From an uncultured Actinomycetes bacterium (GTDB taxonomy: Bacteria; Actinomycetota; Acidimicrobiia; Acidimicrobiales; RAAP-2), in the NCBI GenBank assembly GCA_903893745.1, contig CAITNF010000009.1, positions 1-64,000 of the forward strand: a stretch of DNA of 64,000 nucleotides, given 5' to 3'. Made by a program: the position numbers and the translations under genes. The notes under the pieces are model-generated. The model had not been told where the DNA came from. It saw nothing but the letters and a program-made list of their open reading frames with translations, and ran no database searches. Of the stretch, positions 1 through 64,000 are shown one piece after another; within the stretch, counting starts at the first letter, position 1, and every line of letters starts with the position of its first letter.

Positions 1-438
1 AATGCCGTGGGACAGAGTAATCCAGCATTCCAAGTTTCGTTTGACTCAGTGTCATTTGGGACATCTGATTCGTCGCTGTTTTCCTTCACGCCGCCCGTGG
101 GCGTAACCGTCCAAGAACTACCAAATTCATTGTCGGTTGATCAGATGAACGCGCTAAATCAGCCACCGTCCGCCGCCGACCAGGCCGCCGCGCAGGTACA
201 ATTTGACAAATTGAAGGCGCAAGGATGGTCGGCCGTCGTAGAGATTCCGGCGTCACAGATTCCGACCCAAGAACTTGCGACGATTAGGTCTAATTCGTAC
301 TTCGATGTCTTGACCAAACCAGTGAACGGCGGCCGTGTGTTTTCGACGGCACTGTTCAATATCTTGTTCACCGACGATGGTCGAATATTTGCTGGCTCGG
401 TGACGACACAGAAGCTTCTCGAAGCCGCAGCGAGGTAA
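1..438 (+). CDS. LolA/RseB-like lipoprotein-binding-fold protein, C-terminal part (5' end outside window)
   Basis: The frame is open to the first base, so the gene begins before the window and only about 145 C-terminal residues are visible. The stretch FSFTPPVGVTVQEL resembles the PPxGV segment near the C-terminus of LolA/RseB-fold proteins, which in actinobacteria are exported proteins of mostly unknown cargo. No membrane segment lies in the visible part. The stop codon shares one base with the ATG of the ABC ATPase (TAATG), which indicates translational coupling and suggests a joint function with that exporter. Family assignment is tentative because the N-terminal half is missing. Confidence 0.5.
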   Translation, partial: NAVGQSNPAFQVSFDSVSFGTSDSSLFSFTPPVGVTVQELPNSLSVDQMNALNQPPSAADQAAAQVQFDKLKAQGWSAVVEIPASQIPTQELATIRSNSYFDVLTKPVNGGRVFSTALFNILFTDDGRIFAGSVTTQKLLEAAAR

Positions 439-1388
439 TGACCCAAACTTTGGAGCCGCAGTACGCAATATCTACTTCAGACCTCACAAAAACGTTCGGT
501 TCGCAGAGAGCTGTTGACGCGATAGACCTTCGAGTTCCAACGGGTTCAGTATTTGGTTTTCTGGGGCCCAATGGTTCGGGCAAGACAACCACCATTCGAA
601 TGCTGCTCGGCCTGGCCACTATTTCATCAGGTGAAGCGACATTGCTGGGTCATCCAGTCCCGAGTGGACTTGGAGCGGCTCTCCCTAAAGTCGGTGCGTT
701 GGTAGAGGGTCCAGCGTTTTACCCATATCTGTCCGGACGAGATAATTTATTTCGATTTGACTCCGCTAATCGTGATGCCGATTCAAAAACGAGGGCAGTC
801 CGGGTCGATGCAGCGTTAGCGCGTGTAGGTCTCACGCAAGCGGCCGGCAAAAAAGTTCACGCCTACTCATTGGGTATGAAGCAACGATTGGGCATTGCCA
901 ATGCTTTGCTGCAACCTCGCGACTTGTTGGTGCTTGATGAGCCAACCAACGGGCTTGATCCCCAGGGAACTCGCGAGGTTCGAAATTTAATTCGCTCGTT
1001 GGCGTCCGAGGGCATCACCATTTTCATCTCAAGTCACTTGCTCGCCGAAATCGAACAAATATGCACCCATCTTGCGGTAATGAGTCGGGGGAAAATTGTT
1101 GCCCAAGGTAGCGTTGAAGATCTTTCAGCTAGTCAGACGCTGAAGCTCACTCTCGTGACATCACAAACTGATGCAGCGCTTGAACTACTTAGCGCAGCAG
1201 GAATCGATGCGGTCGCTGACGGTAACGAAGTGAGTGCTGTCCTACTGCCTAATCAAATTGAGCCCGAAAGAATCGTTGAGATGCTGGTCCTCGCAAAAGT
1301 AGGCGTACGTTCGTTCACCGTCCAGGCGCCCACGCTGGAGGACCGATTTGTCTTGCTCACGGGAGAGGGGTTTGAAGTTGCGCAATAG
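438..1388 (+). CDS. ABC transporter ATP-binding protein (ABC-2 type exporter)
   Basis: Nucleotide-binding subunit of an exporter, 316 residues. Walker A GPNGSGKT is at residues 43-50, the signature YSLGMKQR near 143-150, Walker B LLVLDEP near 163-169, and the H-loop histidine at about 200. The C-terminal ~100 residues form the accessory domain usual in drug, bacitracin or lantibiotic-type ABC-2 ATPases. It overlaps the upstream LolA-like gene by one base and runs into the permease gene, so the three genes appear to be one transcription unit. The substrate cannot be read from the sequence. Confidence 0.93.
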   Translation: MTQTLEPQYAISTSDLTKTFGSQRAVDAIDLRVPTGSVFGFLGPNGSGKTTTIRMLLGLATISSGEATLLGHPVPSGLGAALPKVGALVEGPAFYPYLSGRDNLFRFDSANRDADSKTRAVRVDAALARVGLTQAAGKKVHAYSLGMKQRLGIANALLQPRDLLVLDEPTNGLDPQGTREVRNLIRSLASEGITIFISSHLLAEIEQICTHLAVMSRGKIVAQGSVEDLSASQTLKLTLVTSQTDAALELLSAAGIDAVADGNEVSAVLLPNQIEPERIVEMLVLAKVGVRSFTVQAPTLEDRFVLLTGEGFEVAQ

Positions 1389-2208
1389 AAGCTTTTTTGC
1401 ATCTTTAGCGGCGTCGGAACTCTCCATCCTTTTTCGCCGCCGTCGTACCTGGGCGATGTTGGCGACTATTTCTCTCATCCCAATCGCCCTTTCGATTGCG
1501 GTGAAACTTTCCGGAGCCACCGTCCTGCCCGGACAAGGCCCCCCATTTCTTGACCGGGTCAGCCACAACGGTTTATTCGTGGCCTTTACTGCCATGGTGG
1601 TAGCGACTCCACTCTTTTTGCCACTCACCATCGCCGTGGTCGCTGGCGATACCATCGCCGGTGAGGCCAGTACCGGGACGCTCCGATACCTGTTAATCGC
1701 GCCCGTGAACCGAGCTCGACTGCTGGTGGTGAAGTTTGTGGGCGCTGCGGCCTTCTCAATTGCTGCCGTGGTCACTCTCTTGGTTACTGGAATAGTGATT
1801 GGGTCAATACTTTTTCCCGTCGGCCCCGTGACGCTGTTATCGGGAAACGTGATTTCGATTCCCGCGACCCTTATTCGAATTTTATTGATTGGTGTCTACG
1901 TCACTATTTCATTACTGGGCCTATCGGCTCTCGGTCTATTTCTGTCAACGCTCACCGTAATTCCAGTGGGGGCAATGGCGGCCACGGTCATTGTCTCAAC
2001 AGTGATGCAGATACTTGGATCACTTCCACAAGTGGCGGTGATCCACCCCTACCTTCTGAGTTACTACTGGCTCGGTTTCGCCGACGTACTTCGAAACCCC
2101 TTAAGTTTGAGTTCGCTCTGGAGTAACTCGCTGCTACAGCTGTCCTACATCGTGATATTTGGCGCACTGAGCTACAGCCGATTTACGAGTAAAGACATTC
2201 TCTCGTAG
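1378..2208 (+). CDS. ABC-2 type transporter permease
   Basis: Membrane subunit partnering the preceding ATPase, 276 residues. A soluble N-terminal stretch (LRNRSFFASLAASELSILFR) precedes about six hydrophobic segments, with the conserved region GDTIAGEASTGTLRYLL typical of the NosY/ABC-2 family around residue 100. I chose the TTG start at 1378 because GGAGAGGGG sits just upstream; this gives an 11-base overlap with the ATPase gene. A start at 1348 is possible but would overlap by 41 bases. Transcription ends toward the convergent NmrA-like gene. Confidence 0.88.
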   Translation: MRNRSFFASLAASELSILFRRRRTWAMLATISLIPIALSIAVKLSGATVLPGQGPPFLDRVSHNGLFVAFTAMVVATPLFLPLTIAVVAGDTIAGEASTGTLRYLLIAPVNRARLLVVKFVGAAAFSIAAVVTLLVTGIVIGSILFPVGPVTLLSGNVISIPATLIRILLIGVYVTISLLGLSALGLFLSTLTVIPVGAMAATVIVSTVMQILGSLPQVAVIHPYLLSYYWLGFADVLRNPLSLSSLWSNSLLQLSYIVIFGALSYSRFTSKDILS

Positions 2209-2362
2209 CTAGAAACTCAGCCACCGGCGCAACGGCAATCGACCTCATGATTGGCCAACCCGACGTCGACCAACCACGAGGGCACCCCATCGTGAAACTA
2301 TTCATCGGAGCGAGCAATTCAGACCATGCTCGCTGACTCGAAATTTCCCCCAAGAGGGCTAG

Positions 2363-3319
2363 TTAGCCCAGAGGAATCTTGGCGACATTTTCTTCGAGCC
2401 ACATATCGAATGAATGAAGTTGTGGATTGAGCTTGCGCGTGGCGTCCAGGTTGCGTGCGGCACAGTACTGATCCGAGAAATCTGCGTAGAACTGGAACAT
2501 GTTGCCCAACTCCTCGGCGGCTGGGAAACCGAATGCGCGGTACGCATCCGGACTCACTGCGTTGTAGCGGACTTCTTTGCCTAGAGCCTTGGTGAGACTG
2601 GCCGCCATCTGAGTACCCGTCAAGTGATCGCCCGCAATCCCCACTGTCTTACCAATGAATTCGCTGCCGCTCGCAAAAATTCCGTACGCACAGCCACCAA
2701 TGTCACTCGCGGCAATACCCGCGAGTTTCTTGTCACCCATTGGGAACGTAATGCCGAGTACGCCATCTTCGCCAGCCTGTGGCCCCATGCCGAAATAGAT
2801 CATGTTGTCCCAATAGAACGTCGTATTTAAGAACGTAGTCGGCACACCCGCATCGGTGAAGAGGTGGTTCGCTTCACCCTTGGCGTCGAAGTGCGGCACT
2901 TTGTAGTGGTCCATGATGGTGGGCATTCGCGTGTCGCTGAGGGGAATGTAATCACGAATGTCTTCTAACGTTGACCACACCACGTGGGACACGCCCGCGC
3001 TCTTGGTTGCTCGAGCCATATTGCCGGCCTGAGCAATTTCTTTGTCCGGCGAGAAGTGCTCCCAGAAGTTGGTAATGCAAAATGCCCCGTAGGCGCCCGC
3101 GAAGGCCTCCACCAGACTCGCTTCGTCGTCGAGGTCAGCTTTGACAACTTCGACGCCCAGCGCCGCCAACGCCTTGGCGTTGTCGGAGTCAGGATTACGC
3201 GTAATTGCGCGAGGGCTGAAGCCGCCGTCGGGATGGGCCAGGATCGCACGAATGAGTCCGCCGCCCTGGGCGCCGGTAGCGCCGGTTACGGCAATAATTT
3301 TTGTGGCACTTTGATTCAT
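2363..3319 (-). CDS. NmrA-like NAD(P)-binding Rossmann-fold protein
   Basis: A 318-residue atypical short-chain dehydrogenase/NmrA-HSCARG family protein. The N-terminal dinucleotide motif VTGATGAQGGG (residues 11-21) has G13xxG16xxG19. The arginine near residue 41 (RAITRNPDS) suggests NADP(H) preference. The centre contains FWEHFSPDKEIAQAGNM, typical of NmrA-like redox sensors. The catalytic YxxxK of classical SDRs is not obvious, so it may act as a sensor or an isoflavone-reductase-like enzyme. The ATG is preceded by GAGGATC. It stands alone between a convergent ABC exporter and a divergent DUF2156 gene. Confidence 0.8.
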   Translation of the reverse strand: MNQSATKIIAVTGATGAQGGGLIRAILAHPDGGFSPRAITRNPDSDNAKALAALGVEVVKADLDDEASLVEAFAGAYGAFCITNFWEHFSPDKEIAQAGNMARATKSAGVSHVVWSTLEDIRDYIPLSDTRMPTIMDHYKVPHFDAKGEANHLFTDAGVPTTFLNTTFYWDNMIYFGMGPQAGEDGVLGITFPMGDKKLAGIAASDIGGCAYGIFASGSEFIGKTVGIAGDHLTGTQMAASLTKALGKEVRYNAVSPDAYRAFGFPAAEELGNMFQFYADFSDQYCAARNLDATRKLNPQLHSFDMWLEENVAKIPLG

Positions 3320-3649
3320 AAGATCCTCTTCGTTTCAGTAGGTAAATGTAAAGTCACGAGCTCCCTCGGCAACTGGAGTTAATTTCCCAAGACGCTTGGT
3401 GACGTGAGCGATATTAACAGCGTCCGGGAAGTTTTTCTCAAGGCGCCGGCGAAAGAGGCGAAAGAGCTAGATCGTCGCCACTGAAGAAAGTTCACCGCGT
3501 AGGACTCCGGCGCCCGGGCTCACCAGATTCTGACGCCTTCGCCAAATTGGTGGGCGACCTCGAAAGTCGCTCGACGCAGTAATTTCCTGGCATCTATTCG
3601 CCGCCGCCGTGGCTCGTAACGAAAAAAGGTCTTACTTAATACTCGTTCT
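3320..3649. promoter_or_regulatory. 330-bp divergent intergenic region
   Basis: This holds the promoters of the NmrA-like gene (minus) and the DUF2156 gene (plus). On the minus strand a GAGGATC ribosome-binding site lies next to 3319. On the plus strand an AATACT box sits close to the GTG at 3650. The middle is rich in GGCGCC-type short palindromes, but I see no gene, tRNA or convincing terminator. Confidence 0.4.
3638..3643 (+). promoter_or_regulatory. -10 box of a probable leaderless promoter (DUF2156 gene)
   Basis: AATACT is followed by exactly 6 nt and then the GTG start at 3650, with no ribosome-binding site between. The same spacing recurs before several other genes in this window (13490, 17642, 17660, 32815, 53401, 54705). 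Confidence 0.45.
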
Positions 3650-4696
3650 GTGATAACCAAGAGGCGCGTGAAGTACTCCAATCCTCAGTCCCAATCCTTC
3701 GACACCAGTTTTGTGCCAAGTGTTGTCGATCAAGTTTCGTTAGTACTTGGCGAGGTTGGTCACGAAGCTGGGCAGTATTCAGTGCTGGGCCCAGACCCGT
3801 GGCAAGTCATCTGGAATAGCGACCGAAGTGGATTCATACTCTTTTTAGAAGGTCGGCGCTCTCTTCTTGCATGGCGCTCTCCAGTCGCGCGCGTCAGTGA
3901 TCAACCAGAGCTCCTTGAACTGCTGTTGGGCCACGCGCGCCAGTTGAAAAAGGCATGTTTTTTTATTGAAGTGAACCAAACCTCGCGTGACGCGGGCGTA
4001 CGACTCGGCATGGCCTCAATATGGACGGGAACCGAATGCGTGATCGACTTACCCGGATGGTCAACGCAAGGTGGTCGGCGCCAGAAGGTGCGCTGGGCGC
4101 GTAGTCACGCTGCGAAGTCTGGTGTTGAGTGGCGCGAAGCTCACCCCGTGATTGGATCAGCCGATCGTGAAGGGATTGCCAACGTTGAGCGAGTTTGGAA
4201 AGACGAGCGACCGGAGCGCCGTACCGACTCGTTCCTTCGAACGGACTTCACTGATATTGAGCAGGTCCGTCGGTACTTTGTAGCAATCGCTGACGAAACA
4301 ATTGTCGCCACCACCACTTGCACCCCGGTGAGTAACGCCGGATGGTACCTCCACGATATTGTCCGTCATCGCGACGCCCCGCGCGGAGCTCTCGAAGGCT
4401 CCATGGCCCTCGCCCTTGATACGTTTCGCGACGAGGGCTTCGCCTTCGCCTCGAATGGACCACTTCCCTTTTGGCGCCCCAGTGACTCGTGGAGCGACCC
4501 CGACCAATTAGGAATGTTTGGCAATCGGGTACTCAAGTACTTTGACCATCAGTATCGCTTTCAAGGCATCAACCAGTTCCGCTCCAAGTTCGAACCCGAT
4601 CGAACAATGCCGCTCTACGTTCTTCGCTCGCCCAAATTCATCACCCCGGGCATTGGGCACTCGATAACCCAACTCTTGAACAAACGAAGTAACTAA
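3650..4696 (+). CDS. DUF2156 / LPG-synthetase-type GNAT-fold protein
   Basis: 348 residues similar to the C-terminal cytosolic domain of phosphatidylglycerol lysyltransferases (MprF, LysX). In full-length enzymes that domain transfers an aminoacyl group from tRNA to lipid. Typical segments are QKVRWARSHAAKSGVEW (around 144-160) and the C-terminal KYFDHQYRFQGINQFRSKF. No membrane segments are present, so this is the soluble acyltransferase-like half only, and its substrate is open. The GTG start is supported by the AATACT box 6 nt upstream; a GTG six codons later is an alternative. Confidence 0.8.
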   Translation: MITKRRVKYSNPQSQSFDTSFVPSVVDQVSLVLGEVGHEAGQYSVLGPDPWQVIWNSDRSGFILFLEGRRSLLAWRSPVARVSDQPELLELLLGHARQLKKACFFIEVNQTSRDAGVRLGMASIWTGTECVIDLPGWSTQGGRRQKVRWARSHAAKSGVEWREAHPVIGSADREGIANVERVWKDERPERRTDSFLRTDFTDIEQVRRYFVAIADETIVATTTCTPVSNAGWYLHDIVRHRDAPRGALEGSMALALDTFRDEGFAFASNGPLPFWRPSDSWSDPDQLGMFGNRVLKYFDHQYRFQGINQFRSKFEPDRTMPLYVLRSPKFITPGIGHSITQLLNKRSN

Positions 4697-4750
4697 GACC
4701 AGCTCTCCACTTCAGTTGCCGCGAGCCATTCGAGTAGCCTCGAGACCGCT

Positions 4751-5833
4751 ATGGCTCTCTCAATCGGCATCGTTGGACTACCAAACGTGGGCAAGTCCAC
4801 GCTCTTTAACGCGTTGACCGACAATGACGTGCTCGCCGCGAACTATCCCTTCGCCACTATCGAGCCCAATATTGGTGTGGTGGCGGTACCTGACCCCCGG
4901 CTCCCCCAGTTGGCGGCACTTTTTAAGTCCGAACGAATGCTGCCCGCTTCGGTCACTTTTGTTGATATCGCAGGAATCGTGCGCGGCGCATCGGAAGGTG
5001 AAGGTCTGGGTAATCAATTCCTGGCCGCAATTCGTGAGTCCGACGCCATCTGCGAAGTCGTTCGGGTCTTCATTGACGACGACGTCATTCACGTGGACGG
5101 TCGAATTGATCCAGCCAGTGACGTCGCGACCATTGAGACCGAGCTCATTCTCGCTGACCTTCAGACCGTTGACAAGGCCATCGCTCGTCTCGATCGTGAG
5201 GCGAAGCGCGGTGGTGAGGCCGCCCTCAAACTCGCCGAAGTGAGCAAAGCTCGCGACGCACTCAACGAAGGGCTCGTCATATCCAAAGTCGACGCCAAGA
5301 AACTCGATCACCAAGCACTCGCCGACCTCCATTTACTCACGGACAAACCATTTATCTACGTCTTTAACGTTGACGAAGCCACACTCGGTGACGAGGCTCG
5401 TCGGGCCGAACTGATCAAATCAGTTGCCCCCGCACCCAGCGTCGTACTTTGTGCCAAGGTTGAAGCCGAACTCGCCGGACTCGACGAAGCCGAGGCCCTC
5501 GAGATTTTGGAGTCCTACGGACAGCTGGAGTCGGGACTCGCGCAGCTCTCGCGAGTTGGTTTTGACGCCTTGGGGCTCCAGACTTTTTTGACGGCCGGGC
5601 CCAAGGAGGCTCGGGCCTGGACGATTCGCGCGGGAGCGACCGCGCCAGAGGCGGCGGGGGTCATCCACACGGACTTTCAAAAGCACTTCATAAAGGCCGA
5701 AATTGTTGCCTTTGAGGATCTCGTCGCGGCGGGCTCAATGAGTGCAGTTCGTGCCGCCGGGAAGGCTCGAATCGAAGGCAAAGAGTACGTCATGCACGAC
5801 GGCGATGTCGTCGAATTCCGTGTCAACGCCTAG
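4751..5833 (+). CDS. ychF: Redox-regulated ribosome-associated ATPase/GTPase YchF (OLA1 family)
   Basis: 360 residues, the usual YchF length. The P-loop GLPNVGKST is at 9-17, the G3 region [20 protein letters not shown] near 75-94, and the NVDE variant of G4 (normally NKxD) is near 208, which in this family gives ATP preference. The C-terminal TGS domain ends with [11 protein letters not shown]. It binds ribosomes and affects stress responses. A TAGCCT box lies at 4735-4740, ten bases before the ATG, so the leader is very short. The gene is monocistronic by appearance. Confidence 0.97.
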
Positions 5834-5896
5834 GGCAAGCCACTAACATTTACGTAGGCGTATTCGACAGAGGTCGGCGCCGCACGACATCTCTAA

Positions 5897-7357
<1,461 letters not shown>

Positions 7358-7371
7358 GTAACTAGTTCGAT

Positions 7372-8304
7372 CTAGCGATAGGTCGACAGTCGAGTCCGAA
7401 GCAGTTCCACGAACGTGGCATTGTCAACTGATACGCCAACCTGGGTTCGGCTGTTGGCGTGTTGGTGGCGACGATCAATCCACGTGGCGCCACGCGAGTA
7501 GGTGCCGCTCGTCTCAACGGAGACCTCCACCCCTTGCTTAGTAATTGCGGAGGCATCAAGTAGTTCGTAGACCGCCATGGCGTCGTGCATGAAGACCTCA
7601 CGTTGCTGGTACCACACCTCGTGAAACCGGGCGTAGGGCTCGAGCATGTCGGCGACCCGTCGACCAACCTCAGTGTTGAGCCCCGAGAAATACGCGAGGT
7701 CGTCGTCATTCAGCGAGGCTTGGTGAGTTAAATCCAGTGGCATGAGCGTGATGGGCCACGAAGCCGCAAAGACCATCTGGGCGGCCTCGGGGTCGGCCCA
7801 GATGTTGAACTCGGCGGCGGGCGAGACATTGCCCTCAAAGGATGCGCCGCCCATTATCACCACGCGCTCAACCAGCGCCGCACAGTCGGGGTAGCGCTCG
7901 AGCAACACGCCAAGATTGGTGAGCGGGCCAATGGCGACAATGGTCAGCGGACCTTCGCTAATGAGGCGAAAGAGCAGCTCAACGGCGTGTTCGTCGTGCA
8001 GCGGGACGTTTGGGGAATCCCATTGCAGATCACCGAGTCCGTCAATCCCGTGCACGTCGCCTTCACCTTCGTAACGCACTGCTCCAGCGATCGCTTCGGC
8101 GCAACCCGCGGCGACAACCACATCGAATCGCTGTGAGAGTTCCACGAGTCGACGAGCGTTCAGCGTGGTCTTTTCTAGATCGGAGTTACCCGCCACCGTG
8201 GTCAGGGCCAGTACTTCCAGTTCAGGACTCGCCAACGCCAGCAGAATGGCGACGGCATCGTCGACGCCCGGATCGGTATCAATTACGACGCGCGTGCGAG
8301 CCAT
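7372..8304 (-). CDS. Inosine/uridine-preferring nucleoside hydrolase (IUNH family)
   Basis: Hydrolyses the N-glycosidic bond of ribonucleosides to free base and ribose; the family uses a bound Ca2+. The hallmark DTDPGVDD is at residues 9-16, giving the Ca2+ and catalytic aspartates, and the C-terminal Ca2+ ligand motif is MHDAMAVYELL near 240. 310 residues is the normal family length. It overlaps the ribokinase gene by 22 bases, so ribose released here could be phosphorylated by the co-translated kinase. It is the last gene of a minus-strand run beginning at 13483. Base preference cannot be read reliably. Confidence 0.93.
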   Translation of the reverse strand: MARTRVVIDTDPGVDDAVAILLALASPELEVLALTTVAGNSDLEKTTLNARRLVELSQRFDVVVAAGCAEAIAGAVRYEGEGDVHGIDGLGDLQWDSPNVPLHDEHAVELLFRLISEGPLTIVAIGPLTNLGVLLERYPDCAALVERVVIMGGASFEGNVSPAAEFNIWADPEAAQMVFAASWPITLMPLDLTHQASLNDDDLAYFSGLNTEVGRRVADMLEPYARFHEVWYQQREVFMHDAMAVYELLDASAITKQGVEVSVETSGTYSRGATWIDRRHQHANSRTQVGVSVDNATFVELLRTRLSTYR

Positions 8305-9134
8305 TCGTGGACCTCTTTCTCTGTCGGGAGCGCGCCTTGCGCCCCCACGCCCCTGGTCGCCAGCGCCCCGGCGGTGACGGCGAATCGTAAGGCGTTATCC
8401 GCACTCGCGTGGCGAGCAAGCTGCACCGCGTACGCCGCACAAAATACGTCTCCGGCACCAACGGTGTCAACTACTTCGACTCGCGGGGCACCAACGCGCA
8501 GCACCTCTCGACCCTTTTGGTAGTGCACCGCTCCACGCGCACCCAGCGTCACGATGCAGTCGGCGAGTTGGGCCACATCAAACAGCTCAATTTCAATTTC
8601 GTTGGCAATGACCACGGCACACTGGTTTAAAACTGCGGGCGCCACCGGGCCCGCGGGCGCCACATTCAAGATGAATCGCTTCGATCGATTGGCGGCGTCG
8701 GCAACGACCGTCGCCGAGATTTCCATTTGGGCCACCACCACATCGAAACCACCCAGATCAATGCCTTCGAGCGAAAGATCGGCGTTAGCCCCTGGTGCTA
8801 CGACTATTTGGTTCTGACCGTTTTGGTCCAGTGTGATGAAGGCCGTTCCCGTTGGACGGTCACTGCGCTGCACGTGTCCCACGTCAACACCATGCGCTCG
8901 TAGCGACGCAATCATGAACTCGCCCGTCTCGTCGCGACCGACTGCGGCGAGCAGTGACACTTGCGCTCCGAGCGTGGCCGCGGCCACCGCTTGATTAGCC
9001 CCTTTTCCTCCCGGTAGGCGAACGACGTCCTCACCCACGATGGTTTCACCGGGACGGGGCAACGTCGCACCACGCACCACCAGGTCCACGTTGCAGCTAC
9101 CGACCACTCCGACTCGAGGGCCCGACGGATTCAC
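8283..9134 (-). CDS. rbsK: Ribokinase-like PfkB-family sugar kinase
   Basis: Phosphorylates ribose (or a related sugar or nucleoside) at the expense of ATP. PfkB signature 1 (PGGKGANQAV) is at 41-50. Signature 2, DTVGAGDVFCAAYA, near 222-235 carries the catalytic Asp of GAGD. At 283 residues it is slightly short for ribokinase (about 300). The GTG start is 2 bp after the substrate-binding-protein stop codon and the 3' end overlaps the nucleoside hydrolase gene. Ribose as substrate is inferred from both the motifs and the nucleosidase neighbour; a nucleoside kinase of the same family remains possible. Confidence 0.88.
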   Translation of the reverse strand: MNPSGPRVGVVGSCNVDLVVRGATLPRPGETIVGEDVVRLPGGKGANQAVAAATLGAQVSLLAAVGRDETGEFMIASLRAHGVDVGHVQRSDRPTGTAFITLDQNGQNQIVVAPGANADLSLEGIDLGGFDVVVAQMEISATVVADAANRSKRFILNVAPAGPVAPAVLNQCAVVIANEIEIELFDVAQLADCIVTLGARGAVHYQKGREVLRVGAPRVEVVDTVGAGDVFCAAYAVQLARHASADNALRFAVTAGALATRGVGAQGALPTEKEVHEWLARAS

Positions 9135-9136
9135 GT

Positions 9137-10153
9137 TTAAGGCAGAAACTTGTTCGTGTAGTAGGTCGAGGGGGCTGGAACTGAAGTAATCAACTTGATG
9201 CTCTTCAGTGCCTTAGCCAGCGTGGTCCACTGCGCATTGGTCTGCGTGAAGTACGCCCCCGCACTGTTGGTGAGGAAGGGCACCGTCAACTTCCAGCCCG
9301 AAAGGTTGTACGCGTTGGTGTAGCCACTCTTGGGGTAGGCCCGACTGAACTCATTGGCCGCCTTAGTGGGATTCGCTACCGCCCAGGCCGTAGCCTTCTT
9401 CATCGCCGAGAGGAACGCTCGCACGTTCGCGCCGTGAGCGCTCGAGTAGCTCTTGGTCGTGGCGTAGACCCAGATGGGGATGTCGGGCGCACCGGCCCTA
9501 GTACCGAGTAATTGAACTTCGTTACCCTTGGTCTTTGATCCTTGGAAACCCGGAATCTCGTAGTTCGTGGTCGACGTGGACACGTCAACCTTGCCCGCTA
9601 ACAGGGCCGTCAGGTCATTGCCGGTGGGGTCAGTAATGATGTTCACCTGCGATGGGCTGAGTCCAGCAAACTTCAACACGAACGGCAACATCGCCTCGGT
9701 CCAGGTATCGCCGTAGGAGAAGATTTTCTTGCCCTTGAGTTCATTCTTCAAGTTGGCGGCGCTCAACGTCGTACCCGGCTTGGCGAACAGCGCCCAGTTA
9801 TTACGCATCGAGTAGTTCGCGACGGACAAGACTGGCGCACCGGCATTAATAGCAACGCCCATGTCGGTAGTGGTCAGAAAACCAATATTGGCCGCGTTGG
9901 TGGTCAGCATTTTGGTCGTCGTCGACGTATCAGGTGGAAAGACCACTTTGACCTGCAGGCCGGCGGCCGTGAAGAAGCCATGATCTTGGGCCACGACGAG
10001 CGGAGTGAGCTCAAAGTCGGGGCCCGGAAAGTCATACGCGAAGGTCATTTTGGTGAGCGGTGCCGCTGAGGCACTTAGACCACCTACGGTGGCGAGCGAA
10101 CCGAGGGCGATAACGCCACTCACGGCGAGGGCGCTGAGACGAATAGATTTCAC
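9137..10153 (-). CDS. ABC transporter substrate-binding protein, NMT1/THI5-like
   Basis: Extracytoplasmic solute receptor of the importer encoded next to it. A signal peptide spans about residues 1-31 (basic MKSIR, hydrophobic core, cleavage near SASA-AP). No lipobox cysteine is seen, so it is released or held by other means. The mature region begins KMTFAYDFPGPDFELTPLVV and has the NMT1/SsuA/THI5 pattern DHGFFTAAGLQVKVVFPPD. This family binds pyrimidine precursors, riboflavin-like molecules, nitrate or sulfonates. The neighbouring nucleosidase and ribokinase favour a nucleoside- or pyrimidine-like ligand, but that is inference. The GTG start has GGAG upstream. Confidence 0.88.
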   Translation of the reverse strand: MKSIRLSALAVSGVIALGSLATVGGLSASAAPLTKMTFAYDFPGPDFELTPLVVAQDHGFFTAAGLQVKVVFPPDTSTTTKMLTTNAANIGFLTTTDMGVAINAGAPVLSVANYSMRNNWALFAKPGTTLSAANLKNELKGKKIFSYGDTWTEAMLPFVLKFAGLSPSQVNIITDPTGNDLTALLAGKVDVSTSTTNYEIPGFQGSKTKGNEVQLLGTRAGAPDIPIWVYATTKSYSSAHGANVRAFLSAMKKATAWAVANPTKAANEFSRAYPKSGYTNAYNLSGWKLTVPFLTNSAGAYFTQTNAQWTTLAKALKSIKLITSVPAPSTYYTNKFLP

Positions 10154-10183
10154 GGTGCTCCTTTAGATGGTGTGACGGTGATA

Positions 10184-11008
10184 CTACTTCGGGTTCAACA
10201 CGTTTGTTCGGTCATCGGGTGTTCGTCGCCATCGCTGGCGTCGAGCGACACTGCGCCGCTGCCAGGGCGTGGCGAGCACTTCGGCACCGACGACCAGTAG
10301 GAACCAGCTGATGCCAATTACCGTCATCACCATGGTGGTGCCGTAGACCGCCGCAGTGTTGAGATTGGAATTGGCGTGCTCTTGATAGAGCGCGAGTGAC
10401 GAACCACTTGACGCGGCGAGCTCGCCAATGATCGCGCCCGTCACCGCGTACGTGGCGCCGATTTTGAGACCACTAAATAGTGGTGTCGTCGTGGCCGGTA
10501 TTTCGATCTGCAGAAATGTTCGCCAGCGTGACGCTCCGTAGACCTTGGCGAGATTCACCAAATCTTGATCGACGTGACTCAGTCCATCGAGCACGTTCAC
10601 GGTCACCGGGAAAAAGACAATCCACGCCACGATCACCACTTTGGGCGTCACGCTGAACCCGAGAATCAGCACCAGCGGTGCAGCGAGAGCAATGATGGGC
10701 ACCGCCTGGGAGAGAACGAGCACGGGGTAGACCAGTCGTTGGAGCACCTTCACCTTCGCCATGATCACCCCGAGTGAGAGTCCGAGCAGGGCTCCGACAA
10801 AAAAGCCGTAGACGGTTTCACGTATCGTGCCAAGCACGAGGGGCCATAGGGTGGACCAATCCGTGGTGACGGCTCGAATTGCCCCCCAGGGTCGTGGTGC
10901 AATGTACGGCGCAATATGAAAAACCACCACAATGAGTTGCCAGATCGTGAGCAGTAAGACGATTGAGAGAAGTGGTACGCCTACGTTACGCAGGACTCGA
11001 CGTTTCAC
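10184..11008 (-). CDS. ABC transporter permease (SsuC/ThiX-like)
   Basis: Membrane subunit, 274 residues, with about six transmembrane segments and the BPD-transport EAA-loop pattern around residues 158-178 (AKVYGASRWRTFLQIEIPA). Its GTG start overlaps the ATPase stop by 4 bases (GTGA). It belongs to the family importing nitrate, sulfonates and thiamine precursors. The C-terminal tail beyond the last helix is long and arginine-rich (RRSVARRQRWRR). Confidence 0.92.
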   Translation of the reverse strand: MKRRVLRNVGVPLLSIVLLLTIWQLIVVVFHIAPYIAPRPWGAIRAVTTDWSTLWPLVLGTIRETVYGFFVGALLGLSLGVIMAKVKVLQRLVYPVLVLSQAVPIIALAAPLVLILGFSVTPKVVIVAWIVFFPVTVNVLDGLSHVDQDLVNLAKVYGASRWRTFLQIEIPATTTPLFSGLKIGATYAVTGAIIGELAASSGSSLALYQEHANSNLNTAAVYGTTMVMTVIGISWFLLVVGAEVLATPWQRRSVARRQRWRRTPDDRTNVLNPK

Positions 11009-11763
11009 TGATCGCCTCCGTGCAGCAGCCGCATAATTTGACTCTTCACTTCAACGAAGTGGGGATCCGTCAGCGAGTCAAACGTGCGAGGTCGCCCCAG
11101 TGGATTCGAAATATCGGCGACCACCCGGCCGGGGCGCGGTGACATAACCAGTATGCGGTCCGATAGAAAGATTGACTCGTCGACGTCGTGGGTAATGAAG
11201 AGCACCGTACGTCCCGTTTCGCGCCACACCTGCAAGAGCCACTGCTGCATTTCGAGTCGGGTCTGTGCGTCGAGCGCACCAAAGGGCTCGTCCAGTAATA
11301 ACAGCGGTTGGTGGGTCACGAGTGTTCGCATGAACGCCACGCGCTGGCGCATGCCGCCCGAGAGAGCACTTGGGTAGTGTCGCAAGAACTCCCCCAACCC
11401 ATACTGGTGAGCCACCCGGCGCGCTTCAAGTCGGTCGTCGTTCGTCACGCGGCGAGTAAGTCGAGCCGCCATCGTGATGTTGTCCTCGACCGTGCGCCAA
11501 GGAACCAGGAGATCCTTTTGCAGCATGTAGCCCACGTGACCGGTGGCCCCGTTAATGAGACGGCCGTCGAGCTCGACTTCCCCCTGCTCGGGTTGCAAGA
11601 GCCCCGCGATCACGTTAAACAGCGTTGACTTCCCACAGCCCGACGGGCCCACAATGGCCACGAACGAGCCCGCGGCAATTTCGAGCGAGGTCGGAGCCAG
11701 GGCCACCGTATCGCCAAACACCTTTTCAACGTTGCGCAGGCGTAGCAGGATGTTCGAACTCAC
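11005..11763 (-). CDS. ABC transporter ATP-binding protein (SsuB/TauB/ThiZ-like)
   Basis: 252 residues if translation starts at GTG 11763, the first in-frame start after the upstream gene ends; this is the normal SsuB-family length. Walker A is GPSGCGKST, the signature LSGGMRQRVAF, Walker B LLLLDEPFGALD and the H-loop FITHDVDES. It energises the importer encoded by the next two genes. The longer open frame to 11922 only overlaps the LmbE gene in another frame and is rejected. The spacing from the deacetylase stop (38 bp) fits one operon. Confidence 0.93.
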   Translation of the reverse strand: MSSNILLRLRNVEKVFGDTVALAPTSLEIAAGSFVAIVGPSGCGKSTLFNVIAGLLQPEQGEVELDGRLINGATGHVGYMLQKDLLVPWRTVEDNITMAARLTRRVTNDDRLEARRVAHQYGLGEFLRHYPSALSGGMRQRVAFMRTLVTHQPLLLLDEPFGALDAQTRLEMQQWLLQVWRETGRTVLFITHDVDESIFLSDRILVMSPRPGRVVADISNPLGRPRTFDSLTDPHFVEVKSQIMRLLHGGDQ

Positions 11764-11801
11764 GGACTTAAATGTAACGCTCGCCCCACGGGGGGTTGAA
11801 T

Positions 11802-12668
11802 TTAGCGATATCCGGCGAAGAGATCGTCGACACAGCCCACTAGGCCTCGAGGATTCGTGGCGCGAACAAACCACTCGGTACGCATGACCTCGATGAACTG
11901 CTCGCGTCCCATCTTCATCCAAAACGAATCCGCAATCTGGGAGTGGTGCGCGGCCAAAGCGTCATATTTTGCCGAAGCAACGCCGTGCACATCAATAGCG
12001 GCATCAATCTCCGCGTCCGGAGTACCCATCTTGATCTCCTCACCATCAGAGGGAGTCTCTTCAACGAGTTCACTCACTATTCCATTGGCGGCATCTCGCT
12101 CAATGCGCTCGCGCTCCTCTTGCTCCCATCGTTCTCGGTAAATGGCCATGACCGAGTCAGGAATTGTATTGAAATAGACGGTGGGTTCGTAGTCGAGCAG
12201 CGCCACGGCGGCCATCGTGACGCGATGCGCCTGGATGTGATCGGGATGTCCGTAGAAACCAACTTCGTTATACGTCATTACGACCTGGGGGCGCTCTTCG
12301 GCCATGATCGCGCGAAGTCGCTCGGCCGCCACCGCAATAGGAGTCGACCAAAACGATCGTGGGTCATCGTTTTGGGGCCAACCCTTCATTCCCGAGTCGC
12401 GATAGCCGAGGCGAATCAGGCGATCGATTCCCAGTACCGCTACCGCCGCATCGAGTTCGACCGCGCGCATCGCCGCCACGTCATCTCCGTCGTGACTGTC
12501 GTGGTCGGGTTTGAGACCTTCCATCGTGTCGCCGTGCTCGCCGTTGGTGCACGTGACGAGAACCGTGCGCACTCCTTGATTGGCGAAGAGACGAAACACG
12601 CCGCCCGTTGAGCTCGCCTCATCATCGGGGTGGGCGTGAACCGCGAGAAACGTTAATTGATTAGTCAC
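11802..12668 (-). CDS. LmbE/PIG-L family N-acetylglucosaminide deacetylase-like (Mca/MshB-like), copy 1
   Basis: Metal-dependent amide hydrolase, 288 residues. The signature HAHPDDE is at 11-17 (metal ligands His13 and Asp16, catalytic Asp15) and the second metal/catalytic motif GFYGHPDH is near 150. It also has LGYRDSGMKGW, seen in mycothiol enzymes. Family members remove acyl groups from sugar amines, such as the mycothiol precursor (MshB) or mycothiol conjugates (Mca). The Mca-type lysine two residues after HPDDESS is not present (HPDDEASST here). It overlaps copy 2 by 4 bases, so the two paralogs are co-translated, upstream of the ABC importer. Confidence 0.85.
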   Translation of the reverse strand: MTNQLTFLAVHAHPDDEASSTGGVFRLFANQGVRTVLVTCTNGEHGDTMEGLKPDHDSHDGDDVAAMRAVELDAAVAVLGIDRLIRLGYRDSGMKGWPQNDDPRSFWSTPIAVAAERLRAIMAEERPQVVMTYNEVGFYGHPDHIQAHRVTMAAVALLDYEPTVYFNTIPDSVMAIYRERWEQEERERIERDAANGIVSELVEETPSDGEEIKMGTPDAEIDAAIDVHGVASAKYDALAAHHSQIADSFWMKMGREQFIEVMRTEWFVRATNPRGLVGCVDDLFAGYR

Positions 12669-13483
12669 GTGAGTCCTCCAAAGAGATCAGTGTGGTCGAG
12701 GTCAGAGGGAATGTCGATGCTCCACGCGCGTTGGTAGTACTCAGTACCAAAAATCAGCGTAAAAAGTTTGGGATCCATCGTGACGAGGTCGGCGTTGTCG
12801 ATCTGCGAACTATGCGCGGCGATAGCCGCCTGCTTTTGCGAGGTGAAACGCGAGACGTCCAACGTGGTGGCCACCAGTTCATCGGGGGTTGCGAAGTCGG
12901 CCTCGAGCACCCACGCGGGTAGGTGCAGATCGAGCGAGGTGGCCTTCGATACGAATTCGTGCATTACTCGGGCGGGCACCACTGGATAGTACAGACGCTG
13001 TACGGTGGGAGCCATCTCCAGCGCTCGTCGCGTCACCACGTTGGCCATGACGTGATCGGGGTGGCCGTAAAAACCGCGTTCGTCATAGGTCACCACCACC
13101 TGGGCATCCAGCTCAGTGAAGAGGTCGGCAAGTTCTCGAGCACACGTCTCGACGTCCGCGTTCATAAATGCAGACGGGTGTTCATTTTGCGGCCAACCCA
13201 TCATCCCGGAGTCGTCGTATCCCAACGAGAAGGTTTGCGTGAAGCCGAGGAGTTTCGCCGACTGCGCCAGCTCGTTGGCTCGAGTGTCTCGAGTGCCCTC
13301 GTCGTCGTGTTGCGGATTCGATCCGTCGCGACCCTCAGGATCAAAACCAAGTGCGCCATTGGTGCAGGTAATCAGTACCACTTCTCGACCCAGCTTGGCG
13401 TAGTGCGAACTGAGCCCACCAGTAAAGATGGCCTCATCGTCCGGGTGGGCGTGCACGCAGACCAGCGCTGACGAAGAAGTCAC
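12665..13483 (-). CDS. LmbE/PIG-L family deacetylase-like (Mca/MshB-like), copy 2
   Basis: 272 residues from GTG 13483. It has HAHPDDE at 11-17, GYDDSGMMGWPQNEHPS near 89-105 and GFYGHPDH near 142, all collinear with copy 1, so the pair arose by tandem duplication. The GTG follows a TAGTCT box by 6 nt, which makes it the likely first, leaderless gene of the run down to 7372. A TTG one codon earlier is an alternative start. Mycothiol metabolism is the best known role of this family in actinobacteria, but the genomic setting (importer, ribokinase, nucleosidase) could mean another amide-containing glycoside. Confidence 0.85.
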   Translation of the reverse strand: MTSSSALVCVHAHPDDEAIFTGGLSSHYAKLGREVVLITCTNGALGFDPEGRDGSNPQHDDEGTRDTRANELAQSAKLLGFTQTFSLGYDDSGMMGWPQNEHPSAFMNADVETCARELADLFTELDAQVVVTYDERGFYGHPDHVMANVVTRRALEMAPTVQRLYYPVVPARVMHEFVSKATSLDLHLPAWVLEADFATPDELVATTLDVSRFTSQKQAAIAAHSSQIDNADLVTMDPKLFTLIFGTEYYQRAWSIDIPSDLDHTDLFGGLT

Positions 13484-13489
13484 CAAACG

Positions 13490-13495
13490 AGACTA
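13490..13495 (-). promoter_or_regulatory. -10 box of a probable leaderless promoter for the LmbE-ABC-nucleosidase run
   Basis: TAGTCT on the minus strand is followed by 6 nt and GTG 13483. It overlaps the stop codon of the transporter gene upstream, so the run could be transcribed both from here and by read-through. Confidence 0.45.
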
Positions 13496-15073
13496 GGAGG
13501 TTGCCATCTGCACGATGCGCACAATCAAAAGGACCCCCGCGACCACCAAATACGTACCCACCGAGCGCAGCAGCACTCGACGAGCCCTCGAGGTCGGTGG
13601 GGGCGCCAACAGCGTGAGCCGCGGAGTGCGCCAGTCTCGCTTATCGATTTCGTACTGCTCGGGCGGGGCCGCACGTCGAAGTCCTATGGGCAGCCCCACG
13701 ACGAGCCCCACTCCGACAATCGCGGCCAAGATACCGAGGAGCGAGAGTACGTGGACTCCCGAAAAGAGTGTGGACGCCATCATGGTGATGGAGAGCACCA
13801 CCAGGATTGACACGATGATCGTGGCTAGCGCGTTGAGCCACCGACTATTGACCCAAGGTCCCAGCACCGCTCGATCGTTACAGAGCAACAGCACGAAGAT
13901 GGTCGTGCTCGGCAGCATTAATCCGCACATTGCCTGAACCGCCAAGGTGATAAGTCCGAGCGGCGCACCGGGTATGAGGGTGACGACGCCCGCCACCACC
14001 AGCAGCCCCGCGAATCCACCGAAAAAACCCTTGGCGTCGCGCAAGCGAGCGTTGAGGGACTGACGCGAACCAGCGAGGTCACCAATCGCGTACGAACTCG
14101 CGAGCGTCACCGCGGCGGCACCGATGATGGAAGCGTTTAAGAGCAAAATTGCAAAGATTGTTCCGGATCCGTGGCCCACGTACTTACCGAGACCCCGCGC
14201 AACGTCCAGCGCGTTCGTGTACGAGTTGGTGGTGCCGTGACCAGCCAGGCCCGCAGCACTCGCGGCGATAAGGGCCGACGCACCGAGTACGACAATCACC
14301 GATCCAATGATGGTGTCAACCCGCTCGTAGTTCAGCCAGCGCGGCGTAATGCGTTTGTCGACAATATTGGACTGTTGAAAGTAAAGCTGCCACGGGGCCA
14401 CCGTCGTGCCGATGATGGAAATAATCAAGAGCACCGCACCAGAACTGGCACCACCACGAATTCTCGGCACAACCGCGTGCGAAAGAGCGCTCGAGTAGTG
14501 CGGGTGCGTCACGAGTAGCAGGGGCACAATAAAAAGATTGATAGCGACGAAGAGCATCATGAAGCGCTCCCATCGTTGGAAGGATCCCGACGCCGTTACC
14601 AAGAACAGCACTACGACCGCCACCGGTACCGAGAGATAGGGGCTCACTCCTAAGTAACGCATTGAGAGTGAAATTCCGATGAACTCGGTAATGATGATGA
14701 GAAAGTTGAGAACCAAGATTGAGCCAATGGATACGTTGCCCCAAAATCGTCCGAATCGTTCGCGGATGAGGCGCCCGTGTCCAACGCCCGACACGGCGCC
14801 CAGTCGGGCCACCATCTCTTGATTGATAATCAACACCGGAATCAAGAGGGGCAGCGTCCACAGCAGCGAGTAGCCAAAGTTTTGACCCGCCTGGGCGTAG
14901 GTGGAAACACCGCCGGCGTCATTGTCGCCGACCATCACGATGAGACCAGGACCAATAATTGCAATCAGCGTAAGGAAGCGGGCGCGCAGGCCGCGACGAG
15001 TGGCGACGTCGGGCGCCTTAATAGTGCCAAAGGCACCACGTATCTGCTGATTCTGGGGCTGTTCGCTCGGCAC
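13493..15073 (-). CDS. NRAMP-related divalent metal transporter (NRMT-like, altered metal-site motifs)
   Basis: A 526-residue polytopic membrane protein with about 11 hydrophobic segments and NRAMP/MntH-type organisation. In classical NRAMPs the metal site uses DPGN in TM1 and a methionine in TM6 (MPHN). Here TM1 reads GDNDAGG (49-55) and TM6 reads TTVAPWQL (223-230), so the methionine that selects transition metals is replaced by Ala226. NRAMP-related Mg2+ transporters are known to lack this methionine, so hard-metal (Mg2+) transport is likely but inferred. An AAAGGAGG site precedes the ATG. It lies downstream of an MgtE-like gene and a 183-bp leader. Confidence 0.85.
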   Translation of the reverse strand: MPSEQPQNQQIRGAFGTIKAPDVATRRGLRARFLTLIAIIGPGLIVMVGDNDAGGVSTYAQAGQNFGYSLLWTLPLLIPVLIINQEMVARLGAVSGVGHGRLIRERFGRFWGNVSIGSILVLNFLIIITEFIGISLSMRYLGVSPYLSVPVAVVVLFLVTASGSFQRWERFMMLFVAINLFIVPLLLVTHPHYSSALSHAVVPRIRGGASSGAVLLIISIIGTTVAPWQLYFQQSNIVDKRITPRWLNYERVDTIIGSVIVVLGASALIAASAAGLAGHGTTNSYTNALDVARGLGKYVGHGSGTIFAILLLNASIIGAAAVTLASSYAIGDLAGSRQSLNARLRDAKGFFGGFAGLLVVAGVVTLIPGAPLGLITLAVQAMCGLMLPSTTIFVLLLCNDRAVLGPWVNSRWLNALATIIVSILVVLSITMMASTLFSGVHVLSLLGILAAIVGVGLVVGLPIGLRRAAPPEQYEIDKRDWRTPRLTLLAPPPTSRARRVLLRSVGTYLVVAGVLLIVRIVQMATS

Positions 15074-15256
15074 ACTCCACCTCCTTTCGTTTCGTTGTGG
15101 TCGTTGGGCGAAACAACCACGCGAAACCAGGAAGTGGCCTAGGGGGCTACTGGTGTGGCTACGCGGGGTCGCGTCAGAACGGGACTCTCGGTACGGCTGG
15201 TACTAGGGGGTTTCAGAAAGTCCCCCTTAGAACGTGACCCTGGGCAAAGCGGCGCA
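15074..15256 (-). promoter_or_regulatory. Hairpin-rich 183-nt leader/intergenic region upstream of the NRAMP-related gene
   Basis: Read on the minus strand it has four consecutive potential stem-loops: 15207-15231 (GGGGG/CCCCC plus inner TTT/AAA), 15160-15173 (ACGCG-ACCC-CGCGT), about 15126-15152 (CC-AGT-x-GCC with its complement) and 15097-15120 (GTGGT-x-GTT with AAC-x-ACCAC). The ribosome-binding site of the transporter follows at 15079-15086. The first hairpin could be the terminator of the MgtE-like gene, though no U-tract follows it. The rest may be a metal-responsive leader. It does not match any riboswitch consensus I can recall. Confidence 0.35.
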
Positions 15257-16516
15257 TTATTCCTCCACCGCACTCATGCCGAACTCGCGGCGCCAGCCCT
15301 GGGGCAAAAGCTCCTCGAGTAAGTCGTCGACCGTGACCACACCAATCATCTGCCCGTGCGCCTCATCGAGCACGGGCAGGAGGGTCAGATTGAAGTCGCT
15401 CATCACCCGCGCCACTCGGTGCAGGTCCCAGTGCGGGTGCACGTGCGTGAGATGAGTACGAGCAACGCTCAGCGCCAACTCGTCACCGTTGGCCCGAAGT
15501 AGCGCCGCGAGTGAAGAAGTACCCACTGGCTGTCCCTGCTCGTCCACGATGAAGACCGAGTGCAACGACTCGGCGGGCACCTTCGAGGTTCGCACCACGT
15601 CCAGCGCGTCGTGCACCGTGGCAGTGGCCGCGACCGCAACGAAGTCGGGATTCATCATGCCCCCGGCGGTGTCGGCGTTGTAGGTCAACAGATTGAGAAC
15701 CTTGGCCTGATGTTCGGCGGGCAGCTGTTCGAGAATTGGAAGTCGTCGCTCTTGGTCAAACTCGTTAATGAGGTCAGCGGCGTTGTCGGGCTCCATGCGC
15801 GCCAGCAGACGAGCGGCCTCGACGTCCGTGCGAGCTTCGAGGAACTCCAACTGGTGCGTGGTATCGAGTTCCTCAAAGACGTCGGCCTCGAGTTCTCGAT
15901 CGAGTCCAACTGCCTTGATTATCTCTTCACCCTCTTCGTGACTCGCCTGTTCTACGAGGTCCGCAATCTGTGCGGGGTGCAGCTTCGCGAGTTTGCGGTA
16001 GGGAATTCGCAGACGCGCCGTCGGCACGTGACCAACAAACGGTTCGATGGACGCAAAGTCCACAATGGCGTCGGTCTTGACGCGTTGACCAACAGTTGGC
16101 CCCAGCACTCGTCGCACGAACGACCGTCGACCGGGATCAACGCCGACCACTTCCCATCGACCTTCCATCTGGGCAATTTCAATCTCGTTGGCAATGATGA
16201 TGCGCCCTCGGACCAGGTTGATTAAGTGTCGAGCCAGGAGGTCTTCGGCGAGCAGTAACTCACCCGGACGGCGCTCGAACCGGCGCAGGTCCACCCGTCG
16301 GCCCTCGAAGGTCATCCGACCTTGGGCCAGCCCCCCAATCTTTCGAATAGGAACGAAGAGATTTCTGCCCTCAATGCGAATCACGACACCCACGATGGGC
16401 GGGTGCGCGTCGTCGCCGAGTCGCGCGACCAAGTCTTGGACGCGACCAATCCGGTCACCGTCCGCATCAAAGATGGGGCGGCGCAGGAACGTGGAGAGGT
16501 GAAGGATTTCAGTCAT
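15257..16516 (-). CDS. MgtE N-domain/CBS-domain protein with PRC-barrel-like N-terminus (no channel domain)
   Basis: 419 residues from ATG 16516, which directly precedes the PRC-barrel-like start (LHLSTFLRRPIFDADGDRIG). The order is a PRC-barrel-like region (about 5-150), an MgtE-type superhelical N domain (about 190-290, rich in EELDTTHQLEFL-type helices), then a CBS pair (about 290-415, starting at YNADTAGGMM). The five-helix Mg2+ channel domain of true MgtE is absent, so it cannot transport by itself. In MgtE the N and CBS domains sense cytosolic Mg2+, so a sensory or gating partner for the adjacent NRAMP-related transporter is the natural reading. Confidence 0.85.
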   Translation of the reverse strand: MTEILHLSTFLRRPIFDADGDRIGRVQDLVARLGDDAHPPIVGVVIRIEGRNLFVPIRKIGGLAQGRMTFEGRRVDLRRFERRPGELLLAEDLLARHLINLVRGRIIIANEIEIAQMEGRWEVVGVDPGRRSFVRRVLGPTVGQRVKTDAIVDFASIEPFVGHVPTARLRIPYRKLAKLHPAQIADLVEQASHEEGEEIIKAVGLDRELEADVFEELDTTHQLEFLEARTDVEAARLLARMEPDNAADLINEFDQERRLPILEQLPAEHQAKVLNLLTYNADTAGGMMNPDFVAVAATATVHDALDVVRTSKVPAESLHSVFIVDEQGQPVGTSSLAALLRANGDELALSVARTHLTHVHPHWDLHRVARVMSDFNLTLLPVLDEAHGQMIGVVTVDDLLEELLPQGWRREFGMSAVEE

Positions 16517-16538
16517 ACCGTGCCGTAAGGACCACTCA

Positions 16539-16544
16539 AGGCTA
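16539..16544 (-). promoter_or_regulatory. -10 box upstream of the MgtE-like gene
   Basis: TAGCCT on the minus strand, 22 nt before ATG 16516. A transcript starting about 7 nt later would have a leader of only about 15 nt without a clear ribosome-binding site, which supports 16516 rather than the longer frame to 16561. Confidence 0.35.
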
Positions 16545-16609
16545 CCCCCCAGAGGCCCCACGCGCCCATTGCCAGTGGTGGGACTGTCGAGAGCCGTTCG
16601 AGCCGAGGC

Positions 16610-17635
16610 TCAGCGCGAAGGACGAAACGACGCCAACACCTCGGCCACGTACGTCACGTCGTCGTCACTGATCTGCGCGTGGGTCACGAAGCGCACTCGT
16701 CGTGGGGCCACGGTGCCGCCCTCAACCCCCCGCGCCGCTAATTCCTCAATAATCTGTCGGGCCTGCGGGTGATTGAACGCCACGATGTTGGTGCGACAAC
16801 TACTCGGGTCATACCCCGACTCGGGGAAGGCACTCGCAAAGAGCTCGGCGAGGGCCCGGGCGCGAACGTGATCCTCAGCGAGTCGTTCGATCATCGTGTC
16901 CAGCGCGACGATACCCGCGGCCGCCAGGATGCCCGCTTGACGCATCGCGCCACCCAGGCGCTTGCGTTCCACCCGCGCTGCTTCCATCAACGTCGCCGAG
17001 CCCGCTAAGAGTGATCCAACTGGAGCACACAATCCCTTCGACAGACAGGTCATCACGGTGGTGACGTTTTGGGTGTAGTCGGCCGCTGGCGTACCCGTCG
17101 CAATAACGGCGTTAAAGAGTCGCGCGCCATCCATGTGGATTGGTCGATCACCAATCGCTCTCGCGAGTCGACGAAGTTCGTCAACGTCCCACGGAGTGCC
17201 GCCCGAGGGCATGTGCGTGTTCTCGAGAGCAATCATCGAGACGTGGGCTTGATGATCAAACTCCGCGTCGATTCGCTCCACTACGGCGTCGAGTGGCAGT
17301 GACCCTGACGAGTCGTCGACGGTGGCGAACTGCACCGACGAGTTGCGAGCCGACGCACCCATTTCGTAGCTCACCACGTGTTGGTCGCGACCCGCGATGA
17401 TGACGTCACCGGGCTGGGTCAGTACGCGAACCGCAATTTGATTCGCCATCACTCCCGACGGAACGAAGACGGCAGCAGGCTTACCTACCAGTTGGGCGTA
17501 GCGCGCTTCCAGGGCGCTCACCGTCGGGTCTTCGCCGTACCCGTCGTCACCCACAATCGCGTCGGCCATCGCGGCACGCATCGCTGGCGTGGGCTGGGTC
17601 ACGGTGTCACTACGTAAATCAACGCGTCGGGTCAT
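16610..17635 (-). CDS. ltaE: Low-specificity L-threonine aldolase
   Basis: PLP enzyme splitting threonine/allo-threonine to glycine and acetaldehyde. 341 residues; N-terminal [18 protein letters not shown] and DDGYGEDPT are hallmark segments. The PLP lysine lies in [12 protein letters not shown] near 198, with [10 protein letters not shown] (PLP-binding Asp/Arg) near 170. The ATG is 6 nt behind a TAGCCT box, with no ribosome-binding site, so it is probably leaderless. It is divergent from the thioesterase gene, the two promoters sharing a 36-bp gap. Confidence 0.95.
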
Positions 17636-17641
17636 GGAACG

Positions 17642-17647
17642 AGGCTA
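17642..17647 (-). promoter_or_regulatory. -10 box, leaderless promoter of the threonine aldolase gene
   Basis: TAGCCT on the minus strand, then 6 nt, then ATG 17635. It faces away from the divergent box at 17660. Confidence 0.5.
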
Positions 17648-17659
17648 CCGGCTCACTCG

Positions 17660-17665
17660 TAGACT
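17660..17665 (+). promoter_or_regulatory. -10 box, leaderless promoter of the hotdog thioesterase gene
   Basis: TAGACT, 6 nt, then GTG 17672, with no ribosome-binding site. Only 12 bp separate it from the opposite-strand -10 box, so the two promoters cannot easily be occupied by polymerase at once. Confidence 0.5.
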
Positions 17666-17671
17666 GATCGA

Positions 17672-18085
17672 GTGAGTAAAAATATTTTGGACCACGACCT
17701 CAATAACGATGACGTCCATCGTCAGTTAGGGATTGAAGTCGTTGAGGTCAGTCCCGAGAAGGTCGTCCTGCGGGTCGAAGTAGGTCCCAAAGTGCACCAG
17801 CCCTTTGGAATTCTGCACGGAGGAGTCTCCGCGTTACTCGCCGAAAGTGCCGCGTCCATTGGTGGCGCCGTCAGTGTGGACGAGGGCTCCATCGTGGTCG
17901 GCACCGAGCTCAACTGCTCGCACCTTCGCTCCATGTCGAGTGGCACCTTGACCGCGACGGCCACGCCAATCCGCAAGGGTCGAACGGTCCACGTATGGGC
18001 TATCGATCTGACCGACGAGCGCAACCGCATGATCTGTGTGGCGCGGTGCACGCTCCAGGTGGTGAAGGCACCTCCACCGGCCTAA
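17672..18085 (+). CDS. PaaI-type hotdog-fold acyl-CoA thioesterase
   Basis: 137 residues, a single hotdog domain. The conserved [18 protein letters not shown] is at 45-62, with His49-Gly-Gly and the general-base Glu58 region typical of PaaI/DHNA-CoA thioesterases. It hydrolyses an acyl-CoA; possible substrates are phenylacetyl-type CoAs or 1,4-dihydroxy-2-naphthoyl-CoA of menaquinone synthesis, which cannot be separated from sequence alone. It is followed by a KAS III gene after 46 bp, with its own TAGACT box between. Confidence 0.88.
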
Positions 18086-18095
18086 GCGCACGTCC

Positions 18096-18101
18096 TAGAC
18101 T
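18096..18101 (+). promoter_or_regulatory. -10 box upstream of the KAS III gene
   Basis: TAGACT, 30 nt before ATG 18132, followed by an AAGGG ribosome-binding site at about 18121-18125; this gene therefore has a conventional short leader. Confidence 0.4.
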
Positions 18102-18131
18102 TTCAATGGATTACCAGCGAAAGGGCTGACC

Positions 18132-19052
18132 ATGGGTGTTCGTTTTAAGGGGTGGGGAACGGCCTTGCCGGACCGCATTGTCACCAACGACGAACTCTCC
18201 AAGACTCTCGACACCACGAACGAGTGGATTATCGAGCGCACCGGCATTAAAGAACGTCGAATTGGCGGCTCGGCGCTGACGCTGGGCACCCTGGCTGGGC
18301 AGCGAGCACTCGAGGACGCGGGCTACGGCCTCGACGATATTGACTTCTTAGTCCTCGCGACCACCACACCCGATCGCATCACGCCAGCCACCGCCCCCAT
18401 GATTGCGAACGCCATGGGACTGCACTGTCCCGCGATGGATCTGAACGCCGCCTGCAGTGGCTTTATGTACGCCGTACGCACGGCGTACGGACTACTCGAG
18501 ACGGGTCAGAAACGAATCCTCGTGATTGGCGCCGAGCACCTCTCACGGTGGGTCGACTGGAACGACCGGACCATGGCCGTGCTGCTCGCCGACGGGGCCG
18601 GTGCCACCGTGCTCGAGTACGACCCTGACGGCACCGACTTACTCTCGTTCTCACTCGGAGCCGATGGTTCGGCCGCGGACCTCTTGACCTGCGAGCACGA
18701 CGGCTTCTTCCAAATGGATGGTAAGGAAGTCTTTCGACGGGCCGTTCGCGTGGTCGTAAGTTCCGCCGAGGCGGCAATGGCCGAAGCGGGCGTCACGGCC
18801 GACCAGATTGCCCTCGTCATTCCCCACCAGGCCAATCTGCGAATTATCCAAGCCGCCACGCAGCGACTGGGTATTGACATGGAGCGTGCGGTCATCGTGC
18901 TCGATCGCTACGGCAACACCTCGAGTGCCTCCATTCCGCTGGCTTTCTTCGACGCACGAGAGAACGGACGAGTGAAGGCCGGTGAGTACGCACTGATGAC
19001 CGGCTTTGGCGCGGGTATGACCTGGGCCTCGGCTATCGTGCAGTGGTCATGA
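18132..19052 (+). CDS. fabH: Beta-ketoacyl-ACP synthase III
   Basis: Starts fatty acid synthesis by condensing an acyl-CoA with malonyl-ACP. 306 residues. The catalytic triad is visible: Cys108 in LNAACSGF, His in IPHQANLRI near 233, and Asn in YGNTSSAS near 263; the C-terminal GFGAGMTW loop is present. It is slightly shorter than E. coli FabH (317). Stop and next start overlap (ATGA), so it is coupled to the nucleotidyltransferase gene, an unusual partner. A KAS III-like enzyme of a secondary pathway is possible, but the motifs are fully FabH-like. Confidence 0.92.
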   Translation: MGVRFKGWGTALPDRIVTNDELSKTLDTTNEWIIERTGIKERRIGGSALTLGTLAGQRALEDAGYGLDDIDFLVLATTTPDRITPATAPMIANAMGLHCPAMDLNAACSGFMYAVRTAYGLLETGQKRILVIGAEHLSRWVDWNDRTMAVLLADGAGATVLEYDPDGTDLLSFSLGADGSAADLLTCEHDGFFQMDGKEVFRRAVRVVVSSAEAAMAEAGVTADQIALVIPHQANLRIIQAATQRLGIDMERAVIVLDRYGNTSSASIPLAFFDARENGRVKAGEYALMTGFGAGMTWASAIVQWS

Positions 19053-19894
19053 TGAGCGCCCCCTCACTAGTGATTTTGGCTGCTGGCCGCGCTCGTCGCT
19101 ACGGCGGGGTGAAGCAGCTCGCACCCGTTGGCAAACACGGCGAGGGCGTTATCGACCTCATTGCCTCGGACGCCTTTGACGCCGGTTTTGACGACATCGT
19201 GATTGTCATCAATCCAGATACCGGTCCCTTGATTCAAGAACACGTTGCGCGTCACTGGCCGCGCGAGCACAAGGTGAGTTTCGCGCTGCAACACGAGCTG
19301 CGTGGCACCGTCGACGCCGTGCTCGCGGCCGAGTCCAGTTTGGATACCTCGAGGCCGTTTGGTGTATCGAACGCCGACGACCTCTACGGACGAAGTTCGT
19401 TTATGAATCTCGGCCAGCACCTTCGCACGAGTGCGAACCACTGTCTCGTGGGCTTCGAACTTGATCGGGCACTCGTTGGTGAACTTCCGGTTTCGCGCGG
19501 AACGTGCGTCGCGGTTAATGGACACCTCACCGAGATCATCGAGCGACGCAACGTGCGGGCCACTCTCGATGGTTATCTAGCCGACGATGGGTTAGAGCCC
19601 GCCACCCTGCACCCCCACACGCTGGTCTCGATGAATCTCTGGGGCTTTCACCCGAGCATCCTGCCGCTGATGCACCAGGCGGTCGCCACCCACGATTTCA
19701 ACCAGTCGGCCGAGGTGCTGCTCCCCGTGTTCGTCGGTGGAATACTCCATCACACCCCAATGCGTTTTGACGTGCTGACGACTCCGTCGCGCTGCATTGG
19801 TGTCACCCACGCTGATGATCTCCCCTTGGCCCAAATGCTCGTACTCGAAGAGATCGCCAGTGGCTCGCGTCCCGAGCACGCCTTTTCTCGCTAA
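19049..19894 (+). CDS. Nucleotidyltransferase-fold protein (NTP_transferase family)
   Basis: About 281 residues. The N-terminal nucleotide-binding motif LVILAAGRARRYGGVKQLAPVG matches sugar-1-phosphate nucleotidyltransferases, and NADDLYGRSSF (near 108) supplies the metal-binding Asp. The substrate is unknown; the protein lacks the C-terminal left-handed helix of GlgC/RmlA-type enzymes. ATG 19049 overlaps the fabH stop (ATGA); ATG 19052 and GTG 19043 are alternatives. It converges on dnaE2 with a 22-bp gap. Confidence 0.78.
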   Translation: MMSAPSLVILAAGRARRYGGVKQLAPVGKHGEGVIDLIASDAFDAGFDDIVIVINPDTGPLIQEHVARHWPREHKVSFALQHELRGTVDAVLAAESSLDTSRPFGVSNADDLYGRSSFMNLGQHLRTSANHCLVGFELDRALVGELPVSRGTCVAVNGHLTEIIERRNVRATLDGYLADDGLEPATLHPHTLVSMNLWGFHPSILPLMHQAVATHDFNQSAEVLLPVFVGGILHHTPMRFDVLTTPSRCIGVTHADDLPLAQMLVLEEIASGSRPEHAFSR

Positions 19895-19916
19895 CGACGC
19901 GACGACGACAGACCGC

Positions 19917-22900
19917 TCAACGCCAATCTCTCGATAGGGTCACGTTGGCGAGGTGCAACGACTCAACGAACTCCGCAGCGAGAGCAACGCTACCTTGACC
20001 TCGCTGCAGTGAACCTCGAATAACCAGAGCGGGCGACGCGCGCGCGACCGATGACCAACGAGCCCACGCACCCTTTGAGAAAATAACGTTGACGTGACCC
20101 GTCTCGTCTTCGAGGTTGATAAACACGGCCCCATTCGCCGTTTCGGGATGCTGACGGTGCGTGACAACACCCGCCACCATCACCCGAGGACTCTCAATGC
20201 TGCCCAGGGCACTCGCCCGCGCAATACCTCGCTGATCAAGTTCATCGCGCAGTAGCGCAATGGCGGTGGCATCGGGCGTAAGACCCAGTGCCCACAGGTC
20301 GTCGGTGACCCGCTCCATTTCACTGGCCGCGGCGAGCTCGGGCGCAATGGAGCCCGTCACGATACCCGGAAGTCGGTCGGCGGTACTCTGCGCCGCGGCG
20401 CCGGCCTGCCAGGTCAGCGCCCGACGACTGACGGCGAAGCAGTCCATTGCCCCGGCCGCCGCGAGCACCTCGAGGTGCTGCTGCTGACAACCGGCGCGAC
20501 GCACGAGATCTTCGGCGTTCGACCAAGGGGCACCCGCCACAATTCGTGTGGCGAGGTCGGGACCAATGGAGCGAAGTGCGCCCAAACCAAGTCGCACGTC
20601 GGGTCGTTCGCGCGATCCCTCCAGCGTCGCACCCACCGCCGCAATATTTACGTCGGGTCGTAGTACTCGAACCCCGTGGCGTTGCGCGTCGGCGACGAGG
20701 CTCTGCGTCGACCAAAACCCGAGGGGCTGGGCGTTTAACAGTGACGCCAGAAAGGCCGCGGGATAGTGATACTTAATCCACGCCGAGCAGTAGACGAGGT
20801 GCGCGAACGATACCGAGTGCGATTCGGGGAAACCAAAATTCGCAAAAGCCGAGAGCGCGTCGAAGAGTTGGTCGGCCGATGAACCAGTGATGCCGTTTTG
20901 AGCCATACCGGCATAAAACCGACTCTTTAGTTTCATCATTCGAAGTTCGGAACGTTTCGCCGCCATGGCCTGACGTAGTTCGTCGGCCTCGGCCGGTGAA
21001 AAACCCGCAACGGCCACCGCCATCTCCATCAACTGTTCTTGAAAGAGCGGCACGCCCAAGGTGCGACGCAAGATTGGCTCAAGTCGAGGGTGGAGGTACG
21101 TGACTGGTTCGTCACCGCGACGTCGACGAATGTAGGGATTAACGGCGTTACCCTGAATGGGACCAGGACGAATCAGAGCTACTTCAATCACCAAGTCGTA
21201 AAAACAGCGCGGCTGCACTCTCGGCAGCGTCGCCATCTGCGCTCGCGATTCGACCTGAAAGACGCCCACGGTGTCCGCCTCACAGAGCAGGTCGTACACG
21301 GCATCTTCTTGCGGTAGTGATCCCAGATCAATGGTTACCCCATGAAACTCTCGGACCTGATCGACCGCTCGGTGCAACGCGTCAAGCATTCCCAGACCCA
21401 GCAGATCAAACTTGACAAGTCCAATGGCGGCACAATCATCCTTATCCCACTGCAGCACCGTGCGCCCCGGGGTGCGTCCCCATTCGACGGGACAGACCTC
21501 GAGTATTGGTCGATCACAGAGCACCATGCCCGCCGAATGAATCCCGAGGTGCCGTGGTCGATTGAGTAGTTCGGTCGCCATCGCCACAATCAGTGGTGGT
21601 GCCTCGGGACCGAGCGAGGCCATACTCTGGCGATCAACACAGTCACGCAGCGCATTCGCTTCGGTCTCGGAAAGACCAAACGCACGGGCCACGTCGCGCA
21701 ACGCCGATCGTGGTCGATACGTAATCACCGCCGCGACCTGAGCCGCGTGGCGCCGATCGTAACGTTCGTAGACGTACTGAATAACTTCTTCACGTCGCCC
21801 AGATTCAATATCTACGTCAATATCGGGCGGACCGTCACGAGCCGGTGAGAGGAACCGCTCGAAGAAGAGATTGAGCGCCACGGCGTCGGCGTTCGTAATA
21901 CCCAATGAGAAGCAGACCGCCGAGTTGGCCGCCGAACCACGGCCCTGGCAGTAGATGGTGTTCGCTCGGCAGAACTCGGTGATATCCCAGACCGTTAAGA
22001 AGTAGCCCGCAAAGCCGAGGTCCCCAATCACTTTCAGTTCGTGGTCAATCTGACGCCAGGCCCCGGTAACGCGCTCGGCGTCACGAGGCCCGTAGCGCTG
22101 GGTGGCGCCGCGCGTCACGAGCTGCTCGAGGTACGACTGCTCGTCAGTGCCGGCGGGCGTCGGGAATCTCGGTAGATTCGGTGCGACGAGGCGTAGGTCG
22201 AACGCCAGTGACGAGCCGAGCTCGCCCGCACGATCAACGACACCGGGCCAGCGAGCAAAGCGTTGGCGCTGTTCAGCGTCACTACGCAAGTGCGCCAGTG
22301 GTGACGCCGACGTCCATCCCTCCATCTCGTCCAGGGTGGCGCGAGCGCGAATCGCCGAGAGCACGGTGGCTCGCGCAAAGGCGTCGGGGGTGGCGTAGTG
22401 CACGTTGCCCGTCGCCACCACGTCAACGCCGTAGCGAACCGCCAGGTGGGCCAGGGCGTCATTACGCGCCACGTCCTCGGCCATGCCGTGGTCCCAGAGC
22501 TCGACGGCGAAATTCTCTCGCCCCACCGCGTCAACGAGTCGCTCTAATTCGCGTTGGGCGGCTCGTGGTCCCTCGGCTACGAGCGCGCGCGTCAGCGGCC
22601 CCTTACGACAGCCACTGAGTAGCAACCACTCACTCGCGTGCGCCGCGAGATCGGCGAGCGTGAATCGTGCCACACCCTTTTCTCCCCGAGCCAGGTGCCC
22701 CTCGCCCAGCATCATCGACAGGCGCCGATACCCCTCGGGCGAACGAGCCAGCACCACGAGGTGCTCACCGGCGGGGTCGCGCACTCCCACCCGGTCATCG
22801 TCACCGTGCAGGGTAATCTCGGCTCCAAATACCGTCGCGAGACCAAAGGCGCGGGCCGCCTCGGCGAAGCGCACCACCCCGTAAAGACCCTGGTGATCAG

Positions 22901-23018
22901 TGAGAGCCAGACCCGCGAGCTCGAGTCGGGCCGCCTCGGCAACCAACTCCTCTGGGTCACTCGCCCCGTCAAGAAAACTAAAACCCGAGTGCGCGTGTAG
23001 TTCAACGTACTGCGCCAT
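19917..23018 (-). CDS. dnaE2: Error-prone DNA polymerase III alpha subunit DnaE2 (ImuC)
   Basis: Translesion polymerase of the SOS mutasome, 1033 residues. The PHP domain starts at once (YVELHAHSGFSFLDGASDP) with TDHQGLYG following. The palm catalytic motif PPDIDVDIES carries two metal-binding Asp, and FDLLGLGMLDAL near 560 contains the third. The C-terminal OB domain ends with NVIFSKGAW-type segments; the tau-binding tail of replicative DnaE is absent, as in DnaE2. ATG 23018 shares one base with the imuB stop; the longer frame to 23150 lies within imuB and is rejected. Confidence 0.96.
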   Translation of the reverse strand: MAQYVELHAHSGFSFLDGASDPEELVAEAARLELAGLALTDHQGLYGVVRFAEAARAFGLATVFGAEITLHGDDDRVGVRDPAGEHLVVLARSPEGYRRLSMMLGEGHLARGEKGVARFTLADLAAHASEWLLLSGCRKGPLTRALVAEGPRAAQRELERLVDAVGRENFAVELWDHGMAEDVARNDALAHLAVRYGVDVVATGNVHYATPDAFARATVLSAIRARATLDEMEGWTSASPLAHLRSDAEQRQRFARWPGVVDRAGELGSSLAFDLRLVAPNLPRFPTPAGTDEQSYLEQLVTRGATQRYGPRDAERVTGAWRQIDHELKVIGDLGFAGYFLTVWDITEFCRANTIYCQGRGSAANSAVCFSLGITNADAVALNLFFERFLSPARDGPPDIDVDIESGRREEVIQYVYERYDRRHAAQVAAVITYRPRSALRDVARAFGLSETEANALRDCVDRQSMASLGPEAPPLIVAMATELLNRPRHLGIHSAGMVLCDRPILEVCPVEWGRTPGRTVLQWDKDDCAAIGLVKFDLLGLGMLDALHRAVDQVREFHGVTIDLGSLPQEDAVYDLLCEADTVGVFQVESRAQMATLPRVQPRCFYDLVIEVALIRPGPIQGNAVNPYIRRRRGDEPVTYLHPRLEPILRRTLGVPLFQEQLMEMAVAVAGFSPAEADELRQAMAAKRSELRMMKLKSRFYAGMAQNGITGSSADQLFDALSAFANFGFPESHSVSFAHLVYCSAWIKYHYPAAFLASLLNAQPLGFWSTQSLVADAQRHGVRVLRPDVNIAAVGATLEGSRERPDVRLGLGALRSIGPDLATRIVAGAPWSNAEDLVRRAGCQQQHLEVLAAAGAMDCFAVSRRALTWQAGAAAQSTADRLPGIVTGSIAPELAAASEMERVTDDLWALGLTPDATAIALLRDELDQRGIARASALGSIESPRVMVAGVVTHRQHPETANGAVFINLEDETGHVNVIFSKGAWARWSSVARASPALVIRGSLQRGQGSVALAAEFVESLHLANVTLSRDWR

Positions 23019-24097
23019 CAGTCGTAGATCCCCACGAGTTGCCACTTCCCCGCCTCGGCACACAACAGCACGGCCTGACCCGAATCGAGCACCACTTGTA
23101 GATGAGCTCGACGTCGCGCAAGCGCCCACCAGCGCTCCACCGTGGGCCAAGGGCCGGCGTACCAGAGCACGTCGTGTGGTGAGCGACTCGAGAACAGTAC
23201 TGACGTGGGCTCGGTGTTCAGTGAACCTCTCGCGTCAACACGCACCGACACGTCACCCTTACCGCGTACGCGCACGGCGACTGGATGCGCGAGCGTCGTC
23301 GCCGGTGAGGGCGTACCGAGTTGACCCGGCCACGGTGCCGCGTCCACTCGTCGAGCTAACGGTGAGCCCCACGGCACGAGGGTTGCGCGGTCCTGCGGTA
23401 GGCGTCCGCCACACAGGGTGGCCACCACCACCGCGTCGGGGCCCAAACGTCGTCGTACCCGGTGCGCGGCCGCCTCGGCCCGCTCGTCACCGGCTCCGCG
23501 CTGGCCAAAAAATCCAATCTGTTCATCACGCGGGGCACTCTCACCACGTAGCCGCGAGAGACGTTCGCCGAGACGCGGGTCGCGCTGGCTGGGAAGTTCT
23601 GACAGCTCGCCACGCGCGACCCGATGTAGTTGACACGCGTGACGATTGAACCGCTCGGCGACGCGAGCGGGTGCGAGGTCGGCGAATGAACCAACCGTGT
23701 GCAGTCCGAGTCGACGACCAACCGTCGCCAGGTCGCGACGACCGAGCACGTCAAGTGACTGAGCCCGTCGAAACTGATCGCTCTCACCAGGAGCGAGCAC
23801 CACATTCGCACGCGCCGCGAGTTCGCCACAGAAGAGTCCCTCCCCAATTCCGAGTGCCGGTTCGTATCCCACAACGTCACGTACCGTGGCGCGAACCGCG
23901 TCAAGTACTGCCCACTCGCCACCGAAGAAACGACTCGGCCCGCGCACGGGCAAGGCGTAGAGACCTAGTCGTACCAACTCAGTAAAGGGGCACAGTACGT
24001 AAAGTGCGTCCAGCAGCGCGAGCGAATGACGCAACGTCGCGCCGTCGGGCGACTCGCTCGCCAGCGGATCAACTCCAATAACGAGTAGTCGCTCCAT
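23018..24097 (-). CDS. imuB: ImuB: catalytically inactive Y-family polymerase homolog, strongly shortened
   Basis: Adapter that links DnaE2 to the sliding clamp in the mutasome. Only 359 residues against about 500 in typical actinobacterial ImuB. The early palm/fingers part (segment rich in ACSPxARxEG in relatives) is missing; the homologous part begins at LVRLGLYALPVRGPSRFFGG (41-60) and runs through the HhH-like region (SLDVLGRRDLATVGRRLGL, 114-132). Almost no little-finger domain follows. QIGFFG at 193-198 fits the beta-clamp-binding motif (QLPLWG in mycobacterial ImuB). The C-terminal region with LVPWGSPL is kept. It is coupled to both neighbours by 1-base overlaps. Confidence 0.85.
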   Translation of the reverse strand: MERLLVIGVDPLASESPDGATLRHSLALLDALYVLCPFTELVRLGLYALPVRGPSRFFGGEWAVLDAVRATVRDVVGYEPALGIGEGLFCGELAARANVVLAPGESDQFRRAQSLDVLGRRDLATVGRRLGLHTVGSFADLAPARVAERFNRHACQLHRVARGELSELPSQRDPRLGERLSRLRGESAPRDEQIGFFGQRGAGDERAEAAAHRVRRRLGPDAVVVATLCGGRLPQDRATLVPWGSPLARRVDAAPWPGQLGTPSPATTLAHPVAVRVRGKGDVSVRVDARGSLNTEPTSVLFSSRSPHDVLWYAGPWPTVERWWALARRRAHLQVVLDSGQAVLLCAEAGKWQLVGIYD

Positions 24098-24756
24098 TAA
24101 CGCACCGCCACTCGCCCACGTCGATTCGGCAGTAGTACAACGTGCTCACCGGCGTGCGCCACCGCGCCACGTCCACTCACGCGAACGGTGGCACTACGAC
24201 ATTCGAGTCGTGACGAAACCTCCCAGCGTGACGACGTAACGTCAAAGGAGAGGTCGGCGGGTAGCGGCCACGGCGACGTGGGTTCGCTAAGCATGATTAA
24301 TACCGCACTGCGTTCACGCACACGATCCGCTAGCCGACGCGCGACCCCGTGTGCGACTCGCGACGGTGGTCGCACGACCAGTAGATCAACACCGTCGAGC
24401 AGATCGGCGGCAGACTCGGCCCACGCACCACGAGGTCGCGGCACGAAGAGTACGCGGCGCAGATCAACTCCCAAGTCGGCAATGGCTACCACTCCCGGAT
24501 CGTCGACGCCCACCACCGCAGCCCAGTAACCCTGAGTGCTGGCTTCGCTCACGAGGCTGAGGGCCAAACTCAGTCCCCCCAATCCCGCAGCGGACTGCAC
24601 CACGACCGTCGAGCCCCGACGCAGCCCGCCAGCGGGCACCACGTCACACCAGGGCTCGGTGAGTGGCAATAGACGGCTACCCGCTAGAGCTACGGGGCGA
24701 AGGCGCGCCGCGAGTTCAGTAGGCACTGGTGGTCGTTTTGGCGAAAAAGCGAACAT
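24097..24756 (-). CDS. imuA': ImuA'-like RecA-fold mutasome accessory protein
   Basis: 219 residues if started at ATG 24756, which lies inside the LexA box; TTG 24795 is an upstream alternative. RecA-like fold with a degenerate P-loop (QSAAGLGGLSLALSL instead of GxxxxGKT), a Walker B-like hydrophobic strand VDLLVVRPPSR, and the conserved DVVPAGGLRRGSTVVV lead-in. ImuA' is required for damage-induced mutagenesis with ImuB and DnaE2. The stop overlaps the imuB ATG by one base. Low similarity to well-studied homologs is expected for this family; gene order makes the call firm. Confidence 0.85.
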   Translation of the reverse strand: MFAFSPKRPPVPTELAARLRPVALAGSRLLPLTEPWCDVVPAGGLRRGSTVVVQSAAGLGGLSLALSLVSEASTQGYWAAVVGVDDPGVVAIADLGVDLRRVLFVPRPRGAWAESAADLLDGVDLLVVRPPSRVAHGVARRLADRVRERSAVLIMLSEPTSPWPLPADLSFDVTSSRWEVSSRLECRSATVRVSGRGAVAHAGEHVVLLPNRRGRVAVR

Positions 24757-24762
24757 ACGTTC
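24751..24762. promoter_or_regulatory. LexA/SOS box (GAAC-N4-GTTC)
   Basis: GAACATACGTTC, flanked by C and G, is a full match to the Gram-positive Cheo box CGAACRNRYGTTYG. It overlaps the ATG of imuA' and lies 66 bp before the divergent SRAP gene, so one operator could control both. A TACTCT -10-like box on the minus strand (24765-24770) is directly adjacent, so bound LexA would block the imuA' transcription start. Confidence 0.88.
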
Positions 24763-24827
24763 GTAAGAGTAGTCACTCCCCGTGACGCTCGCCAACGGCT
24801 CGTACGCTCGAAGGAGAAAGGAGTCCC

Positions 24828-25535
24828 GTGTGCGGTCGCGTCACCCTCTTTAGTCCCCCCGCTCGGCTGGCCCGGCTTCTCGAAGCCGGCCTCGCTGCGG
24901 GTATTGAACCCGAAGGACACCCGAGCTGGAATATTGGACCCCAGCAACGGCTCTTCGCGGTGACGGCACCCGAGGCGACTCGAGTCCTCGACCGCTATCG
25001 GTGGGGTCTGCTGCCCAGTTGGGCGAAGGACCCCTCAATCTCGAACCGGCTCTTCAACGCGCGCGCCGAAACCGTCGCGGAGAAACCTTCCTTTCGTAGC
25101 GCCTTTGCGAAGCGACCCTGCGTAATTCCCGTGGACGGTTTCTACGAGTGGGATCACCGACCCGGACAACCCAAGCAGCCCCACTACTTCACCCGCGTGG
25201 ATGGCGAGCCCGTACTCTTCGCGGGACTTTGGGAGCGCTGGCACAACCCCGAAGACCCCGAGGATGCACCTCCCGTCCAGACCTGCACCATCATCACCAC
25301 GACACCGAGCGTAGATATAGAAGCGTTGCACGATCGCATGCCCGTCGTCCTCGAAAGTGCGGACGTGGCGCAGTGGCTCAACATCCAGCAGTACGGACCT
25401 GATGAGCGAATGCTCCTCTTACGTCCCGCGCCGAAGGGAACGCTCACTCACTACGGCGTTGGTGGGGCAGTCGGATCAATCAAGAACAACGGCGCAGAGT
25501 TGATTGCTCGAGTCGAGCCGCAGTCGCTCTTTTAG
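24828..25535 (+). CDS. SOS response-associated peptidase family protein (SRAP/YedK/HMCES)
   Basis: Forms a covalent thiazolidine link with abasic sites in single-stranded DNA. 235 residues beginning MCGR, so Cys2 becomes the reactive N-terminal residue after Met removal. Active-site motifs are SNRLFNARAET (near 70), VDGFYEW (near 105) and HDRMPVVL (near 170). The GTG is preceded by AAGGAGAAAGGAG; a TACGCT -10-like box is at 24803-24808. It is divergent from the imuA'-imuB-dnaE2 operon across a perfect LexA box, in line with its SOS association. Confidence 0.95.
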   Translation: MCGRVTLFSPPARLARLLEAGLAAGIEPEGHPSWNIGPQQRLFAVTAPEATRVLDRYRWGLLPSWAKDPSISNRLFNARAETVAEKPSFRSAFAKRPCVIPVDGFYEWDHRPGQPKQPHYFTRVDGEPVLFAGLWERWHNPEDPEDAPPVQTCTIITTTPSVDIEALHDRMPVVLESADVAQWLNIQQYGPDERMLLLRPAPKGTLTHYGVGGAVGSIKNNGAELIARVEPQSLF

Positions 25536-25540
25536 ACCCT

Positions 25541-25594
25541 AAAAAGTCGAAAACCCCGAGTGACCAGTGAGCAAGCTCCCCAGCCCCTCGGGGT
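25541..25594 (-). terminator. Intrinsic terminator of the RNA candidate
   Basis: On the minus strand ACCCCGAG (25587-25594) pairs with CTCGGGGT (25553-25560), with a smaller GAGC/GCTC hairpin in the loop, followed by TTTTCGACTTTTT. The U-rich tail is on the minus strand, so it serves the upstream minus-strand RNA rather than the SRAP gene. Confidence 0.6.
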
Positions 25595-25781
25595 CTCCGA
25601 AGGCGCGCTATCCGTTGGCCCGTGTCGGACAGGCCACCGTGTAACGGCGTGTTGTTTACGCCATTTGCCGTACGAACCGCGGACCGAACTCCGCTGCCCG
25701 GTGAGTGGCTCCGTTCCTCTTGCGAGGTCCCTTACCCCTCCGTTTTCCTCACCTCTCGGCTTGGTCAATCGTCGGCAGGTA
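25541..25781 (-). ncRNA. Candidate structured non-coding RNA (about 240 nt, unidentified)
   Basis: Read on the minus strand, this stretch folds into an ordered series of helices: GGTGAG/CTCACC (25748-25753 with 25700-25705) closing a domain that holds CCTC-GCAA-GAGG, a GNRA tetraloop hairpin (25716-25727); GCGGA-6-TCCGC (25679-25694); GGCGT-7-ACGCC (25646-25662); CCGTT..AACGG with an inner GGCC/GGCC stem (25612-25647, sharing two bases with the previous hairpin); and a 3' intrinsic terminator. A TAGTTT -10-like box (25788-25793) would start the RNA near 25781. It does not match RNase P RNA, tmRNA or SRP RNA as I know them. No convincing protein lies on either strand here. Confidence 0.5.
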
Positions 25782-25794
25782 CTGCGTAAACTAC

Positions 25795-26170
25795 GAGCAT
25801 CACTGTGCCAGAGTTCCAGCTCGCACGTGGGGCCAAAAGGGGAAATCAGAAACTTTTACCCAGAGTTGGATGGCCTTATCCACCGGTTTATTGATCACAA
25901 TCGACGTAATCAACCAGAAAACAGCATCTTTCCCACAGGAGTACCAAGTCCCCCTCGACGCAACTCGCTAACTCGCACAGCCACCGAGTCCTCCACGGCA
26001 AAGTTCGAACCCATGAGACTGCCCTGGCGGCCAGCGAGGGTACCTCTTGACAAGAGATCATCCGAAGGGCGGTACTTGAGCGCTCACGAATGAAAGACCG
26101 TGACAATCGTGGGATGGAACGCTGACACCCCAGGATGTCTAATTTGTCGAGACCTGTTTAGCCCACTCGG
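25795..26170. other. Gene-poor stretch between the RNA candidate and tRNA-Ala
   Basis: About 375 bp without a recognisable product. A 72-codon minus-strand frame (25888-26106) and a 177-codon plus-strand frame (25560-26093) have no domain or motif and look like chance openings. Near 26120-26136 a small GACATCC/GGGTGTC inverted repeat could end the tRNA transcript. The stretch may be a decayed gene or further non-coding RNA. Confidence 0.3.
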
Positions 26171-26243
26171 TGGAGGTGATGGGATTCGAACCCACTACCT
26201 CTTCATTGCGAACGAAGCGCTCTGCCAATTGAGCTACACCCCC
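26171..26243 (-). tRNA. tRNA-Ala(CGC)
   Basis: 73 nt on the minus strand with a full cloverleaf: acceptor GGGGGTG/CACCTCC, D arm GCTC/GAGC, anticodon loop TTCGCAA (anticodon CGC, reading GCG), T arm with GTTCGAAT, discriminator A. CCA is not encoded. It lies just after the SepX/GlpR-like gene on the same strand. Confidence 0.95.
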
Positions 26244-26258
26244 GAAGGAATAAATAGT

Positions 26259-27149
26259 TTAGCCCAGTGCGTATTGTGCGGTACTGTCGCGACGCCACTG
26301 CCCATTGGAGCTCGGATCGTAAAACTCCGACACGAACCCATCGCCAGCCTGCTGGTACTGCGTGGCGGGTAGTTCATTGTGGTACAAAACCATTGGCTCA
26401 TCGTCTTCGTACTCGGGCTCGAATCGCTCAGCGCGGTAACGATCGAGTGGCTCAATAGTTGCCAGACGCGAACTCCTCATCGGAATTCGAATCCCCAATG
26501 ACGTTTCTTTCAGGTAGCCCTGACTGACGGCGAGTAGTGCGAGCGCCACGTAGCCTGCTACGAGAATCCAGGTGACGACCGCCAAATCAACGAGCGGCGA
26601 AAACCCCGTGCCCAGTCCTAAGGCTGTGATGACAATCGTGGCCAGGATGAGGCGAGAGAAAATAACTCGTCGTCGCGCCGCCATTGCGCGTCGCCGTGGC
26701 TGCGTGTACGGAGCCGACACACCTTGCGAGGGAATCGCCGAATACGCGGCGACGTATCGATTCGCCGTCGCGACCGGAGCACGCTCAACCGATACCTCGT
26801 CGTAGTCGTAGTTATCATTCCAGTCATCCCACGTGGCACGACTTTCGAGTGACCGGTAGGTATCGTCGTCCTGCACTACCTGCAAGCGAGCGCGGCGATC
26901 TTCGTAGACGACTGGGGGAATCTGCGCAGCGGGGGTGGACTCTGGGTAACCAGTGGCGTAGGGGCGGTCGTACTCATCATTGGGGTCAAGTCGAAAGGCC
27001 GGCTCGACGATGTGCTCTTTCGCACTCATTCGCCGGTGTTCTTCGTGGAAGGACTCGATCGAACGTTGGGTTCCATTTTCACGCGATCGACGCACCATAA
27101 AGGGCAAGAGCAGTGCCCCCCATACGAGTGCGACTATAAGGAGAATCAC
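26259..27149 (-). CDS. SepX/GlpR-like actinobacterial divisome membrane protein
   Basis: 296 residues. A single N-terminal transmembrane segment (LLIVALVWGALLLPFMV) is followed by basic RRSRENGTQRSIESFHEEHRR, the pattern at the start of SepX/GlpR proteins (WxxYLxPMWVRR...RSVDRFS). A long acidic, Tyr/Pro-rich linker follows (about 45-150), then RRRAMAARRRVIFSRL and two more hydrophobic segments (about 163-215), then an acidic tail. SepX/GlpR proteins act at septa with FtsZ partners. The GTG start is preceded by a GGGGGA site. Assignment rests on architecture and N-terminal similarity. Confidence 0.65.
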   Translation of the reverse strand: MILLIVALVWGALLLPFMVRRSRENGTQRSIESFHEEHRRMSAKEHIVEPAFRLDPNDEYDRPYATGYPESTPAAQIPPVVYEDRRARLQVVQDDDTYRSLESRATWDDWNDNYDYDEVSVERAPVATANRYVAAYSAIPSQGVSAPYTQPRRRAMAARRRVIFSRLILATIVITALGLGTGFSPLVDLAVVTWILVAGYVALALLAVSQGYLKETSLGIRIPMRSSRLATIEPLDRYRAERFEPEYEDDEPMVLYHNELPATQYQQAGDGFVSEFYDPSSNGQWRRDSTAQYALG

Positions 27150-27223
27150 TGGTCATTCCCCCGGAAAACGTTGCGTGACATTGAGCCCAAATCTACATCT
27201 ACCTTTCAGTAAACTGGTGGATA

Positions 27224-27901
27224 TCAGGCTTCGTGGAGCCCGCACTCTTCCTTTTCGAGTCCGGCCCATCGTCCCGATCGGCGGTCACCCGCGACGTCGG
27301 GTTTGGTCGTCACACTCGCGCAGCCAATCGAGGCGTAGCCCTCGGCCCAGAGGGGATGCTCGGGCAGGTCGTTCGCCCGGAGGTAGTAGGCAACGTCGTC
27401 GTCGCTCCACGTCGCGAGCGGATTTACCTTTACTAAGCCGAATTTTTCGTCCCAGACAAGGACTTTCATCGCGGCGCGCGAGGGCGCGTCGACTCGTTTG
27501 ACCGCACTAATCCAGGCCGCGCGACCCTGCACCGCCCGCTGCAGCGGAGCAACTTTGCGCAGCGCGCAGCAGCCCTCGGTGCCACAGTCGACACCACTCG
27601 CGTCGAGACCGGGGTTGGTCCTGGTCAAGTTCAGCGACCATCGCTGCTCAATCGCCCTCACAAATTCCAAGGTCTCGGGGAAGTGACCGCCGGTATCGAG
27701 AAAGACTATTTCCATGGCCGGGGCTACCTGGTTGATCATGTGCAGGAGGGCCAGGTCCTCAAAGGAGCAGGCCATCACCACGTCGTCGCCAAATCGTTCG
27801 ACCGTCCATCGCACCACGTCGAGGGGTGATCGACGTTCCATGTCATCGTTCACGAGCGCCAGCTCGTCAAGTAGTGCAGTTGTGGGGCTCATCAGGGGCA
27901 T
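27224..27901 (-). CDS. cysH: Phosphoadenylyl/adenylyl-sulfate reductase with incomplete Fe-S cysteine set
   Basis: Reduces activated sulfate (APS or PAPS) to sulfite. 225 residues; the nucleotide-binding motif is SFEDLALLH (46-54), and catalytic Cys220 lies in KEECGLHEA. [4Fe-4S] APS reductases carry CC...CxxC; here Cys111-Cys112 and Cys194 are present, but the last cysteine is replaced by Val197 (IGCASVTTKP, against IGCAPCTxKP in mycobacteria). One cluster ligand is therefore missing. It is divergent from cysDN, with no APS kinase seen in the window, so APS would be the expected substrate. Confidence 0.92.
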   Translation of the reverse strand: MPLMSPTTALLDELALVNDDMERRSPLDVVRWTVERFGDDVVMACSFEDLALLHMINQVAPAMEIVFLDTGGHFPETLEFVRAIEQRWSLNLTRTNPGLDASGVDCGTEGCCALRKVAPLQRAVQGRAAWISAVKRVDAPSRAAMKVLVWDEKFGLVKVNPLATWSDDDVAYYLRANDLPEHPLWAEGYASIGCASVTTKPDVAGDRRSGRWAGLEKEECGLHEA

Positions 27902-27930
27902 CTTGGTAAAAGCCTAACATTCTCTAGTGA

Positions 27931-27960
27931 AGAAGTAGACTAAACCACGAACCTACTTCT
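27931..27960. promoter_or_regulatory. cysD promoter with 8-bp inverted repeat
   Basis: AGAAGTAG (27931-27938) and CTACTTCT (27953-27960) are perfect inverted repeats separated by 14 bp, ending at the base before the cysD ATG. The left arm overlaps the plus-strand -10 box TAGACT (27936-27941). In RNA only part of the left arm would be transcribed, so a DNA operator is more likely than an attenuator. The opposite cysH -10 (TAGGCT, 27911-27916) is close by. Confidence 0.4.
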
Positions 27961-28881
27961 ATGACCTCAGCCCCCCTCCTCGCTCGAGCCACTGATCACC
28001 TTGACCTGCTCGAGTCGCACGCCATTTTCATCTTGCGCGAGGTAGTAGCGGAGTGTGAGCGGCCGGTGTTGCTCTTCTCGGGTGGCAAGGACTCCGCCGT
28101 GTTGTTGCACCTCGCGCGCAAGGCCTTCGCCCCTCAGTCGCTGCCCTTCCCAATTCTGCACATTGACACTGGCCAGAACTTTCCCGAGGTCCTGGCCTTT
28201 CGTGACGCGACGGTAGCCGCCATTGGTGGTCGACTCATTGTCGCCAGCGTGCAGCACTCAATTGACCAAGGACGCGTCGCCGACCCCGGCTTTTCGAAAT
28301 CACGCAACCGACTCCAGACCGTAACCCTGTTGGACGCGATCACCGAGCACGGTTTCGACGCGGCCTTCGGTGGCGCTCGACGTGACGAAGACAAGGCTCG
28401 CGCGAAGGAACGCATCTTGTCATTTCGTGACGGCTTTGGTCAGTGGGATCCTCGCCAACAGCGGCCCGAGCTCTGGCAGCTCTACCAGGGGAAGGTGAAC
28501 CCGGGTGAACATCTTCGAGCCTTCCCCCTATCGGACTGGACCGAGCTCGACATCTGGCAGTACATCGAACGCGAGCACATGGCGTTGCCCGAGATCTACT
28601 TTGCTCACGAACGAGACGTCATCTTTCGTGACCAAATGTGGCTGGCTGTTGGACCCTTCGTCGAGCCGCGTCCGGGAGAGAGCGTCGAGCGGCGAGTGAT
28701 TCGCTTTCGCACGGTGGGCGACGCCAACTGCACCGGAGCCGTTGACTCAACGGCGTCAACTCTGGCGCAAATTATTGACGAAATTTCGGTCGCCAACGTC
28801 TCCGAACGCGGGGCCACGCGCGCCGACGACCGGTTCAGCGAAACCGCAATGGAAGATCGTAAGCGCGAAGGCTACTTCTAA
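27961..28881 (+). CDS. cysD: Sulfate adenylyltransferase subunit 2
   Basis: Catalytic subunit making APS from ATP and sulfate. 306 residues. The PP-loop SGGKDSAVLLH is at 40-50, LHIDTGQNFPE near 65 and GGARRDEDKARAKER near 138; the C-terminus ends MEDRKREGYF as in other CysD proteins. Its TAA directly abuts the cysN ATG, so the two subunits are translationally coupled. It is divergent from cysH, giving a compact sulfate-to-sulfite module. Confidence 0.97.
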   Translation: MTSAPLLARATDHLDLLESHAIFILREVVAECERPVLLFSGGKDSAVLLHLARKAFAPQSLPFPILHIDTGQNFPEVLAFRDATVAAIGGRLIVASVQHSIDQGRVADPGFSKSRNRLQTVTLLDAITEHGFDAAFGGARRDEDKARAKERILSFRDGFGQWDPRQQRPELWQLYQGKVNPGEHLRAFPLSDWTELDIWQYIEREHMALPEIYFAHERDVIFRDQMWLAVGPFVEPRPGESVERRVIRFRTVGDANCTGAVDSTASTLAQIIDEISVANVSERGATRADDRFSETAMEDRKREGYF

Positions 28882-30138
28882 ATGGAGACCATCACGAAAG
28901 ATCTCTTGCGACTCGCGACCATTGGCTCAGTCGATGACGGAAAGTCCACTCTGATTGGTCGACTCTTGGTTGATACCCGTCAACTCTTTGACGATCAGCT
29001 CGACGCCGTCGCGGCGGCCTCGGAAAAACGCGGCGTGGGCGACCTCGACTTGAGTTTCGTCACCGACGGGCTGCGCGCCGAACGCGAACAGGGCATCACC
29101 ATTGACGTGGCTTACCGCTACGCCGCGACGCCCTCGAGAAAATTCATCATCGCGGACTGCCCCGGTCACGTGCAGTACACGCGCAACATGGCTACCGGCG
29201 CTTCCACCGCCGATCTCGCTCTCGTAGTCCTCGACGTCGCCCACGGACTGAAAGAACAGACCCGACGCCACCTCTGCATTGCCGCCCTTCTCGGCGTGAG
29301 CACCCTCGTCGTCGCGGTCAACAAGATGGACGCCGTGCAGTGGTCCGAGTCGGCGTTTCGAGGCGTGTTCGATGAGGTCCAAACCGTGGCACGCGAACTC
29401 GACTTTGCGGACGTCACCACGATTCCCGTGTGTGCCCTACTGGGTGACAACGTCGTCGAATCCTCAACGAATACGGCTTGGTACGAAGGGCCCACGGTCC
29501 TCGAGGCGTTGGAGTCGTCGCAAGCGGGCGCGTGGACGACCTCGCGCCAAGGCGCTCGACTCGCGATTCAGTGGGTACTGCGCCAGCCCGGTGGTGGTCG
29601 CACCTACGCCGGCATGGTCAACGGCGACGTCGTGCGGATTGGTGACGTCGTCACGTTGCTACCGGCCCTCGTGACGACCACCATCACCTCGATCAGCGTG
29701 GGTGGTGCCCCCGTGCTCGAGGCCGGGGTTGGACTTTCCATTGACGTCGCGCTGGCGCACGAGACGGACGCGGGGCGGGGCGACCTGCTCGCCAGTTCGC
29801 CACTGCCCACCGTGACGCGCGACCTCGACGCCACCATCTGTTGGTTCGGTGACGCGCCACTACGAAGTGGCCAACGACTGCGGCTCAAGCACACCACCAA
29901 AACCACCCCAGTGAAAATCGTCTCGCTCAACGGTGTCGTGGACATCGCGACGCTACGCATTGAGCCAACTGAGCAGTTCGAGACCAACGAGATTGGTCTC
30001 GTCACCTTGCAAACGGCGGACTACCTCGTGGTCGATGACTACCGCGAGAATCGGGTGACGGGAAGTTTTGTGCTGATTGACGAAGTTACCAACGCCACCG
30101 TGGCGGCCGGCATGGTGGGGCGAGCCGCGTTTCTCTAA
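28882..30138 (+). CDS. cysN: Sulfate adenylyltransferase subunit 1 (GTPase)
   Basis: Regulatory GTPase that drives APS formation, 418 residues. G1 is GSVDDGKST (15-23), the switch I region GITIDVAYRYAAT (near 72), G3 DCPGHVQYTRNMATGA (near 93) and G4 NKMD (near 149), followed by two EF-Tu-like beta-barrel domains. No C-terminal APS kinase (CysC) domain is fused, unlike mycobacterial CysNC. The last 4 bases overlap the convergent membrane-protein gene. Confidence 0.97.
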   Translation: METITKDLLRLATIGSVDDGKSTLIGRLLVDTRQLFDDQLDAVAAASEKRGVGDLDLSFVTDGLRAEREQGITIDVAYRYAATPSRKFIIADCPGHVQYTRNMATGASTADLALVVLDVAHGLKEQTRRHLCIAALLGVSTLVVAVNKMDAVQWSESAFRGVFDEVQTVARELDFADVTTIPVCALLGDNVVESSTNTAWYEGPTVLEALESSQAGAWTTSRQGARLAIQWVLRQPGGGRTYAGMVNGDVVRIGDVVTLLPALVTTTITSISVGGAPVLEAGVGLSIDVALAHETDAGRGDLLASSPLPTVTRDLDATICWFGDAPLRSGQRLRLKHTTKTTPVKIVSLNGVVDIATLRIEPTEQFETNEIGLVTLQTADYLVVDDYRENRVTGSFVLIDEVTNATVAAGMVGRAAFL

Positions 30139-30587
30139 AACTGCACAATCATCGCGACGAGCGCGAGAGCAATGAGCACCAGCAAAACATCAATTGAACG
30201 AAGTAATTGACGACCCCGTTCGGGCGACGCCACTGCGTCGTGGCGAATTGCTTCAGCTACTACCCGCTCGAGCGGCAGAGTTCGCGCTTCGAGGTGACCC
30301 GACGCGGCGAGGTAGCAGGCAATGCCGATCCCGACCCACGATTTCGTGAGTGATACGGCACTGTCGCCGGTCAGCGAGAGCACCAGACCAGTAATCGGCA
30401 AGAGGTGCATCGTGCGAGCCGCCCAGTTCCGGCGCCCCGAAAATCGAGCCTGCTGGGTCGCCGCCGGCGCCCCTCGCATGATCTGTTGGGCGGCCATACG
30501 CATCGCCACAAAGACCACGACCGTGCCCACCGCCGCGAGTACGTGAATCAAAAAGACAACGTCGTAGCCAACGGAGGTCGCAATCAT
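30135..30587 (-). CDS. Small four-helix membrane protein (DUF2269-like)
   Basis: 150 residues with about four hydrophobic segments: 7-27, 62-78, 85-100 and 130-149. The N-terminal FLIHVLAAVGTVVVFVAMR and the RNWAARTMHLLPITGLVL segment suggest the DUF2269/CopD-like group, whose members have no settled function. Its start overlaps the meaB stop (ATGA), so it is transcribed with meaB. No enzymatic motif is seen. Confidence 0.65.
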   Translation of the reverse strand: MIATSVGYDVVFLIHVLAAVGTVVVFVAMRMAAQQIMRGAPAATQQARFSGRRNWAARTMHLLPITGLVLSLTGDSAVSLTKSWVGIGIACYLAASGHLEARTLPLERVVAEAIRHDAVASPERGRQLLRSIDVLLVLIALALVAMIVQF

Positions 30588-31546
30588 GACTCTGACAGTA
30601 ACGTATCGGCCGCTCGGTAGGGATCGGTCTGATCAGCCAGGAGTTGCGCAATTTGCGCGTCATAGGCTTGGCCCGCCGATACCGCCCCGATCTGAGCTCG
30701 AAGGGTTGCCGCTAATACTTGGTCAAAGTTCGCTCGAGTCCTCTGACGTACTCGAGCCTCGCGTCGCGCACCCGCAAAGAACCGGCGGTGGTCGCTAATC
30801 GCGCTCCAGAGTTCCTCCGTGCCCACGCCGTCACTCGCCACCGTCTCGATGATGACGGGGCGCCAGTCATGAGTGCCACCTAGGTCGAGCATCTGTTCGA
30901 GGTCGCGTCGAGTCTCTCGCACGCCGGTACGATCGGCCTTGTTGATGACGAAGATGTCAGCGACCTCGAGCAGTCCCGCCTTGTTGGCCTGCATGGCGTC
31001 GCCCCAACCCGGATTCGTCACCACCACGGTGGTGTCGGCCGCTGACGCAATGTCGACCTCCATCTGTCCAACTCCCACGGTTTCGACGAGCGCCAACGTA
31101 AAGTTCGCCGCACCGAGCACCCGCAGTGCGTCGGGTACCGCGAGCGAGAGTCCACCCAGGTGTCCCCGAGTCGCCATCGAGCGAATAAAGACGTGCTCGT
31201 CGGTCGCGTGGTCCTGCATCCGAATACGGTCACCCAGAATTGCTCCACCAGTGAAGGGCGAGCTCGGATCCACGCACAGAATTCCCACCTGATCAAAGGC
31301 GCCGTCACCGTCGAACGATCCGTGCGACAGTGCGGTCGTAATCAATCGATCGGTCAAGGTGGACTTACCCGCGCCCGGCGGACCAGTGATGCCCACGACG
31401 TACGGGGCGGGCTTGGCGTAGACCAGCGACGCGGTCGTGCGGTGACGCGGGCTTTCGGATTCGACGTAGGTCAACAGGCGCGCCAGCGCGGTGCGCGACC
31501 CACCTTGGGCCAACGCCAACAGGTCGGCTGGTTCGCGCTCAATCAC
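30584..31546 (-). CDS. meaB: Methylmalonyl-CoA mutase-associated GTPase MeaB (ArgK family)
   Basis: G3E-family GTPase that protects and reloads B12-dependent methylmalonyl-CoA mutase. 320 residues; the P-loop GPPGAGKST is at 55-63, DPSSPFTGGAILGDRIRM near 93, ETVGVGQMEVDI near 155 and the base-recognition NKAD near 200. The C-terminal helix is the family dimerisation arm. The mutase genes are not in this window. It overlaps murA by 4 bases on its 5' side and the DUF2269-like gene on its 3' side. Confidence 0.95.
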   Translation of the reverse strand: MIEREPADLLALAQGGSRTALARLLTYVESESPRHRTTASLVYAKPAPYVVGITGPPGAGKSTLTDRLITTALSHGSFDGDGAFDQVGILCVDPSSPFTGGAILGDRIRMQDHATDEHVFIRSMATRGHLGGLSLAVPDALRVLGAANFTLALVETVGVGQMEVDIASAADTTVVVTNPGWGDAMQANKAGLLEVADIFVINKADRTGVRETRRDLEQMLDLGGTHDWRPVIIETVASDGVGTEELWSAISDHRRFFAGARREARVRQRTRANFDQVLAATLRAQIGAVSAGQAYDAQIAQLLADQTDPYRAADTLLSES

Positions 31547-32808
31547 GACAGCCGCTCCACCTGGGCGCCTAAGTGACCCAGACGTCCCACGAAATCGTCG
31601 TAGCCCCGATCAACGTGTTCGAGCCCACTGATCGTGGTCACACCATCAGCCACGAGGCCGGCCAGCGTCAGGGCTGCGGCGGCACGAATATCGGTGGCAC
31701 GCACCGAAGTTCCGACGAGTCGATCAACGCCTCGGATCATCGCGTGGTGACCCTCGGTCGTAATGCTCGCGCCTAGGCGCACCAGTTCGTCCACGTAGCG
31801 AAAGCGTCCCACGAAGAGATTCTCCGTCACCACTGAAACGCCGTCGGCCACACTCAACATCGCGGTTAACAGGGGCTTGTAGTCCGTTGCGACTCCGGGA
31901 TACGGCAGGGTGGCCACGTCGCAGGCTCGCAGGCGCTGGGGCGCGCGCACGCACAGACCCGGTCCCCGGTCGTCGACTACGCCACCCATGGCGGTGAGCT
32001 TGCGAAGCAGCATCTCCATATGGTCAGGACGCGCGTCGGTGACGCGCACTTCGCCACCGGTAATCAGACCCGCCGCGAGGTACGTCGCACTCACGACGCG
32101 GTCCGTAATTACTTCGTGTTCAACCGGCTGGAGCGACGCGACGCCATCAATCGTTAAACGCGACGTGCCCAGACCTTCAATTCGCGCGCCCATCGCGACG
32201 AGTTGGCGGCCCAGGTCTTCGACTTCGGGTTCGCGTGCGGCGTTGTCGATAACTGAACGACCTTCGGCCAACACCGCCGCCATCAGGAGGTTGTCCGTGG
32301 CGGTGTGACTCGGATACTCGAGCGTCATGCGCGTCGCCGCCAGGCGAGGTCGCGACACCGAAGCGTGAATGGAGAGTCGTTCGTTGGTGAACACTGCCCC
32401 CATGGCCGAGAGACCATCGGTATGAAAGTTGATGGGTCGCTGACCAAAATCATCGCCACCCGGTAGCGCCATGTGGGCTTCACCACAACGCGCCAGTAGT
32501 GGACCGAGTACCACAATGGACGCGCGCATCGCTTCAAAGAGGTGCGCTGGTGCTACGGGCTGCAGGTCGGTCGCGTCGGGTACCTCGATGGTCAGTTCGT
32601 GATCGCGAGCTCGACTCACCGAACAGCCCAGGGCCTCCAGGAGCGCACACATGGTGGCCACGTCAGTAATGGCGGGCACGTTCGTAAGTCGATGAGTTCC
32701 CGTCGCCAGTAGACAGGCCGCCATCTCCTTAAGAACCGCGTTCTTCGCTCCGAAGGCCTGTACCTCGCCCGAGAGGGGTCCAGCGGGCTTTACGACGAGA
32801 GAACTCAC
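31543..32808 (-). CDS. murA: UDP-N-acetylglucosamine 1-carboxyvinyltransferase, Asp-type active site
   Basis: First committed step of peptidoglycan synthesis: transfers enolpyruvate from PEP to UDP-GlcNAc. 421 residues from GTG 32808, which aligns with the N-terminus of other MurA proteins and gives Lys22-Asn23 in GAKNAV. The active-site loop reads LPGGDDFGQRP, so the usual nucleophilic cysteine (Cys115 in E. coli) is Asp119. This substitution in M. tuberculosis and Chlamydia MurA causes fosfomycin insensitivity. TDIRAAAALTLAGL carries the conserved Arg. An upstream GTG at 32835 is possible but less likely. Confidence 0.95.
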   Translation of the reverse strand: MSSLVVKPAGPLSGEVQAFGAKNAVLKEMAACLLATGTHRLTNVPAITDVATMCALLEALGCSVSRARDHELTIEVPDATDLQPVAPAHLFEAMRASIVVLGPLLARCGEAHMALPGGDDFGQRPINFHTDGLSAMGAVFTNERLSIHASVSRPRLAATRMTLEYPSHTATDNLLMAAVLAEGRSVIDNAAREPEVEDLGRQLVAMGARIEGLGTSRLTIDGVASLQPVEHEVITDRVVSATYLAAGLITGGEVRVTDARPDHMEMLLRKLTAMGGVVDDRGPGLCVRAPQRLRACDVATLPYPGVATDYKPLLTAMLSVADGVSVVTENLFVGRFRYVDELVRLGASITTEGHHAMIRGVDRLVGTSVRATDIRAAAALTLAGLVADGVTTISGLEHVDRGYDDFVGRLGHLGAQVERLS

Positions 32809-32814
32809 TTCATT

Positions 32815-32820
32815 AGTATT
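32815..32820 (-). promoter_or_regulatory. -10 box, probable leaderless promoter of murA
   Basis: AATACT on the minus strand, then 6 nt, then GTG 32808; the same hexamer and spacing occur before the DUF2156 gene. It also lies within the alternative longer murA frame, which argues for the shorter start. Confidence 0.4.
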
Positions 32821-32875
32821 GCCGTTTACGCCCACGGGGTCGGGCGTTAGCCCGGACCAGCACGGATTACTGCAC

Positions 32876-32881
32876 TACGAT
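32876..32881 (+). promoter_or_regulatory. -10 box, probable leaderless promoter of glpX
   Basis: TACGAT followed by 7 nt and ATG 32889, without a ribosome-binding site. It is divergent from the murA promoter. Confidence 0.45.
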
Positions 32882-32888
32882 TCGGGTG

Positions 32889-33878
32889 ATGCAGCCGCCC
32901 AGTCAACCCGACCGCAACATCGCTCTCGAGCTCATTCGCGTCACCGAAGCGGCCGCTATTGCCGCCGCTCGCTGGGCCGGACGCGGTGACAAGATGGCTG
33001 CCGATGGCGCGGCCGTCGACGCCATGCGCATCGTCCTGGGCGCCGTCGAAATGGACGGCATTGTCGTCATTGGCGAGGGTGAGAAGGACGAAGCGCCCAT
33101 GCTCTATAACGGTGAGCTCATTGGCAACGGTCGCCCTCCCCAGGTTGACGTGGCCGTTGACCCCATCGACGGCACGACCCTGACCGCTATGGGGCGAAAT
33201 GGCGCTATTTCGGTTATTGCTCTCTCCGATAAGGGCTCGATGTTTAACCCGGGGCCGGTGGTCTACATGAAGAAGGTCGCCGTGGGCCCGCGAGGCCGTG
33301 GCGCGGTCGATATCAACGCTTCAGCCACCGACAACCTGAAGGAGCTGGCCCTGCGGCTCAAAAAGCCGGTACAAGAGCTCGGGGTAGTTATTCTCGACCG
33401 TCCTCGACACGACGACTTAGTCGCTGAAGTTCGCGAAGCGGGAGCGCGGGTGCTGTCGATCACCGATGGTGACGTCGCCGGGGCGATTGCGACGGGTTGG
33501 CCCAACTCGGGTGCCGACGTCCTCTTTGGCATTGGCGGCACTCCAGAAGGCGTCATCGCCGCCGCCGCGCTAAAGGGGCTCGGTGGCGAGATCCAAGGTG
33601 TGCTCTATCCACGCAACGACGCCGAGCGAGTTGCTAGCGAAGCGCTCGGGTACGACTTCACGAGGGTCCTCCACACGAATGACCTGGTAGCAGGCGATAA
33701 CTGCTTCTTCGCGGCGACCGCGATCACTGACGGCGACTTCTTGCGAGGGGTTCGATTTCACGACTTTGGCGCCACCACCCAGTCTCTCGTGGTTCGTAGT
33801 CAATCGGGAACGGTGCGCACAATCGAAACTTTCCATCGTCACGACAAACTCCAAGAGTTCACCACCGCTGGTTTTTAA
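32889..33878 (+). CDS. glpX: Class II fructose-1,6-bisphosphatase
   Basis: Gluconeogenic enzyme removing the 1-phosphate of fructose 1,6-bisphosphate. 329 residues. Metal/phosphate motifs are IGEGEKDEAPML (61-72) and DPIDGTTLTA (91-100); DVLFGIGGTPEGVIAA lies near 216. It is the only FBPase type in most actinobacteria. ATG 32889 is chosen over GTG 32886 because a TACGAT box lies 7 nt before it. The next gene, a CBS protein, has its own promoter. Confidence 0.97.
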   Translation: MQPPSQPDRNIALELIRVTEAAAIAAARWAGRGDKMAADGAAVDAMRIVLGAVEMDGIVVIGEGEKDEAPMLYNGELIGNGRPPQVDVAVDPIDGTTLTAMGRNGAISVIALSDKGSMFNPGPVVYMKKVAVGPRGRGAVDINASATDNLKELALRLKKPVQELGVVILDRPRHDDLVAEVREAGARVLSITDGDVAGAIATGWPNSGADVLFGIGGTPEGVIAAAALKGLGGEIQGVLYPRNDAERVASEALGYDFTRVLHTNDLVAGDNCFFAATAITDGDFLRGVRFHDFGATTQSLVVRSQSGTVRTIETFHRHDKLQEFTTAGF

Positions 33879-33916
33879 GAATTTCGCGCACCAGTACGCG
33901 CCGATGGCGAAAGGTC

Positions 33917-33922
33917 TAGTCT
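33917..33922 (+). promoter_or_regulatory. -10 box upstream of the CBS-domain gene
   Basis: TAGTCT, 54 nt before ATG 33977. The gene has a GGAGGTGGGCC ribosome-binding site, so this one has a normal leader. Confidence 0.35.
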
Positions 33923-33976
33923 GCGCGTAAGAGCCGTTTGACTCTGTGCCACGTGCACTCGATACGGAGGTGGGCC

Positions 33977-34408
33977 ATGTACGTCACTGAACTTCTCGCC
34001 AGCAAGGGTCACGACGTGGCCACGATTTCCAAGGAACGCTCGGTCGCCGATGCGGTGGCAATTTTGAAAGAACACGCTATTGGCGCTCTGGTGGTCACCG
34101 GAGCAAACGCCCCACTCGTCGGCATCATCAGCGAGCGCGACGTTGTGCGAGCCCTCGCGATTCACGCGGACCAGGCGCTCACTTTGCGAGTCAGCGACCT
34201 CATGACCGCCGACGTGACGACCTGTGGACTGAGCACCACGGTGACCGAGCTCATGGGCCTCATGACCGCGCAGCGTGTTCGCCACATTCCCGTCGTCGAC
34301 GAGTCGCAGTTAGTGGGCATGGTATCCATTGGTGACGTGGTGAAGGCTCGGCTCCAGGAGCTCGAGCACGACAAGCAAGAACTACTGGAGTACGTTCAAG
34401 CTCGTTAA
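33977..34408 (+). CDS. Two-CBS-domain protein
   Basis: 143 residues forming one Bateman module: CBS1 about 5-65 (AIGALVVTGANAPLVGIISERD) and CBS2 about 75-130 (RHIPVVDESQLVGMVSIGDVV), plus a short C-terminal helix. Such proteins bind adenosyl ligands and may sense energy or SAM. ATG 33977 is set by GGAGG just upstream; the longer frame to 33938 has no such site. It converges on atpC with only 5 bp between stop codons. Partner unknown. Confidence 0.88.
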   Translation: MYVTELLASKGHDVATISKERSVADAVAILKEHAIGALVVTGANAPLVGIISERDVVRALAIHADQALTLRVSDLMTADVTTCGLSTTVTELMGLMTAQRVRHIPVVDESQLVGMVSIGDVVKARLQELEHDKQELLEYVQAR

Positions 34409-34413
34409 GTTCG

Positions 34414-34845
34414 TTACTTGGTGGCGGCGCGCAGGCGCAGCTCCGCGCGCTCCAGTTCAGCGGTCGCTTCGGCGTGCGCGGCACTCTCGCCCGACTCACC
34501 ACGGCCCTCGTGAGCAATCGCTGCTTCGGCCCGCTCCTTCGCCGTTTGGGCCCGCGATACGTCAATGTCGCTCGTGCGCTCGGCGACCCCGGCCAGCACC
34601 GTGGCGAGGGTCACGCCTTCGGAACCTTCGGGGCCCACTTGAAAGTAGCCACCGTGCACCGCGAAGGCCAGTTCGCCCTCGCCGGTCTGCACGCGAACCA
34701 CCCCGGGCACAATGTCGCCCACCGTGGACGTGTGCTGAGGCAGAATCGTGAACTCACCATCGGAGGACCGCGCGATCAGTGACGACGCCTCTCCCACCCA
34801 TAGCGCCGCCTCGGGCGTCACAATCTCAACCTTCAACGTCGCCAC
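34414..34845 (-). CDS. atpC: F1Fo ATP synthase subunit epsilon
   Basis: Central-stalk subunit that couples rotation and inhibits ATP hydrolysis. 143 residues: the N-terminal beta-sandwich (KVEIVTPEAALWVGEASSLIARSS region, about 1-85) and the C-terminal two-helix arm (about 90-140, alanine- and glutamate-rich). Last gene of the atp operon, 3 bp after atpD. Confidence 0.96.
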   Translation of the reverse strand: MATLKVEIVTPEAALWVGEASSLIARSSDGEFTILPQHTSTVGDIVPGVVRVQTGEGELAFAVHGGYFQVGPEGSEGVTLATVLAGVAERTSDIDVSRAQTAKERAEAAIAHEGRGESGESAAHAEATAELERAELRLRAATK

Positions 34846-34848
34846 GGT

Positions 34849-37183
<2,335 letters not shown>

Positions 37184-37215
37184 CGTCCCTCCTTCCTCGC
37201 TCGATCCGTCGTTAT

Positions 37216-38736
37216 CTAATTAGTCGTGGAAAAGCCGTCAACGAAACTGCGCAGCGCGGCGTCAATCTTGTCCGTGTCGGGCAACGTGCCCGCGGTACGA
37301 ATCTGTTCCAACAGATCGGCGTGCTTTGCGCGCAAATTGGTCAACAGCTCTGCTTCGAATCGACGCACGTCACCAACGGGTACCGTGTCCAACCATCCCT
37401 TGGTGCCCGCGTAGATAATGATGACCTGCTCTTCAACGGGTACCGGCGCGTTCAGACCCTGCTTCAGCAGTTCGGTCAGGCGATACCCACGGTCGAGCTG
37501 TTGCTGTGACGACTTGTCGAGTTCCGAACCAAACGTCGCGAACGACTCCAGGTCGCGAAACTGCGCGAGGTCAATCTTGAGCGTTCCCGCTACCGACTTC
37601 ATAGCCTTAATCTGCGCGGCACCACCGACTCGCGACACCGAGTTACCCACGTTGATCGCGGGGCGCACGCCCGAGTAGAAGAGGTCTGATTCGAGAAAGA
37701 CCTGACCGTCGGTAATCGAAATCACGTTGGTCGGGATGTAGGCCGAGATGTCACCGGCCTTCGTCTCGATGATCGGCAGCGCCGTCAGCGAGCCACCACC
37801 GAGGTCGTCGCTCAACTTCGCGGCACGCTCGAGTAGACGACTGTGCAAGTAGAAGACGTCACCGGGGTACGCCTCACGGCCCGGTGGGCGGCGCAGCAAG
37901 AGCGAAATCTGGCGGTAGGCCTCGGCCTGCTTGGAGAGGTCGTCGTAGACCACCAGGGCGTGTTCGCCGCTGTCCATCCACTCCTGGCCAATGGCGCAGC
38001 CGGCGTAGGGGGCGAGGAACTTGAACGGTGCGGGGTCGCCCGCGGACGCGACGACCACCACGGTGTACGCCATGGCGCCAAAGTCCTCGAGGGTCTTTAC
38101 CGTCTGGGCGACTGATGAATTCTTCTGACCAATTGCGACGTAGATGCACTTCACGCCTTGGCCCTTTTGGTTCAAGATCGTGTCAATTGCGACGGTGGTC
38201 TTACCGGTCTTGCGGTCCCCAATGATGAGTTCGCGCTGTCCTCGACCAATAGGGGTCATGGCGTCGATGGCTTTGATACCCGTCTGAAGTGGCTCACCCA
38301 CTGGCTGACGGCCAATAATTCCCGGAGCCTGCACTTCCATTCGACGAGACTTCGCGTTCGCGAGAGGACCCTTGCCGTCAATTGGCTCACCCAGGGCGTT
38401 CACCACGCGGCCCAGCAGGGCGTCACCGACGGGCATCGAAAGGATTCGCCCCGTCGCTCGCACGACTTGCTCTTCTTCAATGGTGTCAACTGCTCCGAGC
38501 ACCACCGCACCGATGGTCTCTTCGTCCAAGTTCATGGCGAGACCTAGCGTGCCGTCTTGAAACTCCAGCAACTCGTTGACCTTGGCCGATGGCAGACCCG
38601 ACACGCGGGCGATACCGTCGCCGACCTCGACCACGCGACCCACTTGCTCCGCGCCAACCGACGCGTTGAACTCGCTGACGTGCTTTCGCAGGGCTTCGGT
38701 AATTTCGTTTGCACTAATGGTGAGCTCAGTCATCAC
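37216..38736 (-). CDS. atpA: F1Fo ATP synthase subunit alpha
   Basis: Non-catalytic nucleotide-binding subunit, 506 residues. P-loop GDRKTGKTT near 170, the arginine-finger segment [18 protein letters not shown] near 370, and the N-terminal [16 protein letters not shown] that binds the delta subunit. Spacing to neighbours is 12-32 bp. Confidence 0.98.
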
Positions 38737-38748
38737 AGTTTCCTTCTC

Positions 38749-39660
38749 TTAGTCGTTTCGATTCATGGCGGATTCGTAAAAGTGGCCCGAAGCCACTGCG
38801 TCACGCAGCGTGGTCAGTCGGCCACGAGTGGTCGCGTCAAGTCGTAGGTCGCCTACTTCAACGAGCACGCCGCCCAGCAGCGAAGGGTCGTCGGCAATCT
38901 GCAGTTCCACATTCTTGCCCGTCAAACTCGCGAGTGATCCCACCAGTTGGGTCTGACTCGCCTCATCGAGCGGACGAGCGGTGTGCACTCGAGCTACTCG
39001 CCAGTCACGAGCGCGCGCAACGTAGTCCACCAAGAAGTCGAGCGTGCCCACTACGTCGCGAGCGCGTCCACCCTCAATGACGAAGTGCGCCAGGCGCAGC
39101 GTCGCGGGGTCGACTTTATTCGCGAGCAACGCGTTGGTCGTATCGAGACGCTGCGCTAAGGGGGCGTCGCGGTCGAGCAGCAGGCGACGAAGTCCGGCGT
39201 TGCCCTCGACCGTGCGAGCCCAACCAAAGAGCTCCTTCTCGACCCGAGCGAACGCGCCAGTGTCGAGGTCCTCGAGTAACGCGTCGGCAAAACCGCCGAC
39301 TCGTCGGCGCGCCGACATCAAGCTCAGATTTTCGTGGGCCAGGGACCCAGTGTCGCGCCAGCGACGAGCCGCCACGGCCAACTCCGCCACCGAATGCGGC
39401 ACGTCTTGTGCGGGAACGCAGGTAGCGGCAAAGACCACTAGTCGCGCACAACTCGCGTGCACTTTTTGGTCGAGCAAGTCACGAACGATTTGACCTCGCG
39501 CGACGCCACTAATCGAAGTATCAGTCAGCACTGCTCGCAAATCACTGCGGCTCAGGACCGTCTGCTCCACGAGAGCGAGGTCGTCCGCCACCGTGTTCAA
39601 CACGGGACGGTCGAGCGAACCCAAGAGGGCGGCAGCGTATCCTTCGAGCTTGGCCAGCAT
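38749..39660 (-). CDS. atpH: F1Fo ATP synthase subunit delta, extended with a duplicated N-terminal domain
   Basis: Peripheral-stalk subunit. 303 residues instead of about 180. Two internally similar helical parts are visible: YAAALLGSLDRP.. (8-80) and FADALLEDLDTG.. (about 123-195), each followed by a LRxLLxD..(A/V)..R pattern; the usual C-terminal beta/alpha domain follows (RDWRVARVHTARPLDE to LLGGVLVEVGDLRLD). Long delta subunits occur in other actinobacteria. It overlaps nothing but lies 2 bp from atpF. Confidence 0.93.
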   Translation of the reverse strand: MLAKLEGYAAALLGSLDRPVLNTVADDLALVEQTVLSRSDLRAVLTDTSISGVARGQIVRDLLDQKVHASCARLVVFAATCVPAQDVPHSVAELAVAARRWRDTGSLAHENLSLMSARRRVGGFADALLEDLDTGAFARVEKELFGWARTVEGNAGLRRLLLDRDAPLAQRLDTTNALLANKVDPATLRLAHFVIEGGRARDVVGTLDFLVDYVARARDWRVARVHTARPLDEASQTQLVGSLASLTGKNVELQIADDPSLLGGVLVEVGDLRLDATTRGRLTTLRDAVASGHFYESAMNRND

Positions 39661-39662
39661 GG

Positions 39663-40184
39663 TTAGCGATTCGCTTCCTTCTGCGCTTCAGCATTGAGTG
39701 CCACTACGGCTTCACGAATGAGGTCCTGGTGCGCACCCTGATCGACTTCGCGGCCGACGACTTTGGTCACGAGATCAAAAACAATCTCGCCAATGCGCGC
39801 CGACGCTTCGTCGATTGCCCGCTGACGAGCGGTCGATATCTCGCCCTGAGCCGCCGCAACCACGCGGTCGTGCTCAGCCTGTCCACGACCGCCCGATTCG
39901 GCCTTGACCTGGTCGGCGGTGGCCTGAGCGGCCTCGACGATCTGGCGGGCCTGCTCGCGCGCGGCACTTAGGACGCGCGCGCGCTCGTCATCGGACGCGG
40001 CAGCCTCACTACGGGCCTGCTCGGCCGCCTCGAGGGCGGTACGAATCTTCGCCTGACGAGCTTCCATGGCCTTGTTAAGGGGCGGCAGGATGTACTTCGT
40101 CACGAGGAACAAAATCACTGCCACCACGGCGAGTTCAACGAAGAACGTGCCATTGGGAATGAGGAAGACGGACTCAGCGATCAT
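39663..40184 (-). CDS. atpF: F1Fo ATP synthase subunit b
   Basis: Peripheral stalk, 173 residues: one N-terminal membrane helix (FFVELAVVAVILFLVTKYIL, about 14-33), then a long charged coiled coil. No delta fusion, unlike the mycobacterial b-delta chain. Confidence 0.96.
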   Translation of the reverse strand: MIAESVFLIPNGTFFVELAVVAVILFLVTKYILPPLNKAMEARQAKIRTALEAAEQARSEAAASDDERARVLSAAREQARQIVEAAQATADQVKAESGGRGQAEHDRVVAAAQGEISTARQRAIDEASARIGEIVFDLVTKVVGREVDQGAHQDLIREAVVALNAEAQKEANR

Positions 40185-40256
40185 CTCGAACGACCTTCTT
40201 TACTAGTGGACGGACACGCTGGTCGACCCGCTTACGCGAGCCGACCAGCGTCAGAA

Positions 40257-40523
40257 CTACTGCGTCTTGAAGACGTAGACGAAGACAACCATGAACAGCA
40301 GGTTGATGAAGTACATAGCCTCCACCAATCCGACTGTCAGGAAGAAGTACTGACGAGCCTTGTTCTCAATCTCGGGCTGGCGGGCAATTGCCGCGATGGT
40401 TTGGCTACCGGCCAAACCGTCACCAATTGCCGCACCAATAGCGCCACCGCCGAGGGCGAGACCGCCACCGACGAGAGCACCCGCGATGCGTACCGCAGCA
40501 CCGATGTCTGATGGATTTGCCAT
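40257..40523 (-). CDS. atpE: F1Fo ATP synthase subunit c
   Basis: Proteolipid ring subunit, 88 residues, two membrane helices. The glycine-rich helix 1 ([16 protein letters not shown]) and the RQPE loop (48-51) are typical; the ion-carrying Glu68 is in VGLVEAMYF. The Na+-binding partners (Gln in helix 1, Ser/Thr after Glu) are absent, which points to proton coupling. Confidence 0.97.
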
Positions 40524-40547
40524 TTTTTTATTTCCTCCTGGGTTGGG

Positions 40548-41309
40548 TTAGTGAGAGGCCTCAGCGACGGCATCGTGTCCTTCGTCATGACTCATAGCCA
40601 TGCCAAAGTACAGGATTGTCAGCAACATGAAAATAAATGCTTGAATCGCACCGATACCGAGATCGAAAGGCTTCCAGATCATCTCGCCAAAGGGCACGAT
40701 GTAGACGGGAAGCAGGGTGGTCATGACCAAGATCATGAGACCACCCGAGAAGAGATTGCCAAAAAGTCGAAAGGTCATGGTGATGGGCTTGGTGATCTCT
40801 TCGACCACGTTGATGGGGGCTAACGCGACGTAGGGCTGGGCGTAGTGACCGAGGTAGCCCCGAATACCGCGAGCCTTCAATGACTCAATGTGCACCCAAA
40901 CAATGACGAGAAGCGCCATGGCGAGGGGAAGATTTACGTCGCCCGTCGGGGCGGGCAAAATTTCGGACGAAATTCCGGGCTGCAGCGCCGAAGGAATGAA
41001 GCCAATCCAATTACTAATCAAGATGAACAGAAAGAGCGTCACACCAATCGGCACGAAGCGACGCCCCTTGGGACCAATCGCGGACATCGCGAGGTCGCCG
41101 ACCTGCTCCACGAGAACTTCCCAGAACAGTTGCAGCTTGCCCGGCACACCTTCGGTGATCTTGGCCCGCATTCGAAAACCGAGAAAGAGGAATATGGCCA
41201 TGGCGACCAACGTGGAGGTGACGATGTCGACGTCGACAGCCAGACCAAAGACGTGCACCACCGGGTGTACCCCGACAGCGATTGACTTGCCTGCGTACAG
41301 CGTCTTCAC
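40548..41309 (-). CDS. atpB: F1Fo ATP synthase subunit a
   Basis: Stator membrane subunit forming the proton half-channels, 253 residues with 5-6 membrane helices. The essential Arg lies in TMTFRLFGNLFSGG near 180. N-terminal VHPVVHVFGLAVDVDIVTS is the actinobacterial type. It overlaps the AtpI-like gene by 4 bases. Confidence 0.97.
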   Translation of the reverse strand: MKTLYAGKSIAVGVHPVVHVFGLAVDVDIVTSTLVAMAIFLFLGFRMRAKITEGVPGKLQLFWEVLVEQVGDLAMSAIGPKGRRFVPIGVTLFLFILISNWIGFIPSALQPGISSEILPAPTGDVNLPLAMALLVIVWVHIESLKARGIRGYLGHYAQPYVALAPINVVEEITKPITMTFRLFGNLFSGGLMILVMTTLLPVYIVPFGEMIWKPFDLGIGAIQAFIFMLLTILYFGMAMSHDEGHDAVAEASH

Positions 41310-41713
41310 TCAACTCCTCCCTGGCCCGCTACCGCGCGCATCACGTTTAACACGAACACAATTTGATACAGCACAAGCCCTGCCACAATACCGATTCCCA
41401 GAGGGGCGTCGAGCCAAACTAGCGCCAACACGATCAAAGTTATGACCGCGAGGCGCCCCGTCGTCTTTCCGCCCAGCTGGCGACGCACGGCTTTGGTGCT
41501 CTGCTCACCCTTTAATTCGACCTTGGCCGCCTGACGGTCCAAGTAACGAAGGTTCAATACAGCCAGTCCGACACCGAGGACTAGCCCCAGCGCGCTAAGG
41601 GCGGGGGCCACCAAAATCGCGACTACGAAGCCCACGGCGCCCACCACAATTGCCGACAAAGTGGTTCGTCGAAGTAGTTGCGGGAGTGTGTTGGCGGGGA
41701 GGTTATCGAGCAC
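41306..41713 (-). CDS. atpI: ATP synthase subunit I-like membrane protein
   Basis: 135 residues with four hydrophobic segments in two pairs, separated by a charged loop with RYLDRQAAKVELKGEQ. This is the arrangement of AtpI-type proteins that help assemble the c-ring and may conduct Mg2+. Position directly before atpB supports the call. Confidence 0.82.
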   Translation of the reverse strand: MLDNLPANTLPQLLRRTTLSAIVVGAVGFVVAILVAPALSALGLVLGVGLAVLNLRYLDRQAAKVELKGEQSTKAVRRQLGGKTTGRLAVITLIVLALVWLDAPLGIGIVAGLVLYQIVFVLNVMRAVAGQGGVE

Positions 41714-41725
41714 AGAGTTTGTTTT

Positions 41726-41983
41726 CTAAAGAAACCGCCGGACCTGTTGCACCACGCTCCAGACGGCTGCGACCGTTCCCAATACTATCCCGAAAATAAG
41801 CATGGCCGGAGCGCTATGCCACGTGTGGTCGGCCCACAGACCCAGTACTACCCCAACGCCCTCGCACGTAGCGATTGTGGTCCCCATCATCGCAAAGGCG
41901 GCAAGTCCCGGAAGCTCGGCGAGCCGTTTGGCCCCGGTCGGCTCGCCTTCGCCGTCGGGTGATTCGCGAGTGGGTGTACTCAC
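41726..41983 (-). CDS. AtpZ/AtpI-type Fo assembly protein
   Basis: 85 residues; a polar N-terminus, then two membrane helices (about 27-50 and 57-75) with GVGVVLGLWADHTWHSAPAMLI, the short AtpZ/AtpI-family pattern. It overlaps the wecA stop by 4 bases and precedes atpI, so two small assembly factors lead the operon. Confidence 0.75.
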   Translation of the reverse strand: MSTPTRESPDGEGEPTGAKRLAELPGLAAFAMMGTTIATCEGVGVVLGLWADHTWHSAPAMLIFGIVLGTVAAVWSVVQQVRRFL

Positions 41984-43119
41984 GGAAGCGGACTCTCCAC
42001 CGACTCGCGACTCTGCTCACGGGCGCGACGGCGAAAGAGCAAGGGACTAAATGAGGCGAAGAGCCCCACCAAGAGCACGACCACACCAATGGGGATTAAG
42101 ACACTGGCGCGAGGTTGAAAGAGTGGCACGAGCACGAAACCGCAGAGCAAGACTGTCCAGAGCCACAAGATGTAGACCGTGCGTCGATGACCGTGGCCGA
42201 GACGCATGAGGCGATGGTGAATGTGATTCTTGTCTGGCGTATGAAAACCCTGTCCCGATGCAGTGCGGCGCACGAAGGCCCAAACGGCGTCAATGAGCGG
42301 TACTCCCAAGATGAAGACGGGAATCAGTAATGGGGCGAAGAAAAAGAAGGTAACGCCACTGGCGGGAGGAGTACGCCCCCCAATCACCATGGTCGACGCG
42401 CTCATCAAGAGACCCAGCATGAGCGCACCCGCGTCACCCATAAAGAGTTTTGCGGGGTGCACGTTGTCGCGCAAGAAACCTAAGCAGATGCCGCAGGTCA
42501 ACGCCGCAATCAATGGTCCAACATTCGTGACCGGCAACAGGCCAAGGTCTTCGAGTCGTAGCCCGTAGACGCAGAGAGTCCCCGAAGCAATAGCCACGAT
42601 GCCCCCGGCTAGTCCGTCGAGTCCATCAATCAGGTTGACGGCGTTCGAGATTGCAAAGACCCACACCGCCGTGATGATGGGCAGCATTGAAGGACCGAGA
42701 ACGACGAAACCGGCGAAGGGTAGTTTCAACTGGTACATCGTGCAGCCGCTGAAGTAAAGAATCGACGCAGCGAGAAACTGGCCCGCCACTTTGGCCGGGG
42801 CGCTCATCTCTCGAAAGTCATCCACGGCACCGACGACAAAGATGACGCCCGCGGCCAGCACGACGCCAAATATTTCGTGTGACGACGTGATCACACTGTG
42901 CAGTGGCCCCAAAGCCAGCGCGGCGAAGAGCGCGGCGCAAAAACCGAGCAGCATCGCAGCCCCACCCCCGTAGGGGGTAACGGTCTGGTGAACTTTTCGT
43001 TCATCGGGTTGAGCGGTGTAGCCAATGCGCAGCGAGATAGCTCTCGCCGGCCGATTTACCACGAGCGTCACGACCGCTCCGACGAGCAACACAATGACGT
43101 ACGCGATGATGTTATGCAC
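41980..43119 (-). CDS. wecA: Undecaprenyl-phosphate GlcNAc-1-phosphate transferase (WecA/MraY family)
   Basis: Transfers a sugar-1-phosphate from its UDP-sugar to undecaprenyl phosphate, the first step of arabinogalactan-linker or teichoic acid-type polymers. 379 residues, about 11 membrane helices. Active-site motifs: GAVDDFREM (near 98), NAVNLIDGLDGLAGG (near 158) and GDAGALMLG (near 226); the cytoplasmic HTPDKNHIHHRLMRLG is WecA-type rather than MraY. It sits between glyA and the atp genes, a conserved actinobacterial order. Confidence 0.93.
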   Translation of the reverse strand: MHNIIAYVIVLLVGAVVTLVVNRPARAISLRIGYTAQPDERKVHQTVTPYGGGAAMLLGFCAALFAALALGPLHSVITSSHEIFGVVLAAGVIFVVGAVDDFREMSAPAKVAGQFLAASILYFSGCTMYQLKLPFAGFVVLGPSMLPIITAVWVFAISNAVNLIDGLDGLAGGIVAIASGTLCVYGLRLEDLGLLPVTNVGPLIAALTCGICLGFLRDNVHPAKLFMGDAGALMLGLLMSASTMVIGGRTPPASGVTFFFFAPLLIPVFILGVPLIDAVWAFVRRTASGQGFHTPDKNHIHHRLMRLGHGHRRTVYILWLWTVLLCGFVLVPLFQPRASVLIPIGVVVLLVGLFASFSPLLFRRRAREQSRESVESPLP

Positions 43120-43123
43120 GGTG

Positions 43124-44413
43124 CTATATCAAAAAGTTTGCGTACGGATTGAAGTCGCGACAGAGTGTCGCCACGTCTCGATGGACTTGATCAATCGCCC
43201 CATCATCGGCGCGATGACGCAGCGCTCTCGCCATCAGTGCCGCCACCGTGGCGAATTCTTGCTCGCCCAACCCCGCGGTTGTTTCCGCGGCGGTGCCCAC
43301 GCGCAGTCCGGACGTAATGAACGGGCTGCGCGGGTCGTCAGGAATTTGATTTCGGTTGGTGGTGATACCCGCACGGTCGAGCACCTCTTGGGCCTCCTTG
43401 CCCGTCAACTCCGCGTCGAACTCGCGTAAGTCGAGCAGCACCATGTGATTCTCCGTACCTCCCGACACCATGCGAAAGCCCTCACTCGTCAGCGCCGCAC
43501 CAAAGGCCCGAGAGTTCGCCACAATCTGATCGGTGTACTTCGAAAAACTCGGGAGCGAGGCCTCCTTAAAGGCCACCGCTTTCGCGGCAATCGCGTGCTC
43601 GAGCGGTCCGCCCTGCTGACCAGGAAAGACGGCACTGTCAATCTTCTTGGCGAACTCTTCACGCGACAAAATCGCTCCACCTCGAGGTCCCCGCAGCGTC
43701 TTGTGCGTCGTAAAGGTCACGACGTCGGCGTAGGGCACGGGATTGGGGTGCGATCCCCCGGCAATAAGTCCAGCCACGTGGGCCGAGTCAAACATCAACA
43801 GGGCGCCAACCTCGTCGGCAATCTCGCGAAAGGGAGCCGGATCAATCCGACGCGCGTAGGCCGTCGCGCCCGCAATGATCAATTTTGGTCGATGGGCGTG
43901 CGCGAGGTCGCGCACGTTGTCAAAGTCAATAACTTCGCCGGGAACTGCGGGGTCGTCGGAACGTGGGGTAACCCCATACGAGACGAAGTTCCAAATCTTC
44001 GAGGTGATTGACGCTGGTGATCCGTGAGTGAGGTGGCCACCATGATCGAGACGCATCGCTAAAACCGTGTCGCCAGGATTCAGTAGGGCCTGATAGACCG
44101 CCACGTTCGCGTTCGCCCCACTGTGGGGCTGCACGTTGGCGTGATCTGCCCCAAAGAGGGACCGCAGTCGATGACGGGCTAGTTCTTCAATTTCGTCGAC
44201 GACCTGATTGCCGCCGTAGTAGCGACGGCCCGGGTAGCCCTCGGAGTACTTATTGGTGAGGATCGAACCCGTCGCCGCCATTACGGCCGGCGAAGCGAAA
44301 TTCTCACTCGCAATCAGTTGCAGGGTCGAGGTCTGTCGATCCCATTCGCGAGCTAACAGCGCGGTCACTTCATCATCGTTCGTAATCCAACGATCAAGGG
44401 GTGAAGAGGTCAC
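43124..44413 (-). CDS. glyA: Serine hydroxymethyltransferase
   Basis: Interconverts serine and glycine with tetrahydrofolate. 429 residues. PLP lysine in TFTTHKTLRGPRGG near 235; NKYSEGYPGRRYYGG near 52; DSAHVAGLIAGG carries the PLP-binding Asp near 204. The GTG start has AAGGA upstream; it lies 15 bp after rpiB and 4 bp before wecA. Confidence 0.98.
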   Translation of the reverse strand: MTSSPLDRWITNDDEVTALLAREWDRQTSTLQLIASENFASPAVMAATGSILTNKYSEGYPGRRYYGGNQVVDEIEELARHRLRSLFGADHANVQPHSGANANVAVYQALLNPGDTVLAMRLDHGGHLTHGSPASITSKIWNFVSYGVTPRSDDPAVPGEVIDFDNVRDLAHAHRPKLIIAGATAYARRIDPAPFREIADEVGALLMFDSAHVAGLIAGGSHPNPVPYADVVTFTTHKTLRGPRGGAILSREEFAKKIDSAVFPGQQGGPLEHAIAAKAVAFKEASLPSFSKYTDQIVANSRAFGAALTSEGFRMVSGGTENHMVLLDLREFDAELTGKEAQEVLDRAGITTNRNQIPDDPRSPFITSGLRVGTAAETTAGLGEQEFATVAALMARALRHRADDGAIDQVHRDVATLCRDFNPYANFLI

Positions 44414-44428
44414 GTGAACAAATCCTTC

Positions 44429-44881
44429 CTAGATGTCAATGCGCTCGTCGAGCGCATTGAGCTTTTCAATTCGATTGAGATGGCGACCTTCGCCCGGTGT
44501 TGTCGTCAGCCACGCCTCCAGCGCCGCGAGTGCCACCGAAGGTTCAAGCAAGCGCGAGCCCAGGCACAGCACGTTGGCGTGATTATGTTCACGCGCTAGT
44601 CGTGCCGACGTCACGTCGTGCACGAGGGCCGCTCGCACGCCCGCCACCTTGTTGGCCGCGATGGAGATACCAATGCCCGAGCCACAGATGGCGACCCCGA
44701 GCTGGGCGCGCCCCGAGGCGACTGCGCGCCCGACTGCCTCACCAAAATCTGGGTAATCGACCGAGTCGTTCGCATTTTCGGTTCCTAAATCGAGAACCTC
44801 GTAGCCCCACCCGGTCAAGGCCGAAGCCACCAGCGTCTTCAGGTCGTAGCCCGCGTGATCGGCTCCCAGAGCAATGCGCAT
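44429..44881 (-). CDS. rpiB: Ribose-5-phosphate isomerase B
   Basis: Pentose phosphate isomerase, 150 residues. N-terminal MRIALGADHAGYDLK is typical; the catalytic Cys is in VAICGSGIGISIAANK (near 66), and the SARLAREHNHANVLCLGSR segment follows. ATG 44881 is chosen because GGAG precedes it; the frame to 44902 lacks family similarity. Divergent from the thiolase-like gene. Confidence 0.95.
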   Translation of the reverse strand: MRIALGADHAGYDLKTLVASALTGWGYEVLDLGTENANDSVDYPDFGEAVGRAVASGRAQLGVAICGSGIGISIAANKVAGVRAALVHDVTSARLAREHNHANVLCLGSRLLEPSVALAALEAWLTTTPGEGRHLNRIEKLNALDERIDI

Positions 44882-44925
44882 TGGCTCCACACTAACGGTC
44901 ACGAATCGAAGACCGCGTTAACGGC

Positions 44926-44931
44926 AATACT
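44926..44931 (+). promoter_or_regulatory. -10 box, probable leaderless promoter of the thiolase-like gene
   Basis: AATACT followed by 7 nt and GTG 44939. The preceding bases ACGGC are shared with the murA promoter (ACGGCAATACT in both). Confidence 0.4.
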
Positions 44932-44938
44932 TCATACT

Positions 44939-46432
44939 GTGCAACCCGCACCACGTACTCCCGTACTCATCGGCGTCGGTCAGGTTACGGACCGACCCAC
45001 GTCACCGGCGCGCTACGACCAGCGCCCCCATCCCCTCGATTTGATGGTTCAAGCCCTCGAGCGCGCCAGCGACGATACCGGGGTTGGTCGGCGCAGCCTC
45101 GAGTCCATCAATGAACTCATTGCCGTTGGCTCGTTCACGTGGCACACGACGAACCCCGCACTGTTAGTGGCCGAGCGACTTGGCCTCGTCGACGTCGTCA
45201 CCCGGCTCACCCCAACCGGTGGCAATATCCCCCAAGCTCTGGTGCACCAATCGGCCCAACGAATTCTCGCGGGTGAGATCGAAACGGTGGCCGTGGTTGG
45301 CAGCGAGGCAATGTACGCTCACGCCCTCGCTCGACGCGAAGGTCGAAAGGTCGACTGGCAACGCCAAGGCGACAGCGTCGCGGCGCCCGAGCTCGTCGAA
45401 GAGGACCGAATCCCCTTCACGGCCGCTGAGTACGAGCAGGGTCTGACGCTGCCGGTCGAGGTCTATCCCATCTTTGAAAACGCCCGTCGAGCCCGATTGG
45501 GCTGGACCCTCGACGAGCAACGCCGCCGACTCGGGCAACTCTGGGCCAACTTCGCCGCGGTGGCCGCGACCAACCCCTACGCCTGGATCAGTGATTCGCC
45601 GAGCGCCGAAACAATCAGCACACCAAGTGCTCAGAACCGAATGGTCGCGTTCCCCTACACGAAAATGTTGGTCGCCAACTTGCCCGTTGATATGGGCGCG
45701 GCGTATCTCCTGACGTCCTTCGAACGAGCCACGTCACTTGGCGTGGCCCGTGAGCGAATGGTGTTTCCCCAGTGTGGGGCGGACGCGGTGGACCCTTGGT
45801 ACATCTCCCAGCGCCCAAAGTTCGACGATTCAATCGCCATGCGTGCCCTATGGTCGTCGTTGGAAGGCTTTGGCGCGTCACTCGACACCCTCGAGCACCT
45901 CGATCTCTACAGTTGTTTTCCGACCGTCGTGCAAAGTGCGTGCGATGTTCTGGGAATCGACGCCTACGACCCCACCCGAGTGCCCACGATGACCGGCGGG
46001 CTGACGTTCGCGGGGGGGCCGGGTAATAACTACGTCACCCACGCCATCGCCGCCACGGTGGAAGCGTTGCGAACGAACGCCGATCACCACGCACTCGTCA
46101 CCGGACTCGGCTGGTTTTCAACCAAGCATTCGTGGGGCACCTACGCCGCCACTCCCCCCACGCAGGGATTCCAGTGGCGTTCGGCCCAGTCCGACGTCGA
46201 CGCGGCGCCCCAATGCGTCTTTGAACAGCGCGACGGCCTCGTCACAATTGAGAGTTACACCGTGGTGCACCATCGCGACGGTCACCCGCTGCGCTTAGTC
46301 TGTGCCGCACGAACGAGTGACGCGGTGCGACTCTGGTGTCACAGTAACGACGTGGAGCTCATGGCGCTGGCCGAAACCGACGAAATCATCGGACGAACAG
46401 CTGAGGTTCGTGAAGGTGTTATCTACCTCTAA
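44939..46432 (+). CDS. Thiolase-like protein lacking the catalytic residues (acetyl-CoA acetyltransferase family)
   Basis: 497 residues with the thiolase fold. The position of the acylated Cys (normally NxxCxSG) reads TPTGGNIPQAL near 91, and the GHP histidine region reads TFAGGPGNNYVTHAIA. So nucleophile and His are both replaced, as in a subgroup of actinobacterial acetyl-CoA acetyltransferase-like proteins. A binding or non-canonical role in lipid/steroid CoA metabolism is likely. The C-terminal ~100 residues form an added domain (FEQRDGLVTIESYTVVHHRD..). GTG 44939 fits an AATACT box 7 nt upstream; the longer frame reaches into rpiB. Confidence 0.75.
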   Translation: MQPAPRTPVLIGVGQVTDRPTSPARYDQRPHPLDLMVQALERASDDTGVGRRSLESINELIAVGSFTWHTTNPALLVAERLGLVDVVTRLTPTGGNIPQALVHQSAQRILAGEIETVAVVGSEAMYAHALARREGRKVDWQRQGDSVAAPELVEEDRIPFTAAEYEQGLTLPVEVYPIFENARRARLGWTLDEQRRRLGQLWANFAAVAATNPYAWISDSPSAETISTPSAQNRMVAFPYTKMLVANLPVDMGAAYLLTSFERATSLGVARERMVFPQCGADAVDPWYISQRPKFDDSIAMRALWSSLEGFGASLDTLEHLDLYSCFPTVVQSACDVLGIDAYDPTRVPTMTGGLTFAGGPGNNYVTHAIAATVEALRTNADHHALVTGLGWFSTKHSWGTYAATPPTQGFQWRSAQSDVDAAPQCVFEQRDGLVTIESYTVVHHRDGHPLRLVCAARTSDAVRLWCHSNDVELMALAETDEIIGRTAEVREGVIYL

Positions 46433-47028
46433 TCGAGCAGGGCCGCCAGCTCGGCGCGCGTGATCGCGCCTTCGCGCTTCAGCTCCCAGTGGGCCAGCGA
46501 CAGGTCCACGACGCTCGACACGTCACCGCGACGTTCTCCACCATCGAGCACACCGGAAAAATTCGGCTCTGCGCTAAAGCGCGACGCCACGTCGTGGGCA
46601 CTCGTGCACGGAGGTTCGCCGTGCAGGTTGGCACTGGTCACCGCGAGAGGACCACTTTGACGCAGTACCGAGAGAACCAACGGGTCATCGGGAATACGAA
46701 AGCCGATCGATGACGTTGCTCCGACCAGGGTCGCGAGAGCCTCGGGAACCGCCACGATGATGGTGAGCGGTCCGGGCCAGTACCGTGCGGCCAGCTGGCG
46801 CGCCGCCGTGGGCCATGCGACACCGAGGGCCAACGCCTGTTCGACTCCCTCAATGAGCACTGGCAGCGCGACGCTCGTCGGTCGCTGCTTCAAGCGAAAG
46901 AGTGTGTCGATGGCCTCGGGGTGGGCCAGCGACGCCGCGAGCCCGTAGACGGTGTCGGTCGGCAGTCCAATGACCGCACCACCGGCCAGCCGCTCGACCG
47001 CTTCATCTGGCGTCAGCGTCGTCGTCAC
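46429..47028 (-). CDS. tsaC: L-threonylcarbamoyladenylate synthase (Sua5/YrdC family)
   Basis: Makes threonylcarbamoyl-AMP for the t6A37 modification of ANN-reading tRNAs. 199 residues, YrdC domain only (no Sua5 C-terminal domain). Motifs: GLPTDTVYGLAAS (20-32), FRLKQRPTSVALPVLI with the KxR signature (near 43-58), and VTSANLHGEPP near 135. It overlaps prmC by 4 bases and the convergent thiolase-like gene by 4. Confidence 0.95.
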   Translation of the reverse strand: MTTTLTPDEAVERLAGGAVIGLPTDTVYGLAASLAHPEAIDTLFRLKQRPTSVALPVLIEGVEQALALGVAWPTAARQLAARYWPGPLTIIVAVPEALATLVGATSSIGFRIPDDPLVLSVLRQSGPLAVTSANLHGEPPCTSAHDVASRFSAEPNFSGVLDGGERRGDVSSVVDLSLAHWELKREGAITRAELAALLD

Positions 47029-47855
47029 GATTGACGAGCAATCAGGACGCGAGGTTTTCCCGCCATGTCGTCATAGTCGTCCGCGTGAACAAAGCCCGCC
47101 CGAGTAGCCGCGCGTAGCACGGCCTCGCGTTGCGTGTCGCCGTGCTCACAGAGCAGCACTCCCGTAGGGGCCAGCCATTCGCGCGCGCCTCCAATAACCT
47201 GCGCCAGGTCGGCGAAACCCTCGACACCTTCGTGGTCCGAGGACACCAGGGCACCGAGCGGTTCGTGGGCCAAGACTGGATCGAGTTGGGCGAGCGCGTT
47301 ACGACCAACGTAAGGAGGATTAGCCACGAGCAAATCGACGCGCCCCCGTAGCGAGACATCAACGTTGTCGTACCACGATGAGTGCACAAACGAAACGGCG
47401 CGCAAGCGATGCTTCAGCGCGTTACTTCGCGCTACGGCGAGTGCATCGAGCGATTCATCGACCGCGACCAGTGTGGCGACCACGCCTCGATCGGCCAGTT
47501 CACTTAGGAGTGCGAGTCCAATCGCTCCCGAGCCGCACCCTAGATCCATAATCAAGGGGGCCGTGACTCGCGCACGAGCTAACTCACTTAACGCGAAGCC
47601 AACGAGCTCTTCGGTCTCGGGGCGCGGAATCAGCACGCGTTCATCAACTTCCAGGTCGAGTGTGCGAAAGGGCCAGTGGCCCAATATGTACTGCAGTGGT
47701 TCGCCACGCAGTCGTCGGTCCGCGGCCGCTTGCAGTAGTACTTTCGCGTCGGGATCACCGCCAGGAAGAAACTCGTCCACCAACCAGCGGGCCTCATGTC
47801 GGGCAATGCCCGCCGCCGTCAGTTCGTGCAGCGCCTCGGCGCTAACGTCCGTCAC
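47025..47855 (-). CDS. prmC: Peptide chain release factor N5-glutamine methyltransferase
   Basis: Methylates the GGQ glutamine of RF1/RF2. 276 residues: N-terminal helical substrate domain, SAM motif MDLGCGSGAIGLAL (near 105-118) and the catalytic LLVANPPYVGR (near 178-188). It overlaps its substrate gene prfA by 14 bases, a common arrangement. Confidence 0.96.
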   Translation of the reverse strand: MTDVSAEALHELTAAGIARHEARWLVDEFLPGGDPDAKVLLQAAADRRLRGEPLQYILGHWPFRTLDLEVDERVLIPRPETEELVGFALSELARARVTAPLIMDLGCGSGAIGLALLSELADRGVVATLVAVDESLDALAVARSNALKHRLRAVSFVHSSWYDNVDVSLRGRVDLLVANPPYVGRNALAQLDPVLAHEPLGALVSSDHEGVEGFADLAQVIGGAREWLAPTGVLLCEHGDTQREAVLRAATRAGFVHADDYDDMAGKPRVLIARQS

Positions 47856-48921
47856 TCTCAGCCAACTGGCGAGCTCGCTTCTCCGCCATCAGGGCGTCGA
47901 TGTAAGTATCGAGTTCGCCGTTGAGTACTGCGTCGAGCGCGTAGGTCGTCAAGTTAATGCGGTGGTCAGTGACGCGATTCTCTTTGTAGTTGTAGGTACG
48001 AATCTTTTCGCTGCGCCCCCCACTGCCGAGCTGCGATCGCTTTAAATCACCCAGTTCACTGGCCTGGGCGTCCTGGGCGGCCTTTAAGAGTCGCGCCCGC
48101 AACACGATTAGAGCCTTGGCTCGATTCTGGATCTGACTTTTCTCATCCTGCATCGACACGACAATTCCCGTTGGTAAGTGCGTAATTCGCACTGCTGAGT
48201 CGGTCGTGTTCACACTCTGGCCGCCCGGACCCGACGATCGATAGACGTCAACTTTTAGGTCGTTGGGGTCCAGGGCCACGTCAACCTCTTCGGCCTCGGG
48301 TAGTACCGACACCGTGGCCGACGACGTGTGCACCCGGCCCTTGGCTTCGGTAACGGGCACGCGTTGAACGCGGTGCACACCGGCCTCCATCTCGAGACGA
48401 GTCCAGGCGTCATCACCCTTGATCAGATAGATCGCTTCATCGAGGCCGCCCTGATCAGACGCACGCTCTTCGACGACTTCAACCTTCCAACCGCGCAGTA
48501 CGGCGTAGCGCCGATACATCTGCGCCAGCACTGCGGCGAAGAGGTTCGCTTCTTCGCCCCCCTCGGCTCCGCGGATTTCTAAGATAACGCTGCGACCGAC
48601 GTTGGGATCACGTGGGAGCAGCAGGGTTTCGAGTTCGGCTTCGACGGATTGAATTCTCGCCTCGGCGCCGTTCATCTCTTCGCGCCACTGCTCGCGGTCA
48701 TCGCCCTCGGCGTCGTTAAACATTTCGCGCGCCGTGGCGAAGTCGTCGCGAGCGGCCTGCAGCGCGAGCCAAGCCACGTTGATTTCGGCCAAATCCTTGT
48801 GGCGACGTGACAGGTCGCGAAGTCGAGTTAAGTCACTGGCGACGTCGGGTTCGCCGAGGGATGCTTCAACAACCCGAAGCTCGTCTTGCAGTACGGCCAG
48901 GGTCTCGTCGAGGGAGCGCAC
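47842..48921 (-). CDS. prfA: Peptide chain release factor 1
   Basis: Terminates translation at UAA/UAG. 359 residues. The GGQ motif lies in SSGPGGQSVNTTDSAVRI near 232, and the stop-codon-reading tripeptide is PVT (RVQRVPVTEAKGRVHTSS) near 188, PAT in E. coli. The GTG start follows the rpmE gene by 24 bp. Confidence 0.97.
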   Translation of the reverse strand: MRSLDETLAVLQDELRVVEASLGEPDVASDLTRLRDLSRRHKDLAEINVAWLALQAARDDFATAREMFNDAEGDDREQWREEMNGAEARIQSVEAELETLLLPRDPNVGRSVILEIRGAEGGEEANLFAAVLAQMYRRYAVLRGWKVEVVEERASDQGGLDEAIYLIKGDDAWTRLEMEAGVHRVQRVPVTEAKGRVHTSSATVSVLPEAEEVDVALDPNDLKVDVYRSSGPGGQSVNTTDSAVRITHLPTGIVVSMQDEKSQIQNRAKALIVLRARLLKAAQDAQASELGDLKRSQLGSGGRSEKIRTYNYKENRVTDHRINLTTYALDAVLNGELDTYIDALMAEKRARQLAESDGR

Positions 48922-48945
48922 GAAAGGTGGTGGGCGCCCGGTGGC

Positions 48946-49173
48946 TTACGCCTTGGGGGCGCGCGCCTTGGACGTCTTCTGTGCGTAGCGTCGCTGGAAG
49001 CGCTCCACGCGACCACCGGTGTCAACCAGCTTCTGCTTACCCGTGAAGAAGGGGTGGCACTCGTTGCAGAGTTCAATCGTCATCACGGCCTTCGTCGACT
49101 GGGTCGAGAAGGTGTTGCCACACGAGCAGGTCACGGTTGCTTCGCCGTACTGAGGGTGAATGTCTGGCTTCAT
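48946..49173 (-). CDS. rpmE: 50S ribosomal protein L31, zinc-binding form
   Basis: 75 residues with the full zinc set: Cys16, Cys18 (TCSCGN) and Cys36, Cys39 (LCNECH), the C+ form. The typical [22 protein letters not shown] follows, and a basic C-terminal tail. A ribosome-binding site AAGGAGCAC precedes the ATG. Confidence 0.98.
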
Positions 49174-49234
49174 GAGTGCTCCTTATTGCGAAGTAACAGT
49201 TTACAGATAAAACGGTCGGTCGGTTTCGGCCGGC

Positions 49235-50908
49235 TTAACTCGTTGGATTCGGGCCCTTGGCAATTTCGGCCAGGAACTCGTCATTTGAGCGGGTCGACTT
49301 GAGTTTGTCAATGAGCAGTTCAAGTCCCGCGGCCTCGCGGCCCTCCGAGGCCAACCCGTTTAAGACTCGGCGTAGCTTCCAGACCTGGGGCAAGACGTCG
49401 CGGTTGAACAGCAACTCTTCGTGACGAGTCGATGACCCGTTGACGTCAATGGCCGGATAGAGGCGACGCTCGGCGAGGCGACGGTCGAGTTTGAGTTCCA
49501 TGTTGCCAGTCCCCTTGAACTCTTCAAAGATCACTTCGTCCATCTTCGAACCCGTCTCGACCAGGGCCGTGGCCAGAATAGTTAACGATCCACCCTCTTC
49601 GATATTGCGAGCCGCACCGAAGAATTTCTTGGGTGGATATAGCGCACCCGAGTCAACACCACCCGACATAATTCGACCCGTAGCGGGAGCGGCCAGGTTG
49701 TAGGCGCGAGCGAGACGAGTGATGCCGTCCAAGATGATGACGACGTCACGACCTTGCTCGACCAAACGCTTAGCGCGCTCAATGCAGAGTTCGGCAATAT
49801 GCGTGTGCTCTTCGGCTGGTCGGTCGAAGGTCGACGCAATGACTTCACCGTTGACGCTTCGTCGCATGTCGGTGACTTCTTCGGGGCGCTCATCAACCAG
49901 CAGCACCATGAGGTGCACTTCTTCGTTGTTGGCTTCAATCGACTGAGCAATCTGCTTCATGATTGTCGTCTTACCGGCCTTGGGCGGCGACACGATGAGT
50001 CCGCGCTGTCCCTTACCAATTGGTGCAAGCAGGTCAACGATGCGCGGCGTCAGGTCGGTCTTACCGGCGTTGGTCTCGAGTTTGAGTTTCTCGTCGGGAA
50101 AGAGTGGCGTGAGGTCTTCGAATCGTGGTCGCAGGCGCGCGACCTCGGGATCAAGTCCGGCCACGCTGTCGACGCGAAGTAGCGCGGGATACTTCTCATT
50201 GGACTGAGCGGGTCGGTAGCCACCCACGAGGGTGTCACCCTTTCGAAGATGGTAACGACGGACCTGATTAATCGACACGTAGACGTCGCCCGACGAAGGA
50301 TGGAAGCCCTTGACTCGCAAGAAACCGTATCCGTCGTCACGTAAGTCAAGGAGTCCTTGTACTTCAACGAGCTCACCGGCGTAGGGCTGGTCGGCGTTCG
50401 GCTGAGCCTCGCCCCCAAAGCGCTCACGACCGTTGCGATTGTTGCGACGGTTGCGACCCTTGCGTCCATTTTGGTCGTTACCAAAATCACGAGGCTGACG
50501 TTCGGGGCGCTGCTGATTCTGGCGACCGCCACCTTGTGATTGACGTTCGCTGGGCGGGACCGACTCAGTCGTGATTGATCCTCCGGTCGATTCGCTCACC
50601 GTAGTGGTCGTCGGCTTTGGGCTCGAGGCGTCGGCCTCAAATTCGCCCAGCAACGCCTCAAAGTCGTCGTCGGGGGTCGCTACCGTGCGCCGAGAGCGCA
50701 CGGCCCTCGTCGCGTTGGGTGAAGTGCTCGGCGCAGCCGCGGACTTAGCAGCGGGCTTGGCTGCGGCCTGTCCCGCGATGGCGTCGATAATCGCTGACTT
50801 CGTGGCGCGCGCATTGACGTCCACTCCCGTGGCGTTGGCAATCTGGAGAAGGTCCTCTCGAGTCTTGGACTCGAGATTGGTTCGATCGCGCAAAGGCTCT
50901 GCAGCCAT
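49235..50908 (-). CDS. rho: Transcription termination factor Rho with extended N-terminal domain
   Basis: RNA-dependent hexameric helicase. 557 residues from ATG 50908 (AGGAA site upstream; the frame to 51055 is not Rho-like). The SAP-like helix-extension ([15 protein letters not shown]) is followed by a low-complexity insert of about 120 residues rich in Arg, Asn, Gln and Gly, as in actinobacterial Rho. Next come the RNA-binding OB fold ([21 protein letters not shown]), the P-loop SPPKAGKTT, Walker B and the Q/R-loops. A 150-bp leader separates it from thrC. Confidence 0.97.
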
Positions 50909-51058
50909 AGTGGTTCCTTTCTCGCCGTCCGCGAAGGTTCCACGTAACGGAGAAGAAAAACAAAGGGTGTCGTAGAAGGAAGATTTCCGCACGTCGGCGA
51001 GAGGCCGGTCGCGTACGACAAATGTCAGTGTAGCCGCTAAGTCGGCCCAAGCCAACCC

Positions 51059-52096
51059 CTAGATCAACTGTTCCAGCAGGGCCTTGATCGTGGCGTCAAC
51101 GACTACCGGCCTGGCACTCGTTGATACGGCCGTGTCGGGATCTTTCAGCCCATTACCAGTCAGCACACAGACCACCGTGGAGCCCTGAGGAACCCCGAAC
51201 TTCAAGAGCCCCGCAACCGAAGCCGCCGAAGCCGGCTCGCAGAACACCGACTCGTGCCGCGCGACGTAGCGGTAGGCGTCGACAATTTCCTCATCAGTGA
51301 CGGCACGAATATCGCCCAGCGACTCGTGGATTACTTCGAGGGCCGGAATCCAGCTCGCGGGATTACCAATCCGAATAGCCGTCGCGATGGTCTCGGGGTT
51401 CTCTACCGGGTGACCAAGCACGATGGGGGCCGCTCCCGCGGCCTGGAAGCCCCACATCTTGGGCAACGTACTCGCTCGACCAGCAAAGTGATACTGGGTA
51501 AAACCACGCCAGTAGGCCGTGATGTTGCCCGCGTTACCAACGGGGATCGAGAGGATGTCGGGCGCTTTGCCCAAGACGTCAACAATCTCGAAGGCCCCAG
51601 TCTTTTGTCCCTCGATGCGATCGGGATTGATTGAGTTCACAATTGTGATCGCCATGTGTTGCGTTAACTCGCGCGCGAGATTTAACGCCTGGTCAAAGTT
51701 GCCGCGAATCTGTAGGACCTGAGCGCCGTACACAATGGCTTGGGCCAACTTACCCAGGGCAATTTTTCCCTCCGGCACCAACACCACGCAGGCCATCCCC
51801 GCCTTCGCCGCGTAGGCCGCGGCGGCCGCCGACGTGTTACCCGTCGAACCGCAGACCACGGTCTGGGCCCCATTGGCTTTGGCCTTGGTAATTGCCATGG
51901 TCATGCCGCGATCTTTAAACGAACCAGAGGGGTTCAGTCCTTCGATCTTCAGCCAGATATCCGCTTCGAGCCGCTCCGAAAGCCGGTCCGCGCGCAGTAG
52001 TGGGGTATTTCCCTCTTGCAGGGTGACAACTTCTTTGACGCCCTCCAAGTCAAACCATTCGTGGTACTCCTTGATGAGACCCTGCCAGCCCGTCAT
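51059..52096 (-). CDS. thrC: Threonine synthase
   Basis: PLP enzyme making threonine from O-phosphohomoserine. 345 residues. PLP Lys61 is in [10 protein letters not shown], the phosphate-binding glycine loop is in [13 protein letters not shown] near 190, and the [15 protein letters not shown] segment near 82. Short class-II-like form usual in actinobacteria. Start overlaps the hom stop (ATGA). Confidence 0.97.
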
Positions 52097-53394
52097 GATG
52101 CCCCGCGATCAAGAACTCGAATACACGCACCGATCAAATCAACGGCGTCCAACGCGGACAGCTCGTCAATCGTGGCTCGCACGTCTTTGGCAAGTGCGGA
52201 GTGCGTGAGGAATGAAAGTCGAGCCTCATCGCCAACTCCGGACTGCTCCATCGACTGAATCGAAACCCGATGCGCGCCAAAGACGCTCGCGACGCTCGCG
52301 AGCACGCCGGGCTCATCAAGGACGTCAATGCTGATGTAGAAGGCACTCGCCAACTCCCCCGCTTCAACCATGTCCAACGTGCCGTCCACGCTGAAGGGAA
52401 CGTCGTGACGACCACTGACACGATTACGCGCAGCGTCGAGCACGTCGCCGAGCACCGCAGTCGCGGTTGGCTGACCACCAGCTCCCTGACCCAGCCACAT
52501 CAAGGGTCCACTCTTGGTACCTTCGACAAAGACTGCGTTCATGGCCCCGTGGACCGACGCGAGCGGATGATCAACCGGAATCATCGCGGGGTGAACGCGT
52601 CGTGACAGACCGTGCTCGCCTACTCGCTCAGCTACGCCAAGCAGCTTGATGACGTACCCGGCCCGACGAGCGAACTCGACGTCAACCGCGCGAATTCCAG
52701 TAATGCCCTCGCGAAAGATTTCGTCTCCCGTGAGCTCTGTGCCAAAGGCCAGTGACGAGAGGATGAGTACTTTGGCCGCGGCGTCAAAAGCCTTCACGTC
52801 AGCGCTGGGGTCGGCCTCGGCGTAACCGAGCGCCTGAGCTTCGGCGAGTACCTCGTGATAGTCACTACCCTCACTGGTCATCTTCGAAAGTATGAAGTTC
52901 GTCGTACCGTTCACGATGCCCAGTACGCGTTCGATTCGCTCACCCGCGAGTGACGTGCGCAGCGCACGAAGAATGGGGATGCCACCACCCACTGCCGCTT
53001 CGTAGAAGAGATCCACGCCGTGTTCGTGGGCCAACTGAGCCAGCGCCGTGCCACACTGCGCCATGAGGGCCTTGTTGGCGGTGACCACGGAGACGCCGTT
53101 GCCCAGCGCTGTCTCAATGTACGAACGCGCCGGCTCAACGCCACCCGCCAGTTCAACCAGAATGTCCAAATCCGGACGAGCCGCCAAAGCTGCCGCGTCG
53201 TCGGTGATGAGTGCTGAGTTGATGCCGTCTCGGCGTTTGAGGGTATCGCGCACCGCAATGGCGACCACTTCAATGGGGGCCGTGGCCGCGTCAACCAGGG
53301 CCACGTGGCGGCTCGTGTCGGTTAAGAGCTCCACCAGAGCGCTTCCCACGAAACCCGCGCCAATGACCCCTACCCGAATCACCCGGTCGCTCAT
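52093..53394 (-). CDS. hom: Homoserine dehydrogenase
   Basis: Reduces aspartate semialdehyde to homoserine. 433 residues: Rossmann motif [14 protein letters not shown] (9-22), catalytic region with [11 protein letters not shown] near 165 and a C-terminal ACT domain (about 350-433) that usually mediates threonine feedback. A TAGCCT box 6 nt before the ATG suggests hom can be transcribed independently of lysA, as a leaderless mRNA. Confidence 0.97.
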
Positions 53395-53400
53395 GACTCA

Positions 53401-53406
53401 AGGCTA
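53401..53406 (-). promoter_or_regulatory. -10 box, probable leaderless promoter of hom
   Basis: TAGCCT on the minus strand, 6 nt, then ATG 53394, in the 32-bp lysA-hom gap. Confidence 0.5.
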
Positions 53407-53426
53407 ATCAAAACCACCGGCCCTGC

Positions 53427-54698
53427 TCACACTTCTAGCCGGGCTAAGTCGTCGAAGGTCTCTCGACGCAGCACCTCACGGGCGACCCCATCAGCGACAA
53501 AGACCACCGCGGGGCGCGGGGCGCGGTTGTAGTTCGACGCCATTGAGTAGCCGTAGGCCCCCGTCACTGGCGTCGCAATAATGCTGTCCACTCCAGTCGC
53601 TTCGGGCAACCAAGCCTCATCAATCAAGACATCGCCACTTTCGCAGTGTTTACCGACCAATCGAACGGCCTGTGGACGCGACGACCTTGGATGCGCGACG
53701 TCAAATGCTTCGTAACCTGACCCGTAGAGAACCGGTCGTGGATTGTCACTCATCCCGCCGTCGACGGCCAGGTAGGTACGCTGCTCCAGCAGCTTCTTGG
53801 TTCCCACGCGGTACAGCGTGACGCCCGCCTGAGCCACGATCGCGCGACCCGGCTCGGCGAGTAGTCGCATCGACTCTTTGATTCGCGCTTCGCTCGCCGC
53901 CGCACGGATTGCGCGACCCCACTCGGTGATCGAGGGTGCCGATTCGCCCTCCACGTACGCAACCCCCAACCCACCACCGATGCAGAGTTCATCAAAGTCG
54001 TCATTGCGGGTGAACTCGGCGAGGATTCGCAACGTCTCAACGAAACCATCGAACTCCATGATCTGTGAACCAATGTGCGCGTGCAGTCCGTGCAGCGTGA
54101 CGCCGGGCATCTCGCCCAGCGCCTGAATAGCACTGCGGGCTGCCCCCGAGGCAACGGAGAAACCAAACTTGCTGTCTTCTTGACCGGTACGCACGAATTC
54201 GTGCGTGTGCGCTTCAACGCCGGGCGTCACTCGAATCAAACAGTTCAGTGGTGATGACGACGACACCAGTCCCCGAAGTCGGTCAATCTCGTCGAAGTTA
54301 TCAATGATCACGCGGTGCGCACCCACCTCGAGGGCCCGCTGCAATTCTTCGAGCGACTTGTTGTTCCCGTGCATAATTATTCGATTACCGGGTACCCCCG
54401 AGCGCAGCACCAGATCCAACTCACCGCCAGTCGCCACGTCAATACAGAGACCCTCTTCGAACGCAATTCGCGCCATTGCCCCGCAGAGAAACGATTTTGA
54501 GGCAAAGGCCACGCCGTCATCAAAAATTCCGACGGCTTCGCGACAGCGCGAGCGAATCGTCGCTTCGTCGTAGACAAAGAGCGGCGTTCCGTACTGCAAC
54601 GCCAAAGCGCGCAGTGACACGCCACCGACGGTGACGTCGTCGTCACTCAACATCGTGGTGTCGGGCAAGAGAGAAGGAAGAATTGGCCCACTACGCAT
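53427..54698 (-). CDS. lysA: Diaminopimelate decarboxylase
   Basis: Last step of lysine synthesis. 423 residues. PLP Lys68 is in VAFASKSFLCGA; HAHIGSQIMEF near 195, CIGGGLGVAYVEGE near 240 and the active-site CESGDVLIDEAWLP near 350 (Cys-Glu pair) are all present. ATG 54698 follows a TAGTGT box by 6 nt. Divergent from tRNA-Arg. Confidence 0.97.
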   Translation of the reverse strand: MRSGPILPSLLPDTTMLSDDDVTVGGVSLRALALQYGTPLFVYDEATIRSRCREAVGIFDDGVAFASKSFLCGAMARIAFEEGLCIDVATGGELDLVLRSGVPGNRIIMHGNNKSLEELQRALEVGAHRVIIDNFDEIDRLRGLVSSSSPLNCLIRVTPGVEAHTHEFVRTGQEDSKFGFSVASGAARSAIQALGEMPGVTLHGLHAHIGSQIMEFDGFVETLRILAEFTRNDDFDELCIGGGLGVAYVEGESAPSITEWGRAIRAAASEARIKESMRLLAEPGRAIVAQAGVTLYRVGTKKLLEQRTYLAVDGGMSDNPRPVLYGSGYEAFDVAHPRSSRPQAVRLVGKHCESGDVLIDEAWLPEATGVDSIIATPVTGAYGYSMASNYNRAPRPAVVFVADGVAREVLRRETFDDLARLEV

Positions 54699-54704
54699 AC
54701 GAAA

Positions 54705-54710
54705 ACACTA
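54705..54710 (-). promoter_or_regulatory. -10 box, probable leaderless promoter of lysA
   Basis: TAGTGT on the minus strand, 6 nt, then ATG 54698; no ribosome-binding site. Confidence 0.5.
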
Positions 54711-54755
54711 GAGGTTCTTCATCGGGCCACGAGACGATGTCACGACAACACCCAG

Positions 54756-54761
54756 TAGGAT
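54756..54761 (+). promoter_or_regulatory. -10 box of tRNA-Arg
   Basis: TAGGAT, 9 nt before the first base of the mature tRNA, in the gap divergent from lysA. Confidence 0.4.
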
Positions 54762-54770
54762 TACTTAGGC

Positions 54771-54845
54771 GCCCTCGTAGCTCAGGGGATAGAGCATTGG
54801 CCTCCGAAGCCATGTGCGCAGGTTCGATTCCTGCCGGGGGCACCA
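54771..54845 (+). tRNA. tRNA-Arg(CCG), CCA encoded
   Basis: Cloverleaf: acceptor GCCCTCG/CGGGGGC, D arm GCTC/GAGC, anticodon loop CTCCGAA (anticodon CCG, reading CGG), T arm with GGTTCGATTCC, discriminator A, and encoded CCA at 54843-54845. The first anticodon-stem pair is a T-T mismatch. Confidence 0.95.
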
Positions 54846-54941
54846 GACCATCCACGAAGCGGGTGTCGTGAAACCTTCGTCGTGACGTTTGCGTGCTGGG
54901 TTGAATTCGTTTCAGTACTACTCGGTTGAGCAGACGCAAAA

Positions 54942-55763
54942 TCAGCCCGGCGAGTCCCCCGTCGCCACCGGGTAATTGCTCGCGCCACTGTACTGAGACC
55001 AAGAACCGGGATACAGCCGTCCTCGACCAAGACCCGCGAGCTCTAAGGCCAGCAAGTTATGACAGGCCGTGACGCCGGAGCCGCAGTAGGAGATTGCTTG
55101 ATCACCATCGACAACTCCCGCGTTAACAAACTTTTGGCGAATCTCGTCGGCGGGTAGGAATGTACCGGCCTTCGAGAGGTTCTCCCGGCACGGCAGGTTG
55201 TGCGCGCCAGGTATGTGCCCAGAGCGCGAATCAATCGGGTCAAAGTCTCCCCGATAGCGATCTCGATTACGGGCGTCGAGCACCACATTGTCGCGCTGAG
55301 CCGCATCGGAAATCTCCGCGAGTCGCTCCGGTGGCCACGGTTGCGCAGCAAAGGTGCCCGACGGCCGTGTGATTATTCCGGCCTCGAGTGGCCCCTGGTA
55401 GGCCGCCAGGCCACCATCCAGCAGCGCGGCGTGATGGCCCGTGACTCGCAGCATCCAAACGAGACGCGCAGCAATTACCCCGCCGGCGTCATCGTAGGCA
55501 ATGACGGTGTCGTCATTGGAAATACCGCACGCTGCCATGTCAGCAGCGAACTTCTCGGGTGAGGGCAATGGGTGGCGGCCATTCGATGGGCTCGGCTCAT
55601 CGGATAGCCAACGGTCGAGATCAATGAAAATACTCCCGGGGATGTGAGCTAGTTCGTAGGCGTCGCTACCGGAACGACCGTCCAGGTACCAGCGAACATC
55701 CGCGAGGACTACTTCGGTGTCGTGTTGGCTCAGCCACGAAACGTCAACTACGGGTCTGATCAC
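54942..55763 (-). CDS. Thiosulfate/3-mercaptopyruvate sulfurtransferase (tandem rhodanese)
   Basis: Moves sulfane sulfur from thiosulfate or mercaptopyruvate to an acceptor. 273 residues from GTG 55763 (GGAG upstream), two rhodanese domains; the N-terminal one is inactive, the second carries the catalytic loop YCGSGVTACHN near 232. CGSGVT is the mercaptopyruvate-type loop. Domain linkers DARNRDRYRGDFDPIDSRSG and HIPGA are typical. The longer frame to 55862 adds a Cys/Arg-rich stretch with no family similarity. Confidence 0.92.
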   Translation of the reverse strand: MIRPVVDVSWLSQHDTEVVLADVRWYLDGRSGSDAYELAHIPGSIFIDLDRWLSDEPSPSNGRHPLPSPEKFAADMAACGISNDDTVIAYDDAGGVIAARLVWMLRVTGHHAALLDGGLAAYQGPLEAGIITRPSGTFAAQPWPPERLAEISDAAQRDNVVLDARNRDRYRGDFDPIDSRSGHIPGAHNLPCRENLSKAGTFLPADEIRQKFVNAGVVDGDQAISYCGSGVTACHNLLALELAGLGRGRLYPGSWSQYSGASNYPVATGDSPG

Positions 55764-55780
55764 GTCGCTCCACTCTGAGT

Positions 55781-55800
55781 TCGCAACCCCTGGGGTGCGA
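55781..55800. promoter_or_regulatory. 20-bp imperfect palindrome upstream of the sulfurtransferase gene
   Basis: TCGCAACCCCTGGGGTGCGA, 18 bp before the GTG, with 8 of 10 positions symmetrical. It may be a repressor site; as RNA the loop would be too tight to be a good hairpin. A TTGTCG / TAATAA-like promoter lies further upstream on the minus strand. Confidence 0.3.
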
Positions 55801-55922
55801 CACCTCGTAACTTTATTACTCCGACAATTCGCATCAGGTTTCCTCGCGCGTCTGCACGTCACACCGGTTCTGCCTGGGAGAAATTGCTCGCCGCAAGAAC
55901 TCCGCGATGGTCAAGGTGCTGA

Positions 55923-56288
55923 TTACGCGTGCGATCCATGCATTGAGTGAATTACCCCGTCGTGTACGACGTACATCCAGACGGAGTGAAATGGTGTTGC
56001 AAAGGGCGGCCCCGTCGCTATTTCGTGGTCCACCACCACACTGCCCCATTCAACCCGGTCCGCGATCTCTAATTGGAACGTCATCTGCGCGAATGCGGTC
56101 TCGTAAAACGCTCGAATTGCTTTGGCACCCTGCGCCACCGTCCCATTGTCAGCGACTGGGAACATCGGAGTATCGCTTAACGCTTCGGTGAAACGAGCCG
56201 TTTCCGCAAAACTCGCTTCCACCGCCGCGAAGTCTCCCCCGAGGAGCGCGTTTACAAACCGTTGGACTACTTCCGATGGTGAGGACAT
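55923..56288 (-). CDS. SnoaL/NTF2-like small protein
   Basis: 121 residues of cone-shaped NTF2 fold: helix VVQRFVNALLGGDFAAVEASFAE, then beta strands with TARFTEAL and the ending VWMYVVHDGVIHSMHGS. Such proteins are isomerases, hydrolases or binding proteins; active-site residues are not diagnostic here. The ATG follows GGAGAAAGTAC. Confidence 0.75.
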   Translation of the reverse strand: MSSPSEVVQRFVNALLGGDFAAVEASFAETARFTEALSDTPMFPVADNGTVAQGAKAIRAFYETAFAQMTFQLEIADRVEWGSVVVDHEIATGPPFATPFHSVWMYVVHDGVIHSMHGSHA

Positions 56289-56386
56289 GTACTTTCTCCA
56301 TTCGCCAGTTCAGGCAACGACAATTCCACCGCGGACGGCACAACGTCTGATCAAGTTACCCCTGTTGACTCACCCTAGAACCATTA

Positions 56387-56427
56387 CGAAGTAGGAGCCG
56401 ACTCGCAGCGAGTCGGCTCCTACTTCG
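56387..56427 (-). terminator. Perfect 19-bp inverted repeat terminator
   Basis: CGAAGTAGGAGCCGACTCG (56387-56405) and its exact complement (56409-56427) are separated by CAG. It lies 30 bp past the stop codon of the minus-strand repeat-protein gene. Being symmetrical it could act both ways; T-runs are weak on either side. Confidence 0.7.
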
Positions 56428-56456
56428 ATGGTTATTGGCTTTAGTTGGTGGCGGTA

Positions 56457-58745
56457 CTACAGCGAGGCAACAAAGAATGCGTTCGGGGTATAGCCCCCGA
56501 CGTAGCACGCGGTCGACACGCACGATACGGCGCCAAAGTTGGCGACGCTCACTGCCGTGGTTGCCAAAGGACGCGAAATGCTCTGCGTACCCAAGCTGGT
56601 GGGGGTACCCTTCACGAACATTGCTCCGCCCTGGGCGTCAGTACCCACGGCGATACACGACGTGGCGCTCGAACAACTCACTGACGCCAGCGAACCTCCC
56701 GTGGGGAAGAATGCTGTTGATAGCTGACCAACGGTGGTTGCTACCGGCGCCGAGACGGAGAGTTCGACAATCTGTGCAGCAGCCCACGTCGCAGGATTGC
56801 CCGCGAGTACTAATGGCTGCTGGAGGTCATCACCGACAGCCACACACGTAGTCGCCGACGTGCACGTGACCGCTCTAAATTTACCCTGCGTGCCAAAGGT
56901 ACCCAGCGCCAATTCGGTCTCCACCAGGCCTGACGGGTTACCGGTCGCGACGATCGGTTGACCCGCGAAATCGTATCCAACTGCGACACAGTTGGTTAAC
57001 GACGTGCATGATATGCCCGTCAATTTGCCACCATATTGATTGGGCGCAATAGCAACTTCACTGAAATTGATAGAAGCCCAGGTCGCGGGATTACCCGCCA
57101 GCACCAGTGGCAATCTATTTCCATCGATACCTACGGCAACACAGTTGGTTGACGACGTACACGAAACGGCGTTCAGTCGACCGCTTGGGCCCAATCCACC
57201 CAGCGAAATTTCTTTCGCCTGAGTTGCGGTCCATGAGGTTGGATTGCCCGAAAGCGTTATTGGTTGACCGTTCTTGTCATCGCCCACGCCCACACAAAAA
57301 GTCGCTGAGGTGCACGAAATGGCGTTGAGTTCGCCTCCGCCCCCAAAAGTAGAACCGAGCGTGATGGAGCGGGCCGTAGCGGAACCCCACGCCGCGGGAT
57401 TACCGGCAACAGTGACGGGTTGCAGTGGGCCCGAACCAACTGCAACAGTGCTGCCGACCGCGACGCAAGCGGAGATCGAGAAACAGGAGATTCCATTAAG
57501 GGCCGCACCATTGCCGAACGTTGAAGTCAGTACGATTTCCTTCGCTTGCGCTACGTTCCATGACGCGGGAATTCCCGACAACACCAATGGCTGGCTATTT
57601 GAGTCTGACCCCACTGCTACGCAGGCAGTGGCACTCGTACAGGCAATCGAATTGATCGACCCCGATGAGCCAAAGTTTGACGTAAGAGTTAATTCAGTGG
57701 GAGGGTTTAGCGACCACGATGAAGGGTCACCCGTTTCAAAAAATGGAAGACTGTTGATGTCCGTTCCAACCGCGGTACACGTAGTGATCAACGTACAGGT
57801 AACGCCACTGAAGGTGTAGTCGCCTTGAGTGGAGACACTGTCGGTGAATAGCACATCAGCAGGAAGCGTCCACGAAGTCGGGTCACCGATCCAATTAGCA
57901 GGATTTCCTGTCACCGTCATAAGCAAACCGTTGTTGTCGCCCACGGCCACGCACGAAGTTGCACTGACGCAGGTAACCGACTTCAGGCTCGCAAGAGTCG
58001 AGTAAGACGAATCAACTGTTATTTCATTCGCCGTCCACGTCGCGGGACTAGTCGCGGGACTACCCACCAGCACCAATGGCTGACTATTTTGATTTGAGCC
58101 AACCGCCACACAGGCTGTTGTCGACGTGCACGTAACTGAATCTAGTTCTCCACCGCCAGAAATTTCACTGGCCTGAGCGACCGTCCAGGTCGCGGGGTTT
58201 CCGGCTAGTACCAAAGGTTGATACTTGGCATCTGATCCGACCGCGACACAGGACGTTGCCGATGGGCACGAGATGCTCCGTAACTGTGCTCCCGATCCGC
58301 TCTTACCCAACGTGATCTGTTTTGCTTGCGCCACGGTCCACGTCGCGGGATTACCCGCCAGCACCAGGGGCTGATTATTTAGGTCTGAGCCAACCGCGAC
58401 ACAGGCTGTTGCCGACGTGCACGTAACGGCGGCCAGAGATCCGTGCGATCCGAACGTCGAGCTCAGCGCAATCTCTTTCGCCCCAGTTGCGGTCCATGTG
58501 GCCGGGTTGCCCGTTAACACCAGTGGCTGATTATTGAAGTCTGAGCCAACCGCCACACAGGCTGACGCCGACGTACACGTGACACCTTGCAGGCTGCCTT
58601 GACCGGGAATCGCACTAAGTGGATTCACAATCGCGTTCATCGATACCGTGACCGATGACGCGCTCACCGCGGCAGACACCGCGAAGAGTGACGAGATTAA
58701 GAGCACACCCGCCAACAACTTTTTCCCATTCATTTGACGTAGCAC
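56457..58745 (-). CDS. Secreted protein of 14 Cys-pair repeats (probable double beta-propeller)
   Basis: 762 residues. Signal peptide about 1-30 (KKLLAGVLLISSLFAVSAAVSA). The rest is about 14 repeats of 45-60 residues, each with the core CTSATxCVAVGxDxNxQPLVLxGNPATW; two cysteines nine residues apart could form a disulfide within each repeat. Fourteen repeats would fit two seven-bladed propellers. No catalytic motif or sorting signal is seen, so it is probably an exported binding or surface protein of unknown ligand. GTG 58745 has AAGGAG nine bases upstream. Confidence 0.8.
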   Translation of the reverse strand: MLRQMNGKKLLAGVLLISSLFAVSAAVSASSVTVSMNAIVNPLSAIPGQGSLQGVTCTSASACVAVGSDFNNQPLVLTGNPATWTATGAKEIALSSTFGSHGSLAAVTCTSATACVAVGSDLNNQPLVLAGNPATWTVAQAKQITLGKSGSGAQLRSISCPSATSCVAVGSDAKYQPLVLAGNPATWTVAQASEISGGGELDSVTCTSTTACVAVGSNQNSQPLVLVGSPATSPATWTANEITVDSSYSTLASLKSVTCVSATSCVAVGDNNGLLMTVTGNPANWIGDPTSWTLPADVLFTDSVSTQGDYTFSGVTCTLITTCTAVGTDINSLPFFETGDPSSWSLNPPTELTLTSNFGSSGSINSIACTSATACVAVGSDSNSQPLVLSGIPASWNVAQAKEIVLTSTFGNGAALNGISCFSISACVAVGSTVAVGSGPLQPVTVAGNPAAWGSATARSITLGSTFGGGGELNAISCTSATFCVGVGDDKNGQPITLSGNPTSWTATQAKEISLGGLGPSGRLNAVSCTSSTNCVAVGIDGNRLPLVLAGNPATWASINFSEVAIAPNQYGGKLTGISCTSLTNCVAVGYDFAGQPIVATGNPSGLVETELALGTFGTQGKFRAVTCTSATTCVAVGDDLQQPLVLAGNPATWAAAQIVELSVSAPVATTVGQLSTAFFPTGGSLASVSCSSATSCIAVGTDAQGGAMFVKGTPTSLGTQSISRPLATTAVSVANFGAVSCVSTACYVGGYTPNAFFVASL
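56460..58650 (-). repeat. About 150-bp tandem coding repeats
   Basis: DNA-level repeats underlying the 14 protein repeats; the most similar units share long stretches around the codons for GNPATW and CVAVGSD. Divergence between units suggests old duplications under selection rather than recent slippage. Confidence 0.75.
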
Positions 58746-58777
58746 GATGAGTATCTCCTTAGAAGGACAAATAGTAC

Positions 58778-58806
58778 ATTAAAAAGTACACACGTTGTCT
58801 AGTCAA
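58778..58806 (-). promoter_or_regulatory. -35/-10 promoter of the repeat-protein gene
   Basis: On the minus strand TTGACT (58801-58806), 17 bp, then TTTAAT (58778-58783); a leader with ribosome-binding site AAGGAG follows. This is the most complete -35/-10 pair I noticed in the window. Confidence 0.45.
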
Positions 58807-58869
58807 CCTGGCGCCCTGGTGAAGAAGTAAAATTATTCTCGACGACATAAGTTGCGGTGCACTGCTCGA

Positions 58870-60222
58870 TTAATTAGGTGTAGCGACGAGTGCCACGACG
58901 AGTCCAGCGCACAGTCCCAGGACCGGCAAGTGCCACGTGAAATCAAAAAATCCACCAACCAAAAAAACTACGAGCGCCCCTTGAGCAATTCGATCTCGGG
59001 CGCACGCTTGACGCAGTCGAGTCGCGACGAAATTTATGCTCAGCAGCAGGAGAATGAATCCAATAACGCCACCACCCGCGAGTATCTGAAGATACTCATT
59101 ATGCGCAAAATGAACGCTCAGCGACGTACCCGGTTTAGTCATCAGTGCTTGATCGGGTCCGCGTCCAATCCACGGCGATGACCAAAATTGGCGAAGGGCC
59201 GCGCGCCACTCTCGAAGCCGACCGAGATTGCTGCCGACGTCAATTCGATGGACGAGTTGACGTCGAACTAAAAATCCCAGTACTAAAAAGATTGCCAGCG
59301 TGACGGCTGGAACGCTGAAGCGACGCACGTAGCGAGAGGAGGAGCTGGTTAACCGACTCTTTACGATTTGCTCGAGCGGGTGACTATAGGCCGCCAACAA
59401 CACAATGACCAACGAAATTACGAGAGCACCGACTTGATGGGGGTGGCCAGTGGACCTCGCCACCATCACCAGACCCGCCGCAACGCCACTGCTGAGCGCC
59501 AGCCAACTGCCCTTGCACTCTCGTCGGGCACAAAATGCGGCACCGAGAATGAACGCCACCACAGCCCCCCGGCTTTCGGTGGCCACGAGTCCCGCGGCGT
59601 TCACGGCGACGAGTAGGGGACGCCACCGATTCGAAACGAGTGAGCTCATCGAAAGTAGGAGGGTCATTGCGAGGAGCAGTCCGGCCGCGTTGGAGTAGGT
59701 CATGGTGCCCGAAAGTCGCCAAATATTTTGTCCTCTCATCGCGATGGGATACCAGCGCACGGCACAACCCACCAGACCAAGCAGCGCCGTTGCTGCACCG
59801 GCGAGTACGAGTACGTAGTTCGTCACGACCTTCCAGTGTGGGGGCGCATCGCGCACTACCATCGAGCTCGCCCAAAATGCCACAATGCTCGCACCGAGCG
59901 GTACAAACGAGCCAACGCTGTGATGGAGTTGTGCTGACGCCAACCACCAACCAGCCAAACCCAGTAGGGCAATATCTTCTGCAAGCAGCGACCTGGTGTT
60001 CGAACTCAACAAGATGCTCAGGGCCACAGTTACCAGAGCGGTCGCCAAGATAACGGTGCTGGCGGGCCTAAAGAACCCACCGTGAGCCACCAGCGCATAG
60101 ATGAACGTCGCCAACAGCCCGATGAGTAGCACCGCGCGGACCGACTCGGTCCAGCTCGTAGGGCGCCAGGAGTTCTGAGCCCGCAGAGCCAGGGCCGACG
60201 TATCGGGGTCGGGAGTAGTCAC
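58870..60222 (-). CDS. O-antigen ligase/polymerase family membrane protein (Wzy_C)
   Basis: About 450 residues with 10-12 membrane helices. The large extracytoplasmic loop late in the protein carries GRGPDQALMTKPGT and HNEYLQILAGGG, the His-containing motif of the O-antigen ligase/Wzy family (PF04932-type). In actinobacteria such proteins join or polymerise surface glycans or glycosylate exported proteins. GTG 60222 is preferred (AAACCT, then 6 nt); TTG 60258 gives 12 more residues. It precedes the repeat-protein gene on the same strand. Confidence 0.85.
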   Translation of the reverse strand: MTTPDPDTSALALRAQNSWRPTSWTESVRAVLLIGLLATFIYALVAHGGFFRPASTVILATALVTVALSILLSSNTRSLLAEDIALLGLAGWWLASAQLHHSVGSFVPLGASIVAFWASSMVVRDAPPHWKVVTNYVLVLAGAATALLGLVGCAVRWYPIAMRGQNIWRLSGTMTYSNAAGLLLAMTLLLSMSSLVSNRWRPLLVAVNAAGLVATESRGAVVAFILGAAFCARRECKGSWLALSSGVAAGLVMVARSTGHPHQVGALVISLVIVLLAAYSHPLEQIVKSRLTSSSSRYVRRFSVPAVTLAIFLVLGFLVRRQLVHRIDVGSNLGRLREWRAALRQFWSSPWIGRGPDQALMTKPGTSLSVHFAHNEYLQILAGGGVIGFILLLLSINFVATRLRQACARDRIAQGALVVFLVGGFFDFTWHLPVLGLCAGLVVALVATPN

Positions 60223-60275
60223 CGCGCAAGGTTTAGCACGATGACTTCGACGACCCAAGAACCTCCGCTGGGTGG

Positions 60276-61967
60276 TCAGTCCAACAGTGAAAGGTAGTAA
60301 TCCTCGGCGCGAGCGAGCGCCTGTAGTACATCGGAAAGTTCGGACCCGAGTTTGGTCTGCTCGGCGAGGTCGCTACTCGACATGATCTTCTCGTTCAGAG
60401 ACGTGCGGCGTCGCTCGAGGCGCGCGACGTCCTTCGAAGCGTCACGAAGCACTTTTCCGTTGGAGGAAGCTTTAGCCGGGGCGTTGTCGTCACCCAAGTT
60501 GGTACTGGTAATGATGCCCGCGGCGCGCGCAATCCACGCATCGATACCACCGGGGATGTCGGCAATAGAACCATCGGCGTGCACCTCGAGCAAACGGTCC
60601 GTCGTGCGACTCAAGAACGTTCGGTCGTGCGATACGACAATAAGTGTGCCGGGCCACTGCGCGAGGAACTCTTCAATGAGCCGAATCGTCTCGAGGTCCA
60701 GGTCGTTGGTGGGTTCGTCGAGAAAGAGCACGTTGGGCATGAGCGACAACGCCAGCAGCAGCTGCAGCCGGCGGCGCTCGCCACCCGAGAGATCGCGAGC
60801 CTTCGTTTTACAAAGGGCGCCGGTAAACCAGAAACTCTTCATCAGCGCGATGTCGTCGGGCGAGCCCGGTATCCCTCGGGGCCCCGCGACGAGCTCTTGA
60901 ACCGTCGCGTCAAGATTGAAATTGTCCGAGCCCTGCTCAAAGTAGGACGTCACGACGGTTGGTCCGTGTTTTACTGTTCCCACGGTGGGCTCACTTCGCA
61001 GCGCCATCAGGTTCACAAAAGTGGACTTGCCCGCCCCGTTGGGTCCGACAATCCCGACTCGGTCACCGGGCCCCAATTCGAGATTGACATCGTGGAGTAT
61101 TTGGCGACCAGTGGAGTACGAGAACGAGACGTTGTGGGCCTTAATGACCGTCTGACCAAGTCGAGGCACCTCAACGTTGAACGAAATAGCGCCGTCGCGA
61201 GCCGCGGCCTGTTTTCCTCCGGCCAACAATCGATTCGCCGCGTCAATGCGAGCTTGCGGTTTCGTGGAGCGAGCCTTCACTCCGCGACGAAGCCACGCGA
61301 GTTCATGACGGGCAAGATTCCGACGAATCTGCTCCGCGTTTTGAGCCTGCTCTTCGCGCAGGGTCTGCGCTTCGAGCAACGAGGAGTACCCACCGGCGTG
61401 CACGTAAGTCTTTCCTCGATCTATCTCGATCATTCGAGTGGTGACTTGGTCAAGCAAGAAGCGGTCGTGGCTGACCAAAATGACCGCGCCCGGGAACTTC
61501 GTAATGTTCTGTTCCAACCATTCAATGGCGCTCAAGTCCAAGTGGTTCGTTGGTTCGTCAAGGATGAGCACATCGTGGTCTTCGGCAAAGATTCTGGCTA
61601 AGGCCACTCGTTTTAACTGGCCACCCGAAAGGTGGGCAATGTCCGTGTCAACAGCCTTCAACATTCCCAGGCGGTCAAGTGCGGCGTCGACCTCCCAACC
61701 TTCACCGAGCACCTCTCGAACCGTTCCGGCCGGAAGCACGGGAATTTGGTCAAGAAAACCAACGTTGGTTCCCTTACCAAGTCGAATATTTCCCGAGTCC
61801 GGCGTCTGAAGCCCAGCCACGATACGCAGCAGCGTTGATTTGCCAGCTCCGTTGATACCCACGACACCAATTCGGTCGCCCGTTGAAATCGTGAGTGAAA
61901 GATCCTCCAGAATTGTGCGGTCAAAGCCCTCAAGCGTGACTCGTTGGAGGTCGATAAGGATTGCCAC
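60276..61967 (-). CDS. ABC-F family ATPase, Uup-like
   Basis: 563 residues, two ABC domains in one chain and no membrane part. Walker A: GINGAGKST (near 37-45) and GPNGAGKST (near 318); signatures LSGGQLKRVAL and LSGGERRRLQL; Walker B LILDEPTNHLDL and LFLDEPTNDLDL. The linker between domains is arginine-rich, and the C-terminus (about 500-563) is a Uup-type coiled coil. ABC-F proteins act on ribosomes; Uup also affects transposon excision. GTG start; a TAGCCT box lies 9 nt before it. Confidence 0.93.
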   Translation of the reverse strand: MAILIDLQRVTLEGFDRTILEDLSLTISTGDRIGVVGINGAGKSTLLRIVAGLQTPDSGNIRLGKGTNVGFLDQIPVLPAGTVREVLGEGWEVDAALDRLGMLKAVDTDIAHLSGGQLKRVALARIFAEDHDVLILDEPTNHLDLSAIEWLEQNITKFPGAVILVSHDRFLLDQVTTRMIEIDRGKTYVHAGGYSSLLEAQTLREEQAQNAEQIRRNLARHELAWLRRGVKARSTKPQARIDAANRLLAGGKQAAARDGAISFNVEVPRLGQTVIKAHNVSFSYSTGRQILHDVNLELGPGDRVGIVGPNGAGKSTFVNLMALRSEPTVGTVKHGPTVVTSYFEQGSDNFNLDATVQELVAGPRGIPGSPDDIALMKSFWFTGALCKTKARDLSGGERRRLQLLLALSLMPNVLFLDEPTNDLDLETIRLIEEFLAQWPGTLIVVSHDRTFLSRTTDRLLEVHADGSIADIPGGIDAWIARAAGIITSTNLGDDNAPAKASSNGKVLRDASKDVARLERRRTSLNEKIMSSSDLAEQTKLGSELSDVLQALARAEDYYLSLLD

Positions 61968-62042
61968 GGGACCTACAGGCTACACAAGGTCACCGAATTT
62001 CCATTCGGCCACCCGCTGCGCGCTAGCGAGTCAACCTAGAAA

Positions 62043-62086
62043 TGAGCAACGCCGGCCCACCCGAAGGCGGACCGGCGTCCTGCTCA
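62043..62086 (-). terminator. Long-stem terminator of the surface-protein gene
   Basis: Outer TGAGCA/TGCTCA and inner ACGCCGG/CCGGCGT arms with a small CC-CGAA-GG top form one extended hairpin, 14 bp after the stop codon of the Ig-like/OmpA-like gene. On the minus strand it is followed by a mildly T-rich stretch. Confidence 0.6.
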
Positions 62087-62099
62087 AAAGAATGAAGTG

Positions 62100-64000
62100 T
62101 TACTGGCCCGTCGTCACCATACGCACCGCGTTCAACGAACCAACGGTGACGTACTGGACGTGCACCGTAACGTTCAGACGACTCGTGAGGTACTGACGGA
62201 CAGCCGCCACGCGCTGGCGAGCCAGCGTGCGGTTGTGTGGAGCGTAACCAATCAAGGTCACCGTTGACTCATTGGTCAATTTACTGAGCAGCACTACAAT
62301 CGCCTGTCGGCCAGTGGCGGTCAAGCCACTGCGATTCGCGATGAAGGTCACTCGGGTGGCCGCCGGAATTGGCAGTCGCTGAATGGTTACCGTCGTCGAG
62401 GTCGACGTTGTCGACAGGTACGAACCGTCACCGGCCTTTGAGGCGGTGACGAGGCACGTACCCGTGCTGGTGTAGCTCAACGTGTTGCCACTCAGCGCAC
62501 AGCCCGTCGCACTTCCGTTCGCGACGGCAAAACTAACGGTGCCCGTACCAGAACCACCACTGGTGCTGAGCACCAGCGTTCGACCGTAGTAGCCGCGTAG
62601 CGAAGTGACCGCCAGAGGGCTCTGCAGGAGTTCCATGGAAATTGCGGTGGCGTCGGCGACGCTAAAACTAGCCCCCGTGTACAGCAGGGTGTACTTCGTT
62701 CCGCCGGTGCCGGTGAGGGCTAGTCCACTGAAGACCGCGACGCCCGAACTAATCGATGCCGTGGCTCCCGCGCTGACCGCACCACCACTACCCGTATTGA
62801 GAGTCGCGGTGACGACACCGGTGCTCAACGAAGTAACGACGTTGCCGCCAGAGTCTCGGACGGTAATCGTGGGCTGTTGGGTTAGAACTGCGCCCGAGGA
62901 CGTGATCACACTGGGCTCGGTCGTGACCACTAACTTCGCCGCCGCTCCCACACTCACGGTCACAGCACTGGACACCGCGGTGGTGAGGGTGGGGTCAGTA
63001 AAGGTCAAGGTGTACGAACCCACCAACGCATTCAGCGCCAGCCCGGTGAAGGTGGCCACGCCCGCTACGGCAGTCGCCGAGGGGTTGGTCAGCGACACGC
63101 CACCAGCGGTGAACGTCGCGGTCACGATCGACGTATTAGTCGTAACCACGTTGCCCTGCGCATCCTCGACTTTGACGACTGGTACTACGGCCAAAGTGGC
63201 ACCACTGGCCACGCTGGTCGAGGGCTGGGTGGTGACGACTAACTTCGACGCGACTCCGGCCAACATGGCAATAGTCGCGGTCACTGGTGTCAGGGCATTG
63301 ATCGTCGGGGCGCTGAAGGTCAGCGTGTACGACGCGGCCACTGCGCCCGTGAGTACGAGACCACTAAACGTCGCGCTGCCCGTTGCGGTCGTCACGTACG
63401 CGTACGAACCAGCAGTCACGGTCGCGCCAACACTGGACGCCGCGGTAATTAAGATCCGCGAGTACCCGGTCTTGATGTTGCCGCCTAAGTCTTCAACCGT
63501 GACGACTGGCTGGGCAACGAGCACCGCGCCACTCGTCGTGGTCAAACTCGGCGCGGTGGTCAACGCCAACTTCGCGGCTACGCCCGCAGCGTTCACCACA
63601 AAGGAACTCGAGGTCACCGTTAACAGACCTTCGGTGAACGTCAATGTGTAGGGCGTGAGGCTCACGAGAGCGTTGACGGCCAAGTTGGTAAAGGTCGCCA
63701 CGCCATCCACGGCGGTCGCCGTGGCGTTGGTCACCGTGCCACCAGCACTCGTTACCGATGCCGTAACGACCGAACTGTTGCCCGTAATGGGCAGATTGGT
63801 ACCGTCTTCTACGTACACCACAATCGGGTTGGCGAATGTGGTGCCGCTAGTGATTGGCGTGGACGGTTGAGTGTGCACCGCCAGATGCGTCGCACCGGTG
63901 GGCGTGACGGCGATTGACTTGGTAGCCGTTAGCGATCCGTAGGTAAAGGTCAATGTGTACGGCGACGTTCCGCTCACTTTGGTGAGCGTCAAGTCAGTAA
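62100..64000 (-). CDS. Large surface protein: Ig-like repeats plus C-terminal OmpA-like domain (5' end outside window)
   Basis: The frame is open to base 64000, so about 633 C-terminal residues are seen. Four complete and one partial repeat of about 100-110 residues each follow the pattern AxKLxVTTxPS..SGA.....V.VED..GN......ATF(S/T)GLAL.....YTLTF, which fits bacterial Ig-like/adhesin domains. Then a different Ig-like unit (LVLSTSGGSGTGTVSF..GCALSGNTLSYTSTGTCLVTASK, two Cys). The last ~85 residues resemble OmpA-like peptidoglycan-binding domains (TVTLIGYAPHNRTLARQRVAAVRQYL). It is probably exported and wall-attached through the OmpA-like part. Confidence 0.75.
   Translation of the reverse strand, partial: TDLTLTKVSGTSPYTLTFTYGSLTATKSIAVTPTGATHLAVHTQPSTPITSGTTFANPIVVYVEDGTNLPITGNSSVVTASVTSAGGTVTNATATAVDGVATFTNLAVNALVSLTPYTLTFTEGLLTVTSSSFVVNAAGVAAKLALTTAPSLTTTSGAVLVAQPVVTVEDLGGNIKTGYSRILITAASSVGATVTAGSYAYVTTATGSATFSGLVLTGAVAASYTLTFSAPTINALTPVTATIAMLAGVASKLVVTTQPSTSVASGATLAVVPVVKVEDAQGNVVTTNTSIVTATFTAGGVSLTNPSATAVAGVATFTGLALNALVGSYTLTFTDPTLTTAVSSAVTVSVGAAAKLVVTTEPSVITSSGAVLTQQPTITVRDSGGNVVTSLSTGVVTATLNTGSGGAVSAGATASISSGVAVFSGLALTGTGGTKYTLLYTGASFSVADATAISMELLQSPLAVTSLRGYYGRTLVLSTSGGSGTGTVSFAVANGSATGCALSGNTLSYTSTGTCLVTASKAGDGSYLSTTSTSTTVTIQRLPIPAATRVTFIANRSGLTATGRQAIVVLLSKLTNESTVTLIGYAPHNRTLARQRVAAVRQYLTSRLNVTVHVQYVTVGSLNAVRMVTTGQ

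Follow-up and report, generated by a model that had tools for sequence, protein, structure and literature searches.

A conserved structured RNA in a family of Acidimicrobiales, preceded by an array of DnaA-box-like sequences

A 64,000-nt stretch of DNA (the window) from an uncultured member of the Acidimicrobiales, whose family we take to consist of peat- and acid-dwelling bacteria, almost certainly contains a functional structured RNA gene. The gene, which is noncoding and about 255 nt long, occupies positions 25541-25796 of the minus strand, with its 5' end placed from a -10 box and its 3' end from a run of U residues. It is likely a single-copy, standalone gene with a promoter and a terminator hairpin of its own, and transcription would run leftward from the one to the other. 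Upstream of the gene is an array of DnaA-box-like 9-mers (25854-25937), which escaped the original prediction of the RNA, and the best explanation, which we consider probable, is that the gene encodes a new structured RNA that acts in trans and whose production tracks DnaA. A search of the open-access literature turned up no account of the RNA or, in Acidimicrobiia, of any structured RNA under DnaA control, which leaves its absence from print unproven.

Structure and boundaries of the RNA gene

The RNA is placed between the stop codon of a SRAP gene (24828-25535, plus strand; PF02586), which is 6 nt from the 3' end of the RNA, and a tRNA-Ala (CGC) gene (26169-26243), which is located upstream on the same minus strand. 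When the whole window was searched with Rfam 15, only two tRNAs reached the gathering score and three other matches of 10-15 bits fell below it; the same search of 36 loci from relatives returned tRNAs only and no family for the RNA. The original prediction held that the element is an undescribed minus-strand RNA distinct from RNase P RNA, tmRNA and SRP RNA, and none of these three matched at its position. The RNase P RNA match (RF00010) of the genome sits on another contig, ARAGORN reported no tmRNA in the window, and no SRP RNA model matched in the window. A covariance model that includes the window sequence itself (R1) matches at 25542-25799 with 266 bits, and in the whole genome it finds this one copy and a weak antisense match to the RNA's own terminator.

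The minus strand from 25536 to 25800 folds with an energy of -116.8 kcal/mol (z of -3.65; 1 of 200 shuffles as good), compared with a z of -1.29 for the plus strand over the same positions (18 of 200 shuffles as good), in agreement with the earlier claim that the fold belongs to one strand only. The consensus structure begins with a 5' domain (25655-25790, on the minus strand like all of the helices below) in which P1 (25790-25784/25661-25655) and P1a (25776-25773/25670-25667) enclose P2 (25765-25746), P3 (25740-25735/25708-25703) and P4 (25698-25675), the last of which has a GUUCGG loop. P3 is a 6-pair stem, five pairs of which are standard by eye in the window sequence, and it contains the predicted GCAA tetraloop hairpin, P3a (CCUC-GCAA-GAGG, 25727-25716). 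Next comes the P5-P6 hairpin (25603-25648), whose apex, GUCCGACAC, is near-invariant, and the structure ends with the terminal hairpin P7 and its U tail (25541-25600), which probably function as an intrinsic terminator. P2, P4 and P5-P6 account for the further hairpins that had been predicted, and the predicted terminator corresponds to the terminal hairpin at 25600-25547 with the UUUUU run behind it (25545-25541). The stem of this hairpin is interrupted, and a simple consensus scan reported no terminator at the RNA.

From 59 extracted copies, four short and two identical ones were removed to leave 53 loci. Alignment A1 was built from 50 of these, without L051, which is divergent, and without one of the tandem copies at both L055 and L056. 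Over the 73-pair structure, standard pairs fill 95.6% of the cells, compared with 87.6% in shuffled alignments, none of 500 being as high. Compensatory change in homologs, which had been proposed as a check on the RNA, exceeded that of all 500 shuffles by each of three measures, namely 39 pairs of the 73 altered in both partners (23.4 shuffled), 328 cells changed on both sides (93 shuffled) and 127 further pair types (96.6 shuffled); kinship of the sequences inflates such counts, the pair and type measures being the safer ones. Sliding the partners by 1-3 columns lowers pairing to 38-48%, and RNAalifold returns 69 pairs, 35 of them with compensated changes. By paired cells, the weakest helices are P2 (82%), P1a (88%) and P3 (89%).

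A conserved protein reading frame, which the original prediction had named as evidence against an RNA, left no sign in A1: column entropy has no clear period of three (0.66, 0.69, 0.60), 341 of the 356 gaps are 1 or 2 bases long, and the open frames differ among sequences. By eye, the P4 loop (UCGG) could form a kissing pair with the P6 loop (CCGA), but this is not claimed because L048 and L052 have an altered P4 loop and an unchanged P6 loop.

The -10-like box that had been noted upstream is the hexamer CACAGT at 25807-25802 (minus strand), which is accompanied by the TG of an extended -10 element. Among the 53 loci, the A at position 2 and the T at position 6 of this hexamer are kept in 52, the extended TG in 51 and the full CACAGT in 33; a simple consensus scan reported no sigma-70 promoter at the RNA. 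A TTGA 17 nt before the hexamer occurs in none of the 53 genus loci. Of 10 loci belonging to the family's other genera, 8 have TTGANN-17-CANNNT upstream of the RNA, as does L242, a locus from another family of the order. The hedged idea that the promoter is read by an ECF-sigma factor was not upheld, as the GGAAC -35 motif is conserved in just 2 of the 53 loci.

Tandem double copies of the RNA occur in G042, G053, G026, G188, G193, G186 and G041, among other genomes. The tandem copies of L055 and L056 are identical at 255 of 256 letters and agree also over about 150 bases upstream; in G041 (L047), the apex is altered in one of two tandem copies with the stem kept. SRAP adjoins the RNA in 24 of 30 loci (L001-L030) and is not adjacent in 6. 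Other neighbour genes are found at L008 (where a hydrolase of the HAD_2 type adjoins the RNA), L020 and L029, and in loci of other genera the RNA is surrounded by aldehyde dehydrogenase, NTP-transferase and FabH-like genes. Of 42 loci scanned, many with no more than 1.5 kb of flank, 7 carry a same-strand tRNA-Ala (CGC) gene upstream of the RNA. Within the window, frames in 19917-25535 are presumably DnaE2-, ImuB- and ImuA'-like, and for a neighbour frame we assume the label SepX/GlpR as handed on from the original prediction; Pfam gave no match for frames 26259-27149 and 24097-24795. A DNA-damage theme can be seen near the RNA, with SRAP (Pfam) in 19917-25535 of the window and LexA (Pfam) at 1828-2505 of L242.

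Distribution and the conserved 3' core

With a 311-base DNA query, relatives turned up in 54 of the 100 genomes searched; all are from one genus (54 of its 61 genomes), and none is among the 39 genomes from other families of the order. Within the genus, R1 has a match in 88 of 99 genomes, the members of A1 by construction. Only this figure is used because, of the 130 genomes among 172 that R1 matches overall, many match by the terminator hairpin alone, and that hairpin scores on both strands. Across the order, R1 matches 21 of 298 genomes, and the 10 outside the family are matches to the terminator hairpin alone. A 20-base terminator pattern was found in 74 stretches, mostly from MAGs named as Acidimicrobiaceae, Acidimicrobiales or Actinomycetes, with a few under other names.

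Sister genera and divergent members of the genus keep a 3' core consisting of the GUCCGACAC hairpin and the terminator hairpin, while the 5' domain diverges. The core sequence is the apex followed by CCCCGAG-N-GGC ... GUCACUCGGGG, with small changes, and the apex variant GCCCGACAC is present in L170 and L177. When 34 of 39 extracted 3' cores were aligned (A3), 95.0% of the cells held standard pairs (86.2% shuffled) and 62 cells were changed on both sides (21.8 shuffled); without the 5' domain the signal is weaker, with 6 and 10 of 500 shuffles reaching the pair and type measures. With strong covariation, family-wide occurrence and no Rfam entry, the RNA is ready for description as a new RNA family. 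One genome from another genus (G136) has a full genus-type RNA (L173) as well as its own diverged type (L172) on separate contigs, for which bin contamination is the simplest reading.

A model of the core (R2) matches 80 of 395 genomes of the class, of which 25 belong to the family, 5 to other families of the order and 50 to other orders. Twenty R2 loci were examined, including 15 from other orders. The GUCCGACAC apex was absent from all 15 of the latter, a CGCGAAA motif was found no more than 600 nt upstream in 13 and as a pair 20-21 bp apart in 8, and a second R2 match on the same strand was found in 6. The nine loci that were read upstream resemble separate units of several hairpins, each standing alone and ending in a terminator of the same kind. 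The candidates from other orders may be distant relatives or mere sharers of a terminator style, and membership is not claimed for them. L242 is closer, with a GTGGATTA array, a TTGACT-17-CATGCT promoter and an adjoining LexA gene.

Six loci from other orders (L236, L238, L244, L249, L250 and L251) contain units of several hairpins arranged in tandem, in which GNRA and UUCG hairpins abound, each unit having a CCCCGAGAGGG...CUCCCUCGGGG hairpin and CGCGAAA upstream, and these could perhaps represent a class-wide RNA family. A phylum-wide spread was considered and rejected. Of 18 genomes that R2 matched, 7 are outside the class, their matches being weak, and none of the six of these seven matches that were read has the apex; four resemble ordinary terminators or coding DNA, and L257 and L260 are short hairpins behind promoter-like sequence. 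In the latter two, a GCCCCGAGAGGCAGAGGGAC...GUUUCUCGGGGC hairpin comes immediately after the promoter-like sequence and may mark a very short transcript.

The upstream array of DnaA-box-like sequences

The array consists of three 9-mers that resemble the DnaA box, TTTCCCACA (25929-25937) at about -137, TTATCCACC (25876-25884) at about -84 and TTTTACCCA (25854-25862) at about -63, each identified by sequence match on the plus strand. With a threshold of at most one mismatch to TTWTNCACA, the 53 upstream regions of 160 nt hold 156 boxes, compared with 17.3 +/- 3.7 in dinucleotide shuffles; the regions include related and tandem loci, and the box counts are not independent because the loci are related. 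At least two boxes are present in 51 of the 53 loci, and 32 boxes, in 31 loci, are exact. When regions of 200 nt are taken, 148 of 159 boxes have the same orientation. The spacings are mostly 21-22, 52-54 and 74-75 bp, which is near 2, 5 and 7 helical turns.

Flanks of the array loci hold 19 boxes in 62.9 kb. The 330 nt after dnaA in 24 members of the genus, taken as oriC, hold 61 boxes in 7.9 kb, 4 of them exact, and the first 260 nt likewise hold 61, compared with 13.6 in shuffles; the array is therefore richer in DnaA-box-like words than this stretch. In the window, the array is the only spot with three same-strand boxes within 100 bp, none of which is exact. A two-box pattern occurs in 8 of 41 genomes, once in each and always in front of the RNA, and the reversed control gave 0. 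A second set of 13 loci, made up of L242, two divergent members of the genus (L167 and L174) and 10 loci from the family's other genera, has 17 boxes, all in one orientation (2.6 +/- 1.9 in shuffles), and 3 double boxes (0.07 in shuffles); three of the 10 loci from other genera (L171, L172 and L176) have no box at the threshold. Upstream of the RNA in L176, where no 9-mer reaches the threshold, about nine units can be made out by eye, arranged head to tail, each of roughly 11 bp and with TGGGGA as its core.

The sequence pattern suggests that DnaA probably binds the array. Alternatively, and this is a real though lesser possibility, the array could be bound by another regulator whose site resembles the DnaA box, and the RNA would then be an ordinary regulated small RNA with no replication link. 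Such a regulator would fit the consistent departure, by one base, of two of the three conserved boxes from the consensus, the -84 box because its commonest form ends in C and the -63 box because it has C for A at position 7, as well as the CGCGAAA motifs that are in a similar place, often paired, in other orders. The degenerate DnaA-box word, however, is also enriched after dnaA in the same genus. In addition, most of the variation in the -137 box, which reads TTTTSCACA in many relatives and is an exact TTWTNCACA in many loci, falls at the degenerate consensus positions 3 and 5. Double boxes are also frequent: 35 of them, spaced by 11 or 12 bp, occur in 31 of the 53 loci compared with 0.5 in shuffles, and this distance from start to start corresponds to the pairs 2 or 3 bp apart that E. 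coli DnaA is described as favouring (PMC11317965).

Comparison among loci establishes the helices, their conservation, the conserved -10 region and the upstream enrichment in DnaA-box-like words, and from these a mechanism can be proposed. DnaA would bind the phased array at about -137, -84 and -63, and a DnaA-responsive promoter would make a stable, structured, trans-acting RNA. If DnaA does bind the array, RNA output would track the level of active DnaA and hence the replication cycle. Less certain are the roles of the parts of the RNA: the fast-changing 5' domain may be a scaffold, and the GUCCGACAC apex and the terminal hairpin may bind a common partner, whether protein or RNA. That the RNA acts through the P6 apex is somewhat less likely than not. 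Pairing of this apex with dnaA was considered and set aside, since 11 near matches over 24 dnaA loci included 1 exact match and no recurrent place.

A fuller model, rather unlikely as a whole, is that of a replication-cycle RNA in which DnaA on the helically phased array directly sets synthesis and a conserved target is informed of the initiation state by way of the GUCCGACAC apex. The array and the RNA would together form a datA-like control locus that works through RNA, with class-wide counterparts in which the array is exchanged for paired CGCGAAA boxes. Binding of DnaA to the array would open replication control to study in a little-studied class of actinobacteria and would provide an example of an initiator that controls a structured RNA.

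Comparison with known RNAs and loci

It is conceivable, if improbable, that the RNA is the RNA-polymerase-binding RNA of the class, a counterpart of 6S or Ms1 with a sequence that has drifted past recognition. Like these RNAs, it appears to be an abundant-type standalone structured RNA gene in the 200-300 nt range with its own, in this case predicted, promoter, and it is similar to Ms1 in size and occurs as a single gene. Ms1 is about 300 nt in length, and its homologs are described as likewise hard to find by sequence (PMC9130861). No match to the 6S model (RF00013) was found in the genome, a test that is weak for this phylum because the control, positive in 5 of 14 genomes, missed 6S in its actinobacterium. 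The consensus fold is branched, unlike the single long hairpin with a central bubble, and a 6S identity was rejected on the basis of this fold and the negative search. The gene order reported for Ms1, which involves a HAD-IB hydrolase, CpaE and an oxidoreductase (PMC9130861), also speaks against the possibility, as a HAD-IB hydrolase with CpaE or an oxidoreductase was absent from the 20 neighbour proteins scanned at nine loci and the window; the hydrolase beside the RNA at L008 is of the HAD_2 type. The RNA is one candidate for the 6S/Ms1 function missing from these bacteria, and as such it is directly testable.

It is quite improbable that the DNA is the functional part, serving as a datA-like locus that titrates or inactivates DnaA, with the RNA as a by-product or as a device for transcribing next to the locus. 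By sequence, the array is a DnaA-box cluster outside oriC, its boxes mostly one mismatch off, and it is downstream of a tRNA gene, as E. coli datA is reported to be downstream of the tRNA-Gly operon (PMC10950094). It is the sole cluster of its kind in the window, and in three genomes of the family that have both on one contig, it is separated from dnaA by 481 kb (G196, 2.0 Mb), 355 kb (G128, 2.0 Mb) and 376 kb (G040, 1.7 Mb), the RNAs of the latter two being weak R1 matches (36 and 44 bits) with the apex present; in the RNA's own genome, dnaA is on a different contig. The RNA itself, however, is under strong structural selection, the tRNA is found nearby in only a minority of the loci scanned, many with short flanks, and, unlike E. 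coli datA, the array has three boxes in one orientation in front of a conserved structured RNA. The resemblance to datA is one of analogy and not of membership. It is highly improbable that the RNA serves the tRNA-Ala or SRAP transcript merely as a long terminator or as a 3' trailer. From its position it could stop both transcripts, but it is kept without adjacent SRAP and without a nearby tRNA and has its own conserved promoter, a covarying 5' domain and whole-unit duplications.

Two further kinds of regulatory RNA bear comparison with the RNA. CsrB and RsmZ similarly have several hairpins with purine-rich linkers between them, but a CsrB-type identity was not supported: the loops of the RNA are GNRA, GUUCGG and CCGAC and not GGA, and CsrA (PF02599) is absent from its genome (G000, 96.4% complete), where the control found PF02599 in 3 of 14 genomes. 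EcpR1, CcnA and the B. subtilis dnaA antisense RNA share with it a suspected tie to the replication cycle and are described as acting on cell-cycle mRNAs. The RNA described here, for which no recurring target site in dnaA was seen, differs in that its suspected tie to replication is the DnaA-like array in front of the gene.
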